DNA from: Streptomyces sp. SID8374
GTDB lineage: Bacteria > Actinomycetota > Actinomycetes > Streptomycetales > Streptomycetaceae
Reading direction: 5' to 3'
Length of the DNA: 64,000 nucleotides
Assembly: GCF_009865135.1 (NCBI RefSeq)
Contig: NZ_WWGH01000002.1
Span: 1,922,001 to 1,986,000 of the forward strand
Part shown: one piece after another, positions 1 to 64,000 of the stretch
Numbering within the stretch: position 1 is the first letter of the stretch
How the letters are laid out: each line of letters starts with the position of its first letter
The notes under the pieces: model-generated
The model's input: only the letters and a program-made list of their open reading frames with translations
Told to the model about the DNA's origin: nothing
The model's database searches: none
Made by a program: the position numbers and the translations under genes

Positions 1-611
1 CCCGCCGCCGCGAGCCCGGCGATCACCAGCAGTGTCGGCAGCCCCGAGCGCACCGCGCCGGACGTCCACTCCATGGCCACGGTCTTGGTGAACACCGAGG
101 CCATGCCGAACGCCCCACCTGCGGCCGTGGCCAGCACCGCGCTGCGCAGCACCGGCCGCCGCAGCGCCCGGGCGAGCAGCATGAGCGCGCCCACCGCCCC
201 GAACGTCACCGTGGCCAGGGCCAGCTGCTCGGGACCGCGCAGGGTGTGCGGCTCGGCGCTGCCCGTGAGGGCCAGCAGCCCGACGAGACCGGCCGTCGCC
301 ATGAGCGCACCGCGCCAGGCCGTCGCCCTGGCCCGGCGCCCGACGAAGAGGGCGGCCATCGGCAGGGCGAAGACGATGGTGAGCGCACCCAGGGGCTGGA
401 CCAGGCTGAGGGGACCGTAGGCGAGGGCCACCACGTGCAGGACCGCGCCGACCCCGTTGAGCAGCACCGCCACCCACCAGACCGCGTTGCGCACCAGGGC
501 GTGCGGGGAGTTGTCGCCGCGCGCGGCCACTCGCTCCTGGACGATCGCCCCGGCCGCGTAGGCGACCGCGGAGATCAGTGACAGCAGCACAGACAGCGCG
601 AGGGAGCTCAT
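1..611 (-). CDS. DMT/EamA-like integral membrane protein (partial, C-terminus off the left edge)
   Basis: About 203 residues are visible from an ATG at 611 to the window edge. The sequence is almost entirely hydrophobic helices separated by short Arg-rich turns, beginning with a membrane segment directly after MSSLALS. The repeating pattern of short helices, with an early GAIVQER segment and a LSLVQPLGAL stretch, matches drug/metabolite transporter-like (EamA-type) membrane proteins of actinobacteria. The substrate cannot be told. It is transcribed leftwards, divergently from the iron-reductase-like gene, sharing an intergenic region of about 240 bp. The stop codon is outside the window, so length cannot be compared with the family. 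Confidence 0.7.
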   Translation of the reverse strand, partial: MSSLALSVLLSLISAVAYAAGAIVQERVAARGDNSPHALVRNAVWWVAVLLNGVGAVLHVVALAYGPLSLVQPLGALTIVFALPMAALFVGRRARATAWRGALMATAGLVGLLALTGSAEPHTLRGPEQLALATVTFGAVGALMLLARALRRPVLRSAVLATAAGGAFGMASVFTKTVAMEWTSGAVRSGLPTLLVIAGLAAA

Positions 612-855
612 GTACACCACCCTGTCCCTGTCCGGGGTGCCGCGTCATCGTCCTTGAGACGTCACTTGCGCGTACTGCCCCAGTAGTACGGACGTCGGAC
701 CGAGGTCCTCCCCTCGACGGTAGTCCTGCCGGGCCCGGCCGTCAGAAGTTGTGCACCGGCGGATACGGTGAGCCGCGAAGCCGGTACGCGCGGTCGCCGG
801 TCCCCGGCCGCGCTCCGGCGCCGACGCGGTGACCGTGGCGAGTGAGGAGCGGGGC

Positions 856-1560
856 ATGGACCTGGCACAGGCGGCGTCGGTGGGCGGCTTCTTCGCGCTG
901 CGGACGACGCCGGTGCCCGGGGGTGGCCACCGGCCGCTGGCGGAGCTGTACGAGGGTGGCACGGCGCCCCTGACCGCGCGGGTCGACAGGGTCGCGGAGA
1001 GACTGGGCGCCCCCGAGCGCCGGGTCGCCGCCTCCATCGCCCACCTCGGCCTCGCCGCCCGGCTCTGGTCCATCGCGCTGGGCCCGGCCGCGCTCTTCGG
1101 ACGGTTCCCCGGCCTCGTACCGGACACCCTGCACTGGGACCCGCTCAGCACCTCGCCGGACGATCTGTGGCTCGCGGACCCCGAGGAGCTGCCCGGGACG
1201 GCCGACCGGATCCGCGAGCAGGTCCAGTACGGGCATCTGGTGCCGCTGGCCGAGGCCGTCCGGCGCGACGGGAACATCTCCCCGCAGCTGCTGTGGGGCA
1301 ACGCCGGGTCCGCGCTCGCCGGGGCCGTGCGCGAGCTGGTCGCCTGGTCGCGCGGGCAGGACCGACCGGATGTGGCGCGGCGGGCCCGCGCCCTGGGGGC
1401 CGAGCTGTTCGACCACCCCGACCTGCGCTCCACCGGCGCCCCGCACGGCCCGGCGTTCCGGCGGCGGAGCTGTTGCCTGTACTGGCGCTGTCCGGGCGGC
1501 GGGCTCTGCGGCGACTGCGTCTTCGACCACGCGCCGGGGGCGGCCGGGGCGGCCCGGTAG
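856..1560 (+). CDS. FhuF-like (2Fe-2S) ferric-siderophore reductase family protein
   Basis: The 234-residue product ends with a cysteine cluster, CC at residues 206-207, then C218 and C221. This reproduces the CCx10CxxC iron-sulfur signature of the FhuF family, which reduces ferric siderophores in the cytoplasm to release iron. The rest of the protein is an Ala/Leu-rich domain with no other motif I can name. I chose the ATG at 856 because GAGGAG (844-849) lies 6 nt upstream; an in-frame GTG at 829 has no comparable site. No siderophore genes are adjacent, so a stand-alone reductase is likely. It runs convergently into the STAS gene. Confidence 0.75.
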   Translation: MDLAQAASVGGFFALRTTPVPGGGHRPLAELYEGGTAPLTARVDRVAERLGAPERRVAASIAHLGLAARLWSIALGPAALFGRFPGLVPDTLHWDPLSTSPDDLWLADPEELPGTADRIREQVQYGHLVPLAEAVRRDGNISPQLLWGNAGSALAGAVRELVAWSRGQDRPDVARRARALGAELFDHPDLRSTGAPHGPAFRRRSCCLYWRCPGGGLCGDCVFDHAPGAAGAAR

Positions 1561-1602
1561 CCGCAGGGGCAGGGCCGCCCCGGCCCGGCCGGGCCGCGGG
1601 TG

Positions 1603-1974
1603 TCAGGAAGGCTGGGCCGCGTCTATGGCCTCGTCGACGTCCCGCAGGACGGGGATCGCGCTGTCGAGGCCGATCATTCCGATCAGCCGCTGGACGAACG
1701 GGGAGGGCGCGGCGAGCCGCAGCCGGCCGCCCAGCGCGGCCTGACCCTGGAGCAGCACGTTGACCGTGGTGGAGTCCGCGAAGCCCACCCCCGAGAGGTC
1801 CACGACGACGGGACCGGAGCCCTCCGTGGTCGCTGTCTCAAGTGCTCGGCCGAGCGGCGGGACGCTGTCGATATCGAGGTCACCCGACACGGTGAGGACC
1901 AGAGCACCCCGTTCCTGACGGGTGATGATTCTGACTGCTCTGTCTTCGCTGGGCGGTGGTTGCACGGAAGGCAC
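1603..1974 (-). CDS. STAS-domain anti-sigma factor antagonist
   Basis: This 123-residue protein is a single STAS domain. It has the N-terminal strand GALVLTVSGDLDI, the strand PVVVDLSGVGFADSTTVN and a C-terminal helical end. S68 (or T69) lies in the DST motif where RsbV/SpoIIAA-type antagonists are phosphorylated by their anti-sigma kinase. Known function: the unphosphorylated form binds an RsbW-like ATPase and frees a sigma factor. An RsbW-like ATPase (4045-4500), SpoIIE-type phosphatases and a SigF-family sigma gene lie within 7 kb, but which partner it uses cannot be read from sequence. The start is GTG at 1974; the ribosome site is weak. Confidence 0.85.
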   Translation of the reverse strand: MPSVQPPPSEDRAVRIITRQERGALVLTVSGDLDIDSVPPLGRALETATTEGSGPVVVDLSGVGFADSTTVNVLLQGQAALGGRLRLAAPSPFVQRLIGMIGLDSAIPVLRDVDEAIDAAQPS

Positions 1975-2061
1975 CTCGGGCGGTTCGGGCGGACGTCGGG
2001 AGCCGGTCTGCCGGACGGGTCGGCCTCGTTCCGTCCCTGCTCACGGCGGGGTACGAGGATA

Positions 2062-2091
2062 ACGATAGAAGGAACAGTTGCCATTTGACAA
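2062..2091 (-). promoter_or_regulatory. Candidate sigma-70-type promoter of the STAS gene
   Basis: Read on the minus strand, TTGTCA (2091-2086) and TATCGT (2067-2062) are separated by 18 nt in a patch visibly richer in A/T than its surroundings. It would give a leader of about 80 nt before the GTG at 1974. This is pattern matching only. Confidence 0.4.
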
Positions 2092-2187
2092 CATTCTCCA
2101 TTGGGTAACAATCTGATCCGCAACGGTTGAAGGACCAGCCGTCGGCGGTGACGTACCGAGAGAAGCGGAAGCAGGGGCTGGATGAGG

Positions 2188-2703
2188 CTAGGCGCTGTCG
2201 GCGACATCATCGCGGAGCAGGGGGTCCGTCGCACCCGTTTCCGGCGAGAGCCTCTCCGAAGCCGCCACGTGGAAGGCCGCCAGGCCCTCCGCGAGCGCGG
2301 CCACCGCGGCCGGTTCCATCCGCTCCAGCACGGCGCTCAGCTCCCGGGCACGCAGCGCCCGGTACTCTTCGAGGAGGGCCCGGCCGCGCAGACTCAGCCG
2401 CAGCACCACCTCGCGCCGGCTCGTCGGGCTCGGTGCCCGCTGCACGAGCCCCATCGCCTCCATGCGGTCGCACAGCCGGCTGACCGACGGCGCACGCGAG
2501 CCCAGTGCCTCGCCCAACGAGCGCAGATTGGTGCCCTCCTGCTTCTCGATCACGAGCAGGGCCCGGAGCTGGGAGGGGGATACCGTTCCCGAAGCGGCCG
2601 CTTCCTGACCACGGCCCCAGAGCACTTCCAGCAGCTCCGAGGCTGCGGAGGCGTCGGCGGACACCTCTGCGCGGGTGCGCGGGCGGCGGGCACGGTGGGG
2701 CAT
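2188..2703 (-). CDS. MarR family transcriptional regulator
   Basis: The 171-residue protein has the MarR winged-helix layout. A helical dimerisation start is followed by SPSQLRALLVIEK, then the recognition helix-turn-helix (LRSLGEALGSRAPSVSRLCDRMEAMGLV) and the wing with the family's conserved RxAxPxDxR-like turn, here RAPSPTSRR, before REVVLRLSLRGRALLEE. MarR proteins usually repress neighbouring genes until a small aromatic ligand binds. The divergent neighbour is the SpoIIE-like phosphatase at 2790, so that shared interval is the natural place for its operator. The N-terminus is rich in Arg; a slightly later start is possible. Confidence 0.85.
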   Translation of the reverse strand: MPHRARRPRTRAEVSADASAASELLEVLWGRGQEAAASGTVSPSQLRALLVIEKQEGTNLRSLGEALGSRAPSVSRLCDRMEAMGLVQRAPSPTSRREVVLRLSLRGRALLEEYRALRARELSAVLERMEPAAVAALAEGLAAFHVAASERLSPETGATDPLLRDDVADSA

Positions 2704-2789
2704 CCGTCCACTCTGTCATCCGCCAGCCCTACTTGTCAGCCCGGCTTCGGCCCCTACCACGTCGCAGGACGAAGAATGCACGAGAGACC

Positions 2790-3965
2790 GTGAAAAGAAG
2801 ACCGGACATCGAGACGGCCGTCAGGGCCGCCGCTCCGCACGCGCTGCTGACCACGCTGCGCACCCTGCTCGCCGACGCCTACGGGGCGCTGGCGGTGGAG
2901 CTGCATCTGGCCGACTACGGTCTCAGGGTCCTCAAGCGCCTGGACCAGCCCGACGGCGAGGAGGAGCCGCTCTCCCTGCACAACAGCGCGGAGGGCCGGG
3001 CCTTCGGCAGCCAGGAGCCCCGGGAGCAGCAGGTCCGGCACGGCGACGCGGTCGACCACTACCTCCCGGTGACCGTACGCGGCGAACGTCTCGGCATCCT
3101 CACCGTCCGGCTGCCCGCCGCACGGTCCGCTCCCGACATGGTGGGCGAGCTGACCCACGTGGCCGACCTGCTGGGCCACGAGATCCTGGTCGCCGAACGG
3201 GACACCGACGTCTACCAGCGCGCCCGGCGCACCACCCGGCTCACTCTCGCCGCCGAGATGCAGTGGCAGCTGCTGCCCGCCCGGGCCTGCACCGCCGCCG
3301 AGTTCGCCATCGGAGCCCAGCTGGAGCCGGCCTACTCCATCCACGGCGACAACTTCGACTGGGCGGCGGACGCCGACGAGCTGACCCTCGCGGTGACCAA
3401 CGGCATGGGCGAGGGCATACAGGCCTCGCTGCTCACCAACCTCGCGGTCAACGCCCTGCGCAACGCCCGCCGGGCCGGTATCGGCATCGCGGACCAGGCG
3501 GCCCTCGCCGACCAGGCGCTCTACGACCAGCACCGAGGCGCCTCCCATGTCTCCACGCTGCTGCTCCGCTTCGAGCTGGCGACCGGCCGGGTCGGCGTCG
3601 TCGACGCGGGATCGCCGCAGCTGTGGATGCAGCGCGGCCGCACGGTCCGGCGCATGGAGCTGGAGGCCCAGCTCCCGCTAGGCATGTTCGAGGAGTCGCA
3701 CTACACGGTCCAGGAGTTCCACGTGGAGCCCGGCGACCGGCTGCTGCTGCTCAGCGACGGCGTGTACGAGGCCGTGTCCCCGGCGGGGGAGATGTACGGC
3801 GAGAAGGCGCTGGCCCGGGCCATCCAGTCGACCCGGCTGCTTCCGGCCGCGACCGTCCCGCGCGCCATCCTCGGCGAATTGGCCGAATACCGCGTCACGG
3901 AGACACTCGACGACGCGTTGGTGGTCTGCCTGGACTGGTTCGGCCGCCAGGACGACGACAGCTGA
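2790..3965 (+). CDS. SpoIIE/PP2C-like protein with degenerate metal sites
   Basis: From the GTG at 2790 the product is 391 residues. An N-terminal GAF-like region (about 20-135) is followed by a linker helix and a PP2C/SpoIIE fold (about 150-385). The usual metal-binding motifs are altered. GGDWYD is HGDNFD (185-190), the second aspartate motif (GDVxGHG) is VTNGMGEG (202-209) with Asn for Asp, DGLxE is SDGVYE (322-327), and the final DDVTLL is DDALVV (374-379). Loss of the second-motif aspartate suggests weak or no phosphatase activity and perhaps a binding role. Longer in-frame starts exist but would overlap the MarR gene. It converges on an RsbW-like gene across a strong terminator. Confidence 0.75.
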   Translation: MKRRPDIETAVRAAAPHALLTTLRTLLADAYGALAVELHLADYGLRVLKRLDQPDGEEEPLSLHNSAEGRAFGSQEPREQQVRHGDAVDHYLPVTVRGERLGILTVRLPAARSAPDMVGELTHVADLLGHEILVAERDTDVYQRARRTTRLTLAAEMQWQLLPARACTAAEFAIGAQLEPAYSIHGDNFDWAADADELTLAVTNGMGEGIQASLLTNLAVNALRNARRAGIGIADQAALADQALYDQHRGASHVSTLLLRFELATGRVGVVDAGSPQLWMQRGRTVRRMELEAQLPLGMFEESHYTVQEFHVEPGDRLLLLSDGVYEAVSPAGEMYGEKALARAIQSTRLLPAATVPRAILGELAEYRVTETLDDALVVCLDWFGRQDDDS

Positions 3966-3991
3966 GACCGGAACCGCGGCGGCCGGGAGAC

Positions 3992-4034
3992 ACGATGCCC
4001 CCGTGGACGCGTCACGCGTCCACGGGGGCATCGT
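3992..4034. terminator. Bidirectional terminator between convergent genes
   Basis: Arms 3992-4012 and 4014-4034 are perfect inverted repeats of 21 bp around a single central base. They sit between the phosphatase-like gene ending at 3965 and the RsbW-like gene ending at 4045. There is no T-tract, as is common in high-GC actinobacteria. Confidence 0.8.
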
Positions 4035-4044
4035 CGTGTCCGGG

Positions 4045-4500
4045 TCAGGTGGAGAGCTGGAACTCCGCGCGGATCCGCTTGCCGACCGGCACCCGCTCGG
4101 CGGTGAGCCGGTCGCACAGGGCCACGACGATCTCCATGCCGTGCCCGCCCAGCCGGGACGGGTCGGGGCCGTACAGCACGGGCATCGCCGTACTGCTGTC
4201 GTACACCGTGACGCTCATGACCTCGGCGTTCCCCTCCAGCTCCAGGAGGTACGGGCCGTGGCTGTAGCGGTCGGCGTTGGTGACCAGCTCGCTCACGGCC
4301 AGCATCAGATCGCTGCGGGTGTGCTCGCCGATCGGGGCCAGGCACTCCACCGCGAGCCGCGTGAGGAAACGGTCCGCCAGGGCGCGCGCGAGCGCGATGC
4401 AGCCGGGTTCGCCGTCGAAGACCTCGGCGCTGAGCAGTACCTCCGGGGACCGCAGACCCTGGCCGGGGTCTTCCGGTGGTGAGGTGACCTCTTTGTTCAT
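4045..4500 (-). CDS. RsbW-like anti-sigma factor / HATPase_c regulatory ATPase
   Basis: The 151-residue protein is one GHKL ATPase domain. It shows the N-box SELVTNADRYS (about residues 69-79), a G1-like DSS motif and the G2 loop LGGHGMEIV near 117. This is the architecture of RsbW/SpoIIAB anti-sigma kinases and of the many Streptomyces relatives. Known role: binds a sigma factor or a STAS protein and phosphorylates the STAS protein using ATP. A STAS gene lies about 2 kb away, and a SigF-family gene lies further along the same strand. No sigma factor is directly coupled to it, so its target is unknown. Confidence 0.85.
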   Translation of the reverse strand: MNKEVTSPPEDPGQGLRSPEVLLSAEVFDGEPGCIALARALADRFLTRLAVECLAPIGEHTRSDLMLAVSELVTNADRYSHGPYLLELEGNAEVMSVTVYDSSTAMPVLYGPDPSRLGGHGMEIVVALCDRLTAERVPVGKRIRAEFQLST

Positions 4501-4599
4501 GTGCTCCAGCCAGGCGCCGCAGTAAGGCCGTCGAAGACCCTATTCCGCCATTCGTCTACCCGCGTCGAGGGATCCCACTCCAGGCGATCCGGACCGATC

Positions 4600-5043
4600 C
4601 TACGCACGGCCGGGCAGCCGCACCACGGTCACGAAGAATTCGTCGATCTGGCGCACCGCCGCGATGAACTGGTCCAGGTCCACCGGCTTGGTCACATACG
4701 CGTTGGCGTGCAGCTTGTAGCTTCGCAGGATGTCCTCCTCGGCCGAGGAGGTGGTGAGGACGACCACCGGGATGAGCGACAGCTCGGGGTCGCCCTTGAT
4801 CTGCTCCAGGACCTGCCGCCCGTCGTACTTGGGCAGGTTCAGGTCGAGGAGCACGAGGTCGGGGCGGGGGGCGTCGGTGTACTCGCCGCGCCGGTAGAGG
4901 AAGTCCAGCGCCTCCTGGCCGTCGCGGACGACGTGCAGGGTGTTGCGGATCTTGTTGTCCTCGAACGCCTCACGGGTCATGAGCTCGTCGCCGGGATCGT
5001 CCTCGACCAGGAGGACCTCGATGGGCTGTACGGGGCTGTTCAC
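4600..5043 (-). CDS. Stand-alone response regulator (Rcp1-like receiver)
   Basis: This 147-residue protein is a receiver domain only. It has acidic residues DD near 15-16, phospho-acceptor D67 in LVLLDLNLP, a conserved TTSSAEEDI segment and the lysine in YVTKPVDLDQF. The sequence type is that of the single-domain regulators found with phytochrome-like or CHASE3 histidine kinases. Its GTG start overlaps the stop of the histidine kinase gene (GTGA at 5043-5040), so the two are translationally coupled and almost certainly act as a pair. With no output domain, it probably passes the signal by protein contact, perhaps to the phosphatase encoded upstream. Confidence 0.85.
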   Translation of the reverse strand: MNSPVQPIEVLLVEDDPGDELMTREAFEDNKIRNTLHVVRDGQEALDFLYRRGEYTDAPRPDLVLLDLNLPKYDGRQVLEQIKGDPELSLIPVVVLTTSSAEEDILRSYKLHANAYVTKPVDLDQFIAAVRQIDEFFVTVVRLPGRA

Positions 5044-6689
5044 GAAGGGTCTCCCGGCTGGCTGACGGTCAGGGCCGGAGCGAGGAGCTCCGCCGTGGTG
5101 TGCTGGGGCGCCTCGGGCGCCGCAGGCAGGGTGAAGTGTATGCGGGTGCCTTCGCCCGGTTCGGCGTCCAGCCAGATCCGGCCACCGTGGAACTCGATGA
5201 TCTTCCGGCAGAGCGCCAGGCCGATGCCCGTTCCCTCGTACTCGTCGCGCGCGTGCAGCCGCTGGAAGATCACGAAGACCTTGTCGGCGAACTCGGGCGC
5301 GATCCCGATCCCGTTGTCCGAGACGGTCAGGTGCCAGTCCTCGTCCTCGCGTACGCAGCCGACGGTGATCCGGCACTCCACGTCCGCGCGGCGGAACTTG
5401 ACCGCGTTGCCGATGAGGTTCTGCCAGACCATCGTGAGGGCCGTGGAGTCGCCGAGCAGCTCGGGCAGCTCCTCGGGCCGCTCGATCACGGCCCCGGACT
5501 CCTCGACGGCCAGCGTCAGGTTGCCGAGCGCACGGTCCAGGGCCCGGTCCAGATCGACCGGCTTCCACCCCTCGTGGACCCGGCCCACCCGCGAGAAGGT
5601 CAGCAGATCGTTGATGAGCACCTGCATCCGTTTGGCGCCGTCCACCGCGAAGGCGATGTACTGCTTGCCCCGGTCGTCCAGCTCCTCGCCGTACCGCTTC
5701 TCCAGGAGCTGGCAGAAGGAGGCGACCTTGCGCAGCGGCTCCTGGAGGTCGTGCGAGGCGACGTACGCGAACTGCTCCAGCTCGGAGTTGGAGCGGCGCA
5801 GCTCCTCCGTCTGCTCCGCGAGCAGCGTCTCGCGGCTCCGCGCCCCGTCCAGCTCGTCGACCAGCCGCCGCCGCATGTCCTCGACCGCGCTCGCCACGGC
5901 CTGGACGTCGGAGGGGCCCTTGATCTCGATCCGCTGGGCGAAGGCGCCCGACCGTACGTGCTCGGAGGCGGCGCGCAGCCGGTTCAGCGGAACGCCGACC
6001 ACGCGGTGGAGCAGCACGCTGAGCGCCACCACCGTCAGGACGAAGACGGCCACCAGGGCGAACAGCACCTGGTCACGGGTGGTGCGGGCGTCGTTCAGCT
6101 CGGCCCGGACGGTGTCCCGGGCCTCGGAGAGATGGGTCTGCTGTGCGCCGTAGGCCCGCCGCAGTGCGTCGAAGTCCGCCTTGCTGCTCTGCAGTTGCGC
6201 CGAGGCGCCGGCCTCGTTGGGCCCCTGCTCGCGGACCATCTTCAGCAGCGGCTCGGCCTTGGTCTCGCGCCACTGCCGTGCGGCGGTCTCGATCGCGTCG
6301 AGATCCTCGGCGAACTGCTTCTGCCCGCCGATCAGCTGCCGGGCCCGGGTCAGCCGCTCCCGCTCGGCGGCCTTGCCGGCCTCGTACGGTTCGAGGAACG
6401 AGTCGTCCCCCGTCAGGGCGAAACCGCGGACCCCGGTCTCCTGGTCCAGCAGGGCGTTCTGCAGCTGGAAGGAGACCGACCGCGCGGGCTGTATTCGGTC
6501 CACCAGATCGGTGGTGCGGTCGGACATCCGGGCCAGCACCAGCCCGCCGACCACCAGACAGCCGCAGACGACCACGATGAATCCGCCGAGGATCAGATGG
6601 ACCCAGTTCTGCACCGAGAGCCGTGAGGCCACGCCCGAGGGCGCCGGGTCCTTCCCCGTGTCCGTACGCGTGGAGTGTTCCGTGCTCAT
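5040..6689 (-). CDS. CHASE3-HAMP sensor histidine kinase
   Basis: The 549-residue product has a transmembrane helix at about 30-52, an extracytoplasmic CHASE3 domain (about 55-200, with the QLQNALLDQETGVRGFALTGD motif region), a second membrane helix at about 208-228 and a HAMP region. A short coiled coil follows, then HisKA with phospho-acceptor H313 in SHDLQEP and a C-terminal HATPase_c domain (N-box LIGNAVKF, DNGIGI, GTGIGLAL). It autophosphorylates and should pass phosphate to the receiver gene that overlaps its 3' end. Its 5' end overlaps the receiver-PP2C gene by 4 nt (ATGA), so the three genes form one coupled operon. Confidence 0.9.
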   Translation of the reverse strand: MSTEHSTRTDTGKDPAPSGVASRLSVQNWVHLILGGFIVVVCGCLVVGGLVLARMSDRTTDLVDRIQPARSVSFQLQNALLDQETGVRGFALTGDDSFLEPYEAGKAAERERLTRARQLIGGQKQFAEDLDAIETAARQWRETKAEPLLKMVREQGPNEAGASAQLQSSKADFDALRRAYGAQQTHLSEARDTVRAELNDARTTRDQVLFALVAVFVLTVVALSVLLHRVVGVPLNRLRAASEHVRSGAFAQRIEIKGPSDVQAVASAVEDMRRRLVDELDGARSRETLLAEQTEELRRSNSELEQFAYVASHDLQEPLRKVASFCQLLEKRYGEELDDRGKQYIAFAVDGAKRMQVLINDLLTFSRVGRVHEGWKPVDLDRALDRALGNLTLAVEESGAVIERPEELPELLGDSTALTMVWQNLIGNAVKFRRADVECRITVGCVREDEDWHLTVSDNGIGIAPEFADKVFVIFQRLHARDEYEGTGIGLALCRKIIEFHGGRIWLDAEPGEGTRIHFTLPAAPEAPQHTTAELLAPALTVSQPGDPS

Positions 6690-7963
6690 GAAAGTTCCGA
6701 TCCCCAGCCCAGATGCAGGACGGCCACATCGTCCGCAAGACCGCCGTAGGGGGCGGCTCCCTCGGCGGCTCCGGCCACCAGTGCGTCGACGAACCTGCGG
6801 CCCGGCAGCCGCCCGTGGGCCCGGGCCATCTCCAGCAGCCCCTCCTCACCGAGGCGGCTGTCGGGGCCGTCGCGCCCCTCGAAGAGTCCGTCGGTGAAGA
6901 GTACGAGACCGTCACCGGGCTCCAGCGGCAGGTCGACCGTCGTCCATCTGCCCATGCCGGGCAGCAGCCCGAGCGCCATGCCGCCCTCCGGCTCCACCCA
7001 GCGGACCTCCTCACCCCGGCGCAGCAGCAGGCCGGGGTGGCCCGCCCGGACGATCTGCACACTCCGTCCGTCGGGAGCGAAGGACAGGGAGGTCATCGTG
7101 GCGAAGACGTGCGAGTCCGAGCGCTCGGCGACCAGGATCTCCTCCAGCAGTTCGATCTGCTCCAGGTGGGAGGTCCCGCACAGCACGGCGGTCCGCCATG
7201 CCACCCGGAGGCAGACCCCCAGCGCGGCCTCCGCCGCACCGTGCCCCGAGACATCGCCGATCACCGCGTGGACGGCGCCGTCGGCGGTCTGCACGACATC
7301 GTAGAAGTCACCGCTCAGCAGCCCGTGGACGCGCCCCGGCTCGTACCGGGCGCGCGCCTGGAACCGGTCGTCCCGCAGCAGCGGCACGGGCAGCAGACCG
7401 CGCTCCAGCCGGGCGTTCTCCTGGGCGATCAGCTGGTTGGACCGCAGCGCGGCGGCCGCCCGCTCCACCGCCTTGCGCTGGAGGGCGTAACGGATCGCGC
7501 GCGAGAGCACCTCGGGGTCCAGCCGCCCCTTGACCAGGTAGTCCTGGGCGCCTCCGGCGACCGCGCGCAGCCCCGTGCCCGACTCGTCGAGACCGGTCAG
7601 CACGACGATCGCGGCGTCGCTGTCGGACTCCAGGATCTGGCGTACGGCGTCCAGGCCGTGTACGTCCGGGAGGTGCAGGTCCAGCAGGACGCAGACCGGG
7701 GTGGCGCAGGTGCGCAGGAAGGCGCGGGCCTCGGCGAGGGTCTTGCGCCAGGTGAGCGCGGAGTCCAGCTCGCTGTCGGTGAGCATCTCCTCCACCAGCA
7801 GCGCGTCGCCCGCGTCGTCCTCCACCAGGAGGATGGTGGCGTCGACGTTCCACAGGAGGGTGCTGGGGGAGGAGTCGCCGGTGAGGTCCTGCTGTGCGGG
7901 GATGCCGGCGGTGCCCACAGGTTTGAGAGACATGCCCATGGGTGACTCGGCCAACCCCTCCAC
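6686..7963 (-). CDS. Receiver-PP2C (RsbU/SpoIIE-type) phosphatase
   Basis: The 425-residue product joins a receiver domain (about 42-160, phospho-acceptor D95 in LLDLHLP) to a short coiled coil and a PP2C/SpoIIE phosphatase domain (about 200-425). The catalytic motifs are intact: SGDFYD, IGDVSGHG, LFTDGLFE and ADDVAVL. Known role of this architecture: phosphorylation of the receiver controls dephosphorylation of a STAS anti-anti-sigma protein. It is the first gene of a coupled operon with a CHASE3 kinase and a second receiver. The GTG at 7963 gives the longest form; ATGs at 7939 and 7933 are possible and the ribosome site does not decide between them. Confidence 0.88.
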   Translation of the reverse strand: MEGLAESPMGMSLKPVGTAGIPAQQDLTGDSSPSTLLWNVDATILLVEDDAGDALLVEEMLTDSELDSALTWRKTLAEARAFLRTCATPVCVLLDLHLPDVHGLDAVRQILESDSDAAIVVLTGLDESGTGLRAVAGGAQDYLVKGRLDPEVLSRAIRYALQRKAVERAAAALRSNQLIAQENARLERGLLPVPLLRDDRFQARARYEPGRVHGLLSGDFYDVVQTADGAVHAVIGDVSGHGAAEAALGVCLRVAWRTAVLCGTSHLEQIELLEEILVAERSDSHVFATMTSLSFAPDGRSVQIVRAGHPGLLLRRGEEVRWVEPEGGMALGLLPGMGRWTTVDLPLEPGDGLVLFTDGLFEGRDGPDSRLGEEGLLEMARAHGRLPGRRFVDALVAGAAEGAAPYGGLADDVAVLHLGWGSELS

Positions 7964-8067
7964 CCCCTCGAAAGACCGGCATCAGACCATCCGGCCGATC
8001 GTCGGGAAGCATATGTGATCGGCGGCCCCGGCAGATGCCACGGGCCGCCGCTCGGACAGTAAGCGGC

Positions 8068-8090
8068 CGGGCACCCAGGAGGGGTGCCCG
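8068..8090. terminator. Short hairpin downstream of the sigma factor gene
   Basis: CGGGCACCC (8068-8076) pairs with GGGTGCCCG (8082-8090) around a 5-nt loop, about 58 nt past the stop of the SigF-like gene. No T-tract follows on the minus strand. The rest of the 7964-8147 interval holds no gene that I can see. Confidence 0.5.
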
Positions 8091-8147
8091 ACCGGTCGAA
8101 CGGCGGGTGCCGGGGGAGACCCCGATCAGGTCAGGAAGTGTGCGGGC

Positions 8148-9044
8148 TCACGCCTCGACGCTCATGCCCTTGCGCAGTTGCTTGACGATCCGGGTCAGCA
8201 GCCGCGACACATGCATCTGGGAGACGCCCAGCTCCGCGCCGATCTGTGCCTGGGTCATCTCGGCCCCGAACCGCATCTGCACGATCCGGCGCTCCCGGTC
8301 GTCCAGCTGCTCCAGCAGCGGTGCCAGGGTGTGCAGGTTCTCGACGGTCTCCATGGCCGGGTCGGCCTCGCCGAGCACATCGGCGTACGCGCGCTGCTCC
8401 TGGCCGGAGTCGCTGTCGGCCGAGGGGGTGTCGAGGGAGCCGGCGGAGTAGCCGTTGGCGGCCACGAGCCCCTCGATGATCTCCTCCTCGGGCAGGTCCA
8501 GGTGGGCGGCGAGCTCCTTGACCGTGGGGTCGCGGTCCAGCTCGGCGGAGAGCTGCTCCTTCGCCTTGGCGAGGTCGACCCGCAGCTCCTGGAGGCGGCG
8601 CGGCACATGCACGGACCAGGTGGTGTCCCGGAAGAAGCGCTTGATCTCGCCCACGATGTAGGGGACGGCGAAGGTCGCGAACTCGACCTCGCGGGACAGG
8701 TCGAAGCGGTCGATCGCCTTGATCAGCCCGATCGTGCCGACCTGGATGATGTCCTCGGTGTCGTCGCCGCCGCGGTTGCGGAACCGGGACGCGGCGAAGC
8801 GGACCAGCGAGAGGTTCATCTCGATCAGGGTGTTGCGGGCGTACTGGTACTCGTGGGTGCCCTCCTCCAGAACCTGGAGGCGGTCGAAGAAGACCTTGGA
8901 CAGGGCCCGCGCGTCCTTGGGGGCGACCTTTCCGGCGTCCTCGACCCAGGGCAGCTCCTCGGCGCCGACGTCGGTCCGCGTGCCCGCCAGGTCGTCGCTC
9001 AGAGGCGCCGTCGCTCCGGTGGCTCGCACAGACATCGCCGTCAT
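8148..9044 (-). CDS. RNA polymerase sigma factor, SigB/SigF/SigG family
   Basis: From the ATG at 9044 (GGGAGGG ribosome site about 8 nt upstream) the product is 298 residues. Region 2 includes the core-binding segment EDIIQVGTIGLIKAIDRFD and the -10 recognition stretch VEFATFAVPYIVGEIKRFFRD. Region 3 follows, and region 4 ends with a helix-turn-helix (TQAQIGAELGVSQMHVSRLLTRI). This is the general-stress/late-development sigma type, normally held by an RsbW-like protein. The preceding signalling operon and the STAS and RsbW-like genes are plausible regulators, though none overlaps it. A much longer reading frame upstream of 9044 lacks family similarity and runs into the divergent gene. Confidence 0.92.
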   Translation of the reverse strand: MTAMSVRATGATAPLSDDLAGTRTDVGAEELPWVEDAGKVAPKDARALSKVFFDRLQVLEEGTHEYQYARNTLIEMNLSLVRFAASRFRNRGGDDTEDIIQVGTIGLIKAIDRFDLSREVEFATFAVPYIVGEIKRFFRDTTWSVHVPRRLQELRVDLAKAKEQLSAELDRDPTVKELAAHLDLPEEEIIEGLVAANGYSAGSLDTPSADSDSGQEQRAYADVLGEADPAMETVENLHTLAPLLEQLDDRERRIVQMRFGAEMTQAQIGAELGVSQMHVSRLLTRIVKQLRKGMSVEA

Positions 9045-9279
9045 GGTGTCACCCTCCCTGTCACCCAATGTGTCGGACGGTCGCCTTCCCGGTCGTTCCG
9101 AAGTCATGCGTGCCTTTTCGAGAAAGTTTTCCGGCCCCTGTTTTCCGGTCCTCGTCCGGGCCGTCACCCGCGCCGCCCGCCCGACCGGAGCAGCCTCGCG
9201 CGCATGGCAGACTTGAGCGGGGTGTTTCGGCCCGCGGTGTCCCCTGACCCGCGGGGATGAAGATGACAGAGGAACGGCA

Positions 9280-10764
9280 ATGACGGTGACAGAGGACAGC
9301 CCGGAGCTCGCTCCCGGAATCGACGAGTTCGGTCCCGGTATCGACCCGGAGCGGCTGGCCGTCTGCCTGAGCGTGCTGGACGAACTCGACCGCATCGAGG
9401 TCGACCACCCGGACGCCGTCGCCGTCCGCCGGGCCACCGCCGGGATCTACCGCACGGTGAAGCAGCGCCGCCGCCAGGAGCGCCGGGCCGCCAAGACCGC
9501 CCACGACCGGGCCGTCACCGAGGCGACCGCGACCGGCTCGGCCGAGCGCATCGACGACGAGACACAGGGCGTCCTGCCGTCCTCCTCCGCCCAGGCCGAG
9601 ATCGCGGGGATACTCCAGCGCCCCCGCTCCTGCTACATCTGCAAGACCCGGTACGTCGAGGTGGACGCGTTCTACCACCAGCTCTGCCAGCCCTGCGCCA
9701 AGGAGAACCGCGCCCGCCGCGACGCCCGCACCGACCTCACCGGCCGCCGGGCGCTGCTCACCGGCGGCCGGGCGAAGATCGGCATGTACATCGCGCTGCG
9801 GCTGCTGCGCGACGGGGCGCACACCACCATCACCACCCGCTTCCCCAACGACGCGATCCGCCGCTTCAAGGCGATGGAGGACAGCGACGAGTGGATCCAC
9901 CGGCTGAAGATCGTCGGCATCGACCTCCGCGACCCGGCCCAGGTGGTCGCGCTGGCCGACTCCGTCGCCGCCGAGGGCCCGCTGGACATCCTGATCAACA
10001 ACGCGGCCCAGACGGTACGCCGCTCGCCGGGGGCCTACAGCGAGCTCGTGGCCGCCGAGTCCGCCCCGCTGCCGGCGGGTGAGCTGCCCGCCGCCGAGGT
10101 CATCGGCACCTTCGGCAGCGGCACGGTCGACCGGGTGGCCGCCCTGCCCGCCGCCCGCAAGGAGGGCCTCAGCGCCCAGGAGGTCACCGACCTCGCCCTG
10201 GTCACCGGCTCCGCCTCCCCGGCCCGGATCGCCGCGGGCACCGCGATCGACGCGGGCGGGCTCGTCCCGGACCTGCACGACACCAACAGCTGGGTCCAGA
10301 CGGTCGAGGACGTGGAGCCGATCGAGTTGCTGGAGGTCCAGCTCTGCAACTCCACCGCGCCGTTCATCCTGATCAGCCGGCTCCGCCCGGCGATGGCCAG
10401 GGCCGCGGCCAAGCACGCGTACGTCGTCAACGTCTCCGCGATGGAGGGCGTCTTCAGCCGGGGCTACAAGGGCGCGGGCCACCCGCACACCAACATGGCC
10501 AAGGCCGCGCTCAACATGCTCACGCGCACCAGCGCCCAGGAGATGTACGAGAAGGACAGCATCCTGATGACGGCGGTGGACACCGGCTGGATCACCGACG
10601 AGCGGCCGCACCCGGACAAGATGCGGCTGGCCGAGGAGGGCTTCCACGCCCCGCTGGACCTCGTCGACGGCGCGGCCCGGGTCTACGACCCGATCGTGCG
10701 CGGCGAGGGCGGCGAGGCGCTCTACGGCTGCTTCCTCAAGGACTACGCCCCCGCGAACTGGTAA
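9280..10764 (+). CDS. SDR-fold oxidoreductase with N-terminal Cys4 motif and altered active site
   Basis: The 494-residue product has a charged helical N-terminus (1-105), a Cys4 motif (CYIC near 118 and CQPC near 138) that probably binds zinc, and then a Rossmann domain. The cofactor motif is TGGRAKIG (about 160-167) and the NNAA motif follows near 238. The catalytic YxxxK position reads TNMAK, so Thr replaces the catalytic Tyr, while the serine strand VNVSAMEG is kept. A large insertion (about 250-345) splits the Rossmann fold. It may be a binding or non-classical reductase. Substrate is unknown. The gene is divergent from the sigma factor gene and is closed by a good terminator. Confidence 0.75.
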   Translation: MTVTEDSPELAPGIDEFGPGIDPERLAVCLSVLDELDRIEVDHPDAVAVRRATAGIYRTVKQRRRQERRAAKTAHDRAVTEATATGSAERIDDETQGVLPSSSAQAEIAGILQRPRSCYICKTRYVEVDAFYHQLCQPCAKENRARRDARTDLTGRRALLTGGRAKIGMYIALRLLRDGAHTTITTRFPNDAIRRFKAMEDSDEWIHRLKIVGIDLRDPAQVVALADSVAAEGPLDILINNAAQTVRRSPGAYSELVAAESAPLPAGELPAAEVIGTFGSGTVDRVAALPAARKEGLSAQEVTDLALVTGSASPARIAAGTAIDAGGLVPDLHDTNSWVQTVEDVEPIELLEVQLCNSTAPFILISRLRPAMARAAAKHAYVVNVSAMEGVFSRGYKGAGHPHTNMAKAALNMLTRTSAQEMYEKDSILMTAVDTGWITDERPHPDKMRLAEEGFHAPLDLVDGAARVYDPIVRGEGGEALYGCFLKDYAPANW

Positions 10765-10828
10765 ACCCGGCCTCCGCCGGCGTAACCCGACCGGCTCAAT
10801 CGGAGCCGCATCTTCCGTGCGGCGGCCG

Positions 10829-10864
10829 AAAACCCGGCCCAGGATGGATTCTGGGCCGGGTTTT
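10829..10864 (+). terminator. Rho-independent terminator of the SDR gene
   Basis: AAAACCCGGCCCAG (10829-10842) pairs perfectly with CTGGGCCGGGTTTT (10851-10864) around an 8-nt loop, followed by one more T. The T-run and A-run make it potentially bidirectional. Confidence 0.9.
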
Positions 10865-11145
10865 TGCTGCTCGAAGTGGCCGAAAGTGACCCACTGCACA
10901 CGTTCTATAGAGCGCGGAGCCGCTCATTTGGTTACTCTGAGGCGAACGGACGCCATCGAGGAGCCCACGAAGGTTCCCCGACCGTCCCGGGACAGGTCTG
11001 CAACCCGACCGCCGTCCCGCCCCGACACGGCGCCACCGCGACCGACATATCTCAAGCCCCTGCCCCACTCCGGGGCGGTCGATCTCCGGCGCCGCACCCG
11101 GAGCGTCGGCGCCGCCCCGGGTGACGCGACACAGAGGAGTGCGCG
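10865..11145. other. Intergenic leader before the 58-residue ORF
   Basis: No gene is supported here. An A/T-richer patch around 10900-10945, with a TACTCT that could serve as a -10 element, is the likeliest promoter area for the small ORF at 11146. That would give a GC-rich leader of about 200 nt. I saw no clear riboswitch. Confidence 0.35.
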
Positions 11146-11322
11146 GTGACGACACCAGAACTGACGATGCGCGAGAAGCGACCCGCCGAACGGTACGGGG
11201 AGCGGACCGCACGCCCCGAGAAGCTCCGGAACATCGAGGTGTGGGCCAGGTCCGCACCGATCCGGCTGGCCGGCTACGAGGACGACCTCGCCGAGCCGCA
11301 CATCCTGCCCGGCATCGACTGA
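11146..11322 (+). CDS. Small unknown protein, 58 residues
   Basis: The reading frame starts at GTG 11146 with AGAGGAG (11133-11139) 6 nt upstream and ends at TGA 11322. The first half is highly charged and Arg/Glu-rich (TMREKRPAERYGERTARP). The second half contains LRNIEVWARSAPIRL and an acidic Pro/Ile end, EDDLAEPHILPGID. There is no signal peptide and no membrane segment. I do not recognise it. The charged N-terminus with a short distinct C-terminus resembles a leader-core peptide, but no modifying enzyme is next to it, so a small regulatory or binding protein is equally possible. Codon usage looks like a real gene. Confidence 0.6.
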   Translation: MTTPELTMREKRPAERYGERTARPEKLRNIEVWARSAPIRLAGYEDDLAEPHILPGID

Positions 11323-11353
11323 CCGATTGGGCACGCCTCTTCCGCAGGCTGCC

Positions 11354-12808
11354 TCAGCGCGACCCACGGCCCGTGTCCCGGCCCTCCCGCTCCGGCGGGA
11401 GCGGCCGGGACACGGGCCGCATGAATTCCCGGACGTAGGTGCGGTCCCACCAGGCGCCGGTGGCCCGCAGCTCCCGGAGGCCGGTGAACCAGTAGTGGAA
11501 GACCCGGGCGCGCACATGCAGGGGCGGGGCGTCGGGGAACGGGTTGTGCGCGAGCAGCCGGAGCATGTCCCGGTCGCCGCGCAGCAGCCGCTCGGTGAAC
11601 GGGCCGAACCAGGAGCGCGCGTACGCCGGGGAGAGTGCCGCGAACCACATCATCCAGTCGAGTCGCAGGTGGTACGGGGCGAACAGGCGCGGCAGCCGCC
11701 GTACATCGCCCGGTTTGCCGCGGAAGCCGTACTCCCGCCAGTCGGCGCCCTCGTCCGCGACCGGATCGGCCGTGCCCTCCACCACCACTTCCAGCCGCAT
11801 CCTGCTGATGGAGCCGAACGCCCCGTAGGTGTTGACCAGGTGCAGGGGGTCGAAGGACCGGTTCATCACCTGGCGGCGCGAGAGCATATTGCGCGCGGGG
11901 CGGTAGCTGAGGACCAGGACCAGGGCCGTCACCGCGATGACGAGCACCTCGTACCAGAGCGGGGGCGCGGCCAGGGCGGGCGGCTGCCCGGTGAGCGGGG
12001 TCCAGTCGATGACGGAGAGCGCCAGCGCGATGGTCAGCCAGTTCAGCCAGGCGAAGTTGCCCGACGCGACCAGCCAGAGCTGGGTGAGCACCATCAGGGC
12101 GGCGGCCGCGCTCGCCACCGGCTGCGGGGTGAACAGCAGGAAGGGGACCAGCAGCTGGGTGACGTGGTTGGCGGCCACCTCGACCCGGTGGACCGGCCGC
12201 GGCAGATGGTGGAAGAACCAGCTGAGCGGCCCCGGCATCGGCTGGGTCTCATGGTGGAAGTCGAGGCAGGTCAGCTTCCGCCAGCACGCGTCGCCGCGCA
12301 TCTTGATGAGCCCGGCGCCGAATTCCAGCCGGAACAGCAGCCACCGCAGCAGCCAGAGCACCAGGACGGGCGGCGCGGTGTCCCCCGTACCGAGAAAGAC
12401 CGCGAGGAACCCGGTCTCCAGGAGCAGCGACTCCCAGCCGAATCCGTACCAGACCTGCCCGACCTGGACGATCGACAGGTACAGCACCCAGGGCAGCGCC
12501 CACAGGAGCATCCCGCCCCAGAGCGGCAGGCGGCCGTCCAGACCGGCGATCAGGGCCACCGAGACCGCGCAGCCGCCCCAGGCGACGGCGGCGAAGAAGC
12601 GGTCGGAGTAGTGCAGCCGGAACAGCCCCGGTGCCGCCTTCCAGGGGGTGCGCCGGAGCAGGTCCGGTACGGGCAGGATGCCGCGCTCGCCGATCAGCGC
12701 GCGGAACTGGAGGGCAGCGGAGAGGAAGGCGACCAGGTAGATCACGGCCAGCGTCCGCTGGAAGACCAGCCTGCTCAGCCAGTAGCCGTCGGCGGAGAAC
12801 CACTCCAT
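11354..12808 (-). CDS. Lipase maturation factor family membrane protein
   Basis: The 484-residue product matches the lipase maturation factor (LMF1/DUF1222) family. It has many membrane helices in the first 330 residues, the conserved FLLRLEFGAGLIK-like segment (here LLFRLEFGAGLIKMRGD) followed by CWRKLTCLDFHHETQPMP, and a soluble C-terminal part with DWMMWFAAL. In animals the family helps fold secreted lipases; the bacterial role is unproven. The ATG at 12808 has GGCAGGG just upstream; the longer open frame above it belongs to another gene. It is the last gene of an operon with the DUF1990 and YndJ-like genes and ends about 30 nt from the small ORF. Confidence 0.85.
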   Translation of the reverse strand: MEWFSADGYWLSRLVFQRTLAVIYLVAFLSAALQFRALIGERGILPVPDLLRRTPWKAAPGLFRLHYSDRFFAAVAWGGCAVSVALIAGLDGRLPLWGGMLLWALPWVLYLSIVQVGQVWYGFGWESLLLETGFLAVFLGTGDTAPPVLVLWLLRWLLFRLEFGAGLIKMRGDACWRKLTCLDFHHETQPMPGPLSWFFHHLPRPVHRVEVAANHVTQLLVPFLLFTPQPVASAAAALMVLTQLWLVASGNFAWLNWLTIALALSVIDWTPLTGQPPALAAPPLWYEVLVIAVTALVLVLSYRPARNMLSRRQVMNRSFDPLHLVNTYGAFGSISRMRLEVVVEGTADPVADEGADWREYGFRGKPGDVRRLPRLFAPYHLRLDWMMWFAALSPAYARSWFGPFTERLLRGDRDMLRLLAHNPFPDAPPLHVRARVFHYWFTGLRELRATGAWWDRTYVREFMRPVSRPLPPEREGRDTGRGSR

Positions 12809-12837
12809 CCCTGCCAGTATCGGTCCGGCGGTGGTGT

Positions 12838-13350
12838 TCAGCCCGCCGCTACGAGCCGGCGCAGCGTCCGGCCCAGCCGGCGCGCGTACCAGAGCTGCAC
12901 GTGGGGCACGAGCGGCCCCGCGAGCCGTGCGTACCAGACGGCGGGGCGCGAGAACGCCGTGACGGTGAACCAGACCGTGCCGTCGTCCGCCAGGTCGACC
13001 ACGAAGCACTCCTCGCCGTTCTCCGGGTGGCCGGTGAGGGTGCCGTAGCCGAACCCGGTGCGGCCCTCCTCCCCGTACGCCGTCCAGATCACCTCGCACG
13101 GGGCGGCCAGGCGCAGCGGCCCCACGCCGAGCGACACCCGTACGGAGGCTCCGGGCTCCGCGCGTGCGGCCGAGGCCTCGATCCCGGCCCCCGAGGCCCG
13201 GTGCATCCGCCACTCTGTCACCGCCGCGCCCGCCACCGCGAAGTCGTCCGGGCCCCGGCCGACCCGGGTGCGGTGGTGCAGGTGGTGGTAGCCCTGGGGG
13301 AGCGGGCCGAGGCGGGTGGCCCCGACCTCGGGGTAGGTGAGCGTGCTCAT
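12838..13350 (-). CDS. DUF1990 family protein
   Basis: The product from the ATG at 13350 is 170 residues, soluble, and starts MSTLTYPEVGAT. It contains the motifs TEWRMHRASG, a VIWTAYGEEGRTGFGYGTLTGHPENGEECF block and a C-terminal HVQLWYARRLGRTLRRL, which fit the DUF1990 family (small proteins of unknown biochemical role, often fused to or next to YndJ-like membrane proteins). Its start overlaps the stop of the YndJ-like gene by 4 nt (ATGA, 13350-13347), which means coupled translation and a likely joint function. Confidence 0.8.
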   Translation of the reverse strand: MSTLTYPEVGATRLGPLPQGYHHLHHRTRVGRGPDDFAVAGAAVTEWRMHRASGAGIEASAARAEPGASVRVSLGVGPLRLAAPCEVIWTAYGEEGRTGFGYGTLTGHPENGEECFVVDLADDGTVWFTVTAFSRPAVWYARLAGPLVPHVQLWYARRLGRTLRRLVAAG

Positions 13351-14183
13351 GCGGTCCTGCTTTCCGGGTGGGTGGTGGTGCGGATGCGCTGCCAGGCGAG
13401 GAGTGCGCACAGGGCGAAGCCCAGGGCGTTGCCGAGGCCATGGGTGGCGGCCATCCAGGTCAGGGTGGGGTGGGGCAGTCCGGTCGCCTCGCCGACCGCC
13501 CAGCTCAGGGCGAGCAGCATGGTCGCCACCAGGACGGCGGCGGAGGTGAGGAGCAGCAGCCGGGTCGTCCTGTCGCGGCCCTCCGCGCGCCCCAGGCGCC
13601 AGGTGAGCAGGCCGACGGTCCACATGCCGGCCGTCAGGACCACGGCCCCGGCCAGTTCGGCCCAATCGCCGATGAAGTAGCCGACGAGGACGAGCAGCGT
13701 GCCCAGCGGCACGCTCAGCGCGGCGAACCGGCCCGCAGGACTCCCGGCGACCTGGCAGACGAGCCCGGCGACCAGGGCGGCGGCGAAACCGGCGAAGTGG
13801 AAGTGCGGCACGGTCAGGGCGAGGATGCCCAGCTCGAAGCCGAACAGCTCGTGGCCCCACCGCTCCGCGACCAGGGCGAGCGCGGCGACGGCCGGGGTGG
13901 TGAGCGCGGTGAGCAGGGCGATCCCGGCAGGGGAGAGGTCCCTGCCCCGCACCGCCCGGCGGGCGCCGTACAGGGCGAGAAGGACGGTGCCCAGTGCGTA
14001 GCACGAGGCGAGCGCGGTGGCGGTAGGGCCACGCGGCAGCCATAGGGCCACCGCGCCGGGGACGGCGAAGAGGGGCCAGAGCCTCCGGATCCCGTCCAGC
14101 TCCCGCAGCCCGGTGAGCCGCAGCCCTGCCGGGACGACCAGGAGCATCCCCAGCATCACGATCACGTTGACCAGTACGGTCAC
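13347..14183 (-). CDS. YndJ-like integral membrane protein
   Basis: The 278-residue product from the GTG at 14183 consists of about eight to nine hydrophobic helices. It carries the motif LTVPHFHFAGFAAAL (about residues 125-140) and ends with a segment TWMAATHGLGNALGFALCALLAW, features of the YndJ family found in Bacillus and actinobacteria. Function is unknown. It is the first gene of a three-gene operon with the DUF1990 and lipase-maturation-like genes. A longer start at a TTG (14213) is possible but would sit inside a palindromic operator, which makes it unlikely. Confidence 0.75.
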   Translation of the reverse strand: MTVLVNVIVMLGMLLVVPAGLRLTGLRELDGIRRLWPLFAVPGAVALWLPRGPTATALASCYALGTVLLALYGARRAVRGRDLSPAGIALLTALTTPAVAALALVAERWGHELFGFELGILALTVPHFHFAGFAAALVAGLVCQVAGSPAGRFAALSVPLGTLLVLVGYFIGDWAELAGAVVLTAGMWTVGLLTWRLGRAEGRDRTTRLLLLTSAAVLVATMLLALSWAVGEATGLPHPTLTWMAATHGLGNALGFALCALLAWQRIRTTTHPESRTA

Positions 14184-14199
14184 GGCCCCACCCCCACAT

Positions 14200-14213
14200 T
14201 TGAACGCGTTCAA
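14200..14213. promoter_or_regulatory. Palindromic operator, proximal copy
   Basis: TTGAACGCGTTCAA is a perfect 14-bp palindrome. It falls just after the predicted transcription start of the YndJ operon. An identical copy lies 40 bp away (14240-14253). Such paired palindromes are typical TetR-type operators; no TetR gene is in this neighbourhood. Confidence 0.75.
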
Positions 14214-14224
14214 CTCCTAAGAGG

Positions 14225-14253
14225 AGAGTAGAGGTTTTATTGAACGCGTTCAA
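14225..14253 (-). promoter_or_regulatory. Promoter of the YndJ operon overlapped by the distal operator
   Basis: On the minus strand TTGAAC (14253-14248) and TACTCT (14230-14225) are 17 nt apart. The -35 element is the first half of the distal TTGAACGCGTTCAA palindrome (14240-14253), so a bound repressor would block RNA polymerase directly. Confidence 0.65.
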
Positions 14254-14354
14254 GAAAGCTGTTCCCGGGCCGGTGTCCGCTTGCGGGCCGTCGTCCGGTG
14301 CGGCACAGATGGTGACGGACCCATCCGTTCGCCATGGACAGGCAGGAGAGCTCT

Positions 14355-15494
14355 GTGCGCTCACCCAGACGTTCCCGACGCGCCGCGCTCGCCGCACTGG
14401 CCGCCGGGGTCCTGCTCGCCGCCACCGGCTGCGACAGCGCCGCCGACCGCACCACGAAGGGCACCACCGGCACCGCGGAGGCCGAGGACGTCCTCCTCCA
14501 GCCGCTCGGCGAGCCCGGCCCCGGGCCCTTCACGAAGTCGACGGCGCGGCCGGCGCCCTCCCCGTCGGCCACCCGTTCGCCGCAGGAGGACGGCGGATCC
14601 GCCACCCGGACGGTGCATCGCGTCTCGGGAGCCGTTCCCGGGCTCTACGGCGGCGTCCGGTCCGAGGCGTCCTGCGACGTGGCACAGCAGGCCCGCCTGC
14701 TCACCGCCGACCAGGACAAGGCGCGCGCCTTCGCGGAGAAGGCGGGCATCGAGGCCGTGCAGATCCCCGGCTATCTGCGCTCGCTCACCCCGGTGGTCCT
14801 GCGCGCCGACACCCAGGTCACCAACCACGGCTACAGCTCCGGCTCCGTCACCGCCTTCCAGGCCGTGCTCCAGGCGGGCACCGCCGTCCTGGTCGACAGC
14901 AGGGGGCTGCCGAAGGTCCGCTGCACCTGCGGCAATCCGCTGGACCGGCCGGTGGTCGCGAAGGGGCAGGTCACCCACCGGGGCGAGCGCTGGGCCGGGT
15001 ACGACCCCGCGCGGATCCTGGCGATCGACGCGGGCGTGCGGCCGGTGAGCAGCCTGATCATCGTGAACACCGCCGACAACACCTGGATCGAACGGGCCGT
15101 CGGCGACGATGTCGGACGCGACCGCGACCCGGAGGGCCCGCCGCCCTTCGAGCCGAGCCAGGACCTGCTCTTCCCGTCCCCGGCCCGCCCCTCCGATCCC
15201 GAACCCACGGAGACCGCCCCGTCGGCCCCGGCCCCCGCCGAACCGGAGAGCTCGCCGTGCCCGGACCCCTCGGGCGACCCCGCCGAGCTGCCTCCCGGCT
15301 GCCCGCCGCCCATGGAGCCCGACCCCGGCACCGAGGCGCCGGACGACTTCGACGGCATGCCGACCGACGAGCCCTGGGAGATGGAGGAGGACGGGTCCGG
15401 CGTGGTGCCGGAGCCGACCCAGGTCTTCCCCGGCGACCCCGACGGTCTCGACGAGCCGGCGGACGACGCCGTTCCGGAGCCGTTCGCCGGCTGA
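14355..15494 (+). CDS. Secreted lipoprotein, DUF6777-like, with long acidic Pro-rich tail
   Basis: The GTG at 14355 has AGGAG (14344-14348) 6 nt upstream and gives 379 residues. The N-terminus has twin arginines (SRRAAL), a hydrophobic stretch and a lipobox-like LAATGC with the acylated Cys near residue 26. A globular core (about 85-260) contains the motif RCTCGNPLDRPV. The last about 120 residues are low-complexity, rich in Pro, Glu and Asp, as in a cell-wall-spanning or flexible tail. This matches a Streptomyces lipoprotein family of unknown role. It is a single gene; the YndJ operator region lies about 100 bp upstream and could also influence it. Confidence 0.7.
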   Translation: MRSPRRSRRAALAALAAGVLLAATGCDSAADRTTKGTTGTAEAEDVLLQPLGEPGPGPFTKSTARPAPSPSATRSPQEDGGSATRTVHRVSGAVPGLYGGVRSEASCDVAQQARLLTADQDKARAFAEKAGIEAVQIPGYLRSLTPVVLRADTQVTNHGYSSGSVTAFQAVLQAGTAVLVDSRGLPKVRCTCGNPLDRPVVAKGQVTHRGERWAGYDPARILAIDAGVRPVSSLIIVNTADNTWIERAVGDDVGRDRDPEGPPPFEPSQDLLFPSPARPSDPEPTETAPSAPAPAEPESSPCPDPSGDPAELPPGCPPPMEPDPGTEAPDDFDGMPTDEPWEMEEDGSGVVPEPTQVFPGDPDGLDEPADDAVPEPFAG

Positions 15495-15584
15495 CCGGCC
15501 GCGCCCGGACCCCCTCCAGCCCGTGCGGCGACCGCTCCGGTCCACGGAACGGATCACTCGAAGAATCGGACAAATGGTGGCAGA

Positions 15585-17660
15585 GTGGCCCACATGGATG
15601 ATCGGGTAGCGGGTGCCCTGTCACTCCCGGACGACTGGCCCGCCCACCCGGACCTCAGCCTCGCCCTGAACCGTATGGGCAGCTTCGACTGGGATCTGGA
15701 CACCGGCCTCATGCACATGGACCAGGCCGCCCTCGACGTGTTCGACCTGGCCGCCGAGGAGTACGACGACCGGCCGGCCTCCCTCGCACAGCGCGTACCG
15801 ACCGATGAGGCCGTACGCCTGGACGGGTTGGTCTCGCAGGCGCTCAAGAGCGGGCTGACCAACTACGGCGCCTACTTCCGGATCCAGCGCCGCGACGGCA
15901 CCCTGCGCTGGACCCACACCCAGGGGTTCGTCCGCCGGGACGGGACCGGCCGGCCCCGCCGCATCATCGGGATCGTCCGCGACGCCACCCAGGAGCTGGC
16001 GGACTCCTCCGCCCGGCAGGAGCTGGACCTGGAGCGGCGCCAGCGCACGAGCCTGGTGGAGGGCACCACGGCGGCCCTGGCCCACGCCCGTACGGTCAAG
16101 GACGTCATCGCCGTCCTCAAGAACTCCCAGGGCCTCGCCCACCTGGGCGCCACCAGCCTCGTCATGGGCCTGCTGGAGTCCGGCCGCATCCACCTCGTGG
16201 CCGACGGGCCCGAAGGCGCCTACGTCCCCGGCACCCGGTTCACCCGGGTGGACGAGCAGTACCCGATGAGTGAGGTCGTCCGCACCCTCACCCCGCGCTT
16301 CATCGAGTCTGCCGAGGACTTCGCCACCTCCTACCCGATCCTCTGGCCCAACATCAGCCACCTGGGGATCACCTCGGCCGCCTACATGCCGCTGATCGCG
16401 CAGGCCCGCCCGATCGGCGCACTCGGCCTGCTCTACCGCGACAAGGCGGGCTTCACCCCCGACGAGCGCAACCTCCTCATGGCGCTCGGCACCTCGATCG
16501 CCCAGAGCCTCCAGCGGGCCATGCTCTACGAGCAGGAGCACGACCTCGCCGAAGGGCTCCAGCAGGCGATGCTGCCGCGCCGGATCCCCGCCGTGCCGGG
16601 GGCGCAGGTCGCCGTCCGCTACCGCTCGGCCCGGCTCGGCCGGGACATCGGCGGCGACTGGTACGACCTGATCCCGCTGCCCGGCGGCCGGGTCGGCGCC
16701 GTCATCGGCGACGTCCAGGGGCACGACACCCACGCCGCCGCCGTCATGGGGCAGCTGCGGATCGTGCTGCGGGCGTACGCCGCCGAGGGGCACAGCCCCG
16801 CCACCGTCATGGCGCGCGCCTCCGTCTTCCTCCACGAGCTGGACACCGACCGCTTCGCCACCTGCACCTACGCCGAGGTCGACCTCACCACCGGGGTCGT
16901 CCAGGCGGTCCGGGCCGGCCATGTCGACCCGCTGGTACGCGACGTGGACGGCAGCTGCCGCCGCATGCCGGCCGAGGGCGGACTGCCGCTGGGGCTCTCC
17001 GCGGAGTTCGGGCGGCTGGAGTACCCGGTCTCCACGGCGGAGCTGGACCCGGGCCAGACGATGATCCTGTTCACCGACGGACTGGTGGAGATGCCGGGCT
17101 CCGACCTCGACGAGGGCATGCAGCTGCTGACCACGCTGGTCTCCAACGGCCCCCAGAACCTCCAGAAGCTGGCCGACGAACTCTGCGACGCCGTCGACGT
17201 GCGCGGCGGCCAGGACGACGTGGCGCTCCTGCTGCTCCGCCGCCGCGCCGCCCAGGCGCCCCAGCCCGGCGGCAGGCTCCGCCAGCATGTCGCCCAGAAC
17301 GACCCCGAGGCGCTCAGCTCGGCCCGGCACATGATCCGGGCGGCGGTACGCGCCTGGGGGGCGAAGGAGCGGGCCGACGAGATCGAACTGGCCGCCGACG
17401 AGCTGACCACCAACGCCCTGATGCACACCGACGGCGGGGCCGTGGTGACGATCCGGGTGATGGCCGGCTCCGAGCGGCGGCTCCGCGTCGACGTGGAGGA
17501 CCGCTCCAGCGCCCTGCCCCGCCGACGGGACGCGGGGGAGGACGGGGTCTCCGGGCGCGGGCTGATGCTCGTCGACCGGCTGGCCGACGTCTGGGGTGTG
17601 GAGTCCCGGGGCAGCGGCAAGTGCGTGTGGTGCGAGTTCCTGATCCCCGAACGGTCGTGA
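15585..17660 (+). CDS. PAS-GAF-PP2C-HATPase multidomain regulator
   Basis: The 691-residue product combines a PAS domain (about 25-145), a GAF domain (about 155-310), a SpoIIE-type PP2C phosphatase (about 325-550, motifs GGDWYD, IGDVQGHD, LFTDGLVE and GGQDDVALL) and a C-terminal RsbW-like HATPase (about 560-690, N-box ADELTTNALMHT and SGRGLMLVDRL). Phosphatase and kinase-type modules in one chain could both dephosphorylate and phosphorylate or bind STAS partners. The PP2C metal motifs are intact apart from His-Asp in place of His-Gly in GHD. It is a single-gene unit. The start is GTG 15585; ATG 15594 is nearly as likely. Confidence 0.88.
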   Translation: MAHMDDRVAGALSLPDDWPAHPDLSLALNRMGSFDWDLDTGLMHMDQAALDVFDLAAEEYDDRPASLAQRVPTDEAVRLDGLVSQALKSGLTNYGAYFRIQRRDGTLRWTHTQGFVRRDGTGRPRRIIGIVRDATQELADSSARQELDLERRQRTSLVEGTTAALAHARTVKDVIAVLKNSQGLAHLGATSLVMGLLESGRIHLVADGPEGAYVPGTRFTRVDEQYPMSEVVRTLTPRFIESAEDFATSYPILWPNISHLGITSAAYMPLIAQARPIGALGLLYRDKAGFTPDERNLLMALGTSIAQSLQRAMLYEQEHDLAEGLQQAMLPRRIPAVPGAQVAVRYRSARLGRDIGGDWYDLIPLPGGRVGAVIGDVQGHDTHAAAVMGQLRIVLRAYAAEGHSPATVMARASVFLHELDTDRFATCTYAEVDLTTGVVQAVRAGHVDPLVRDVDGSCRRMPAEGGLPLGLSAEFGRLEYPVSTAELDPGQTMILFTDGLVEMPGSDLDEGMQLLTTLVSNGPQNLQKLADELCDAVDVRGGQDDVALLLLRRRAAQAPQPGGRLRQHVAQNDPEALSSARHMIRAAVRAWGAKERADEIELAADELTTNALMHTDGGAVVTIRVMAGSERRLRVDVEDRSSALPRRRDAGEDGVSGRGLMLVDRLADVWGVESRGSGKCVWCEFLIPERS

Positions 17661-17768
17661 TGAGCGGAAGCCGTGTGCTGTAACAGTACGTAACATGTCC
17701 GTGCTTGACCGTAACCGACCGCAAACGATTGACTGCGGGGGTAACGGCCGTTCCGCCCCCCCCAAGAC

Positions 17769-19148
17769 ATGAGGCCCCTGTTGGGTACCGAACTCCTGGC
17801 CCCTCTCGATCTGGCCTTCTGGCACCTCGAATCCGACGCCCACCCCATGCACCTGGGCGCGCTCGCCGTCTTCGCCCCGGCGCCCGGCGTCACCCCGCCG
17901 CACATCCTGGACCTCCTCCGCACCCGGGCCGCCGCGATCCCCCGGCTGCGGATGTGCGTACGGGACGTCCTGCTGCCCGTCGGCGGCGCGGCCTGGACCG
18001 TCGACAAGGACTTCGACGTGCACCGCCATGTCCGCCGCGTCGCCGTGGAGGACGGGGACTTCATGGCGGAGGCCACCCGGCTGGCCGGGGAGCTGATGGA
18101 GCAGCCGCTGGGGCGCGGGCTGCCGCCCTGGCAGATGTACCTGATCGGCGGCGCCGACGACGGGCCCTTCGCCGTCCTGGTCAAGCTCCACCACGCCCTG
18201 GCCGACGGGATGCGGGCGGTCGCCATCGGGGCCGGGATCTTCGACGAGATCGCCGCCGCCGCGGCCCGGCCCACCCCACGCGGCCGCTCCGCCGTGCCGC
18301 CCCGCTCCTGGCTCCCCGACCCCCGCGAGATGGCGGGGATGGCGCTCGGCCGGATCGGCGAGGTCGGCCGGGCCCTGGGCGTCGGCGCCTCCGTCGTCCG
18401 CGCGGGCCGCCTCGACCTGCGCTCCACCGCCTTCACCGCGCCCTCCAGCGGCACCCGGCGCCTGGCCACCGCCGACCTGGACGCCACGGCCCTCCAGCGC
18501 ATCCGCCGCGCCGAGGGCGGCACCGCCAACGACATCCTGCTCGCCGTGGTCGCCGGGGCCCTGCGCCGCTGGATGGCCGGGCGCGGCGAGGTGCCCGCCG
18601 CCACCGACCCGCGCGCCCTGGTCCCCGTCTCCCGGCGCAGGCCCGGCGGCGCGGTGAGCGGGAACCGGCTCTCCGCCTACCTCCTCGACCTGCCCGTCGG
18701 CGCGGCCGACCCCCGGGAGCGGCTCAGGACGGTCCGGGCCGCGATGGACCGTAACAAGGCGGCCGGACCGCTCAAGGGCGCCGGAGCCGTCGCCGTACTC
18801 GCCGACCAACTCCACCCGCTGGCCCACCGGTTCGGCGCACCCCTCGCGGCCAACGCCGCCCGGATGCTCTTCGACCTCCTCGTCACCAGCGTCCCGCTGC
18901 CGCGCTCCGCGCTCTCGCTCGGCGGCTGCCCGCTGACCGCGCTGTACCCGATGGCACCCCTGGCCCGAGGACAGTCGCTGGCCGTCGCCCTGTCGACGTA
19001 CGGCGGCCGGGTGCATGTGGGCCTGGTGGCGGACGGCAAGGCGCTGCCGGACCTGGACCGGCTGGCGGAGGCGGTGCAGGAGGAGTTCGAGGAGCTCCGC
19101 GAGCTGGTGGCCGGCGGCCGGGTGGCCACGCCGGAACCGGTCGCCTGA
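17769..19148 (+). CDS. Wax ester synthase / diacylglycerol acyltransferase (WS/DGAT)
   Basis: The 459-residue protein has the acyltransferase motif HHALADG at 141-147, the catalytic HHxxxDG of the WS/DGAT family. It also has the N-terminal family block LAFWHLESDAHPMHLGAL and the C-terminal structural motif region NDILLAVVAGALRRWM. These enzymes join acyl-CoA to diacylglycerol or fatty alcohol to make storage lipid at the membrane. Length is normal (about 450-480). It is followed after 36 nt by the Fpg/Nei gene, so the two may be co-transcribed without a shared function. Confidence 0.9.
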   Translation: MRPLLGTELLAPLDLAFWHLESDAHPMHLGALAVFAPAPGVTPPHILDLLRTRAAAIPRLRMCVRDVLLPVGGAAWTVDKDFDVHRHVRRVAVEDGDFMAEATRLAGELMEQPLGRGLPPWQMYLIGGADDGPFAVLVKLHHALADGMRAVAIGAGIFDEIAAAAARPTPRGRSAVPPRSWLPDPREMAGMALGRIGEVGRALGVGASVVRAGRLDLRSTAFTAPSSGTRRLATADLDATALQRIRRAEGGTANDILLAVVAGALRRWMAGRGEVPAATDPRALVPVSRRRPGGAVSGNRLSAYLLDLPVGAADPRERLRTVRAAMDRNKAAGPLKGAGAVAVLADQLHPLAHRFGAPLAANAARMLFDLLVTSVPLPRSALSLGGCPLTALYPMAPLARGQSLAVALSTYGGRVHVGLVADGKALPDLDRLAEAVQEEFEELRELVAGGRVATPEPVA

Positions 19149-19184
19149 CAGGCAGCCGTACGCGCCCTGCGGCAGGCTGGACCC

Positions 19185-20045
19185 ATGCCCGAGCTGCCCG
19201 AAGTCGAAGCCCTGCGGGTCTTCCTCGACGACCACCTGGTCGGCAGGGAGATCGCCCGCGTCCTCCCGCTGGCGATCAGCGTCCTGAAGACGTACGACCC
19301 GCCGCTGGCCGCCCTCGACGGCACCACCGTCACCTCGGTGGCCCGCCACGGCAAGTTCCTCGACATCGAGGCGGGCGGGCTGCACCTCTGCACCCACCTG
19401 GCACGCGCGGGCTGGCTCCGCTGGAAGGACTCCTTCCCGGCCGCCCCGCCGCGCCCCGGCAAGGGCCCGCTCGCCCTGCGCCTGGTGACCGCCGACGGCG
19501 ACGGCTTCGACCTCACCGAGATGGGCACCAAGAAGCGCCTCTCCGTCCACCTCGTCCGCGACCCCATGGACGTCCCGGGCATCGCCCGCCTCGGCCCCGA
19601 CCCGCTCGCCGACACCTTCGACCGGGACGCGTTCGCCGCGATCGTCGCCGGGGCGCGCCGCCAGATCAAGGGCGCGCTGCGCGACCAGTCGCTCATCGCG
19701 GGCATCGGCAACGCCTACAGCGACGAGATCCTGCACGTGGCGAAGATGTCCCCGTTCAAACGGACCGCAGACCTCGACGAGGACGACATCACCCGCCTGT
19801 ACACGGCGCTGCGCACCACCCTCAAGGACGCGGTGGCTCGCTCCAGCGGGGTGGAGGCCGGAAAGCTCAAGTCCGAGAAGAAGAGCGGGATGCGGGTCCA
19901 CGGCCGCACCGGCGAGGCCTGCCCGGTCTGCGGTGACACCATCCTGGAGGTCTCCTTCAGCGACTCCTCGCTCCAGTACTGCCCGACCTGCCAGACGGGC
20001 GGCAAACCGCTGGCCGACCGGCGGCTGTCGAAGTTCCTGAAGTGA
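19185..20045 (+). CDS. Fpg/Nei family DNA glycosylase
   Basis: The 286-residue protein begins MPELPEVEAL, giving the N-terminal Pro2 nucleophile and Glu3 of bifunctional Fpg/Nei base-excision enzymes. It has an H2TH region (LIAGIGNAYSDEILHVAKMSPF) and a C-terminal zinc finger with paired CxxC (CPVCGD... CPTCQTGG). It removes oxidised bases and nicks the abasic site. The finger end (KPLADRRLSKFLK) differs from classical MutM, so I do not assign a specific gene name. Length is typical. Confidence 0.92.
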   Translation: MPELPEVEALRVFLDDHLVGREIARVLPLAISVLKTYDPPLAALDGTTVTSVARHGKFLDIEAGGLHLCTHLARAGWLRWKDSFPAAPPRPGKGPLALRLVTADGDGFDLTEMGTKKRLSVHLVRDPMDVPGIARLGPDPLADTFDRDAFAAIVAGARRQIKGALRDQSLIAGIGNAYSDEILHVAKMSPFKRTADLDEDDITRLYTALRTTLKDAVARSSGVEAGKLKSEKKSGMRVHGRTGEACPVCGDTILEVSFSDSSLQYCPTCQTGGKPLADRRLSKFLK

Positions 20046-20078
20046 CCCCCGGGCGTTCCTGACGTGAAACCCGGGCGC

Positions 20079-20714
20079 TCACCGCTCCACCGTCACCAGC
20101 CGCCGCCCGTCCGCCGTCCGCACCTCGAAGTGGTCGATGCCCTCCGGCCGCAGCGCCGCCCCGCCGGACACCTCCACCAGGCCGTCCCCCGCACCCCCGG
20201 CCGACCAGCTGCTCACCGTCTCCTCGCTGCCGTCCCGGCCCACCGCGATCAGCGCGCACACCCCGACCGCCGGCACCCGGACGGCCTCCAGCGCCACCGA
20301 CGTACCCCACTCATGGCCCGCCGCCGTCACCACCGCGGCCGCCCCCGACGCCTGGTCCGCCCCCACCCACCGCTGCACCCCCACCACGCGCCCCGGACCC
20401 TCCGGCGCCCCGGCCACCGCCAACGGCCCGCCCACCGCCAGCACCACCGCGGCCGCCACCAGCGCGAGCCGCCGCCTGCCCGCCCTGCGCCGCCCGGCCG
20501 CCACCGCCTCCATGAGCCGGTCCGCGAGCCCGGGGGAGGGCCGCACCACCGGCCTGGCCACCGCGAGTCGGGCCGCCACCGGGGCCAGCTCCCGGGCCCG
20601 GACACGGCACTGCGGACACTCCTCCAGATGCTCCTCGAACCGGAAGGCGTCGGCCCTCCCGAGGACGCCCAGGGCGTAGGCCCCCACCCGGATGTGGGGC
20701 TCGGTCGTCTGCAT
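20079..20714 (-). CDS. Membrane anti-sigma factor with zinc-finger (zf-HC2) domain
   Basis: From the ATG at 20714 the product is 211 residues. The N-terminal anti-sigma domain carries the HxxxCxxC zinc motif (FEEHLEECPQC). One transmembrane helix (LALVAAAVVLAVGGPLAVAG) follows, then an extracytoplasmic domain. Such proteins bind ECF sigma factors at the membrane. No sigma factor gene is adjacent. The nearest ECF gene (25469-26041) faces only a stub anti-sigma gene with a similar N-terminus (GAYxLxxL...), so this protein is a candidate real partner. A TTG start 36 nt upstream is possible. Confidence 0.8.
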   Translation of the reverse strand: MQTTEPHIRVGAYALGVLGRADAFRFEEHLEECPQCRVRARELAPVAARLAVARPVVRPSPGLADRLMEAVAAGRRRAGRRRLALVAAAVVLAVGGPLAVAGAPEGPGRVVGVQRWVGADQASGAAAVVTAAGHEWGTSVALEAVRVPAVGVCALIAVGRDGSEETVSSWSAGGAGDGLVEVSGGAALRPEGIDHFEVRTADGRRLVTVER

Positions 20715-20785
20715 GTACTGCGGTACGGGAACAAGCCGGGATTCACTCAAGCCATGCGGCCTCGAAGCACCTAAACTCCGGGCTC

Positions 20786-21538
20786 ATGCTGCGCGTACTC
20801 GCCGTCGACGACGAACCACCCGCCCTGGAGGAGCTCCTCTACCTCCTGCGCGCCGACCCCCGTATCCGCAGCGCCGAAGGAGCCACCGGGGCGACCGAGG
20901 CGCTGCGCCGCATCGGCAGCGCCGTGGACGCGGGCCCCGACGACCCGACCGCGATCGACGTCGTCTTCCTGGACATCCACATGGCGGGCCTCACCGGCCT
21001 CGACGTCGCCCAGCTGCTCGCCGGGTTCGCCTCGCCCCCGCTCATCGTCTTCGTCACCGCGCACGAGGGCTTCGCCGTGCACGCCTTCGACCTCAAGGCC
21101 GTCGACTACGTCCTCAAACCGGTCCGCCGCGAACGCCTCGCCGAGGCCGTACGCCGCGTCGCCGAACAGGTGGGGGAGCGGGCCGCCCCGGTCAACGACA
21201 CCGCCACCGACCAGATCCCGGTGGAGCTCGGCGGCGTCATCCGCTTCATCCCGATCGACGAGATCGCGTACGCCGAGGCGCAGGGCGACTACGCCCGGCT
21301 GCACACCGCGTCCGGCAGCCACCTCGTCCGCATCCCGCTCACCACCCTGGAGGAGCGCTGGCGCTCGCGCGGCTTCGTCCGGATCCACCGCCGCCACCTC
21401 GTGGCGCTGGGCCGGATCGACGAGCTGCGGCTGGACGCGGGGAGCATGAGCGTACGGATCGGGGAGGCGGAGCTGGCCGTCAGCCGCCGCCACACCCGGG
21501 CCCTGCGCGATCTGCTGATGCGCCAGGGCGGCCGCTGA
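20786..21538 (+). CDS. LytTR-family response regulator
   Basis: The 250-residue protein has a receiver domain (about 1-125; DDE at 8-10, phospho-acceptor D63 in VVFLDIHMAG, lysine in YVLKPV) and a C-terminal LytTR DNA-binding domain (about 145-248) with FIPIDEIAYAEAQGDYARLHT and FVRIHRRHLV. It should bind paired repeat sites at target promoters. Two genes downstream lie a sodium-solute symporter and a LytS-type kinase on the same strand, which very probably form its signalling partners. Divergent from the anti-sigma gene. Confidence 0.92.
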   Translation: MLRVLAVDDEPPALEELLYLLRADPRIRSAEGATGATEALRRIGSAVDAGPDDPTAIDVVFLDIHMAGLTGLDVAQLLAGFASPPLIVFVTAHEGFAVHAFDLKAVDYVLKPVRRERLAEAVRRVAEQVGERAAPVNDTATDQIPVELGGVIRFIPIDEIAYAEAQGDYARLHTASGSHLVRIPLTTLEERWRSRGFVRIHRRHLVALGRIDELRLDAGSMSVRIGEAELAVSRRHTRALRDLLMRQGGR

Positions 21539-21600
21539 CCTGGGGCGACCTTCCCCGAAACCTTCCCAGCGCCACCCCCCGCCGCCTACACTCCGAGCCC

Positions 21601-21963
21601 ATGTCACAGGAGACCGCACCCCGGCGCGAAGTCGTCACGGGAGAGCCCCGCCGGGTGCGTCCGCTGCCCCGCTACCGGACCCAGTCGGAGATCGAGGAGC
21701 AGACCGCCCTCGGCGGCGCCTACGTCCGCTCGCTGATGCGCAGCCAGCTCCGCGCCGGGCTCACCGTCTTCGCCGTGCTGGCCCTCGTCACGGGCACCCT
21801 GCCGCTCCTGTTCGCCGCTCTGAACAGCGCAGCCCTGGTCTGGGCGGTGCTCGGCTTCGCCACCTACCCGCCGCTCACCCTGGCCGCCTGGTGGTACGTG
21901 CGCAGGGCCGAGCGCAACGAACGCGACTTCGCCCGGCTGGTGGAGGGCCGCCCGACGCCGTGA
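21601..21963 (+). CDS. Small membrane protein coupled to the symporter gene (DUF485-like)
   Basis: The 120-residue protein has a charged N-terminal half and two membrane helices (about 55-77 and 82-105), ending in a charged tail RRAERNERDFARL. Small two-helix proteins of this kind (DUF485 type) commonly precede ActP/SSS-type carboxylate symporters and are thought to assist them. Here the stop codon overlaps the symporter start (GTGA at 21960-21963), which supports a common complex. It is 62 nt downstream of the LytTR gene. Confidence 0.75.
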   Translation: MSQETAPRREVVTGEPRRVRPLPRYRTQSEIEEQTALGGAYVRSLMRSQLRAGLTVFAVLALVTGTLPLLFAALNSAALVWAVLGFATYPPLTLAAWWYVRRAERNERDFARLVEGRPTP

Positions 21964-23462
21964 GCACCCCCGACCACACGGCGTCCTGGGTGGCGGTCGC
22001 CCTCGTCGTCCTCGCCACCGTCCTCGTCGGCGGCTTCGGCCTGCGCATCTCCCGTACGACCTCCGACTTCTACGTCGCCTCGCGCACCGTGCGGCCCCGG
22101 CTCAACGCGGCCGCGATCAGCGGCGAATACCTCTCCGCCGCCTCCTTCCTCGGCGTCGCGGGCCTGGTCCTGCTGCACGGCCCGGACATGCTCTGGTACC
22201 CGGTCGGCTACACCGCCGGATATCTGGTGCTGCTGGTCTTCGTCGCGGCACCGCTGCGCCGCTCGGGGGCGTACACCCTGCCGGACTTCGCCGAGGGGCG
22301 GCTCGAATCGCTCCATGTCCGGCGCCTGGTCAGCATCCTCGTGGTCGGGGCGGGGTGGCTCTACCTGGTCCCGCAGCTCCAGGGCGCCGGGCTGACGCTG
22401 AAGATCCTCACCGGGGCGCCCGGGTGGCTCGGCGACGTGCTCGTCGCGACCGTGGTGATGGTGGCGGTGGCGGCGGGCGGGATGCGGTCCATCACCTTCG
22501 TCCAGGTCTTCCAATATTGGCTGAAGCTCACCGCGCTCCTGGTCCCCGCGCTCTTCCTGATCCTCGCCTGGCAGGGAGACGGCCGGCCCCGGGTCAGCTT
22601 CGACGACCAGTTCGCCGTCTTCCGCGCCGACCACCCGCTCTACGCCACGTACGGACTCATCGTGGCGACCTTCCTCGGCACGATGGGCCTGCCGCATGTC
22701 GTCGTCCGCTTCTACACCAGCCCCAACGGCCGCGACGCCCGCCGCACCACCGTCGCCGTCCTCGCCCTGGTCGGCCTCTTCTATCTGCTGCCGCCCATCT
22801 ACGGAGCCCTCGGCCGGCTGTACGCCCCCGAGCTGCGGCACGGCGGCGACGCCGACGCGGCTGTTCTCCTGCTGCCCGCCCGGGTCATCGGCGGGCTCGG
22901 CGGCGATCTGCTGGGCGCGCTGATCGCGGGCGGGGCCTTCGCCGCGTTCCTCTCCACCGCGTCCGGGCTCACCATGGCGGTCGCCGGGGTCATCACCCAG
23001 GACGTGCTGCCCTCGCGCGGGGTGCGGTACTTCCGGCTCGCCACCGTCCTCGCCATCGCCGTGCCGCTCGCCGGTTCGCTGCTGGTCAGCCGGGTGCCGG
23101 TGGCCGACGCGGTGGGCATGGCGTTCGCCGTCTCCGCCTCCTCCTTCTGCCCGCTGCTGGTCCTCGGCATCTGGTGGCGCCGCCTCACCCCGCCGGGCGC
23201 GATAGCGGGGCTGCTGCTCGGCGGCGGGTCCGCGCTCCTCGCCGTCGCGATCACGGTGAGCGGTGCCGTACGCCCGCCCGGCTGGCCGCACGCGCTGCTC
23301 GCCTGGCCCGCCGTCTGGTCCGTCCCTGTGGGGTTCCTCGCGATGATCCTCGTCTCGCTCGCGACGCCGGGCCGGATACCGCCGGGCACCAACGCGGCCA
23401 TGACCCGCTTCCACCTCCCCGAGGCGCTCACCTCGGCACGGGCCGCCGGGAGGGAGCGATGA
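21960..23462 (+). CDS. Sodium:solute symporter (SSS family, ActP-like)
   Basis: The GTG at 21960 overlaps the preceding stop. The 500-residue product has about 13 membrane helices and the SSS features FYVASRTVRP and AAISGEYLSAASFLGVAG near the start, with GMRSITFVQVFQYWLK and FLSTASGLTMAVAGVITQD further on. It belongs with cation-acetate type carboxylate carriers. In this gene order (LytTR regulator, small helper, symporter, LytS kinase) the symporter could provide nutrient uptake and also sense its substrate for the kinase. The substrate is not decided by sequence. Confidence 0.9.
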   Translation: MSTPDHTASWVAVALVVLATVLVGGFGLRISRTTSDFYVASRTVRPRLNAAAISGEYLSAASFLGVAGLVLLHGPDMLWYPVGYTAGYLVLLVFVAAPLRRSGAYTLPDFAEGRLESLHVRRLVSILVVGAGWLYLVPQLQGAGLTLKILTGAPGWLGDVLVATVVMVAVAAGGMRSITFVQVFQYWLKLTALLVPALFLILAWQGDGRPRVSFDDQFAVFRADHPLYATYGLIVATFLGTMGLPHVVVRFYTSPNGRDARRTTVAVLALVGLFYLLPPIYGALGRLYAPELRHGGDADAAVLLLPARVIGGLGGDLLGALIAGGAFAAFLSTASGLTMAVAGVITQDVLPSRGVRYFRLATVLAIAVPLAGSLLVSRVPVADAVGMAFAVSASSFCPLLVLGIWWRRLTPPGAIAGLLLGGGSALLAVAITVSGAVRPPGWPHALLAWPAVWSVPVGFLAMILVSLATPGRIPPGTNAAMTRFHLPEALTSARAAGRER

Positions 23463-24679
23463 CCGGGGCCGGGATCGCCGTGCTCGTGGTCCTGGTGGCG
23501 CTGCTGTTCGGCATGGGGTTCCTCGTGGGGCGACGTACCGCCCGGCCGCTCCGGCCCAGCGATGTCGGCACCCCCGTCGAACACGCCACCTTCGAGACCC
23601 TGCACACCGCATCGCTCGCCGCGCCGCCGCTGCGCGCCGGGCTCACCGAGGAGAGCGCCCGGCGCTCGGCCCGCCGGCTGCGCTCCCTGCTCGGCACCGA
23701 CGCCCTCTGCCTCACCGACCGGGAACGTGTCCTGGTCTGGGACGGCGCCGGACACCATCACGGCAAGGACGTGATGGGCCACATCCAGGAGCTGCTGGAG
23801 GGCGGGCGCGGCACCGCCTTCGACAGCGGCTGCGCCGACCTCGACTGCCCGCTGCGCTGGGCGGTCGCCGTCCCGCTCACCGTGGAGAACCGGGTCCTGG
23901 GCGCACTCGTCGCCTACGCCCCGCGCGAGTCGGCGGTGCTGGCCCGGGCGGCGGGCGAGGTGGCCCGCTGGGTCTGCGTACAGCTGGAGCTGGCCGAGCT
24001 GGACCGCTCCCGTACGCAGCTGATCGAGGCCGAGATCAAGGCGCTACGGGCCCAGATCTCCCCGCACTTCATCTTCAACTCCCTCGCCGCCATCGCCTCG
24101 TTCGTCCGCACCGACCCCGAGCAGGCGCGCGAACTGCTCCTGGAGTTCGCCGACTTCACCCGCTACTCGTTCCGGCGGCACGGCGAGTTCACCACCCTGG
24201 CCGACGAACTCCACTCCATCGACCAGTATCTGGCCCTGGTCCGCGCCCGCTTCGGCAAACGCCTCTCCGTCACCCTCCAGGTCGCCCCCGAGGTACTGCC
24301 GGTCGCCCTGCCCTTCCTCTGCCTCCAGCCGCTGGTGGAGAACGCCGTGAAGCACGGCCTGGAGGGAGCCGGCGCCCCGCCCGGAGAACGGGCGGCGGAC
24401 ACCCCCTTCCGGATCACCATCAGCGCGCTGGACGCCGGATCGGAGGCGGAGGTCGTGATCGAGGACAACGGCACCGGCATGGACCCCGAACGGCTGCGCC
24501 GCATCCTGCGCGGCGAGGCCACCACGCCTTCCACCGGCATCGGCCTGCTCAACGTGGACGAGAGGCTGCGCCAGGTGTACGGGGACGGGTACGGGCTCGT
24601 CATCGAGACCGGGCTCGGCGCGGGCATGAAGATCACGCTCCGGCTGCCCAAGTACCGCGCAGGCGTGCACGGTTCCTGA
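23459..24679 (+). CDS. LytS-type sensor histidine kinase
   Basis: The ATG at 23459 overlaps the symporter stop (ATGA), so translation is coupled. The 406-residue product has one N-terminal membrane helix (about 5-25), a GAF-like domain (about 50-180), a His_kinase domain with H203 in ISPHFIFNSL, and an HATPase domain with N-box LVENAVKHG, EDNGTGM and STGIGLLN. It should phosphorylate the LytTR regulator encoded three genes upstream. The GAF-like part has three cysteines (near 84, 125 and 130) that could bind a ligand or metal; this is a guess. Confidence 0.92.
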   Translation: MTGAGIAVLVVLVALLFGMGFLVGRRTARPLRPSDVGTPVEHATFETLHTASLAAPPLRAGLTEESARRSARRLRSLLGTDALCLTDRERVLVWDGAGHHHGKDVMGHIQELLEGGRGTAFDSGCADLDCPLRWAVAVPLTVENRVLGALVAYAPRESAVLARAAGEVARWVCVQLELAELDRSRTQLIEAEIKALRAQISPHFIFNSLAAIASFVRTDPEQARELLLEFADFTRYSFRRHGEFTTLADELHSIDQYLALVRARFGKRLSVTLQVAPEVLPVALPFLCLQPLVENAVKHGLEGAGAPPGERAADTPFRITISALDAGSEAEVVIEDNGTGMDPERLRRILRGEATTPSTGIGLLNVDERLRQVYGDGYGLVIETGLGAGMKITLRLPKYRAGVHGS

Positions 24680-24703
24680 GCCACGCCCGGCGTCCCGACC
24701 GGA

Positions 24704-25225
24704 TCAGCACAGATGCACGGCCAAGTGGCCCAGCGGCAGCCCCAGTTGCCACGCCGGAGTCCACACCTGGACCTCCCCCTCGCCCTCGTGCGCGCCCCCG
24801 GCCACCGGCTCCCAGGGCGCCGGCACGATCGCGTCGAGGTCGGCGGCGAGCAGTTCGGTCTCCTCCAGCCACCGCCAGGCCGCCCGGGCCAGTGCCAGAT
24901 CGGGGTCGCCGGGTCCGGCCCGCCGCTGCGACTCCACGAGCCGCTCGCAGACCCAGCTCCGCCAGGTCGCGCCGTACGCCGTGAGCAGCCGCAGCTCGTC
25001 GACCCGTGCCTCGGACAGCGCACCGGGGACCGGGGTCTCCCCGAGGAGGCCGGAGAGGAATATCGTGAGCGCGAGCGCGTCGCGCCCGGCCCGGAACTCC
25101 AGGGTCGTCGGCTCCATCAGATCGCCGGTGCGCAACAGCTCGTCCGCGATGTACTCCGTGTACAGCCAGGCCATCGGCACCGGCAGCCCGCCCCCACCGG
25201 TTCCATCCGTATCCTCGGGACGCAT
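24704..25225 (-). CDS. Unknown soluble protein
   Basis: From the ATG at 25225 the product is 173 residues (an earlier GTG at 25264 is possible). It is helical and acidic, with a Gly-rich start, the segment MAWLYTEYIADELLRTGDLMEPTTLEFRAG split across residues 20-50, and a Trp-rich C-terminal half ending LGLPLGHLAVHLC. There is no signal peptide, membrane helix or motif that I recognise. It is convergent with the LytS gene and divergent from the stub anti-sigma gene. Codon use is normal for the host, so it is probably a real gene. Confidence 0.55.
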   Translation of the reverse strand: MRPEDTDGTGGGGLPVPMAWLYTEYIADELLRTGDLMEPTTLEFRAGRDALALTIFLSGLLGETPVPGALSEARVDELRLLTAYGATWRSWVCERLVESQRRAGPGDPDLALARAAWRWLEETELLAADLDAIVPAPWEPVAGGAHEGEGEVQVWTPAWQLGLPLGHLAVHLC

Positions 25226-25337
25226 CCCGTCTCGCCTCTTCCCTTGCTCGGTACCGGGCTTCACGCAGCATTGAACCGGGGGCGGACGCCCCGCGTGGGC
25301 AGAAGCGGAGGATCGCCCAGGAGATGCGAGGCTGTGA

Positions 25338-25535
25338 ATGAGTGCCGACCCCGGCGACGACCCGCATGTGCGCCTGCTGCTGGGCGCGTACGTCCTGGAC
25401 GCGCTGGACGCGGAGGAGACCTGCCGGGTCGCGCGCCACCTCCAGCTCTGCGACGGCTGTGCCCGGGACTACGTGGAGGTGGCGGAGGCCTCGGCCCTGC
25501 TCGCGCTGTTGCGGGCGGAGGACCTCCGTGAGTAG
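25338..25535 (+). CDS. Stub anti-sigma factor: zinc-finger domain only (65 residues)
   Basis: The product starts MSADPGDDPHVRLLLGAYVLDALDAEE and has the zf-HC2 motif ARHLQLCDGC (HxxxCxxC), then stops after AEDLRE. Full anti-sigma factors continue with a membrane helix and an outer domain, both absent here. The last 67 nt overlap, on the opposite strand, the 3' end of the ECF sigma gene. This looks like a truncation or rearrangement junction, although soluble stub anti-sigma proteins do exist. The zinc motif itself is intact, so it could still bind a sigma factor. Confidence 0.6.
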   Translation: MSADPGDDPHVRLLLGAYVLDALDAEETCRVARHLQLCDGCARDYVEVAEASALLALLRAEDLRE

Positions 25536-26041
25536 CCGGGCAGATTGCGCGAGAGCAGCCGCAGGGCGTAGTACGAACGGGACTTGACGGTCCCGGCGGG
25601 GATGCCGAGCACCTCGGCGGTCTCGCCGACGCTCAGCCCGCGGAAGTAGATCTGCACCAGCACCGCGCGGTGTTCGGGGCTGAGCGTGCGCACCGCCTCG
25701 CGGACGTCCAGGGCGCGGACGGCCGAGTCCGCGGTGTCCTGGTCGGCCGGGGTGCTCTCCAGCACCAGATCGCTGACCTCGGCGGGGCGCGCCTGGCGGG
25801 AGCGCCGGGCGTCGATGGCGAGGCGGCGGCCGACGGTGAAGAGCCAGGGCCGCATCGAGTCGTACGGGGCGTCGAAGGCCTCGGGGTGCTGCCAGGCGCG
25901 TACCAGGGTCTCCTGCACCAGGTCCTCGGCCCGCTGCCGGTCCCCGAAGGTCAGGCCCAGCAGGAAGTGGAAGAGGGCGGGGCCGTGTTCCCGCTGCAAC
26001 TCCGCGATGGCCCGCTCATCGGTCGTCGTCGTGGTCTTCAT
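25469..26041 (-). CDS. ECF-family RNA polymerase sigma factor
   Basis: The ATG at 26041 is preceded by AAAGGA 6 nt upstream. The 190-residue product has region 2 (HFLLGLTFGDRQRAEDLVQETLVRAWQHP, then MRPWLFTVGRRLAIDARR) and region 4 (LSPEHRAVLVQIYFRGLSVGETAEVLGIPAGTVKSRSYYALRLL). After LSRNLPGY, where related proteins end or nearly end, there is a Ser/Ala/Arg-rich tail of about 20 residues encoded antisense to the stub anti-sigma gene. That tail looks accidental. Co-directional sigma/anti-sigma pairs are the rule for this group, so the tail-to-tail order is unusual. Confidence 0.9.
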   Translation of the reverse strand: MKTTTTTDERAIAELQREHGPALFHFLLGLTFGDRQRAEDLVQETLVRAWQHPEAFDAPYDSMRPWLFTVGRRLAIDARRSRQARPAEVSDLVLESTPADQDTADSAVRALDVREAVRTLSPEHRAVLVQIYFRGLSVGETAEVLGIPAGTVKSRSYYALRLLSRNLPGYSRRSSARNSASRAEASATST

Positions 26042-26309
26042 GAACGTCCTTTCCCGCGGGAGGCCCCCGACGGCCTCGCTGCCGCCTGGCGTATACGAAC
26101 GCATTCGGCGGCGCAGGAACAGGCGGTGCACCGAGGCGTGCGACGAGCGGTCGCTCAGTGCGGCGAATGGTGCGGCGAACGGTCAAGGGGCCGTCGGGGT
26201 CGGACGGTACGACCAGTTCAGCTAGGTATGCGGCAATGCTCCTTGCCTCAGCGGTATGACGATATGTGTAGTCGGATGGTCGTAATCATCCGAACATGGA
26301 GTCGAGCAG

Positions 26310-27524
26310 ATGACGCAGCGCATCCGACCGGGCACCGTGGCCGCCCTCGCCCTCCTGCTCGCTGCGGCCACCGGCTGTGCCGGGCAGCAGCCGCCCCAGG
26401 CGCCCACCCCGAGCGCTTCCCCCACCGCCTCCCCGAGTGCCGCCCGGGGTGCGGGTGCCCAGCACCCCGACGCACCGCGCCCCTTCACCCTCCTGGCCTC
26501 GGGCGACGTCCTGCCGCACTCCTCGGTCATCGACCGGGCGGCAGCCGACGCGGGCGGGCAGGGGTACGACTTCACCCCGATGCTCAAGGGCGCCGCCCCG
26601 CTCGTCTCCCGCGCCGACCTGGCCATCTGCCATATGGAGACGGTGTACGGGAAGGAGGGCGGCCCCTACACCGGCTACCCGAGCTTCAAGTCGCCGCCCG
26701 AGGTCGCCACCGCTCTCCGCGCCACCGGCTACGACTCCTGCTCCACCGCCTCCAACCACACCCTCGACGCCGGGGCCGCGGGTGTCGACCGCACCCTCGG
26801 CGCCCTGGACGCGGCAGGCATCCGCCACGCCGGATCCGCCCGTTCCGCCGCCGAGGCCGCCCGCCCCACGATCCTGCCGACCGGCCCGGGCAAGCGGGCG
26901 GCCAAGGTCGCCCACCTCGCGTACACCTACGGCACCAACAACATCCCGCTGCCCGCCGGGAAGCCGTGGACGGTCAACGTGATCGACGCGGGGAAGATCG
27001 TGGCGGAGGCGCGGAAGGCGCGGCGGGCGGGCGCCGACGTCGTTGTACTCTCCGTGCACTGGGGCACCGAATGGCAGGACGAACCGGACGCCCGGCAGCT
27101 GGATCTGGCCCGGCGGCTCACCGCCTCCCAGGACCGCGGCCGCCCCGACATCGACCTGATCATCGGCACCCACGCCCACGTCCCGCAGGCGTACGAGAAG
27201 GTCAACGGCACCTGGGTGATCTACGGCATGGGCGACCAGATCGCCGGCGCGATGATCAACTACCAGGGCGTCCAGGACCCGCGCGGCAACCAGAGTTCGA
27301 TGGGCCGCTTCACCTTCGCGCCGCCCGCACGGGAGGGCGGGCGCTGGACGGTGCAGAAGGCCGAGTTCGTCCCGCAGTGGTACGACACCGGCACCGGGCG
27401 TGTCGTCGACCTCAACACCTCGATCAAGGCCGGTGCCGACCACCACCGCCAGGTCCGCGACCGGATCCGGAACGTGGTGCTGGGGCGGGGCGCGGCGGCC
27501 GACGGCCTGGTGATGGGGGAGTAG
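26310..27524 (+). CDS. CapA-family lipoprotein (poly-gamma-glutamate synthesis type, metallophosphatase fold)
   Basis: The 404-residue product has a lipoprotein signal (hydrophobic stretch and LAAATGC, Cys near 23), a Pro/Ser/Ala-rich linker and a CapA/PgsA domain (about 60-390). Metal-site-like motifs are LLASGDVLPHSSVID, CHMETVYG, STASNHTLDAG, LSVHWGTEW and IGTHAHVPQ. CapA proteins act at the outer face of the membrane in polyglutamate or related polymer handling. No capB/capC genes are nearby, so the actual substrate is unknown. An A/T-richer upstream stretch (26220-26309) is the likely promoter. Confidence 0.88.
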   Translation: MTQRIRPGTVAALALLLAAATGCAGQQPPQAPTPSASPTASPSAARGAGAQHPDAPRPFTLLASGDVLPHSSVIDRAAADAGGQGYDFTPMLKGAAPLVSRADLAICHMETVYGKEGGPYTGYPSFKSPPEVATALRATGYDSCSTASNHTLDAGAAGVDRTLGALDAAGIRHAGSARSAAEAARPTILPTGPGKRAAKVAHLAYTYGTNNIPLPAGKPWTVNVIDAGKIVAEARKARRAGADVVVLSVHWGTEWQDEPDARQLDLARRLTASQDRGRPDIDLIIGTHAHVPQAYEKVNGTWVIYGMGDQIAGAMINYQGVQDPRGNQSSMGRFTFAPPAREGGRWTVQKAEFVPQWYDTGTGRVVDLNTSIKAGADHHRQVRDRIRNVVLGRGAAADGLVMGE

Positions 27525-27534
27525 CCGGGAAGGG

Positions 27535-27996
27535 TTACGGCACCACGGTGACCGGCCAGCGGCCCGCCTTCACCAGCCGGACCGCCACCGAACCGATGAA
27601 CCGGTGCCCCGCCGACTCCGACGCCCCCACCACCACGGCGTCGGCGGTGAGTTCGTCGGCCGCCGTCACCAGCCCGTTGTACGGGTCGCCGCGGAAGGTG
27701 TGGAACTCCCAGCGCACGTCCCAGGTGTCCTTCAGCCGCTCCGCCGACTCCCGGATCTCGTCGACCAGCTCCTGGGCGACCTCGCCCGTCGTGTCGCCGA
27801 CGGGCACGCCCAGGGCGGCCCCCGAGGGGATCACGGGCTGGACGTAGACCAGGGCCAGCATGGCGTTCTGCCGCCGGGCGAGACCGGCGGCGTAGGCGGC
27901 CGCGCGCATGGACGAGTCGGAGCCGTCGACGCCCGCGACGATCACCTTGGGCCCGTCCGTACCGCGTTCGAACTGATGAGGCTGCTGCTCTGTCAC
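27535..27996 (-). CDS. Universal stress protein (UspA family)
   Basis: From the GTG at 27996 the product is 153 residues, one Usp domain. It has VIVAGVDGSDSSMRAA at the start and a C-terminal end VVVGASESAGHRFIGSVAVRLVKAGRWPVTVVP. In ATP-binding Usp proteins the loop reads GxxGxxG(S/T); here GASESAGHRFIGSVA is a diverged form, so ATP binding is uncertain. It converges with the CapA gene with 10 nt between stops. Role: stress survival, not further defined. Confidence 0.88.
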   Translation of the reverse strand: MTEQQPHQFERGTDGPKVIVAGVDGSDSSMRAAAYAAGLARRQNAMLALVYVQPVIPSGAALGVPVGDTTGEVAQELVDEIRESAERLKDTWDVRWEFHTFRGDPYNGLVTAADELTADAVVVGASESAGHRFIGSVAVRLVKAGRWPVTVVP

Positions 27997-28137
27997 GGCT
28001 CCGAGGCTATCGGCTCGCCCGGAGGGTGCGGAGGAGGGCCTGCGTCCCGGGCCGACCGCTGCGTCGAATGGGTACAAAACGGTCAGGCCTCGGTGTCGTC
28101 GGCCGACGGGAGGGCCCGGCCGTGCGAGCAGTTGGCC

Positions 28138-28989
28138 ATGAGAAGTGATCACCTCCGGCCCGACCGCCGCACCCTGCTGAAGGTCGCCCTCGGCCTCGGG
28201 ACCGCCACCGCCGTGCATCTGATCGCCGCCGATCCGGCGTCGACGCCCACCCGCCCCGCACGGGCCGCGGGCACCCCGCCCGCCGCGGCCGCCGGGCCGC
28301 CCGCCGGGCTACCGGGCAGGCCGCCCGCGTACCGCCTCCAGCCCATGACGGCGGGCTCCCCGCCCCGCTTCCGGCCGGCCAGACCCCCGGTGCGCACCCG
28401 CCCCTTCGAGGAGCTCCCCGACCTCGGCCACTCGATCGTCCTCAGCTTCGACGACGGCCCCGACGCCCGCTACACCCCGGACATCCTGGCCACCCTGCGC
28501 AAGCACCAGGTCCGCGCGATGTTCTTCGTCTGCGGCGAGATGGCCGACGCCCACCCCGACCTGCTGCGCGAGATGGCGGACGACGGCCATGTCGTGGGCA
28601 ACCACTCCTGGTCGCACCCCCTGATCCCGGGCCTCTCCCGCGCCGGGATCCGCAGCGAACTCGGCCGCACCAGCGAGGTGGTCGAGACGGTGCTCGGCGC
28701 CGCGCCGCTCTGGTACCGGGCCCCGTACGGCGCATGGAACCGCAACTCCTTCGAGATCGGCGCCGACCTGGGCATGGAGCCGATGGCCTGGACCGTCGAC
28801 ACCCTCGACTGGACCACCCCGGGGACGGGGACCATCGTCCGCCGGGTGCTGGACGGGGCGGCGCCCGGTGTCGTCGTCCTCTCGCACGACGCGGGCGGCA
28901 ACCGGTCCCAGAGCGTCGAGGCGCTGCGCCGCTATCTGCCCCGGCTGCTGGACGAGGGCTACCGCGTCACGGTGCCGCACCGCGTCTGA
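28138..28989 (+). CDS. Secreted polysaccharide deacetylase (NodB domain)
   Basis: From the ATG at 28138 the product is 283 residues. A Tat-type start (DRRTLLK followed by a hydrophobic stretch) suggests folded export, then an Ala/Pro-rich linker precedes the NodB domain (about 95-283). Metal and catalytic residues are present: DD at 105-106 in SFDDGPDA, H156 and H160 in HSWSHP, and RAPYGAWN. These enzymes remove N-acetyl groups from peptidoglycan or chitin-like sugars. A terminator hairpin follows. Confidence 0.88.
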   Translation: MRSDHLRPDRRTLLKVALGLGTATAVHLIAADPASTPTRPARAAGTPPAAAAGPPAGLPGRPPAYRLQPMTAGSPPRFRPARPPVRTRPFEELPDLGHSIVLSFDDGPDARYTPDILATLRKHQVRAMFFVCGEMADAHPDLLREMADDGHVVGNHSWSHPLIPGLSRAGIRSELGRTSEVVETVLGAAPLWYRAPYGAWNRNSFEIGADLGMEPMAWTVDTLDWTTPGTGTIVRRVLDGAAPGVVVLSHDAGGNRSQSVEALRRYLPRLLDEGYRVTVPHRV

Positions 28990-29000
28990 GGCGTACGACG

Positions 29001-29033
29001 GTGCCCCCGGCGTCCAACGGATGCCGGGGGCAC
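29001..29033. terminator. Terminator between deacetylase and sortase genes
   Basis: GTGCCCCCGGC (29001-29011) pairs perfectly with GCCGGGGGCAC (29023-29033), loop 11 nt, between convergent genes ending at 28989 and 29056. Confidence 0.75.
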
Positions 29034-29055
29034 GGACGTACGGACTCCGCCGAGG

Positions 29056-29718
29056 TCAGCGGGTCTCGACGAGCCGGGCGAAGACCACCACGTTCCCGTC
29101 GTAGCCGCCCGCCTTGGAGTAACCGCCGCCGCAGGTGATCACCCGCAGCTCCGCGTGGCCCGTGTCGCCGTAGACCCGGGAGCCGGGGAAGTCGTTCTTG
29201 GAGAAGACCTCGACCCCGTACACCTCGAAGACGCCGACCCGGCCGTCGTACCGCTCCACCTCGACGCGGTGGCCCTTCTGGAGCGAGCCGAGGCCGTAGA
29301 AGACCGCGGGCCCGGAGTTGTTGTCGACATGGCCGACGACCACGGAGGTGCCGCGCTGCCCGGGGGCGATGCCGTTCTGGTACCAGCCGGCGAGGTTGGG
29401 GTCCTCGGCCGGCGGGGCGTCGATCCAGCCGTCGGCGTCCAGGTTGACGTCGATGATCGGGGCGTCCACGTTGATGGTGGAGATCTTCACCCGGGAGGCG
29501 GGGGCGTACGGCAGCGGCTGCACCGGCTCGCCCTCCACCGGCGGCCCGGCGGTGTCGCTGCCCAGGTCCAGCGAGGCGGCGGCCGCAGGCTGCGGCGGGC
29601 CCTCGTCCCCGAACTCCGCCCCGTTGCGCAGCAGGGCGAGGCCCGTGAGCATGACCAGGGCGACGGCACCCCACGGCACGCGTCTGGTCCGCTCGGCGCC
29701 AGCGTAGTCCCGGCCCAT
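29056..29718 (-). CDS. Class F sortase
   Basis: The 220-residue protein has an N-terminal membrane anchor (about 15-30), a disordered Pro-rich linker and a sortase beta-barrel (about 75-220). The catalytic residues are visible: H130 in VVVGHVDN, C196 in LRVITCGGG and an Arg (R215) in FARLVETR. Class F (often called class E/F) sortases are typical of actinobacteria and attach or process surface proteins. Two secreted proteins with matching C-terminal tails lie directly upstream (30090 and 30673) and are candidate substrates. Confidence 0.9.
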   Translation of the reverse strand: MGRDYAGAERTRRVPWGAVALVMLTGLALLRNGAEFGDEGPPQPAAAASLDLGSDTAGPPVEGEPVQPLPYAPASRVKISTINVDAPIIDVNLDADGWIDAPPAEDPNLAGWYQNGIAPGQRGTSVVVGHVDNNSGPAVFYGLGSLQKGHRVEVERYDGRVGVFEVYGVEVFSKNDFPGSRVYGDTGHAELRVITCGGGYSKAGGYDGNVVVFARLVETR

Positions 29719-30089
29719 GGTGCTCCCTTCGTCGCGACGCTTGGAACGTTAGGGGTGCCGCGGCCGGGCGGCGATCAGGGAGAGGCGAACGGGTGGCGGG
29801 CGGAACCCGGGCCTCCGGGCCGACCGCGCCGGGGCCTTGAGGCCGACCTCACCGGGGCTCCGGCGTGACTGCCCTTCGGAGTAATGAGCAGATAAAAATT
29901 CTGACGGCCTGTGACCTGCGGCTCCGTCGGACGCAGGGGTTTTCGTACGGCGTGTCGTGTCACCGGGGTGGAGCAGTGCCGAAGTGCGAGCCGTCGACCG
30001 GCTGGTGAGTGTTCGTCATGGGAGGCGTTCACGTCGATCCATTCCCGGAGGACAGGACTCCGGGGCGTTTCCCGCTGGAGGTCCACACG
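29719..30089. other. Intergenic region between the sortase gene and a secreted-protein gene
   Basis: 371 bp separate two divergent genes. The central part (about 29875-29910) is rich in A/T (TAATGAGCAGATAAAAATTC) against a GC-rich background and is the likely promoter area. No ORF, repeat or RNA gene is supported. Confidence 0.4.
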
Positions 30090-30572
30090 ATGCGTGCTTC
30101 ACGCGCTCTCGCGGTCACCGTGACCGCTTTCGCAGCTGTCGGGCTCGCCGCCCCCATGGCCGCGGCCACCAACGGTCCGGTCAACGTCGCCGTCAACCCG
30201 CAGTCGGTCCACCAGGGCGGCACGCTGAAGATCACGGCTCGCGGCTGCGGTCACGGCGGCACGGTCTGGTCGAACGCGTTCCCGACGACCAGCCTCTCGG
30301 CGGGTGACGGCACCAACTACGCCCACGCCCGCGTCCGCGACAACACCACGCCGGGTCACTACCACCTCTCCGTGAAGTGCAGCGACAACGACCGGATCGC
30401 GACGCACAAGTTCACCGTGCTCGCCGGCAACGGCGCGCAGGGCGGGCTCGGCGGCTCCATGGGCCCGAACTCCACCGAGATGCAGGTCGGCGGCGGACTG
30501 GTGGCCGCGGCGGCCGTCGGTGGCGCGGTCTTCCTCGTCCGGCGCCGGCGGACGAGCCATGCGGCCTTCTAG
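30090..30572 (+). CDS. Secreted protein with C-terminal membrane anchor, paralogue of the facing gene
   Basis: The ATG at 30090 follows CTGGAGG. The 160-residue product has a signal peptide (cleavage after MAAA, about residue 26) and a small Ig-like beta domain with one Cys pair (C53, C97; motifs GGTLKITARGC and YHLSVKC). It then has a conserved tail: GGLGGSMGPNSTE (118-130), a hydrophobic helix (about 133-150) and RRRR. The tail has the layout of a sortase signal or membrane anchor but lacks LPxTG. The convergent gene at 30673 encodes the same architecture with the same tail. Adjacent to the class F sortase. Confidence 0.75.
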   Translation: MRASRALAVTVTAFAAVGLAAPMAAATNGPVNVAVNPQSVHQGGTLKITARGCGHGGTVWSNAFPTTSLSAGDGTNYAHARVRDNTTPGHYHLSVKCSDNDRIATHKFTVLAGNGAQGGLGGSMGPNSTEMQVGGGLVAAAAVGGAVFLVRRRRTSHAAF

Positions 30573-30605
30573 GACGTCGGACCTCCCGCCTGGCCCGATA
30601 CGCCC

Positions 30606-30641
30606 GTCGCCCCGAGTCCTGCGGTCAGGACCCGGGGCGAC
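30606..30641. terminator. Terminator between the two facing paralogues
   Basis: Arms 30606-30621 and 30626-30641 pair over 16 positions with one mismatch around a CGGT loop, between genes ending at 30572 and 30673. Confidence 0.75.
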
Positions 30642-30672
30642 TGTCGTGCGTTCCACCTCGGACCTCGCGCCT

Positions 30673-31236
30673 TCAGTGCCGGCGGCCGGCGCCGCGGCGC
30701 CGTACGAAGTAGAGGGTGCCGGTGGCGGCCGCGAGCACGAGGGCCGCGCCCGCCGTGACCTCCGCCGTGTTCATGGCGCCGGAGCTGCCGCCGAGTCCGC
30801 CGCGTACCCCGCTCGGCGCGATGGCCGTGGAGCTGACGGTCGGGGCCGTGGTCGGAGCGGTCGTGGGCGTCGGCGTGCTGGTGGCGCCCCCGGTGATGGT
30901 CAGGTTGACGTTGCGGGTGGTGCCGGTGGAGCCGCAGGCGAACGTCACCGCGTAGACCGCGCCCCGCCGGGCGTCCGTGTCGACGGTGGCGGTGGCCGTG
31001 GTGCTGCCGCTCGGGATGACGGTCGTGTCGAAGATGCCCGAGGTGACGGTCGTCTCGCCGGTGCACCCGCCGCCGCCGAGGGTCACCCGGCCGCCCGGAG
31101 CGATCACCGAGGGGGAGATCGTCGGGTTGAACGTGTTGATGGCCCCGTCCGGCGCGGCGTGGGCGGCGGACGGAGCCAGCAGGGTGAGGGCGGTGGCGCC
31201 CAGGAGTGCGAGGGGTGCGACACGTATCGCGCGCAT
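30673..31236 (-). CDS. Secreted protein with C-terminal membrane anchor, paralogue of the facing gene
   Basis: The ATG at 31236 has GGAGGAT just upstream. The 187-residue product has a signal peptide (to about residue 28), an Ig-like domain with C58 and C101 (GGRVTLGGGGC; VYAVTFAC) and a Thr/Pro linker (about 118-140). Its tail carries GGLGGSSGAMNTAE (146-159), a hydrophobic helix and RRRGAGRRH. The tail motif GGLGGSxGxxN[ST]xE is shared with the product of 30090-30572, and the two genes converge on a common terminator. Function unknown; surface display near a class F sortase is likely. Confidence 0.75.
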   Translation of the reverse strand: MRAIRVAPLALLGATALTLLAPSAAHAAPDGAINTFNPTISPSVIAPGGRVTLGGGGCTGETTVTSGIFDTTVIPSGSTTATATVDTDARRGAVYAVTFACGSTGTTRNVNLTITGGATSTPTPTTAPTTAPTVSSTAIAPSGVRGGLGGSSGAMNTAEVTAGAALVLAAATGTLYFVRRRGAGRRH

Positions 31237-31420
31237 GGTGGATCCTCCGGGTTCCCCGAGGGGCAGCTGCGGAATGAATTTCCACATAGCAGGAAAAATG
31301 CACCTCGATGCGCGACACGCTAGGAGGGGTGCGGACCCACCGCTATCGGGGTCCGGCGAACGGGTCATTCCGTCCCCCGGCCGGCGCACTCGGCGGTCCG
31401 CCGGCCGGGGAGAGCGGGTA

Positions 31421-32185
31421 TCAGCGGGCGGCCTGCGGGAACAGGTCGAGGAACGGTTCCGCGGTGGCCGAGATGCCCCGGCCGAAGGGCGCGTCGAAGT
31501 CCCAGATCAGGAAGAGCAGGAACGCGATCAGCACGCTGAAGAGCCCCGCCAGCAGCAGCTCCCGGAACGTTCTGCGGATCTGCAGGGTGAAGATCAGCCC
31601 GACCGTCACCAGCGCCCCGATGATCAGGCCGAACCACACCACCCCGGGCATCGTCGCCCCCGCGTTCTGCCCCCGCGAGCTGCGGGCGTCGTCCGCCGCC
31701 GCCACCTGGTCCACCAGCGGCTGGTAGGCCTGTCCCTCCAGTTCCGTCTGCGGTTCGAACTCGGTGACGTCCGCCCGCACCCGGGCCAGCAGCTCCGTGC
31801 CGCGTTCGGTGAGGGTGCCCTTCTCCGACATCACCTTCCACTCGGCGTCGAGGACATGGGCGACGTACGCGTCCACGTCCGCGCGGATGCGGTCGCGGAC
31901 CTCGGCCGGGTAGACCGAGGACCGGGCCTGCACCTCGTGCAGCGCCTGCGCCTCCAGCCGTACGGACTCCTGGGCGGCGCTGCGGCCCTCCCAGACCCCG
32001 GCGATGGCCAGACCCAGCACGATCGCGTAGACCACGCCGATCATCATCGTCATGTACTCGATGACGTCGGGCGTCTCGGAGGGATCGTCGTCATCGGCGA
32101 TCCGGCGGTTGTTGAGGATCGCGATGGTGAGCACGACCGCACAGGCCGACGCCATGGCAATGCTCAGGACGAGCCATTCGGACAT
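31421..32185 (-). CDS. DUF4239-type membrane protein
   Basis: The 254-residue protein has an N-terminal helix (about 3-23), a second helix in MTMMIGVVYAIVLGLAIAGVW, a soluble helical middle (about 70-175) and two C-terminal helices (VVWFGLIIGALVTVGLIF and LLLAGLFSVLIAFLLFLIW). This four-helix layout with a large cytoplasmic or outer middle part fits the DUF4239 family. Biochemical role unknown. Its start is 13 nt after the stop of the proline-rich gene, so the two are co-transcribed. Confidence 0.8.
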   Translation of the reverse strand: MSEWLVLSIAMASACAVVLTIAILNNRRIADDDDPSETPDVIEYMTMMIGVVYAIVLGLAIAGVWEGRSAAQESVRLEAQALHEVQARSSVYPAEVRDRIRADVDAYVAHVLDAEWKVMSEKGTLTERGTELLARVRADVTEFEPQTELEGQAYQPLVDQVAAADDARSSRGQNAGATMPGVVWFGLIIGALVTVGLIFTLQIRRTFRELLLAGLFSVLIAFLLFLIWDFDAPFGRGISATAEPFLDLFPQAAR

Positions 32186-32198
32186 GGGTAACTCCTCG

Positions 32199-32810
32199 TC
32201 AGCGGGACGATCGGGGCCGCAGCACGGCGACGGCGAACACCGCCGGGGCGGTGATCAGCAGGGTCGTGGACACCAGCGAGGGTCCGCTCCGCGGCTCCTT
32301 GCGGGTCGCTTTGCGGTACGTCGGAAGCGCCACGGGCCGCGCCTCCGGCGGCTTCGGCCGCACCGAGGGGGTCGGTGACGGCTTCGGCGCCGGCCTGGGT
32401 GCGGGCGCGGCCTTCCGCACGGGCGCGGCCTTAGGCACGGGTGGTGGTGGCGGCTCCGCTGGAGGTGGTGGCGGAGGAGGCGGCGGGGGCGGTGGTTCCG
32501 GCGCCGGGGGCGGTGGGGGAGGCGGAGGTGGGGGCGGTGGCTCCGGTGGCGGTGGCGGAGGAGGCGGTGGTGGCGGGGGAGGGGGCGGTGGTGGCTTCGG
32601 GGGCGGCGGGGGTGGTGGGGGCTCCGGAGGGGTGACCACCACGCACTTTCCGCTGCCCGCCACGGCGACCGCCGTGCTGCCGTCGTCCTGCCCGATGGTG
32701 GCCACCGCGCAGGCGTCGGCGGTCGCGGGCTGCGGTACGGCTATCAGCCAGACGAGTGCGGCGGCTGTCGAGAGCCGCCCGATGCGGGATCCGTACACGA
32801 GCGGGAGCAT
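32199..32810 (-). CDS. Secreted proline-rich protein
   Basis: From the ATG at 32810 the product is about 203 residues. It has a signal peptide, a short domain with two Cys (DACAVATIGQDDGS...GKCVVV), then about 65 residues that are almost pure proline interrupted by Glu, Lys and Ala. A basic Pro/Ala/Lys linker follows, and a C-terminal membrane helix (STTLLITAPAVFAVAVL) with a basic end RPRSSR. Extended polyproline rods can span the cell wall. It is first in an operon with the DUF4239 gene. Function unknown. Confidence 0.65.
   Translation of the reverse strand: MLPLVYGSRIGRLSTAAALVWLIAVPQPATADACAVATIGQDDGSTAVAVAGSGKCVVVTPPEPPPPPPPPKPPPPPPPPPPPPPPPPPEPPPPPPPPPPPPAPEPPPPPPPPPPPPAEPPPPPVPKAAPVRKAAPAPRPAPKPSPTPSVRPKPPEARPVALPTYRKATRKEPRSGPSLVSTTLLITAPAVFAVAVLRPRSSR
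32440..32640. repeat. Low-complexity GGT/GGC/GGA tract encoding polyproline
   Basis: The plus strand is an unbroken mix of GGT, GGC, GGA and GGG triplets, read as proline codons on the minus strand. It is coding low complexity and not a CRISPR or tandem satellite; length may vary between strains. Confidence 0.8.
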
Positions 32811-33059
32811 GATCCAGGTCGTCCGGCGACACGCGCGACTCCGCGGGGATTCGCCTGATGGTGGGACAATGAGCCGTTCATGTTTGCGCACGGTTGACGC
32901 TTCCGCAGCTGTCCGGCCCCCTGGCCCGATGCGTGCTCCGCCGAATTCTTCTCGGCCCGCTTTGAACGCCACCCCCGTGACGCCGCGTACCTAGGGCCAT
33001 GAACGGCGCGGACTCGCGCCGCCATCGGAGCGATACGACGACGTACTACGGGAGTCGAC

Positions 33060-34019
33060 ATGAATACCTGGCGCAACGCCTCGCTCGCGGTCACCGCCGC
33101 GGCCCTTTTGACGCTGACGACGGCGTGCGGTCAGGAGCAGGGCACGGCATCGCCCAACGGCCAGGCGGTCGGCAACGCGGCCCCGGCGCAGCAGCCGGCG
33201 GAGAGCGGCTACGGCTCGGAGAGCGGCGGTTACGGCTCCGGCGCGGATGCGGCGGCCCCCAAGGCGGCGGGTCGACTCGCCGTGCAGAACAGCAAGAAGC
33301 TCGGGAAGGTGCTCACCGACAGCGAGGGGTTCACCCTCTACCGCTTCGACAAGGACACGGCCAAGCCGCCGAAGTCGAACTGCGACGGCGACTGCGAGAA
33401 GGCGTGGCCCGTGGTGCCCGCGGACGATGCCACCGCCGCCGCCGGGACCGATGCCTCGCTGCTCGGCGAGGTCGTGCGGACCGACGGCTCCAAGCAGCTG
33501 ACCGTCGGCGGCTGGCCGATGTACCGGTTCGCGAAGGACACCGCGCCGGGGCAGACCAACGGCCAGGGCGTCGGGGGCACCTGGTTCGCCTCCGCCCCCG
33601 ACGGGAAGAAGGCGGCCGCCAACGCCGACAGCACGGACGGCGCCGAACCGGCCGACGCGGCGGGGCTTTCGGTCCGCAAGGACCCGGAACTCGGCGACAT
33701 CGTGGTGGACAAGCGCGGTATGACGGTTTACCGGTTCACCAAGGACTCCGCATGGCCGATGAAGACGGCCTGCACCGGTGAGTGCCTCAAGAAGTGGCCG
33801 GTAGTCGCCCCCGTGTCCAAAAACTCGGTGGAAGGCGTGACGAAGAAGGGATTTGTCACTTTCGACCGGCCCGACGGGATCAAGCAGCAGACCATCGACT
33901 GCTGGCCGATCTATACGTTCGCCGGGGACGAGAAGCCGGGTGACGTGAACGGCCAGGGAGTCGGCGGCACATGGTTCGCGGTCTCGCCCGACTCCAAGCT
34001 CGTCGGTGCCGAGAAGTAA
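33060..34019 (+). CDS. Lipoprotein with two secreted-repeat domains (SCO0930-like)
   Basis: The 319-residue product has a lipoprotein signal (TLTTACG, Cys near 23), a Gly/Ser/Tyr-rich linker and two copies of the Lipoprotein_15 repeat type. The first (about 78-180) has GFTLYRFDKDT, NCDGDCEKAWPVV and GWPMYRFAKDTAPGQTNGQGVGGTWF in order. The second (about 205-312) has GMTVYRFTKDS, ACTGECLKKWPVV and CWPIYTFAGD. The family is secreted and of unknown function, sometimes linked to redox or metal binding through the CxxxC. In S. coelicolor the homologue SCO0930 lies by rmdA (SCO0928), and the same neighbourhood appears here. Confidence 0.85.
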   Translation: MNTWRNASLAVTAAALLTLTTACGQEQGTASPNGQAVGNAAPAQQPAESGYGSESGGYGSGADAAAPKAAGRLAVQNSKKLGKVLTDSEGFTLYRFDKDTAKPPKSNCDGDCEKAWPVVPADDATAAAGTDASLLGEVVRTDGSKQLTVGGWPMYRFAKDTAPGQTNGQGVGGTWFASAPDGKKAAANADSTDGAEPADAAGLSVRKDPELGDIVVDKRGMTVYRFTKDSAWPMKTACTGECLKKWPVVAPVSKNSVEGVTKKGFVTFDRPDGIKQQTIDCWPIYTFAGDEKPGDVNGQGVGGTWFAVSPDSKLVGAEK

Positions 34020-34073
34020 CCGTCCAGTAGCTCTCAAGTAGCCCCGAACCACCGGGAATCGGCGGGTGAAGCT

Positions 34074-34113
34074 CCGGTCCGTCGCCGCATGTGTACGCGC
34101 AGCGACGGACCGG
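34074..34113. terminator. Terminator after the lipoprotein gene
   Basis: CCGGTCCGTCGC (34074-34085) pairs perfectly with GCGACGGACCGG (34102-34113), 12-bp stem, 16-nt loop, about 55 nt past the stop codon. Confidence 0.75.
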
Positions 34114-34197
34114 CCGTTGTTGCCACCGGAGTGTGACCAATAACGGATCGCTAATTTCCGTTTCCACTCGCTCTCTTGGCGGTCGATCAGTAGCCTC

Positions 34198-34213
34198 TGG
34201 TCAACACTGACCA
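34198..34213. promoter_or_regulatory. Palindromic candidate operator before the DUF574 gene
   Basis: TGGTCA (34198-34203) and TGACCA (34208-34213) form a perfect inverted repeat with a 4-nt centre, about 45 nt before the ATG at 34257, in an A/T-richer promoter region. Confidence 0.4.
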
Positions 34214-34256
34214 TGAACATGGCCGGATCGCCGTGGCGAACTTGTTGGAGACATCG

Positions 34257-35075
34257 ATGGAGCGTCCCGCCTGGGCACCGCAAGGCATAGATATCTCGGT
34301 GCCGAGCGTGTCCCGCATGTACGACTTCTATCTGGGCGGATCGCACAATTTCGAGGTCGACCGGGAAGCCGCGCGGAAGGCCATGGAGTTCCTGCCGGGC
34401 CTTCCCAAGATCATGCAGGCCAATCGGGCCTTTATGCGCCGGACCGTGCGGTACGCCGTCGACGCGGGGATCGACCAGTTCCTGGACATCGGCTCCGGCA
34501 TCCCGACCTTCGGCAACGTCCACGAGGTCGCCCAGGCCGCCGACCCGCAGGCCAAGGTGGCCTACGTCGACCACGACCCGGTCGCCGTCGCGCACAGCCA
34601 GGCGGTGCTGGAGGGCAACGACCGCGCCGTCATCGCCGCCGCCGATCTGCGCCGCCCCCAGGAGATCCTGGAGAACCCGGCGGTCACCGGACTCCTCGAC
34701 CTGGACCGCCCGGTGGCCCTGCTGCTCGTCGCGGTGCTCCACTTCATCGAGGACGCCGACGACCCGCGCGGCGCGGTCGCCGAACTGCGCGAGGCACTGG
34801 CCCCCGGCAGCCTCCTCATCCTGACCCACGCCTCGTACGAGGGCATCCCGCTCTCCAAGGAGGAGGCGGACGGCACGGTCGGCGTCTACCGGAACATCCG
34901 CAACCCGCTCATCATGCGGACGCACGAGGAGATCGGCGCGTTCTTCGACGGGTACGAGATGGTGGAGCCCGGCCTCGTGTCGATGCCCGAGTGGCGGCCG
35001 GACACCCCGCAGTCCCCGGAGCAGGAAGACCCGTACGCCTTCTCGGGCTTCGGCGGGGTTGGGCGTAAGGCGTGA
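34257..35075 (+). CDS. SAM-dependent methyltransferase, DUF574 family
   Basis: From the ATG at 34257 (GGAG at 34247-34250, 6 nt spacing) the product is 272 residues. It has the family start VSRMYDFYLGGSHNF, the SAM-binding loop FLDIGSGIPTFGNVHEV, the acidic strand end VAYVDHDPVAVAHS and LLLVAVLHFIEDADDP. This large Streptomyces family has Rossmann methyltransferase features; substrates are unknown. A GTG at 34233 is in frame but has no ribosome site. Its stop overlaps the GTG of the GGDEF-EAL gene (GTGA), so the two are translationally coupled. Confidence 0.88.
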   Translation: MERPAWAPQGIDISVPSVSRMYDFYLGGSHNFEVDREAARKAMEFLPGLPKIMQANRAFMRRTVRYAVDAGIDQFLDIGSGIPTFGNVHEVAQAADPQAKVAYVDHDPVAVAHSQAVLEGNDRAVIAAADLRRPQEILENPAVTGLLDLDRPVALLLVAVLHFIEDADDPRGAVAELREALAPGSLLILTHASYEGIPLSKEEADGTVGVYRNIRNPLIMRTHEEIGAFFDGYEMVEPGLVSMPEWRPDTPQSPEQEDPYAFSGFGGVGRKA

Positions 35076-37246
35076 GCATTCCCGCCCAGGCCTCCGGTGA
35101 GCAGGACGCGGAACCGGACGGACCCGAAGGCCGGCTCCGGAGATTCGCCACGATCTGGAGCCGGGCCATCTTCCCCCTGACGGCCACCTCCCTGACCCGG
35201 CCCGAGTTCGAACAGCACCTGCTGCCGCTGGCCCGCGAGCTCAGCCTCACCCTGCACGCCCACCCGTTCGACGCCTCGCCCGCCGCCCGGATCGGCGCGG
35301 CACTGGTCGACGCGCACTGCACCGACCCGGACGCCCTCAGCTCCACCCTCGGCGTCGTCGACTCCTACCTCGTGCTGTACTGCGGCGGCAACGGCCCCGG
35401 CGAACTCTCCACCGAGGACGCCCGCGCCCGGTGCGCCCGCATCCAGCACACCCTCGCCTCCGGCTTCTCCCAGGCCCTGCGCGAGCGGACCCTCGCCGAG
35501 CAGGAGGCCATCGCCCGCTCGGCGCTCACCGCCCGCTCGAACGCCGAACAGGCCCTCCACGCCACCGAGGCCCGCTTCCGCGCGGTCTTCAAGGACGCCG
35601 CCGTCGGCATCGGCATCGCCGACCTCGACGGCAACATCCTGGAGATCAACGACACCCTCACCCGGATGTTCGGCGGACTGGAGCACCACGTCCGCAGCCA
35701 CAAGGTGAACGAGTGGGTCCACCCCGAGGACTCGCCGCAGGTGTGGAAGTTCTACAACGAGCTGGTACGGGGGGAGCGCGACCACTACCGGGTCGAGAAG
35801 GCGTACTACCGCAACGACGGCACGGTCCTGTGGACCAACCTCACCGTCTCCCTGCTGCGCGACCCCGAAGGACGCCCGCAGTACCAGCTCGCGCTCATGG
35901 AGGACACCACCGAGCGCCGCCTGCTCAACCTGCGGCTGCGGTACGAGGCCACCCACGACGCGCTCACCGGACTGCCCAACCGGACCCTGTTCTTCGAGCG
36001 TCTGGAGAAGGTGCTCTCCGCCAAGGACGGCGCCCGCTTCGGCCTCTGCTACCTGGACCTCGACGGCTTCAAGGCCATCAACGACAGCCTCGGCCACGCG
36101 GCCGGCGACCGGCTCCTGGTCGAGGTCGCCGACCGGCTCCAGAGCTGCGCCACCGCGCCCGGTGAGATGGTCGCCCGGCTCGGCGGCGACGAGTTCGTGG
36201 CCCTGACCACCGGCCCCGGGACCGCCGACGCGGTGGACGAGCTGGCCGGCCGCATCCTCAACGTGCTCGCGACCCCGATCCGGCTGGACGGCCGCGAGCT
36301 GACCGTCCGCGGTTCGATCGGCGTCGTCGAGGGCCCGGCCGGGGAGCGCAGCGCCGCCGAGGTGCTGCGCAGCGCCGACATCACCATGTATCGGGCCAAG
36401 GCGGCGGGCGGCAACCGCTTCGAACTCGCCGACGCCGAGGCCGACGCCCGCGCCATCACCCGCCACGGGCTCACCACCGCACTGCCCGCCGCCCTGGACC
36501 GGGGCGAGTTCTTCATCGAGTACCAGCCGCTCGTCCACCTGGGCGACGGCACGGTGCACGGCGCCGAGGCGCTCGTACGGTGGTGCCATCCGCAGCACGG
36601 GGTGCTCGGCCCCGACCGGTTCATCCCGCTCGCCGAGCACACCGGGCTGATCGTGCCGCTGGGGCGCTGGGTGCTGGAGGAGTCCGTCCGGCAGGCCAAC
36701 TTCTGGCAGGAGCGGCACAGCGACGGAGGCCCGCTGCGGATCAACGTCAACCTCTCGCCGACCCAGCTGCACCACCCCCGGCTGGTCGCCGAGACCGTCG
36801 ACGTACTGGAACGCTCGGGCCTCGAACCCGGTGCGCTCTGCCTGGAGGTGACGGAGTCCGCCCTGATCGGCGCCGACGACGATCTCCTCAAGCCGCTGCG
36901 GCAGCTCGCGGAGATGGGCGTCGACATCGCGCTGGACGACTTCGGCACCGGCTACTCGAACCTGGCCAACCTGCGGCGGCTGCCGGTGAGCGTCCTCAAG
37001 CTGGACCGTTCCTTCACCCGGGGCATGCAGCAGCACCCGGCGGACCCGGTCGACCTGAAGATCGTCGAGGGGATCGTCTCGCTGGCCCACAGCCTGGAGC
37101 TGGCCGTCACGGTGGAGGGCGTGGAGACGGGGGCGCAGGCCGAGCAGCTGCGTCGGCTGGGCTGCGACACCGCCCAGGGCTGGTACTACGCCCGCCCCGG
37201 CGCCCCGGACCGCATCCACTCGCTGCTGCTGGCCGACGCGGTCTGA
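35072..37246 (+). CDS. rmdA: PAS-GGDEF-EAL cyclic-di-GMP turnover protein (RmdA-like)
   Basis: The 724-residue product has an N-terminal helical region (1-160), a PAS/PAC domain (about 165-295), a GGDEF domain with intact LGGDEFVAL near residue 370, and an EAL domain with EALVRW near 497. The EAL domain keeps later motifs DDFGTGYSNLANL and TVEGVETGAQAEQL. Both active sites look intact, so it can probably make and break cyclic di-GMP, the signal that controls development through BldD in Streptomyces. Domain order and neighbours (DUF574 gene and SCO0930-like lipoprotein) match SCO0928, RmdA; the name rests on that recollection. Confidence 0.8.
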   Translation: MSIPAQASGEQDAEPDGPEGRLRRFATIWSRAIFPLTATSLTRPEFEQHLLPLARELSLTLHAHPFDASPAARIGAALVDAHCTDPDALSSTLGVVDSYLVLYCGGNGPGELSTEDARARCARIQHTLASGFSQALRERTLAEQEAIARSALTARSNAEQALHATEARFRAVFKDAAVGIGIADLDGNILEINDTLTRMFGGLEHHVRSHKVNEWVHPEDSPQVWKFYNELVRGERDHYRVEKAYYRNDGTVLWTNLTVSLLRDPEGRPQYQLALMEDTTERRLLNLRLRYEATHDALTGLPNRTLFFERLEKVLSAKDGARFGLCYLDLDGFKAINDSLGHAAGDRLLVEVADRLQSCATAPGEMVARLGGDEFVALTTGPGTADAVDELAGRILNVLATPIRLDGRELTVRGSIGVVEGPAGERSAAEVLRSADITMYRAKAAGGNRFELADAEADARAITRHGLTTALPAALDRGEFFIEYQPLVHLGDGTVHGAEALVRWCHPQHGVLGPDRFIPLAEHTGLIVPLGRWVLEESVRQANFWQERHSDGGPLRINVNLSPTQLHHPRLVAETVDVLERSGLEPGALCLEVTESALIGADDDLLKPLRQLAEMGVDIALDDFGTGYSNLANLRRLPVSVLKLDRSFTRGMQQHPADPVDLKIVEGIVSLAHSLELAVTVEGVETGAQAEQLRRLGCDTAQGWYYARPGAPDRIHSLLLADAV

Positions 37247-37340
37247 GGCGTACGGGGACCGGGAGCGGGGGAGCCCCGCCCGGGCCTCCGGAGGGTTGGG
37301 GGGGGAGCCCTCCCCGGGGCCTCCGGCGGGTGCGGGGGAG

Positions 37341-38237
37341 TCAGCCGACCCCCGGCCCGTGCTCCAGCAGCATCCGCTGGAGCTCCCGGGCCGCCCGGGG
37401 CGGCGCCACGTCGCTGCGGTGCGCGAGAGCGATCGTGCGCCGCAGCCCCGGTCCGGCCAGCGGGGTCTTCCGCAGGTCAGGGCCCGCCCGGCCGGCGGCC
37501 ATGCTCGGCACCACCGCGATCCCGAGCCCCGCCCGTACGAAACCGAGCACCGCGTCCATCTCGCCGCCCTCCACCGTGAACGAGGGCTCGAACCCTTCGG
37601 CCCGGCAGGCGGCGAGCGTCAGCTCCCGCAGGTTGTAGCCGTGCCGGAACATCACCAGCGGCGCCCCTTCGAGATCGGCGATCCGCACCCGGCCACCGCG
37701 CCCCGGCGCGCGTTCGGCGGCGGACGACACCACCACCAGGTCCTCCCGCAGCAGCTCCACCGTGGTCAGAGCAGGCGACGCGGCGGGCAGTGGCAGCACC
37801 ACCAGGGCGAGGTCGAGGGCGCCGCGCGCCAGCTGCCGTACGAGATCGTGCGAACCGCCCTCCTCCAGCAGCAGCCGCACCCCCGGATGGCGGTCGTGGA
37901 AGGCGCGCAGCACATCGGGCAGCAGCCCCGTGCAGAGGCTCGGCGTCGCCCCCAGCCGCACCCGCCCGCTGCGCAACTGCACCAGCTCCTGCACCTCCTG
38001 GCGCGCGGTCTCCGCGTCCGCCAGGATCCGCCGGGCCAGCGGCAGCAACGCCTCACCCGCGTCGGTCAGTGCGATGTTGCCCCGCGCCCGGCTGAACAGC
38101 TCGGCGCCCAGCTCCGTCTCCAGGGCCCGGATCTGCTGGGAGAGCGAGGGCTGCGAGACATGCACGGCCTCGGCGGCCCGGGTGAAGTGCAGGGTCTCGG
38201 CGACGGCCACGAAATAGGTGAGCTGCTGGAAGTGCAT
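37341..38237 (-). CDS. LysR family transcriptional regulator
   Basis: The 298-residue protein starts with the LysR winged helix (MHFQQLTYFVAVAETLHFTRAAEAVHVSQPSLSQQIRALE, spanning 1-40) and continues into a periplasmic-binding-like ligand domain (about 90-290). It is divergent from sdhC, about 95 bp apart, with a T-N11-A palindrome between them. LysR regulators usually control the divergent gene, so it is a good candidate regulator of this sdh operon. The inducer is unknown. Confidence 0.9.
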   Translation of the reverse strand: MHFQQLTYFVAVAETLHFTRAAEAVHVSQPSLSQQIRALETELGAELFSRARGNIALTDAGEALLPLARRILADAETARQEVQELVQLRSGRVRLGATPSLCTGLLPDVLRAFHDRHPGVRLLLEEGGSHDLVRQLARGALDLALVVLPLPAASPALTTVELLREDLVVVSSAAERAPGRGGRVRIADLEGAPLVMFRHGYNLRELTLAACRAEGFEPSFTVEGGEMDAVLGFVRAGLGIAVVPSMAAGRAGPDLRKTPLAGPGLRRTIALAHRSDVAPPRAARELQRMLLEHGPGVG

Positions 38238-38259
38238 GAACCGAGGCTACCGTCGTCCG

Positions 38260-38274
38260 ATAGGCAGAGCCTAT
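38260..38274. promoter_or_regulatory. LysR-type operator (T-N11-A palindrome)
   Basis: ATAGGC-AGA-GCCTAT is a perfect 6-bp inverted repeat with a 3-nt centre and contains the T-N11-A spacing (38261, 38273). It lies between the divergent LysR and sdhC genes. Confidence 0.65.
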
Positions 38275-38295
38275 GAAGATCAGCCACTCCATGTC

Positions 38296-38325
38296 TTGGA
38301 CTGATCAGCTTGCGGCCCCTACCGT
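38296..38325 (+). promoter_or_regulatory. Candidate promoter for a leaderless sdhC transcript
   Basis: TTGGAC (38296-38301) and TACCGT (38320-38325) are 18 nt apart. The expected transcription start coincides with the ATG at 38333, and no ribosome-binding site precedes that ATG. Confidence 0.45.
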
Positions 38326-38332
38326 CAGCTCC

Positions 38333-39037
38333 ATGGCATTGGCAACGCGGACGGACCGACGGCCGTCGATGACGCGTACGCTCTGGGACTCGACCGTCGG
38401 CAAGAAAACCATCATGGCCGTCACCGGTCTGATCATGCTCGGGTATCTCGTCGCCCATATGGCCGGGAACCTGAAGATCTTCTTCGGACCCGGTGAGTTC
38501 GACGGCTACGCCCACTGGCTGCGCACCATGGGCGAACCGATCCTGCACTACGAGTGGGCGCTGTGGATCGTCCGCGTCGGGCTGGTCGCCGCCGTCGTGC
38601 TGCACGGCATCTCCGCGTACCAGCTGAGCCGCCGCGACATCAGAGCGCGCCCGGCGAAGTACGTCCACAAGCGGCCCCGCGCCAGCTACGCCACCCGGAC
38701 CATGCGCTGGGGCGGCATCATCCTCGCGCTCTTCATCGTCTGGCACATCCTCGACCTGACCACCGGCACGGTCCACACCAGCTTCGAGGCCGGGCACCCG
38801 TACCAGAACGTCATCGACACCTTCTCCACCTGGTACGGCAACGTCATCTACATCGTCGCCGTGCTCGCCATGGGCCTGCACGTCCAGCACGGCTTCTGGA
38901 GCGCCGCGCAGACACTCGGCGTCGGCAACGCGACCCGCGACCGCGTCCTGAAGACCCTCGCCAACGTCCTCGCGGCGGTGCTGACGCTGGGCTTCATCTC
39001 CGTACCCGTCGCCGTCATGACCGGAGTGGTGAGCTGA
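38333..39037 (+). CDS. sdhC: Succinate dehydrogenase cytochrome b subunit (b558 family)
   Basis: The 234-residue protein has five hydrophobic helices with conserved His residues ([34 protein letters not shown]), the single-subunit di-heme anchor of type-B menaquinone-linked succinate dehydrogenases. It anchors SdhA/SdhB and passes electrons to quinone. I chose the ATG at 38333; a longer start at 38273 would begin inside the LysR operator. The next gene starts 1 nt after its stop. Confidence 0.9.
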
Positions 39038-39038
39038 C

Positions 39039-40984
<1,946 letters not shown>

Positions 40985-40988
<4 letters not shown>

Positions 40989-41731
40989 AGCTCACCCTGC
41001 GCGTCTGGCGCCAGCAGAATGCCGAGACGCCCGGCGCCATGGCCACCTACGAAGTCGACGGTATCTCTCAGGACATGTCGTTCCTGGAGATGCTGGACAC
41101 CCTCAACGAGGAGCTGATCCTCGCCGGGGACGAGCCCGTCGCCTTCGACCACGACTGCCGCGAGGGCATCTGCGGCGCGTGCAGCCTCGTCATCAACGGC
41201 GACGCCCACGGCCCGGAGCGCACCACCACCTGCCAGCTCCACATGCGGTCCTTCGCCGACGGCGACACGATCGACATCGAACCCTGGCGGGCCTCCGCCT
41301 TCCCGGTGGTCAAGGACCTGGTCGTGGACCGCTCCTCCTTCGACCGGATCATCCAGTCCGGCGGCTACATCTCCGCCCCCACCGGCACCGCGCCCGACGC
41401 CCACGCCACCCCGGTGCCCAAGCCGGACGCCGAACTCGCCTTCGAGAACGCCGAGTGCATCGGCTGCGGCGCCTGCGTCGCCGCCTGCCCCAACGGCTCG
41501 GCGATGCTGTTCACGGCGGCCAAGGTCAACCACCTCAATGTCCTGCCGCAGGGTGCCCCGGAGCGCGAGACCCGGGTGCTGGACATGGTGGCCCAGATGG
41601 ACGAGGAGGGGTTCGGCGGCTGCACCCTGACCGGCGAGTGCGCGACCGCCTGCCCGAAGGGCATCCCGCTGCCGTCGATCGCGGCGATGAACAAGGAGTG
41701 GCTGCGGGCGACCCGCAAGGTCCGCCGCTGA
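40985..41731 (+). CDS. sdhB: Succinate dehydrogenase iron-sulfur subunit
   Basis: The 248-residue protein has an N-terminal 2Fe-2S domain ([17 protein letters not shown] and TTTCQLHM) and a C-terminal domain with Cys clusters [15 protein letters not shown] and [16 protein letters not shown] for the 4Fe-4S and 3Fe-4S centres. It carries electrons from SdhA to the membrane anchor. Start overlaps the sdhA stop; the operon order is sdhC-sdhA-sdhB, closed by a strong terminator. Confidence 0.95.
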
Positions 41732-41740
41732 CAAGGGAGT

Positions 41741-41780
41741 TGATCCCGTACGGCCGTGAACTCCGGGCCGTACGGGATCA
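41741..41780. terminator. Terminator between sdhB and the UvrA-like gene
   Basis: Arms 41741-41755 and 41766-41780 are perfect 15-bp inverted repeats around a 10-nt loop. The right arm includes the stop codon of the convergent UvrA-like gene. Confidence 0.85.
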
Positions 41781-44195
41781 GCTGCCCAGAGCCTCCGCCA
41801 GATACGGCGCCGTACGGCTCTCCGCCGCCCGCGCCACCTCCTGCGGCGCACCCGTCGCCACGATCCGCCCGCCCCGGTCGCCGCCCCCGGGTCCCAGGTC
41901 GATGACATGGTCCGCGCCCGCCACCACGGCCATGTCGTGCTCCACGACCACCACCGTGTTGTGCGCGTCCACCAGACCGTGCAACTGCCGCATCAGCACC
42001 TCGACATCGGCCGGATGCAGACCGGTCGTCGGCTCGTCCAGCAGATACAGGGTGTGCCCGCGCCGGGTGCGCTGGAGCTCCGAGGCGAGCTTGATCCGCT
42101 GGGCCTCGCCACCGGACAGCTCGGTGGCGGGCTGCCCGAGCCGCAGATAGCCGAGCCCCACATCCAGCAGAGTCGTCAGCGCGCGCTCGGCGGCCGGGGT
42201 CCCGGAGAAGAAGTCCGCCGCCGACTCCACGGTGAGATCGAGGACTTGAGCGATCGTCAGCCCGCGCAGCGTGACCTCCAGGGTCTCCGGGTTGTACCGC
42301 GCGCCATGGCAGTCCGGGCAGGGCGCGTACGTACTCGGCAGGAAGAGCAGCTCCACCGAGACGAACCCCTCGCCCTGGCACGTCTCGCACCGCCCGCCGC
42401 TCACGTTGAACGAGAACCGCCCCGCCGTGTAGCCCCGCTCCCGCGCCGTCCCGGTCTGCGCGAACAACTTGCGTACGGTGTCGAAGAGGCCGGTGTACGT
42501 GGCCAGGTTGGACCGGGGCGTCCGCCCGATCGGCTTCTGGTCCACCTGGACGAGCCGGTCCACCGCCTCAAGACCGGAGACCGAGGCGCAGAACCGCTCG
42601 CCCGCCCCGGCAGCCTCCTCGCCCGCCTGCCGGTCCGCCAGCACCCCGGCGAGCACCTGGCCCACCAGCGTCGACTTGCCCGACCCGGACACCCCGGTCA
42701 CCGCCGTGAACACCCCGAGCGGGAAGGCCGCGTCGACCCCGCGCACATTGTGCCGCTCCACCCCGGAGAGCCGGATCCACCCGGAAGGGGTGCGCGGCTC
42801 CCGTACCGGCGTCGGGCCCTGGTCGAAGAGGAACCGCCGCGTCGCCGACTCCGGCACCTCGGCCAGCCCCTGGGGCGGCCCGCTGTGCAGCACCCGCCCA
42901 CCGTGCTCCCCGGCCAGCGGCCCCACGTCCACCAGCCAGTCCGCCCGCCGCACCACATCCATCTGGTGCTCCACCACGAAGACCGAGTTCCCGGCCTCCT
43001 TGAGCCGGCCGAGCACCCCGAGCAGGGACTCCGTATCGGCGGGGTGCAGCCCGGCCGACGGCTCGTCCAGGACGTAGACCACCCCGAAGAGCCCCGAACG
43101 CAGCTGGGTCGCCAGCCGCAGCCGCTGCAACTCGCCCGAGGAGAGCGTCGGGGCCGTCCGGTCCAGGCTCAGATAGCCGAGCCCCAGCTCGGTCACCGTC
43201 CCGATCCGGGCCAGCAGATCGCCGGTCAGCACCCGGGCCGTCTCCTCACCGCCCGCCCCGGCGCCGCCCAGCACCTCCGCCAGTGCGGACAGCGGAAGCG
43301 CGGCCAGCTCCGCGATGGTCCGCCCGGCGAAGGTCACCGCCATCGCCTCCGGCCGCAGCCTGCTCCCGCCGCACACCGGACACGGCACACTCGTCAGGAA
43401 GCGCTCCGCCTTCGCCCGCAGGGTGCGGCTCTTGGTGTCGGCGAAGGTGTGCAGCACATAGCGCCGGGCACTCATGTACGTTCCCTGGTACGGGCGTTGG
43501 ATCCTCCCCGCGTCCCGCACCGGATGCACGGTGACCACCGGCTGCTCGTCCGTGAACAGGATCCACTCGCGGTCCTTCGCCTCCAGCTCACGCCACGGGC
43601 GGTCCACGTCGTACCCCAGGGCGTCCAGCACATCGCGCAGGTTCTTGCCCTGCCAGGCCCCCGGCCACGCGGCGATCGCGCCCTGCCGGATCGACAGCGA
43701 CGGGTCGGGGACCAACAGCTCCTCGTCCGTCCGGTGGATCCGCCCCAGGCCGTGGCACTCGGGGCAGGCCCCGGCCGCCGTGTTGGGGGAGAAGGCGTCG
43801 GAGTCGAGGCGCTCCGCGCCCGGCGGATACTCACCGGCCCGGGAGAACAGCATCCGCAGCGAGTTGGAGAGCGTGGTCACCGTCCCCACCGACGAGCGGG
43901 CCCCGGGCGCCGAACGCCGCTGCTCCAGGGATACGGCGGGCGGCAGCCCGGTGATCTCCCCGACGGCGGGGGCGCCCACCTTGTGGATGAGCCGGCGCGC
44001 GTACGGAGCGACCGACTCGAAGTAGCGGCGCTGGGCCTCGGCGTAGATCGTGCCGAACGCCAGCGAGGACTTGCCGGACCCGGAGACCCCGGTGAAGACC
44101 GTGAGGGTGTCGCGCGGGATGTCGACGTTCACGTCCTGGAGGTTGTGCTCGCGCGCGCCGCGCACCCGGACGTACGGATCGTGGGGGGAGTGCAT
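41778..44195 (-). CDS. UvrA-like ABC ATPase (short class)
   Basis: From the ATG at 44195 the product is 805 residues, shorter than housekeeping UvrA (about 950). It has two ABC units with Walker A GVSGSGKSSLAFG (near 40) and GVSGSGKSTLVGQ, signatures TLSSGELQRLRLA and ELSGGEAQRIKLA, and zinc Cys pairs (CPECHG, CPVCGG, CETCQG, CPDCHG). Short UvrA paralogues in Streptomyces and Deinococcus are often linked to tolerance of DNA-binding drugs. It sits at the edge of the NRPS cluster but converges with sdhB, so membership in the cluster is uncertain. Confidence 0.88.
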   Translation of the reverse strand: MHSPHDPYVRVRGAREHNLQDVNVDIPRDTLTVFTGVSGSGKSSLAFGTIYAEAQRRYFESVAPYARRLIHKVGAPAVGEITGLPPAVSLEQRRSAPGARSSVGTVTTLSNSLRMLFSRAGEYPPGAERLDSDAFSPNTAAGACPECHGLGRIHRTDEELLVPDPSLSIRQGAIAAWPGAWQGKNLRDVLDALGYDVDRPWRELEAKDREWILFTDEQPVVTVHPVRDAGRIQRPYQGTYMSARRYVLHTFADTKSRTLRAKAERFLTSVPCPVCGGSRLRPEAMAVTFAGRTIAELAALPLSALAEVLGGAGAGGEETARVLTGDLLARIGTVTELGLGYLSLDRTAPTLSSGELQRLRLATQLRSGLFGVVYVLDEPSAGLHPADTESLLGVLGRLKEAGNSVFVVEHQMDVVRRADWLVDVGPLAGEHGGRVLHSGPPQGLAEVPESATRRFLFDQGPTPVREPRTPSGWIRLSGVERHNVRGVDAAFPLGVFTAVTGVSGSGKSTLVGQVLAGVLADRQAGEEAAGAGERFCASVSGLEAVDRLVQVDQKPIGRTPRSNLATYTGLFDTVRKLFAQTGTARERGYTAGRFSFNVSGGRCETCQGEGFVSVELLFLPSTYAPCPDCHGARYNPETLEVTLRGLTIAQVLDLTVESAADFFSGTPAAERALTTLLDVGLGYLRLGQPATELSGGEAQRIKLASELQRTRRGHTLYLLDEPTTGLHPADVEVLMRQLHGLVDAHNTVVVVEHDMAVVAGADHVIDLGPGGGDRGGRIVATGAPQEVARAAESRTAPYLAEALGS

Positions 44196-44506
44196 GGGGT
44201 TCGGCTCCGTACGTGAGGGGGACAAACGGTTCGATTCTAGGTGCGGGCGGGGCCGGGGGCGGGGAGGGCCGGGGCGACCGGCGGTCCGGTCGGCCGCCCG
44301 GTCCACCGCCTGTCCGCTGTGCGGTGAGCAGCGCGGCAGGGGCCGAGCGCGACGGCCGCCGGGAGCAGCAAGGGAGTGCCGGGCAGGAGTGGGCCGCCGA
44401 CGCGGCTGCCGGAAGTTCTCTGGGCGCGAACCGGGCGGACGCGGAGACTCGCAGGTGCCGGAGCCGGTCCCAGGCCCGGACGTGACCGCATCCATGGAGG
44501 CGACCG
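44196..44506. promoter_or_regulatory. Divergent promoter region at the left edge of the NRPS cluster
   Basis: 311 bp separate the UvrA-like gene from the first NRPS gene. A TAGAAT element on the minus strand near 44235-44242 could be the -10 of the UvrA-like gene. The plus-strand promoter is not obvious in the GC-rich remainder. GGAGG (44496-44500) is the ribosome site for the NRPS start. No ORF is supported. Confidence 0.4.
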
Positions 44507-47500
44507 GTGGACAGCGCAGATGCCCGGACGGCGGATTCCGGACGGCCGATGTCGTTCGCACAGCGACGGCTGTGGTTTCTGGACAGCCTGCGCCCCGGGA
44601 CGCCGGGTGACCTGCTGCCGCTGGCACTGCGCGTTCGGGGGGACCTCGACGAGAAGGCCCTGACCGGGGCCTTCGAGGCCGTACTCGCCCGGCACGAAGT
44701 GCTCCGGACCCGGTACCCGTCCGTGGACGGGGAGCCGGTCGCGGTGGTGGAGCCTGCCGTGGAGGTGCCGTGGGACCACCGGGACCTGCGGAGCCTGCCT
44801 TCCCTGGAGCGCGAGTCACGCCTCACCGGGCTGATCGCCGCCGAACTGGTCAGGCCGCTGCCGCTGGACACCGCGCCGCCGCTGCGGCTGACGCTGGTGC
44901 GGCTCGGCGATCAGGAGCACCTGCTCCTGATCGTGGTCCACCACATCGCCTTCGACTTCTTCTCCTGGCCCGTCCTCACCCGGGAACTGGCGGCCGGGTA
45001 CCAGGCCCGTACGGGAGGTGCGGGAGCGGAGCCCGAGCCGCTGCCCCTCCAGTACGCGGACGCCGCCGTTCAGCAGGCCGCGCGCCTCACCGGCCCCCGG
45101 GGCGAGCGCCAACTCGCCTACTGGCGTGAGCGGCTGGCCGGACTCGAACCCCTGGAACTGCCCGCCGACCGGCCGCGGCCGGCCATCTGGGACGGCGCCG
45201 CCGACATCGCCCGCTTCACCGTTCCGGCCGAACTCGCCGCCAAGGTGGACCGGCTGGCCAGAGAACACCGGGCCACGCGCTTCATGGTGCTGCTCGCCGC
45301 CTTCCAGGCCACACTGGGACGGCTGGCCGACCGCGACGACGTGGCCGTCGGCACCCCGGTCAGTGGCCGGGGGCGGCCCCCGCTCGGTGAGCTGATCGGG
45401 CTGTTCGTCAACTCGGTGGTGCTGCGCACCAGCCTGGCCGGTTCCCCGTCCTTCGCCGAGCTGCTCGGCCGGGTACGGACGGACACCCTGGCCGCGCTCA
45501 GCCATGCCGAGCTGCCGTTCGAGCGGGTCGTCACCGAACTGGCCCACCGGCGTGACCTGTCCCGCAACCCCCTCTTCCAGGTCTCCTTCCAGCTGCTTCC
45601 CCTCCCCGAGGAGCCGGACCACCTGCCCGGCCTGGACACCAGGATGGTCTCCACCCCGGCGTCGGGCACCGCCTTCGACCTGGCACTCGACCTCCTCTCC
45701 CAGCCCGACGGCCGGATCTCCGGCCGGATGCAGTACGCCACCGCACTGTTCGACCCCGACACCGCCGAGCGGATCGGCGCCGCCTTCGTCACCCTGCTGG
45801 CGGCCGCCATGGCCGAACCGGACGCCCCGCTCGCCCGGCTCACCGGGGGGATCGAGGGACTGCCCGGCCGCGAGCGGCGCAGACTGCTGGCCCAGGGCAA
45901 CGACACGGCGCTGGACGTGCCCGACGTCCCCTGGACGGAGCTGTTCGCCCGGCAGGTGTCCCGCGCCCCCGGCGCGGTGGCGGTCAGCGGCTCCGGCGGC
46001 TCCCTCACGTACGGCGAACTGGACGCCCGGGCCGACCGGCTGGCACACCGTCTCGCCGCCCTCGGTGCCGGACCGGGCGTTCCGGTCGGCGTCTTCCTGG
46101 AGCGGGGCCCCGGTCTGGTGACGGCCCTGCTGGCGGTCCACCGGGCCGGCGCCGTCTACCTTCCACTCGACCCGGACTACCCGCCCGCCAGGATCGGCTA
46201 TCTGCTCCAGGACTCCGGCGCCGGGATCATCATCAGCGAAAGGGCCCTCACCGGCCGTCTGGCGGAGACGGGAGGCGGCGGCCGTCAGCCCGAGCCGCGC
46301 ACCCTGCTCCTCGACGACGCCGACGAGAGCTCCCGGGCGACCGGGGCCCCGGGCCCGAGGCCACCGCACCGTCCGCGCCCGGACGAACTCGCCTACATCT
46401 TCTACACCTCCGGCTCCACCGGGCAGCCGAAGGGCGTGCTCGTCGAACACCGGTCGCTCACGCACTTCCTGGCGGCCATGGCCGGCCGTCTGCCGATCGG
46501 CCCCGGTACCACGTTCCTGGGCATCACCACGGTCTCGTTCGACCCGTCCCTCATGGAACTGTGCCTCCCGCTGACCACCGGGGCGCGGCTGCTGCTGGCC
46601 GACCGCGAACAGGCCCGCGACCCGCAGCGGATGGCGGCCCTGATCGACAGCGCCGGCACCGCCCTGGTCCAGGCCACCCCGGTGACCTTGCGGATGCTGC
46701 TGGACTGCGGCTGGCGGCCGGGCGCCGGACTCGACATCCTCAGCGGTGGCGAGAAGCTGCACACCGAACTCGCGGTACGGCTGGCGGACGGCGGTGCGCG
46801 GGTGTGGGACCTCTACGGCCCGACCGAGACCACCGTCTGGTCCACCACTTCCCGCCTCGACCCCCGAGGGCGCCCGGAGGACTGGCAACTGCGGGGCAAC
46901 ACCCGCCTCGTGCTGCTCGACGCCCGCGGGGAACCCGTAGCCGAAGGGGCCGTCGGGGAGATCTGCATCGGGGGCACCGGCCTGGGCTGGGGCTACCACG
47001 GCAGGCCGGCCCAGAGCGCCGCGGCCTTCGTCCCCGACCCCTTCGCCGACCGCCCCGGCGCTCGGCTGTACCGCACGGGTGATCTCGCCCGCCGGCGTTC
47101 CGACGGCTCCTTGGAGATCCTGGGCCGGGCCGACCACCAGGTGAAGATCCGGGGGCACCGGATCGAGCCGGGTGAGATCGAGTCCGCGCTCCTGGCCCTC
47201 GGCCACATCCGGGCCGTGGTGGTCCGTGCGGTTCAGCACCCGGACGGTGACCAGCGGCTGGCCGCCTATCTCGTCATGAAGGAGGCGGCCGCGGCGGCCG
47301 CCCATGACGAGCTGAGGACGGCCCTGCTGGCCACCCTGCCCGACTACATGGTGCCCGAGGCCTTCGTGACCCTGGAGGCGCTGCCCCGGACACCGAACGG
47401 CAAGGTCGACCGCCGGGCGCTGCCGCCGGTGGCCGACTGGGGCGCCGTGGGCGGCTCCACGGGCGCACCACCCCGCACGGACCGCGAACGCGCGGTGGCC

Positions 47501-47776
47501 GCGGTCTGGGAGGACGTGCTCGGCATCCGGGAGATCGGTGTCGACCACGACTTCTTCCAGCTCGGCGGGCACTCCCTGCTCGCCACCCGTGTCTCGGTAC
47601 GGCTCAGGTCCGCCCTCGGGATCGACGTACCGGTCCGGGCGCTCTTCGAGCACCCCACCGTGGCCGCGCTGGCCACCGCTCTGCCCGGCTATCCGACCGT
47701 CGCCTCCGCGGCGTCCGCGCCCGTGCTGGGAGCCAGGCGGCGCACACGCCGCCCGGTGGCGGACGCCCGCCCCTGA
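44507..47776 (+). CDS. Nonribosomal peptide synthetase, C-A-T (glycine-like code)
   Basis: The GTG at 44507 is fixed by GGAGG 6 nt upstream. The 1089-residue product has a condensation domain (about 14-450), an adenylation domain (about 475-985) and a carrier domain (about 995-1070, LGGHSLL, Ser near 1022). The C-domain core motif reads HHIAFDF, so the usual Gly after Asp is Phe. The A domain has YTSGSTGQPKG near 632 and YGPTETT. Manual alignment gives the specificity code D-P-M-Q-L-G-L-V-W-K, closest to the glycine code D-I-L-Q-L-G-L-I-W-K. There is no thioesterase, so the chain must pass to another enzyme. It leads the plus-strand gene run. Confidence 0.9.
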   Translation: MDSADARTADSGRPMSFAQRRLWFLDSLRPGTPGDLLPLALRVRGDLDEKALTGAFEAVLARHEVLRTRYPSVDGEPVAVVEPAVEVPWDHRDLRSLPSLERESRLTGLIAAELVRPLPLDTAPPLRLTLVRLGDQEHLLLIVVHHIAFDFFSWPVLTRELAAGYQARTGGAGAEPEPLPLQYADAAVQQAARLTGPRGERQLAYWRERLAGLEPLELPADRPRPAIWDGAADIARFTVPAELAAKVDRLAREHRATRFMVLLAAFQATLGRLADRDDVAVGTPVSGRGRPPLGELIGLFVNSVVLRTSLAGSPSFAELLGRVRTDTLAALSHAELPFERVVTELAHRRDLSRNPLFQVSFQLLPLPEEPDHLPGLDTRMVSTPASGTAFDLALDLLSQPDGRISGRMQYATALFDPDTAERIGAAFVTLLAAAMAEPDAPLARLTGGIEGLPGRERRRLLAQGNDTALDVPDVPWTELFARQVSRAPGAVAVSGSGGSLTYGELDARADRLAHRLAALGAGPGVPVGVFLERGPGLVTALLAVHRAGAVYLPLDPDYPPARIGYLLQDSGAGIIISERALTGRLAETGGGGRQPEPRTLLLDDADESSRATGAPGPRPPHRPRPDELAYIFYTSGSTGQPKGVLVEHRSLTHFLAAMAGRLPIGPGTTFLGITTVSFDPSLMELCLPLTTGARLLLADREQARDPQRMAALIDSAGTALVQATPVTLRMLLDCGWRPGAGLDILSGGEKLHTELAVRLADGGARVWDLYGPTETTVWSTTSRLDPRGRPEDWQLRGNTRLVLLDARGEPVAEGAVGEICIGGTGLGWGYHGRPAQSAAAFVPDPFADRPGARLYRTGDLARRRSDGSLEILGRADHQVKIRGHRIEPGEIESALLALGHIRAVVVRAVQHPDGDQRLAAYLVMKEAAAAAAHDELRTALLATLPDYMVPEAFVTLEALPRTPNGKVDRRALPPVADWGAVGGSTGAPPRTDRERAVAAVWEDVLGIREIGVDHDFFQLGGHSLLATRVSVRLRSALGIDVPVRALFEHPTVAALATALPGYPTVASAASAPVLGARRRTRRPVADARP

Positions 47777-47937
47777 GGGCCCCCGTCCGACCGCCTTCCG
47801 CAATCCACCGGGCGCCGGAGCCGGCCGTCGCCACCGCACACCGTCGCCAGTCGCCTCACGCAGCCGTCCTGCCGGGGCGTGTCGTCCCGGACCAGGACCG
47901 GCACGAGGGGCGAGAACCGAAAGGACCACCGACCACC

Positions 47938-49251
47938 ATGACCATCGCCTTCACCCCTCCCCCCGTCGTCGTTCCGTCCCTCGGCGAGGCCGGGGCGCCC
48001 GACGTGGACGTCTTCGAGCGGTACGAGTCCCACGTCCGCAGCTACTGCCGCAAGTTCCCGGCGGTCTTCGTCCGGGCCAAGGGCGCCCGGCTGTACGCCG
48101 AGGACGGACGGGTCTTCACCGACTTCTTCTGCGGCGCGGGCTCCCTCAACTACGGCCACAACCCGGACCCGATCAAGGCGCGGATCACCGACTACCTCGC
48201 CTCCGACGGCATGATGCACGGCCTCGACATGTACACCGCGGCGAAGCGGTCCTTCCTGGCCGCGCTGACCGAGCACATCCTGCGCCCCCGAGGCCTGGAC
48301 TACACCGTGCAGTTCTCCGGCCCGACCGGAGCCGACGCCGTCGAGGCCGCCCTCAAACTGGCCCGCAAGGCCACCGGCCGCCGGGGGGTCTTCGCCTTCA
48401 GCGGGGGCTACCACGGGATGACCCGGGGGTCGCTCGCCGTCACCGGCAACGGACGCGCCCGCCGGGCCGGGGGAGTGCACGGCCAGGACGAGGTCACCTT
48501 CATCCCCTACGAGGACGGTCCCCAGGGCCCGTTCGACTCCGTCGCCCTCATCGAACGGCTGCTGGCCGACTCCTCCTCCGGGGTCGAGGCGCCCGCCGCG
48601 GTGATCGTCGAGCCCTTGCAGATGGAGGGCGGCGTGTACCCGGCCTCCGCCGACTGGCTGCGGCGGCTGCGCGCCGTCACCGAACGGCACGGCATCCTGC
48701 TGATCTGCGACGAGATCCAGTCCGGATGCGGCCGCACCGGCACCTTCTTCGCCTTCGAGGAGTCCGGCATCGTCCCGGACATGGTGACCGTCTCCAAGTC
48801 CATCAGCGGCTACGGCCTCCCGCTGGCCCTCACCCTCTTCCGGCCCGGGCTGGACGTCTGGGAGCCCGGGGAGCACACCGGCACCTTCCGCGGCAACCAG
48901 CTCGCCTTCGTCGCCGCGACCGCCGCCGCCGAGCTGTGGAGCGACCCGGAGTTCGTGGAGCGGCTGCCCGTACCGGCCCGCTCCCTGGCCGGCCTCGGCG
49001 CCGAACTGACCGCCGCCGAACCGGAGATCACCGTCCGGGGGCGCGGCATGGTGCTCGGCATCGACCTCGGCCGGGCCGGCGGCGGCAAGCGCGCCGAGGA
49101 GGTCCAGCGGTACGCCTTCGAGCACGGGCTCATCGTCGAACTCTCCGGCCGTGACGACGAGGTCATCAAGGTGCTGCCGCCGCTGACCGTCACCCCCGAG
49201 GAACTGGACCACGGCATCGGCGTGCTCCGCGCCGCACTGCTCGGCCGCTGA
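47938..49251 (+). CDS. Class III aminotransferase, diaminobutyrate-2-oxoglutarate type (EctB-like)
   Basis: The 437-residue protein has the class III PLP fold: FFCGAGSLNYGHNPD, FSGPTGADAVEAALKLARKATGR, FSGGYHGMTRGSLAVTGN, ICDEIQSGCGRTG and the PLP lysine K287 in VSKSISG. The GAGSLNYGHN and FSGPTGADAVE blocks are those of diaminobutyrate aminotransferases such as EctB, which make L-2,4-diaminobutyrate from aspartate semialdehyde and glutamate. No ectA or ectC is adjacent, so the product is more likely a building block for the peptide than ectoine. The carbamoyltransferase gene follows after 35 nt. Confidence 0.85.
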   Translation: MTIAFTPPPVVVPSLGEAGAPDVDVFERYESHVRSYCRKFPAVFVRAKGARLYAEDGRVFTDFFCGAGSLNYGHNPDPIKARITDYLASDGMMHGLDMYTAAKRSFLAALTEHILRPRGLDYTVQFSGPTGADAVEAALKLARKATGRRGVFAFSGGYHGMTRGSLAVTGNGRARRAGGVHGQDEVTFIPYEDGPQGPFDSVALIERLLADSSSGVEAPAAVIVEPLQMEGGVYPASADWLRRLRAVTERHGILLICDEIQSGCGRTGTFFAFEESGIVPDMVTVSKSISGYGLPLALTLFRPGLDVWEPGEHTGTFRGNQLAFVAATAAAELWSDPEFVERLPVPARSLAGLGAELTAAEPEITVRGRGMVLGIDLGRAGGGKRAEEVQRYAFEHGLIVELSGRDDEVIKVLPPLTVTPEELDHGIGVLRAALLGR

Positions 49252-49286
49252 GACCGCACCGACCGCTCCATCCAGGAGGAAGCACC

Positions 49287-50231
49287 ATGCCCCAGGCCGA
49301 ACGCCGCCATCTGATCTCCATCGACGACCTCTCCGACGACGAACTGCTGCACATCGCCCGGCGCGGCGCCGAGTTCTCCGCGGGCGCCGCCGACGACGCG
49401 CGCCCCCTGGCGGACACCGTCGTCGGCGTGCTGTTCCGCAAGACCTCCACCCGCACCCGTACCGCCTTCTCCGCCGGAGCGCTGAGGCTGGGCGCGCGGC
49501 TGATCACCTACGGCCCCGGGGACCTCCAGGAGAACACCGGGGAGACCGTGGAGGACAGCGCGGCCGTACTCTCCCGCATGATCGACGTCCTGGTGGCGCG
49601 CACCGCCGGGCCCGAGCGGGAGCTGCGCGCCTACGCCGACCAGCGGCGGATGGCCGTGATCAACGCGATGAGCCAGGGGGAGCACCCCACCCAGGCGCTG
49701 GCCGACCTGACCACGCTGCTCCGCAGGTTCGGGCGCATCGAGGACCTCCACGTGGTCTACGTGGGCGAGGGCAACAACACCGCCTCCGCCCTGGCCCTGG
49801 CGCTCTCCCGCTTCCCGGGCACGCGGCTCACGCTGCGCACCCCGCCCGGGTACGGACTGGCCCCCGCCTATCTGGAGCGGGCGGCGGCCCATGCCCGGCG
49901 GAGCGGCGCCCGGATCGAGGAGCGTCACGACATGGCGGACCTGCCGGCCGCCGACGTCGTCTACACCACCCGCTGGCAGACCACCGGCACCGCCAAACCG
50001 ACCCCCGACTGGCGCGAGGTGTTCGCGCCCTTCCAGGTCGACGAGAAAACCATGGCAAGCAGCCCCGACGCGGTCTTCATGCACGACCTCCCCGCCCACC
50101 GGGGCGAAGAGGTGACCGCGGACGTGCTCGACGGTCCGGCGAGCATCGCCTTCGACCAGGCCGAGAACAAATACCACAGCGCCCGCGCCGTTCTCGAATG
50201 GTGCGCGGCCGACCGGAGCTCCGAGAGGTAG
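49287..50231 (+). CDS. Ornithine-carbamoyltransferase homologue with altered amine site
   Basis: The ATG at 49287 follows AGGAGGAA. The 314-residue protein keeps the carbamoyl-phosphate loop FRKTSTRTRTAF (50-61), HPTQALADL (133-141) and YVGEGNN (158-164). The ornithine-side motifs are changed. The HCLP motif of ornithine carbamoyltransferase is MHDLP (265-269, Asp267 for Cys), and the usual SMG loop after VYT is RWQTTG (229-234). It should therefore carbamoylate a different amine. Given the diaminobutyrate-type aminotransferase next door, N-carbamoylation of diaminobutyrate or a similar diamino acid is a reasonable guess. Confidence 0.85.
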   Translation: MPQAERRHLISIDDLSDDELLHIARRGAEFSAGAADDARPLADTVVGVLFRKTSTRTRTAFSAGALRLGARLITYGPGDLQENTGETVEDSAAVLSRMIDVLVARTAGPERELRAYADQRRMAVINAMSQGEHPTQALADLTTLLRRFGRIEDLHVVYVGEGNNTASALALALSRFPGTRLTLRTPPGYGLAPAYLERAAAHARRSGARIEERHDMADLPAADVVYTTRWQTTGTAKPTPDWREVFAPFQVDEKTMASSPDAVFMHDLPAHRGEEVTADVLDGPASIAFDQAENKYHSARAVLEWCAADRSSER

Positions 50232-50237
50232 AGCGTC

Positions 50238-52589
50238 ATGGGCGCGGAAAAGCACGCGGAAGACCAGGAAGCCGTTTATCTGCCCGGTGGGCGTTGGCGG
50301 TTGTGGGAGCAGTTTTCGTTGCGTGGGCCGGGTTTTCCGGTGGGGGGTGTGTTGGATCTGGCTCCGGTGGATGTGTCGGTGTATGCGGACAAGTTTGCCG
50401 GTGGGGTGTTGTCGGGTCCTGATTGGGATGAGTTCGAGGGGGTGTTCGGGGAGGTTGCGGCGCGTACTGCGGTGAGGTTGCAGGGTGTTGCGGGTTCTTC
50501 GGATTTCACTGCGGCGGTGGCGTGGCAGAACCGGACGGTGTTGCGGACGGGTTTGCGGCCGTTTCTGGGGTGGGTTCCTTCGGCGTCGGGGCGGTCGAGT
50601 ATGCCGCGTCAGCGTGAGGAGTTGGTGGCGCATTATTGGCAGCGGTTCTGTGTGAAGAACGACACGATCGGGTTTTTCGGTCCGGTGGGCTGGGGTCGTG
50701 TGGATGGTTCGGTGGGGGGTGTGGAGATTGATCCGGGGGAGGGGTTGACGGCGTCGTCGTCGGTGTTCTTCTCGAGTTGGTCGATCGACGCGCTGGCGAG
50801 GACGTTGTCGGCGGACGAGCGGCTGATGGCCTGGATACCCCCACGACGCATCCCGTTCGCCCGCATCGGACGGGGCGGCGCCGGGACATTCGTACGGCTC
50901 CCGGGGCGGCCCGAACAGCCCGTCCCCGGCGAGCTGCTGCCGATGCTCGAACTGGTCGACGGCCGCCGTACCCTCGGCGACCTCGCCCGCGACCTCTCAC
51001 TCCCCGCCGGCCTGGCCGAGGAGCACCTGCGCGAGCTGGTGGGTCGTCGTTGGGTGAGCTGGCGGTTGGAGGTGCCTTCGGGTGCGCGTCCGGACCGGGA
51101 GCTGCGTGCGGTTCTGGAGCGGGTGGGGGATGCGGAGCTGCGGCGTGGTGCGCTGGAGCCGTTGGAGGTCTTGGAGCGGGGTCGTGAGCGGGTGGAGGCG
51201 GCCGGGCGTGACGCGGAGGCGTTGTGCGAGGCGCTGGCGGCGCTGGAGGAGGACTTCACCCGGATCACCGACACCGCGTCCCAGCGTGCCAAGGGCAGCC
51301 GTACGGCGCCCAACAGGTCGCTCGTCTACTCCGACACCCGGCGCTCGGCCACCGCACGGCTCAGCCCCGCCGTCCTGGACGAACTCACCCCGCTCTCCCT
51401 GTGCCTGACGGCCGTGGGCTGGCTGACCAGCCGGTACGCGGAGTCCATGCGCGCACACATCCGGCAGAGCTTCGACCAGGTGCGCGGCGACCGGCCCACC
51501 ACCGACCTCGCCTCGCTCTGGTTCGCCTGCCTGCCCGCCCCGCACGCCGCGTCCATGCCGGAGGCCGACCGGATCGGTGCCGAACTGCGGGAGCGCTGGG
51601 CCCGGATCATCGACGCCCCGGAAGGCGCACGCCGCGTACAGCTGTCCTCCGCGGACATCGCCGACCGGGTCCACGAGGAGTTCGACGGACCGCGCGACGG
51701 CTGGTCGCTCTCCCGCTATGTGAGCCCCGACGTGCTCATCATGGCCAAGGACGCCGCCGCCGTCGAACGGGGCGACTTCGAACTCGTCCTAGGCGAACTG
51801 CACATCGCCATGAACACCGTGGCCGCCTCGCTCTTCGTCAACCAGCACCCCGCCGTCGAGGAGCTGATCGCCGAGACCGACCGCGACTTCCCCGGGCCCC
51901 GGCTGATGCCGATGCTGCCCAAGGAACTGCCGCTGAAGTGGTCGGCCCGCAGCCGCCCCGCCCTGGACCGCCCGGAGGACTACTTCGTCGCCATCGCCGA
52001 ACACACCAGCGACCCGCACCGGGACCGCACCGTGCTCAGCGCCGACGTCACGGTGACCGACCGCGACGGCCGGCTGACCGCCGTCCTGCCCGACGGCAGT
52101 GAGTTCGACGTACTCGACGTCTTCAGCCACGCCCTGACCAACCGCGTCATGGACCGCTTCGCCCTGCGCCCCGACGCGGATCATGTGCCGCGGGTGATGG
52201 TGGACAAGCTGGTGGTGAGTCGTGAGTCGTGGCGGTTCACGGGTGGGGAGTTGGGGTTCGCGGAGGAGAAGAGTGAGGCCCGGCGGTATGTGCGGGCGCG
52301 GAACTGGCGTGGTGAGCGGGGGTTGCCGCGGTATGTGTTCGTGGTGTCGCCGACGGAGCCGCGTCCGTTCTATGTGGATTTCGATGCTCCGGTGTATGTG
52401 AACATCCTGGCCAAGGCTGCTCGTCGGCTGGCGCGGAAGGATCCGGAGGCGAAGCTCACGGTCACGGAGATGCTGCCGAGTCCCGAGCACGCGTGGCTGA
52501 CCGACGACCGGGGCAACACCTACACCTCCGAACTCCGCTTCGTCGCCGTCGACCAGGAACACCAGCAGGGAGGCGTCCCCTCATGGTGA
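50238..52589 (+). CDS. LanB-like (lantibiotic dehydratase N-domain / PEARL-like) protein, copy 1
   Basis: The 783-residue protein matches the LanB glutamylation domain: an N-terminal half with LRGPGFPVGGVLDL and FCVKNDTIGFFGPVGWG, an internal winged-helix-like stretch near LVDGRRTLGDLARDL (about 235-275), and a C-terminal half with FELVLGELH and YVSPDVLIMAKD. There is no separate SpaB_C elimination domain here or next door. Known relatives use glutamyl-tRNA to activate Ser/Thr, or append amino acids from tRNA to a peptide (PEARL enzymes). The DNA alternates between GTG/TTG/GGT-rich blocks shared almost exactly with copy 2 and divergent blocks in normal host codons. Its stop overlaps the next gene by 7 nt. 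Confidence 0.85.
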   Translation: MGAEKHAEDQEAVYLPGGRWRLWEQFSLRGPGFPVGGVLDLAPVDVSVYADKFAGGVLSGPDWDEFEGVFGEVAARTAVRLQGVAGSSDFTAAVAWQNRTVLRTGLRPFLGWVPSASGRSSMPRQREELVAHYWQRFCVKNDTIGFFGPVGWGRVDGSVGGVEIDPGEGLTASSSVFFSSWSIDALARTLSADERLMAWIPPRRIPFARIGRGGAGTFVRLPGRPEQPVPGELLPMLELVDGRRTLGDLARDLSLPAGLAEEHLRELVGRRWVSWRLEVPSGARPDRELRAVLERVGDAELRRGALEPLEVLERGRERVEAAGRDAEALCEALAALEEDFTRITDTASQRAKGSRTAPNRSLVYSDTRRSATARLSPAVLDELTPLSLCLTAVGWLTSRYAESMRAHIRQSFDQVRGDRPTTDLASLWFACLPAPHAASMPEADRIGAELRERWARIIDAPEGARRVQLSSADIADRVHEEFDGPRDGWSLSRYVSPDVLIMAKDAAAVERGDFELVLGELHIAMNTVAASLFVNQHPAVEELIAETDRDFPGPRLMPMLPKELPLKWSARSRPALDRPEDYFVAIAEHTSDPHRDRTVLSADVTVTDRDGRLTAVLPDGSEFDVLDVFSHALTNRVMDRFALRPDADHVPRVMVDKLVVSRESWRFTGGELGFAEEKSEARRYVRARNWRGERGLPRYVFVVSPTEPRPFYVDFDAPVYVNILAKAARRLARKDPEAKLTVTEMLPSPEHAWLTDDRGNTYTSELRFVAVDQEHQQGGVPSW
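50292..50848 (+). repeat. Constant block 1, copy in first LanB-like gene
   Basis: 557 bp matching 55525-56081 with two differences by eye (ATT/ATC and AGT/AGC third positions). Codons are T/G-ending and TTG-rich, unlike neighbouring genes. The match stops abruptly after CCCCCACGACG. Confidence 0.9.
51033..51359 (+). repeat. Constant block 2, copy in first LanB-like gene
   Basis: 327 bp matching 56260-56586 with about six differences, mostly in the last 80 bp. The first two thirds show the same T/G-ending codon style as block 1. Confidence 0.88.
52169..52556 (+). repeat. Constant block 3, copy in first LanB-like gene
   Basis: 388 bp matching 57402-57789 with no difference that I could find. 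Codon style again T/G-ending until about the last 60 bp. Confidence 0.9.
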
Positions 52590-54118
52590 GCCTCCTCGAC
52601 GCCGTCCGGGACCACGCCGCCCGCACCCCGGAGGCCACCGCGCTGCGCGCCCCCGGCAGCGTCGTCAGCTACCGGCAGTTCGATACCTGGACCGACCGGC
52701 TGGCCCACCTCCTGACCGCCCACGGGGTCGGGCCCGAGCGGGTCTGCGCCCTGGCCCTGGAACCGGGCCCGGAGAGCGTGGTCGCGGTGGCGGCCGTCCT
52801 CCGTGCCGGAGGAGCCTTCCTCACGCTGGACGTCACCCAGCCGCCGCCCCGGCTGGCCGCCATGGTCCGCAGCGGCGGCGCCACCGTCCTGATCACCCGG
52901 AGCGCGGTGCGGAAGAAGACGGGGCTGACCGTCGACGGGCCGGTGATCGACCTCGACGACGTCGCAGAGCCGGACGGACCGGGCGGTCCGGGCCCTCAGG
53001 GCGGCACACCCGCCGGCTCCGGGCGGCAGCTCGCCTACGTCAGCCACACCTCCGGCTCCACCGGCACCCCCAACGCCGTCCTGATCGAGCGCGCGGGCCT
53101 CGACTCGTACCTCGGGTTCATCGCCCGGGACTACGGCCTGGGCCCCGACACCGTGGCGCTCCAGGTCGCACCCCTCGGCTACGACGCCTCCATCCGCGAC
53201 ACCTTCGCCCCGCTGGTCGCCGGAGGCACCGTGGTCCTGGCGGAACGCGGCACCCTGCTGCGCGCCGACAGCTTCGCGGAGACCCTGCGCCGCGAAGGCG
53301 TCAACACCCTGCTGAGCGTCACCCCGTCCTTCCTCACCTTCCTGGCCCAGCAGGACCTGGCCGAGGAGCATCTGCGCGGACTGCGCCTCGCCGTGACCAG
53401 CGGGGAGTCGCTGCTGCCCTTCCTCCGCTCCGGTGCGCGCCGCCTGCTGCCCGGCAGCCTGGTCAACCAGTACGGCCCCACCGAATGCACCATGACGGCC
53501 ACCCGTTACGCGGTGCCCCCCGAGCCGGACACCACCCGCGACCTGGTCGGGACACCCATCGACGGGATGACGGTCCGTCTGACCGGCCCCGGCGGTGACG
53601 AGGTGCCCCCGGGCGGCACCGGTGAGATCGTCCTCGGCGGCATCGGCGTGGCGCGCGGCTACCTGGGGCGCCCCGGGCTCACCGCCGACCGCTTCCGCCC
53701 CGACCCCGGGGGACCGCCGGGCGCCCGCGCCTACCGCACCGGAGACCTGGCACGGGCCGGTGAGGACGGCGTTCTGGAGTACCTGGGCCGCTCCGACCGG
53801 CAGGTGAAGATCCGGGGCTACCGGGTCGACCCGGCCGAGATCGAGGGCGTCCTGCTCGGCCACCCCCGCGTCACCGGCGCCGTGGTCACGGCCGAACCGG
53901 ACGAGCAGGGGCGGGTGTTCCTGTACGCCCATGTCACCGGCCCTCTCGACGAGGTGACCGACGCGGAGCTGCGCCGGCACCTCGCTAAGGTCCTGCCGCC
54001 GCACATGATGCCCCGCAGGTTCCACCGCATCGCGCGGCTGCCCACCACCCGTACGGGCAAGACGGACCGGGCGGCCCTGCGCCGCACCATCGCCCCGATC
54101 CCGGACCGCACACCATGA
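52583..54118 (+). CDS. Stand-alone NRPS adenylation domain
   Basis: From the ATG at 52583 (inside the previous gene's end) the product is 511 residues, one adenylation domain without condensation or carrier domain. It has HTSGSTGTPNAV (the usual PKG lysine position is Asn), YGPTEC, YRTGDLAR, VKIRGYRVDP and the catalytic lysine in TRTGKTDRAAL. Manual alignment gives the code D-A-R-S-V-S-Q-M-T-K, which I cannot match to a known residue. It probably loads the free carrier protein encoded two genes downstream. Its stop overlaps the PLP enzyme gene by 4 nt (ATGA). Confidence 0.88.
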   Translation: MVSLLDAVRDHAARTPEATALRAPGSVVSYRQFDTWTDRLAHLLTAHGVGPERVCALALEPGPESVVAVAAVLRAGGAFLTLDVTQPPPRLAAMVRSGGATVLITRSAVRKKTGLTVDGPVIDLDDVAEPDGPGGPGPQGGTPAGSGRQLAYVSHTSGSTGTPNAVLIERAGLDSYLGFIARDYGLGPDTVALQVAPLGYDASIRDTFAPLVAGGTVVLAERGTLLRADSFAETLRREGVNTLLSVTPSFLTFLAQQDLAEEHLRGLRLAVTSGESLLPFLRSGARRLLPGSLVNQYGPTECTMTATRYAVPPEPDTTRDLVGTPIDGMTVRLTGPGGDEVPPGGTGEIVLGGIGVARGYLGRPGLTADRFRPDPGGPPGARAYRTGDLARAGEDGVLEYLGRSDRQVKIRGYRVDPAEIEGVLLGHPRVTGAVVTAEPDEQGRVFLYAHVTGPLDEVTDAELRRHLAKVLPPHMMPRRFHRIARLPTTRTGKTDRAALRRTIAPIPDRTP

Positions 54119-55140
54119 CCGCCGCCGGAACCCGCCTCGGAGCGGGGGACGTGCGGGCGGCCGCCGAACGGATCCGCGGCCCGGTGCGCCGAACGCCTCT
54201 GCTGGCCGCCGACGCACTGCCGGGACTGGCGGCGGCCGGACTCCGCGGAGTGCTGCTCAAGGCCGAACACCTGCAACGGGGCGGTTCGTTCAAGGCCAGA
54301 GGCGCCGCCAACGCGCTCCTGGGCCGGGACACCGCGGCCGTCGTCGCCGGGTCCTCCGGCAACCACGGCATCGCCGTGGCCGCGCTGGCGCGCCGGACCG
54401 GCGCCGCGGCCACCGTGGTGATGGCCGCGGGAGCGGGCCGGGCGAAGGCCGACGCCATCCGCCGGCTGGGCGCCCGGGTGGTGACGGCGGACGGCGGTGT
54501 GGCCGCCCGCGACCAGCTGGCCCGGCGGCTGGCGGCGGACACCGGCGCGCTGCTGGTGCACTCCTCCGACGACGAGCGGGTCATCGCGGGCCAGGGCACC
54601 GTCGCCCTGGAGATCCTGGAGGAGGCGCCCGACCTCGATCTGCTCTTCGTCCCGGTCGGCGGCGGCGGACTGCTGGCGGGCTGCTGCCTCGCGGCCGGTC
54701 TCGCCGTACGCCCTCCGCGCGTGATCGGGGTGGAACCCCAGGAGGCGTGCCGCTACGCCGTGTCGCTCGCGGCCGGGAACCCGGTGGAGCTGCCCGCGTC
54801 GAGGACCGTCGCCGACGGGCTGCGCGGCCAGCGGCCCGGCGAGATCACCTTTCCCATCGTCCGAGGACGGGTCGACGAGCTGATCGCCGTGGGGGACGAC
54901 GAGGTCCTCCGGGCCATGGAGCTGCTGCACCGGGCCGGCCTGCCCGCCGAACCGAGCGGCAGCGTGGCCCTGGCCGGCGCGCTCCGGCGCGGCTTCCACG
55001 GGCGTACGGCCGTGGTGGTCTCCGGCGGCAACTCGCCGTCCGCGCTGGCCGCCATCGGCGCGGAGGCGGGGAGGGACACGGCCGCCGCGGCCGGTCAGGC
55101 TCCGCCGTCCCCCATGCCGCCTGTCTCCGTCCTGTCGTGA
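54115..55140 (+). CDS. PLP fold-type II enzyme, threonine/serine ammonia-lyase or racemase family
   Basis: The 341-residue protein has the PLP lysine K60 in RGGSFKARGA, the GSSGNHGIAVA loop, and the glycine-rich phosphate loop VPVGGGGLLAG near 180. This is the TdcB/IlvA-catalytic/serine-racemase fold; no regulatory ACT domain is present. Possible reactions are racemisation or elimination on Ser, Thr or a diamino acid such as diaminopropionate. Coupled by 4-nt overlap to the adenylation gene, it probably prepares or modifies that enzyme's substrate. The C-terminal 25 residues are a disordered Ala/Pro tail. Confidence 0.85.
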   Translation: MTAAGTRLGAGDVRAAAERIRGPVRRTPLLAADALPGLAAAGLRGVLLKAEHLQRGGSFKARGAANALLGRDTAAVVAGSSGNHGIAVAALARRTGAAATVVMAAGAGRAKADAIRRLGARVVTADGGVAARDQLARRLAADTGALLVHSSDDERVIAGQGTVALEILEEAPDLDLLFVPVGGGGLLAGCCLAAGLAVRPPRVIGVEPQEACRYAVSLAAGNPVELPASRTVADGLRGQRPGEITFPIVRGRVDELIAVGDDEVLRAMELLHRAGLPAEPSGSVALAGALRRGFHGRTAVVVSGGNSPSALAAIGAEAGRDTAAAAGQAPPSPMPPVSVLS

Positions 55141-55202
55141 CGCCCGTCCCCGTCCACCCCGCTGCTTCCGACATCACTTTCCCCCTACCCGAAGGAGTCA
55201 CC

Positions 55203-55499
55203 ATGACCGTCCAGGACCAGACCCTCGCGCGCGACCTCCGGAGCGTCGCCGGGCTGACCGAACTCATCACCGTCCTCTACCAGGAGGCGCTGGCCGACGA
55301 AGGGCTCGACGAGCACGCCGACTTCTTCGAGTCCGGCGGCGACTCGCTGACGGCTTTCCAGATCACCGGGCGCATCCAGGAGGCGGTGGGCACGGAGATC
55401 GCCATCGCCCTCGTCTTCACCTACCCGACCCCCGCGGAACTGGCCGAGGTCGTCGCCGAGGAACTCGCCGAACTCCCGGCGGGTGCGACCCATGAGTGA
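55203..55499 (+). CDS. Free-standing peptidyl carrier protein
   Basis: The 98-residue protein is one carrier domain with the phosphopantetheine site S48 in FFESGGDSLTAFQI. It follows AGGAG (spacing about 8). A stand-alone carrier beside a stand-alone adenylation enzyme implies an amino acid is loaded and modified off the main assembly line. Its stop overlaps the second LanB-like gene by 8 nt, suggesting that the LanB-like protein works with it. Confidence 0.92.
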   Translation: MTVQDQTLARDLRSVAGLTELITVLYQEALADEGLDEHADFFESGGDSLTAFQITGRIQEAVGTEIAIALVFTYPTPAELAEVVAEELAELPAGATHE

Positions 55500-57798
55500 C
55501 GACGGCGCGCTGCTGCTGGGCCGCCGTTGGCGGTTGTGGGAGCAGTTTTCGTTGCGTGGGCCGGGTTTTCCGGTGGGGGGTGTGTTGGATCTGGCTCCGG
55601 TGGATGTGTCGGTGTATGCGGACAAGTTTGCCGGTGGGGTGTTGTCGGGTCCTGATTGGGATGAGTTCGAGGGGGTGTTCGGGGAGGTTGCGGCGCGTAC
55701 TGCGGTGAGGTTGCAGGGTGTTGCGGGTTCTTCGGATTTCACTGCGGCGGTGGCGTGGCAGAACCGGACGGTGTTGCGGACGGGTTTGCGGCCGTTTCTG
55801 GGGTGGGTTCCTTCGGCGTCGGGGCGGTCGAGTATGCCGCGTCAGCGTGAGGAGTTGGTGGCGCATTATTGGCAGCGGTTCTGTGTGAAGAACGACACGA
55901 TCGGGTTTTTCGGTCCGGTGGGCTGGGGTCGTGTGGATGGTTCGGTGGGGGGTGTGGAGATCGATCCGGGGGAGGGGTTGACGGCGTCGTCGTCGGTGTT
56001 CTTCTCGAGCTGGTCGATCGACGCGCTGGCGAGGACGTTGTCGGCGGACGAGCGGCTGATGGCCTGGATACCCCCACGACGGCTGCCCTACATCCGTGCC
56101 GAGTCCGACGAGGGACCCGTCCACGTCCCCGGCCGTCGCCCGCAGCAGGCGCCGCCCCATCTGGTGGCCCTGCTGCGGCTGGCGGACGGCCGCCGCTCAC
56201 CGCACGAACTCGCCCGGATCCTCGGCACCTCACTCGACGAGGTCACCTCCCGTCTCACCGAGCTGGTGGGTCGTCGTTGGGTGAGCTGGCGGTTGGAGGT
56301 GCCTTCGGGTGCGCGTCCGGACCGGGAGTTGCGTGCGGTTCTGGAGCGGGTGGGGGATGCGGAGCTGCGGCGTGGTGCGCTGGAGCCGTTGGAGGTCTTG
56401 GAGCGGGGTCGTGAGCGGGTGGAGGCGGCCGGGCGTGACGCGGAGGCGTTGTGCGAGGCGCTGGCGGCGCTGGAGGAGGACTTCACCCGGATCACCGACA
56501 CGGCCTCCCAGCGTGCCAAGGGCAGCCGTACGGCGCCCAACAGGTCGCTCGTCCACTCCGACACCCGGCGCTCCGCCACCGCACGGATCGGCGGCACCGT
56601 CCTGGACGCCATGGCGCCCCTGGACCCGCTGATGACCAGCGCCGCGTGGCTCATGGCCCAGCTCGGCGCCCGGGTGGAGCGGCGGGCCGTCGAGGTCTAC
56701 GAGAAGCTGTCCGCCGCCTCCGGCGAGGAACGGGTCAACCTCGCCGACTTCTGGTTCGCCTCCATGCCGATCCTGCACGGAGGCGCGGTCACCGACGTAC
56801 AGGAGGTGCTGGCGGAGTTCCAGCGCCGCTGGGCACGGATCATCCCGCTGCCGGAGGGGGCCGGGCGGGTGCGGGCGACCCACTCGTCCGTCGCGTCCCA
56901 GGTGGCCGAGGCGTTCCCCCCGGCCCCCGTGGCCTGGACCGCCGCCCGCTACCTCAGCCCCGATGTGCTGATCGCCGCCCGCGACACCGAGGCGATCGGC
57001 AGGGGCGACTTCGAACTCGTCCTCGGCGAACTGCACCTGGCGTCCAACACCATGGGCGCCTCGCTGTTCGTCAGCCAGCACCCCGAGCCGGCGGAACTCC
57101 TCCGGCTCACCGGCCAGGACCACCCCGGCCCCCGCCTGCTGCCCCTGCTGCCCAAGGAGCACAAGGCGCGGCTCTCCACCCGGGTGCGCAATGTGCTGGT
57201 CAGGCCGGAGGACTACTACGTCGCCCTGATGGAACTCACCGCCGACCCGCACCGGGACCGTACCGTGCTCAGCGCCGACGCCCACGTCGTCCGGCGCGAG
57301 GGCCGACCGGTCGTCGTGCTGCCCGGCGGAGCGGAGTTCCCCGTCACCGATGTGTTCGGCCACGTGCTGACCACCCTGGCCATGGACCTGTTCCGGCTGT
57401 TCCCCGACGCGGATCATGTGCCGCGGGTGATGGTGGACAAGCTGGTGGTGAGTCGTGAGTCGTGGCGGTTCACGGGTGGGGAGTTGGGGTTCGCGGAGGA
57501 GAAGAGTGAGGCCCGGCGGTATGTGCGGGCGCGGAACTGGCGTGGTGAGCGGGGGTTGCCGCGGTATGTGTTCGTGGTGTCGCCGACGGAGCCGCGTCCG
57601 TTCTATGTGGATTTCGATGCTCCGGTGTATGTGAACATCCTGGCCAAGGCTGCTCGTCGGCTGGCGCGGAAGGATCCGGAGGCGAAGCTCACGGTCACGG
57701 AGATGCTGCCGAGTCCCGAGCACGCGTGGCTGACCGACGACCGGGGCAACACCTACACCTCCGAACTCCGCTTCGTCGCCGTCGACCAGCACGGCTGA
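55492..57798 (+). CDS. LanB-like (lantibiotic dehydratase N-domain / PEARL-like) protein, copy 2
   Basis: From the ATG at 55492 the product is 768 residues with the same layout as copy 1: LRGPGFPVGGVLDL, FCVKNDTIGFFGPVGWG, a winged-helix-like stretch (LADGRRSPHELARIL), FELVLGELH and YLSPDVLIAARD. About the first 190, a central 110 and the last 130 residues are nearly identical to copy 1, while the segments between differ throughout. No elimination domain follows. Two such proteins with shared ends and different middles suggest two related reactions with different substrates. It is the last plus-strand gene and is followed by a hairpin terminator. Confidence 0.85.
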   Translation: MSDDGALLLGRRWRLWEQFSLRGPGFPVGGVLDLAPVDVSVYADKFAGGVLSGPDWDEFEGVFGEVAARTAVRLQGVAGSSDFTAAVAWQNRTVLRTGLRPFLGWVPSASGRSSMPRQREELVAHYWQRFCVKNDTIGFFGPVGWGRVDGSVGGVEIDPGEGLTASSSVFFSSWSIDALARTLSADERLMAWIPPRRLPYIRAESDEGPVHVPGRRPQQAPPHLVALLRLADGRRSPHELARILGTSLDEVTSRLTELVGRRWVSWRLEVPSGARPDRELRAVLERVGDAELRRGALEPLEVLERGRERVEAAGRDAEALCEALAALEEDFTRITDTASQRAKGSRTAPNRSLVHSDTRRSATARIGGTVLDAMAPLDPLMTSAAWLMAQLGARVERRAVEVYEKLSAASGEERVNLADFWFASMPILHGGAVTDVQEVLAEFQRRWARIIPLPEGAGRVRATHSSVASQVAEAFPPAPVAWTAARYLSPDVLIAARDTEAIGRGDFELVLGELHLASNTMGASLFVSQHPEPAELLRLTGQDHPGPRLLPLLPKEHKARLSTRVRNVLVRPEDYYVALMELTADPHRDRTVLSADAHVVRREGRPVVVLPGGAEFPVTDVFGHVLTTLAMDLFRLFPDADHVPRVMVDKLVVSRESWRFTGGELGFAEEKSEARRYVRARNWRGERGLPRYVFVVSPTEPRPFYVDFDAPVYVNILAKAARRLARKDPEAKLTVTEMLPSPEHAWLTDDRGNTYTSELRFVAVDQHG
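55525..56081 (+). repeat. Constant block 1, copy in second LanB-like gene
   Basis: Partner of 50292-50848, offset 5233 bp, two differences seen. Confidence 0.9.
56260..56586 (+). repeat. Constant block 2, copy in second LanB-like gene
   Basis: Partner of 51033-51359, offset 5227 bp; the 6-bp change of offset comes from the unequal variable cassette before it (184 against 178 bp). Confidence 0.88.
57402..57789 (+). repeat. Constant block 3, copy in second LanB-like gene
   Basis: Partner of 52169-52556, offset back to 5233 bp, no difference seen. Confidence 0.9.
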
Positions 57799-57817
57799 GA
57801 ACACCGAAGACCCTCGC

Positions 57818-57852
57818 ACGGGGTGTCCGGCCGCACCGGCCGGGCACCCCGT
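57818..57852 (+). terminator. Terminator of the plus-strand biosynthetic run
   Basis: Arms 57818-57832 and 57838-57852 pair over 15 positions (one G-T pair) around a 5-nt loop, 20 nt past the second LanB-like gene. Confidence 0.8.
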
Positions 57853-57966
57853 CGTCATGTCCGGGGCCGGATCGAGGTACGGGGAGCCGGCCGGGACGCC
57901 GCCCGCCGACGGAGTGGGCCGCCGAGCCCCCCGCGTCCTCCGCCTCCGCCGGGCGCGGGCGACAGC

Positions 57967-58006
57967 ACGGAGCCCGGCCGGAGCGTGTGCTCCGGCCGGG
58001 CTCTGT
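57967..58006. terminator. Second terminator, serving the minus-strand NRPS
   Basis: Arms 57967-57984 and 57989-58006 pair over 18 positions (one G-T pair) around a GTGT loop, 22 nt beyond the NRPS stop on the minus strand. Confidence 0.8.
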
Positions 58007-58027
58007 CCGGTCCTCCTCCCCGGGACG

Positions 58028-61000
58028 TCAGTCCAGCACCGAGGCCAGGGTCGAGGCCAGGGACGTGACGTGGGGCAGGCGCATGACGCCGAAGTGGTCG
58101 CCGGGGACCCGGTGGACCTCGACGCCGGAGTTCAGCTCCCGCCAGCGGCTCAGGTACTCCTCGTAGGACTGGCCGAGGGCCACCTCGTGCTCACCGCGGG
58201 CGAGTTCGTCGCTGATGATCAGATGCAGCGTGCCGGGGACGTGGTGGTGCCGGTAGGTGAGCGTCATCTCCATCACCTCGCGCCAGATCCGGGCCGACGG
58301 AAGCCAGACACCGGCCCCGTTCCGCTCGGGGAGCACGATCCCGGTCTCCGGGTCGGCATCGTCCACCAGGTGGTCCAGCAGCTTCAGGATCTCCTCGCGC
58401 AGCGCACCCGTGTCCTCCTCCGGGCCGGCGGCGGCCAGCTCCTCCAGCTTGGCGGTGCAGCTCTCGATCAGGCGGAACTCCTCCCACAGGCCCTGCCGTT
58501 CGTGGCTGTCGAGGCCCGGATCGAGCAGGACGAAGGTCACCTCCTCCCCGTCCGCCCGCAGCCGGTCCGCCATCTCGGCGGTGATGCCGCTGCCGCCGCA
58601 CCAGCCCAGCAGGCGGTACGGGCCGTGCGGACGGGCCGCGCGGATCTCGGCGACGTACCGCTGTGCCATCTCCGCGGCGGTGGGCACCGGCAGCCCCGGA
58701 CCGGACTGGAGGCCGGGCCACTCCAGGGCGGCCACCGGCAGATCCGGTGCCAGGTGCGGGAGCAGCCGCTGGTACCAGTGGGCGCTGCCGCCGCCGGGGT
58801 GGACGCAGAAGAGCGGCGGCCGGTCGCCCTCCGCGCGCAGCCACATCAGGGCGGTGCGCGAGGTGTCCCCGTAGTCGCCGCGCTCCGCCGCGGCGGCGAT
58901 GGCGTCCAGGGTGTGGTGCTCCACGAAGGCCCGTACGGTCAGCTCCAGGCCATGGCGTTCACGGAGCAGTGCGATGGCCCGCAGAATCAGCAGGGAGTGC
59001 CCGCCGAGCAGGAAGAAGTCGTCGTGGACTCCTACCTGTTCGAGGCCGAGGACCTCCGCCCACACCTCTGCCAGGGCCCGTTCGGCCGCGGTGCGCGGGG
59101 CGACCACCTCGCCACCGGTGGCGCCGCCCGGCGCCGGGAGCGCCGCGCGGTCCAGCTTCCCGTTGGCGTTGAGCGGCAGCTCGTCCAGCCGGACCCAGGC
59201 GCTCGGCACCAGGAAACCGGGGACCTTCGCACGGAGCGCGGAACGCAGGAGCGCCGGGTCGAAACCGCCGTGCTCCGCCGGGACGATGTAACCGACGAGC
59301 TGCTTGTCGCCGTCCGGGCCCGGACGCACGGCCGCCGCCGCCTCGCGCACACCCGGCAGACCACCCAGACCCGCCTCGACCTCGCCCAGCTCGATACGGT
59401 GGCCGCGCACCTTGACCTGGTGGTCGCGGCGGCCCAGGAAGTGCAGGACGCCGTCCGGGTCCTGGCGCACCAGGTCGCCGGTGCGGTAGAGCCTGCCACC
59501 GGGCCAGGTGCCGGTGGGGTCGGGCACGAACCGGTCGGCGGTCAGCTCCGGGCGGCCCAGGTAGCCACGGGCCACCCCAGGTCCGCCGAGCAGCAGTTCG
59601 CCGGCGACACCGTACGGAACGGGGTGGAGGTCCTCGTCGGCGACCAGCGCGGTGGTGTGCGCGATCGGCGGGCCGATGGGGATGGGCCGGTCCGTCTGCT
59701 CCAGGGTGAGCGCGTGCTGCCCGGTGGCGAAGGTGGTGCACTCGGTCGGCCCGTACATGTTGCTGACCCGCAGCCCGTGGCCGAGCGCGGCCCGTACCCG
59801 GCTCGCGGAAAGCACATCCCCGCCGGTCAGCAGCGTACGCAGACCGGTCAGCGTGTCCGGGCAGCTCTCCACCATCAGATGGAAGAGGCTGGTCGTCAGG
59901 AACGCCACGGTCACCCCGTGCTCGCGCAGCACCTCGGCGATGCCCGCGGTGGTGGGGGTGCCGGGCGGGGCGAACGCCAGCCGGCCGCCGTTGGCGAGCG
60001 TGCCCCACAGCTCGAAGGCGGAGGCGTCGAAGGCCAGCGGAGAGACCACCAGGACGGTGTCTTGCGGCCCGATCTCCGCGTGGTTCTCGTCGTGCACCAG
60101 ACGCACGACATTGCGGTGGGTGACCTGGACGCCCTTGGGGCGACCGGTGGATCCGGAGGTGTAGATGACGTACGCGGTGTTGTCGGCGGAGATGCCCGCG
60201 TCCGGGGCGGTGGGAGGCTGTGCCTCCAACTCGTCCCGCGCGGTGTCCAGGAGCACCGTCGGGACATCTCCGGGGAGCCGGTCCGCCAGGCCGGAGCGGG
60301 TGACCAGCAGCCGGGCACCGGAGTCGGAGAGCAGATAGCCGATCCGCTCCTCGGGGTACTCCGGGTCGACCGGTACGTAGCAGCCGCCCGCCTTGACCAC
60401 GCCGAGCAGGGCGACCGCCGTCTCCGCGCCGCGCTCCAGGCAGACCGCCACGGGGTCCTCGGCGCGCACCCCGCGGGCCCGCAGCAGGTGGGCGAACCTG
60501 TTGGCGCGCTCCTCCAACTGGCCGTAGGTCACGGTCGATCCCCCGTCGGCCAGGGCCACCGCCCCCGGGTCGGCGCCCCGGCCGATCAGCTCCGGCAGGG
60601 TCACCTCGGGCGGCAGCCGGCGGGGCACCGGACCGGAGGCGCCTGCGGTCAGGCCGGCGGCACGGAAGGACGCGGGGGAGGACCCCGGCCGCTCGGCCAT
60701 GGTCCGCAGCACCTCCACGAACGTGGCGGCCATCGTCTCCAGCCGGGCCCGGCCGGCCCAGCCCGGCCGGCAGGTCATCCGCAGCTCGCCCGGGAAGGTC
60801 CACACGTCGAAGGTGAACTCGTTGGGGCTGCTGTCGGTGACCGCCTCGGGGGCGGAGCCGGACTGGTCCAGCACATGGAAGTCGAGGTAGCCGAAGATCA
60901 CGTCGACCAGCGGGACCCCTGTGCCCCATTCCCGCTGCATGGCGGGCAGGGGGTACCGGCGGTGCGGCCAGATGGCGGCCTCCTCCGCGAAGACCGCGCG

Positions 61001-64000
61001 CAGCAGCTCCTCCCAGCTCGGTGCCTCCAGATCGACCGCGAACGGCACGGTGTTGAGGTACATGCCGCGCACCTCGTCGCCGTCCGGGAGTTCGGGTCGG
61101 CCGTTGCAGACGGCTCCGGCGAAGAAGCGGCGCTGTCCGGAGATCAGGCCCAGCAGCTTGAGATGGGCGGTGTAGAGCACCGTCTTGAGCGAGGTGCCGG
61201 TACGGGCCGCCAGGGCGCGCAGCTCCGGGTCCAGCCCGGCCCAGGAGACCCGGACCTCGTGGGCGGGCCCGCCCGACTCCGTCGGCGCGGTGGGCGCGGG
61301 CAGCTCCAGGCGCGGGAAGGCGTCGATCCTGCTCTGCCAGAAAGCCCGGTCCCTAGAGGACTGCGACGCCTGCCGTTCCAGGGCGATGAAGTCGGCGTAG
61401 CGGGCGCGCGGCGGGGGTGTGACGGCGCAGTCGGAGTCCTCGCGGATACGGCCGTAGTCGGCGCGGATCTCCTGGATCACCGAGTGGTGGCTCCAGCCGT
61501 CCAGGATCGCGTGGCACTCCGTGTGGGTGAGCGTCCAGGTGCGTTCACCGGTGCGGTGCACGTGGTAGCGCAGCAGGGGGGCGCGTTCCAGGTCGAACGG
61601 TACGCGCTGCTCGGCGGCGCGGAACTCCGCGACGGCGGCGCGCTGTCCGGCCCGGTCCAGCTCCCGCAGATCGGTGAACCCGACCTCCGCCTCGGCCTTC
61701 TCGTGCACGAGCTGGAGCGGTTCGGAGAAACCGGACAGCCGGAAGGAGGTACGGAGGATCTCGTGCCGGTCGACGAGGCGCCGGATCGCCTCCCGCAGCG
61801 CCGGCAGGTCGAAGGGGCCGTCGTCGGTGAAGTGGAAACTGCTGACGTTCTGGTAGGTGTTGGCGTCCGGATCGGCCAACAGCTCGTAGACCATCCCGGC
61901 CTGGACCTCGCCCAGCGGGTAGGCGTCGGCCAGCCCGTCCGGCAGCCGCTCGCGGTCGGCCGGTGTCAGCTGGCTGAACGGGGCGACCAGCTCGTGCCCC
62001 CGCCCGCCGCCGCTGGTCCCGGTGGCGACGGTGGCGAGCTGGGCGACCGTGGGGTGGGTGAAGAGGTGCTGTACGGACAGGGCCAGGCCGCGGGCCGTCA
62101 GCGCCCCCACCGCGCGGATCGCCCGGATGGAGTCGCCGCCCAGGTCGAAGAACCGGTCGTGGACACCCACCCGGTCGAGGTCCAGTGCGGCGGCCAGTTC
62201 CTCGGCGATGGTCCGCTCCACCGGAGTGCGGGGCGCGGTGTACTCACCGGCCCGGCTCTCCCGGCTGCGGTCCGGGGCGGGCAGCGCCTTGCGGTCGGTC
62301 TTTCCGCTCGCGGTCAGCGGCAGGGCGTCGAGTACCGTCCAGTCGCCGGGCACCATGGCGTCCGGCAGCCGCTCGCGGAGCCAGGCCCGGACGGCGCCGG
62401 TGTCCGGAGACCCGGCCTCCGGGGCGCCCGGTGCGGGGTGGCCGACGAGATGGGCCACCAGCCGCCCGTCGTGCACCGTGACGGCGGCGGCGGTGACCGA
62501 GGGGTGCTCGTGCAGGACCGCCTCGATCTCGCCCAGCTCGATGCGCTGGCCGCGGATCTTCACCTGGTGGTCCATCCGGCCCAGGTAGTCGATGGAGCCG
62601 TCCGGCAGATGGCGGGCCAGGTCGCCGGTGCGGTAGAGCCGCCCGCCCGGCTCCCCGCCGAAGGGGTCGGGGACGAACCGGTCGGCGGTCAGCGCGGGCC
62701 GTCCCGGGTAGCCCCGGGCCAGCTGGACACCGCCCAGCAGCAGCTCTCCCGGCACCCCGACCGGGACCGGCCGCAGGGCCGAGTCCACGATGTAGGTACG
62801 GGTGTTGGCGATGGGCCTGCCGATGGTGACGCGTTGTCCGGGCACGCAGGGGGCGTGGGTCACGTCCACGGCCGCCTCGGTCGGCCCGTACAGGTTGTGC
62901 GGAGCGATCCCGAGGCGCTCCGCCGACGCGGTGACCAGGTCTCCCGGCAGTGCCTCGCCGCTGCATACGATGCGCCGTACCGAGGGCAGAGCCGGCACGG
63001 AGCCCGCCAGGAACGCGCGCAGCATCGACGGGACGAAGTGCAGGGTGGTGATGGACTGCTCGGCGATGGTCCGGGCGAGGTACGCCGGATCCCGGTGACC
63101 TCCGGGGCGTGCCATCACCAGGGTGGCGCCCGTGATCACCGGCCAGAAGAACTCCCAGACCGAGACGTCGAAGCCCATCGGGGTCTTCTGGAGCACCCGG
63201 TCGGTCGCGTCGAGGCCGAACTCCCGCTGCATCCAGTGCAGCCGGTTGACGATCGCCCGGTGCTCCACCAGCACACCCTTGGGGCGGCCGGTGGACCCGG
63301 AGGTGTAGATGACGTACGCGGCGTCGTCCGGGCCGCAGGAGCGTCCGGGAAGGGCCCGGGCCCCGTCGGGCAGCATTCCGCCGCGCGCCAGGGGGACGAC
63401 CGCGACCTCCTCCGGCACACCGTCCGGGGCGGCCCCGGTATCGGTGAGCACGACCCGGGCGCCGGAGTCGGAGAGCATGTACCGGCGGCGCTCCGCAGGG
63501 AGATCCGGCTCCAGCGGGAGGTAGGCGCTGCCCGCCTTGAGCACACCGAGGAGGGCCACCAGCAGCCCCCGGGAGCGCTCCAGGCACACCCCCGTCACGG
63601 TGCCGGGACCGGCCCCCCGGGCCCGGAGCGCGTCGGCCACCGCCTCCGCGCGGCGGTCCAGCTCCGCGTAGCCGAGCGTGCCGTCCTCGTCGGCCACCGC
63701 CACCGCGTCCGGGGTCGCCGCGGCCTGGGCCTCGAACAGCCCGTGCAGCGTGCCGGTGGGGAACGGGACGGCGGTGTCGTTCCACCGGTGCACCACTTGC
63801 TCCAGCTCCGCCGGGGACATCAGCTCCAGCTCGGCCACCGGGACGTCGGGCTCGGCCACTGCGGCGGTGAGCAGCCGGACGAAGTGATCGGCCATGCGGG
63901 CGGCCGTCGCCGCGTCGAACAGCGCGGTGGCGTAGTTGAGTCCGCCGGAGAGCGAGCCGTCCGGCTGCTCGGTGACACCGAGCGTCAGATCGAACTTGGC
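58028..64000 (-). CDS. Nonribosomal peptide synthetase, ..C-A(Ser)-T-C-A(Val/Ile-like)-T-TE (partial at right edge)
   Basis: About 1990 residues are visible; the N-terminus lies beyond 64000 and the frame is open to the edge. Order: end of a C domain, A domain (TSGSTGRPKG near 63290), T (GGDSIRAI near 62130), C domain with core motif CHAILDG (near 61500), A domain, T (GGHSLLIL) and a thioesterase. Manual codes are D-V-W-H-V-S-L-V-D-K for the first A domain (serine; its surroundings resemble EntF) and D-A-F-F-L-G-M-T-F-K for the second (valine/isoleucine type). The thioesterase nucleophile motif is GWCGG with Cys (codon 58598-58600) where Ser is usual; a following Asp (LLDPGLD) and His (PGDHFG) complete the triad. 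It faces the plus-strand run. Confidence 0.92.
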   Translation of the reverse strand, partial: AKFDLTLGVTEQPDGSLSGGLNYATALFDAATAARMADHFVRLLTAAVAEPDVPVAELELMSPAELEQVVHRWNDTAVPFPTGTLHGLFEAQAAATPDAVAVADEDGTLGYAELDRRAEAVADALRARGAGPGTVTGVCLERSRGLLVALLGVLKAGSAYLPLEPDLPAERRRYMLSDSGARVVLTDTGAAPDGVPEEVAVVPLARGGMLPDGARALPGRSCGPDDAAYVIYTSGSTGRPKGVLVEHRAIVNRLHWMQREFGLDATDRVLQKTPMGFDVSVWEFFWPVITGATLVMARPGGHRDPAYLARTIAEQSITTLHFVPSMLRAFLAGSVPALPSVRRIVCSGEALPGDLVTASAERLGIAPHNLYGPTEAAVDVTHAPCVPGQRVTIGRPIANTRTYIVDSALRPVPVGVPGELLLGGVQLARGYPGRPALTADRFVPDPFGGEPGGRLYRTGDLARHLPDGSIDYLGRMDHQVKIRGQRIELGEIEAVLHEHPSVTAAAVTVHDGRLVAHLVGHPAPGAPEAGSPDTGAVRAWLRERLPDAMVPGDWTVLDALPLTASGKTDRKALPAPDRSRESRAGEYTAPRTPVERTIAEELAAALDLDRVGVHDRFFDLGGDSIRAIRAVGALTARGLALSVQHLFTHPTVAQLATVATGTSGGGRGHELVAPFSQLTPADRERLPDGLADAYPLGEVQAGMVYELLADPDANTYQNVSSFHFTDDGPFDLPALREAIRRLVDRHEILRTSFRLSGFSEPLQLVHEKAEAEVGFTDLRELDRAGQRAAVAEFRAAEQRVPFDLERAPLLRYHVHRTGERTWTLTHTECHAILDGWSHHSVIQEIRADYGRIREDSDCAVTPPPRARYADFIALERQASQSSRDRAFWQSRIDAFPRLELPAPTAPTESGGPAHEVRVSWAGLDPELRALAARTGTSLKTVLYTAHLKLLGLISGQRRFFAGAVCNGRPELPDGDEVRGMYLNTVPFAVDLEAPSWEELLRAVFAEEAAIWPHRRYPLPAMQREWGTGVPLVDVIFGYLDFHVLDQSGSAPEAVTDSSPNEFTFDVWTFPGELRMTCRPGWAGRARLETMAATFVEVLRTMAERPGSSPASFRAAGLTAGASGPVPRRLPPEVTLPELIGRGADPGAVALADGGSTVTYGQLEERANRFAHLLRARGVRAEDPVAVCLERGAETAVALLGVVKAGGCYVPVDPEYPEERIGYLLSDSGARLLVTRSGLADRLPGDVPTVLLDTARDELEAQPPTAPDAGISADNTAYVIYTSGSTGRPKGVQVTHRNVVRLVHDENHAEIGPQDTVLVVSPLAFDASAFELWGTLANGGRLAFAPPGTPTTAGIAEVLREHGVTVAFLTTSLFHLMVESCPDTLTGLRTLLTGGDVLSASRVRAALGHGLRVSNMYGPTECTTFATGQHALTLEQTDRPIPIGPPIAHTTALVADEDLHPVPYGVAGELLLGGPGVARGYLGRPELTADRFVPDPTGTWPGGRLYRTGDLVRQDPDGVLHFLGRRDHQVKVRGHRIELGEVEAGLGGLPGVREAAAAVRPGPDGDKQLVGYIVPAEHGGFDPALLRSALRAKVPGFLVPSAWVRLDELPLNANGKLDRAALPAPGGATGGEVVAPRTAAERALAEVWAEVLGLEQVGVHDDFFLLGGHSLLILRAIALLRERHGLELTVRAFVEHHTLDAIAAAAERGDYGDTSRTALMWLRAEGDRPPLFCVHPGGGSAHWYQRLLPHLAPDLPVAALEWPGLQSGPGLPVPTAAEMAQRYVAEIRAARPHGPYRLLGWCGGSGITAEMADRLRADGEEVTFVLLDPGLDSHERQGLWEEFRLIESCTAKLEELAAAGPEEDTGALREEILKLLDHLVDDADPETGIVLPERNGAGVWLPSARIWREVMEMTLTYRHHHVPGTLHLIISDELARGEHEVALGQSYEEYLSRWRELNSGVEVHRVPGDHFGVMRLPHVTSLASTLASVLD

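Follow-up and report, generated by a model that had tools for sequence, protein, structure and literature searches.

A class F sortase locus in Streptomyces with a candidate sorting signal that has glycine in place of threonine

In Streptomyces sp. SID8374, a class F sortase lies beside two genes for predicted secreted proteins, which we call TpA and TpB (for tail proteins A and B), and both proteins end in a tail with the motif GGLGGS. From sequence comparisons, we think it probable that TpA and TpB are surface proteins and that the neighboring sortase reads their G[AV]xG-G-L-GGS tail as a class F sorting signal with glycine instead of threonine at P1 (the fourth position of the motif). The locus suggests a possible threonine-free way of fixing proteins to the bacterial wall. 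The window (the whole stretch of 64,000 nucleotides that we analyzed) contains these features:

29056-29718, minus strand: class F sortase (srtF), 220 amino acids, matching NF033748 and PF04203
29335-29337, minus strand: codon for Val128 of the sortase, two residues before the catalytic His130
29719-30089, no strand: intergenic region between the divergent genes for the sortase and TpA
30090-30572, plus strand: TpA, 160 amino acids, predicted to be secreted, with a C-terminal tail like a sorting signal
30432-30458, plus strand: TpA motif GAQGGLGGS, with the predicted P1-P1' bond at the first GG (from alignment with T-G tails and equal spacing to the arginine cluster)
30486-30539, plus strand: C-terminal hydrophobic helix of TpA, from a hydrophobicity scan, followed by RRRR
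30673-31236, minus strand: TpB, 187 amino acids, predicted to be secreted, with the same type of tail
30784-30810, minus strand: TpB motif GVRGGLGGS

TpA and TpB are convergent, and TpA and the sortase are divergent. A scan of 29650-30150 found neither a sigma-70-like promoter nor a terminator in the intergenic region (29719-30089). The gene order, the sortase's score against NF033748, and the recurrence of the trio all agree with an earlier note on this DNA, which described a class F sortase beside two facing secreted proteins with a shared GGLGGS tail. The architecture that it gave for the two proteins also holds: each has an N-terminal hydrophobic stretch, which we took by eye to be a signal peptide, two cysteines (at 53 and 97 in TpA), the GGLGGS motif, one C-terminal helix, and an arginine tail. 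Thr/Pro-rich and Gly-rich linkers precede the tails (the linker in TpB is Thr/Pro-rich). The longer motif proposed in the note, GGLGGSxGxxN[ST]xE, fits TpB but does not fit TpA as written, where the corresponding stretch (GGLGGSMGPNSTE) is shorter by one residue; across orthologues, only GGxGGS and a later glutamate are retained. The note's Ig-like domain is not backed by any Pfam match. Indeed, Pfam identified no domain in either protein, nor did phmmer in TpA, and the best sequence match to a solved structure was to a bacterial immunoglobulin domain with E = 0.43.

As a bare DNA pattern, GGLGGS is uninformative (41 matches in the 7.78 Mb genome versus 60 for a reversed control), and we did not use it. 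Also encoded beside the trio (32199-32972, minus strand) is a proline-rich secreted protein that has a C-terminal helix and lacks the glycine motif; in another genome, the trio has a similar neighbor in a comparable position (L075, 4648-5292, minus strand).

The sortase scores 207.9 bits against NF033748 (the cut-off is 166) and matches PF04203 with E = 8.7e-22. It has an N-terminal transmembrane helix (residues ~16-31) and a catalytic domain (residues ~66-220) that includes His130 and Cys196; GH130 and TC196 are kept in at least 97% of 109 aligned sortases. We set aside a predicted model of the full-length protein (pLDDT 52.5). A model of residues 66-220 (pLDDT 71, pTM 0.74) matches solved sortases, with the best Z score (13.6) for a class A sortase and a Z score of 12.1 for SrtF from Corynebacterium diphtheriae (5uus). 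By sequence, a profile of close orthologues did not reach any solved class F structure. The position 13 residues after the cysteine, which is Arg197 in SrtA, is a conserved asparagine in these class F sortases (Asn209; 29092-29094, minus strand), a point against our proposal; R192 and R215 are other candidates for the catalytic arginine.

To study the conservation of the locus, we scanned genome contigs with the sortase alone and took the best 80 of 152 loci, all of which are named Streptomyces. Within these best 80 loci, TpA adjoins the sortase in 78 and TpB in 77. TpA is missing from L241 and L303 and TpB is missing from L241, L248, and L303; L248 and L303 have less than 1.2 kb of upstream sequence. 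(L241, a contig of S. griseus NCTC13033, has the sortase without TpA or TpB despite 3.2 kb of upstream sequence, and a second contig from the same set of records, L242, has TpA.) P1 is glycine in all 78 of the TpA orthologues from these loci and in 76 of the 77 TpB orthologues; in the remaining TpB row, the parsing picked up sequence from outside the motif. The most variable site of the TpA motif is x (P2), which is the counterpart of X in LPXTG. Among 74 orthologues of TpA, GAxGGLGGS is one of the best-conserved blocks (1.00 for G115, G118, G119, G121, and G122, and 0.99 for S123), while nearby residues are less conserved (0.46 for A112 and 0.57 for N114). Because of this conserved block, and because the trio recurs at nearly all of the 80 loci, we consider the motif to be above chance. 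In a more divergent set of orthologues, P1 of TpB is often alanine (as in GVHAGEGGS), and one TpA orthologue (L027) has valine. Of 101 genomes of the genus, 90 encode TpA or a homologue (E 0.001). In L263, L266, and L272, TpA has Gly/Asn-rich insertions, tens of residues long and specific to the strain, that either follow the signal peptide or precede the tail.

The tails can be aligned by the distance from the P1' glycine to the arginine cluster, which has a mode of 31 residues whether P1 is threonine, glycine, or alanine (T, G, or A tails). The spacing is 30-31 in all 25 T tails. Of the 115 G tails, 81 have a spacing of 31, 32 have 33, and 2 have 30; among the 31 A tails, 25 have a spacing of 31. 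Because this spacing is common to all three types, we place the first GG of the motif where other tails have TG. The scissile position in both TpA and TpB is then Gly-Gly, and the Thr-Gly of the GVDTG type is absent. NF058571 (GVDTG_CTERM) scores 17.5 bits for TpA and 21.7 bits for TpB (a sub-threshold match that covers residues 143-181), and neither reaches the cut-off of 29 bits. Some orthologues from the same locus do exceed it, such as TpB from G066 (31.6 bits) and TpA from G024 and G093 (31.3 and 31.9 bits). The LPXTG anchor model TIGR01167 matches TpA at 12 bits, below its cut-off of 15.9, and does not match TpB at E up to 10. The earlier note's statement that there is no LPxTG-type motif is literally true, but it overlooks that the tail is still laid out like a class F signal, with the threonine replaced. 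The tail is probably a P1 variant (Thr to Gly or Ala) of the GVDTG-type class F signal that NCBIfam already models as NF058571.

The same kind of tail is attached to other proteins. A 15-row profile of G/A tails (A1), run on 296 genomes of the class with E 0.001, has matches in 38 of them. We fetched 40 tail loci that had no neighboring sortase listed or that were outside the genus; a sortase was absent from the fetched stretch in 36 of these and present in 4 (L171, L177, L206, and L207). One locus (L170) encodes a TpA/TpB pair with no sortase in the fetched stretch. The carriers of these orphan tails include 183-residue proteins with two cysteines, larger Cys-rich proteins, Excalibur-like proteins (named by eye, as the Pfam score is 10.3 bits versus a cut-off of 22), and TpA-like secreted proteins. 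In L207, from another genus, the tail belongs to a sortase neighbor that we judged by eye to be CHRD-like and that has no Pfam match. The same tail on unrelated domains is the pattern that a sorting signal would be expected to show.

At L100, L101, L103, L105, L106, L112, L122, L125, L126, L168, and L169, TpA-like proteins end in GAARGG[LMT]GGS and the fetched sequence contains no class F sortase. These proteins are possible substrates in trans.

Alternatively, the tails might be plain membrane anchors: the helix would hold TpA and TpB in place, the glycine motif would be a flexible or helix-capping spacer, and the sortase would act on other proteins. The linkers before the tails are consistent with this explanation, as is the absence of the P1 threonine that is common to the natural signals described in the available portions of the papers we cite. 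However, the motif ranks with the best-conserved blocks and recurs on unrelated domains, the register and the spacing are the same in T tails as in G/A tails, and adjacency to a class F sortase occurs repeatedly. We consider simple anchoring unlikely, although it is the strongest of the alternatives to a sorting signal.

If the tails are sorting signals, then several sortases might use them, as this genome encodes six class F sortases. There is a tailed secreted protein beside each of the six, and the four matches to TpA in the genome at E up to 0.02 (including TpA itself) are all beside class F sortases. P1 is glycine in the window, threonine at L014 and L017, alanine at L015 and L016, and probably alanine at L018. 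The TpA homologue at L014 has a tail ending in HVRTGVGGSVEPNSTQ and the sortase neighbor at L017 has a tail ending in GVETGGGTT; both of these tails exceed the cut-off for NF058571 (39.3 and 30.7 bits versus 29). The tails at L015 and L016 have a longer spacing (38) and look like a different subtype.

Across the 296 genomes of the class, 175 encode a class F sortase. The earlier note had argued that its idea would fail if the tail motif were common in genomes without class F sortases; we found motif-covering matches in 31 of the 175 genomes with a class F sortase and in none of the 121 without (Fisher p = 2.8e-8, ignoring kinship). Matches were counted as motif-covering if they started at profile position 7 or lower, and T tails were counted along with G/A tails. 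Since 25 of the 31 tail-positive genomes are Streptomyces, the co-occurrence is confounded by genus. We excluded six tail-positive genomes without a class F sortase (G147, G150, G163, G198, G212, and G298) from the count, since their matches start no earlier than profile position 15 and lie in the helix. Within Streptomyces, 99 of 101 genomes have a class F sortase, commonly in four to eight copies, and 23 of the 101 lack a sortase of the clade found in the window (P0002 under 219 bits). The tails in those 23 genomes are mostly of the T type. Nonetheless, orphan G/A tails do occur in three of the 23 (G017, G032, and G089), which contradicts a clean rule that genomes without the clade's sortase have no G/A tails, and we dropped that rule. 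In two others (G037 and G047), a G/A tail adjoins a different class F sortase, and the tail in G075 is degenerate and TpB-like.

In a tree of 109 sortases, the T and the G/A labels of the neighboring tails change just 4 times each, versus means of 19.6 and 27.2 after shuffling, although near-copies help to lower these counts. (The tree omits the second sortase of L018, which does not have the pattern that was used for trimming; nine labels added afterwards by reading the neighbors brought the labelled rows to 108, with L082 left unlabelled.) That tail type follows the sortase clade argues against the idea that the tails are sorting signals for another enzyme, either one or several other class F sortases acting redundantly or a class E sortase, perhaps with a different scissile bond, such as one within LGGS. 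The six sortases in the genome, the orphan G/A tails in genomes without this clade, and the conservation of GGS all speak for that idea, while the alignment to T tails, in which the first GG coincides with the T-G bond, speaks against the other bond. We give it a low probability, behind simple anchoring.

Because of the conserved adjacency, the modularity, the spacing, and the co-occurrence, we favor the view that the tail serves as a signal for the neighboring sortase. The earlier note had suggested that the motif may be a new sorting or protease-processing signal for this enzyme; the role as a signal is supported, but it is new only in part, as a P1 variant of the NF058571 signal. It is very improbable that a different protease, such as one of the rhomboid type that acts in the GlyGly-CTERM/rhombosortase system, processes the tails and that the sortase is an incidental neighbor: the glycine-rich motif, helix, and basic tail do resemble the GlyGly-CTERM layout (PMC3237569), but class F sortases are recurrent neighbors, and at E up to 10 the GVDTG model matches both proteins and the LPXTG model matches TpA, while no GlyGly-CTERM model is among the matches (the library may not include TIGR03501).

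The sortases beside the two types of tail differ at residue 128. It is alanine in all 23 sortases beside T tails; in the 85 beside G/A tails, it is valine in 76, alanine in 5, threonine in 3, and aspartate in 1. By the GH motif, we take Val128 to correspond to residue 118 of SrtA from Staphylococcus aureus. At 13 further loci, residue 128 is alanine in 6 of the 7 sortases beside T tails (the other has tyrosine), and beside tails with a small P1 residue it is valine in 2 of 6, alanine in 1, and something else in 3; L225 had no sortase match. We singled out residue 128 after ranking the discriminating columns, and its covariation with tail type was not significant after correcting for kinship: the residue changes just twice on the tree, and the 2-4 pairs that are independent are too few to reach significance.

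We propose the following mechanism. TpA and TpB would be exported, which is seen solely as their hydrophobic N-termini, and the helix and arginine cluster of the tail would retain them in the membrane. The neighboring class F sortase would then bind G(P4)-[AV](P3)-x(P2)-G(P1), with valine rather than alanine at residue 128 perhaps filling the space of the missing threonine side chain. Cys196 would attack the P1 carbonyl, so that the G-G bond is cut, and the cleaved protein would be passed to an amino group of the cell wall. As the orphan tails are modular, the sortase may also serve G/A-tailed proteins that are encoded elsewhere in the genome. More tentatively, we suggest that some class F sortases form a natural clade that reads G[AV]xG-G (with glycine or sometimes alanine at P1) in place of xxT-G, that the change from alanine to valine at the position of SrtA residue 118 is a P1 switch, and that this forms a genome-wide system for a modular, threonine-less tail on several families of secreted proteins in Streptomyces.

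The physiological roles of class F sortases were described as unknown in a 2026 mBio paper on Actinoplanes missouriensis (PMC13251363). In that species, secreted, tail-anchored proteins without a pentapeptide are encoded next to srtF and were proposed as possible substrates, and, in the portion of the paper available, they were taken no further for want of the pentapeptide. Sporangium formation was normal in a quadruple srtF mutant (PMC13251363), which we count against our proposal. In the literature that we searched, which leaves subscription journals largely outside, we found no description of a class F signal with glycine at P1. Screens for threonine-containing pentapeptides overlook likely class F substrates; the screen in A. 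missouriensis, as reported in that portion, set aside two neighbors. A testable rule for finding candidate substrates would be a protein beside a class F sortase that has G-x-x-[T/G/A]-G some 31 residues ahead of an arginine cluster, and such a rule would open the function of these enzymes to study. A natural enzyme that accepts glycine at P1, if real, would in addition provide an orthogonal tool for ligation.

Among known systems, the GVDTG sorting domain (NF058571) shares a tripartite C-terminal tail with TpA and TpB and aligns over the entire GGLGGS tail. Many of its best matches in Streptomyces adjoin class F sortases, and these include homologues of TpA. It differs in having, by the model's name, threonine at the fourth position, where the tails in the window have glycine. 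AMIS_11010 and AMIS_36440 of A. missouriensis are, like TpA and TpB, secreted proteins with a transmembrane segment and a basic tail, without a pentapeptide, beside a class F sortase (PMC13251363); the comparison is by description, as no motif is given in the available part of that paper. The LPXTG and LAXTG signals of classes A-E share the free P2, the hydrophobic helix, and the basic cluster, but TpA and TpB lack both the Leu-Pro/Ala and the threonine. According to the available part of PMC5148588, the signals of all sortases characterized by 2016 had a conserved PXT core, with LAXTG as its own exception at P3. The GlyGly-CTERM tail has a similar Gly-rich motif, helix, and basic tail, and it is processed by a rhomboid-family protease and is widespread in Proteobacteria and rare outside them (PMC3237569).

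A precedent for such specificity comes from the laboratory. The catalytic histidine of S. aureus SrtA is His120 (PMC5148588), and in evolved SrtA, residues 104, 118, and 182 jointly set the activity and the specificity at position 4 of the motif (reviewed in PMC9126251). The lab-evolved SrtA-beta, with S118I, recognizes LMVGG, and eSrtA(4S-9), with A118T, accepts LPEXG where X is alanine, cysteine, or serine (PMC9126251). Both combine a small P1 residue with a change at residue 118, as the sortase in the window may do; they differ in that they were engineered from S. aureus SrtA and in that residue 118 became isoleucine or threonine instead of valine. The parallel between residue 128 and SrtA residue 118 is an attractive analogy, and if it is true, the threonine-free clade would be a natural match to SrtA-beta.
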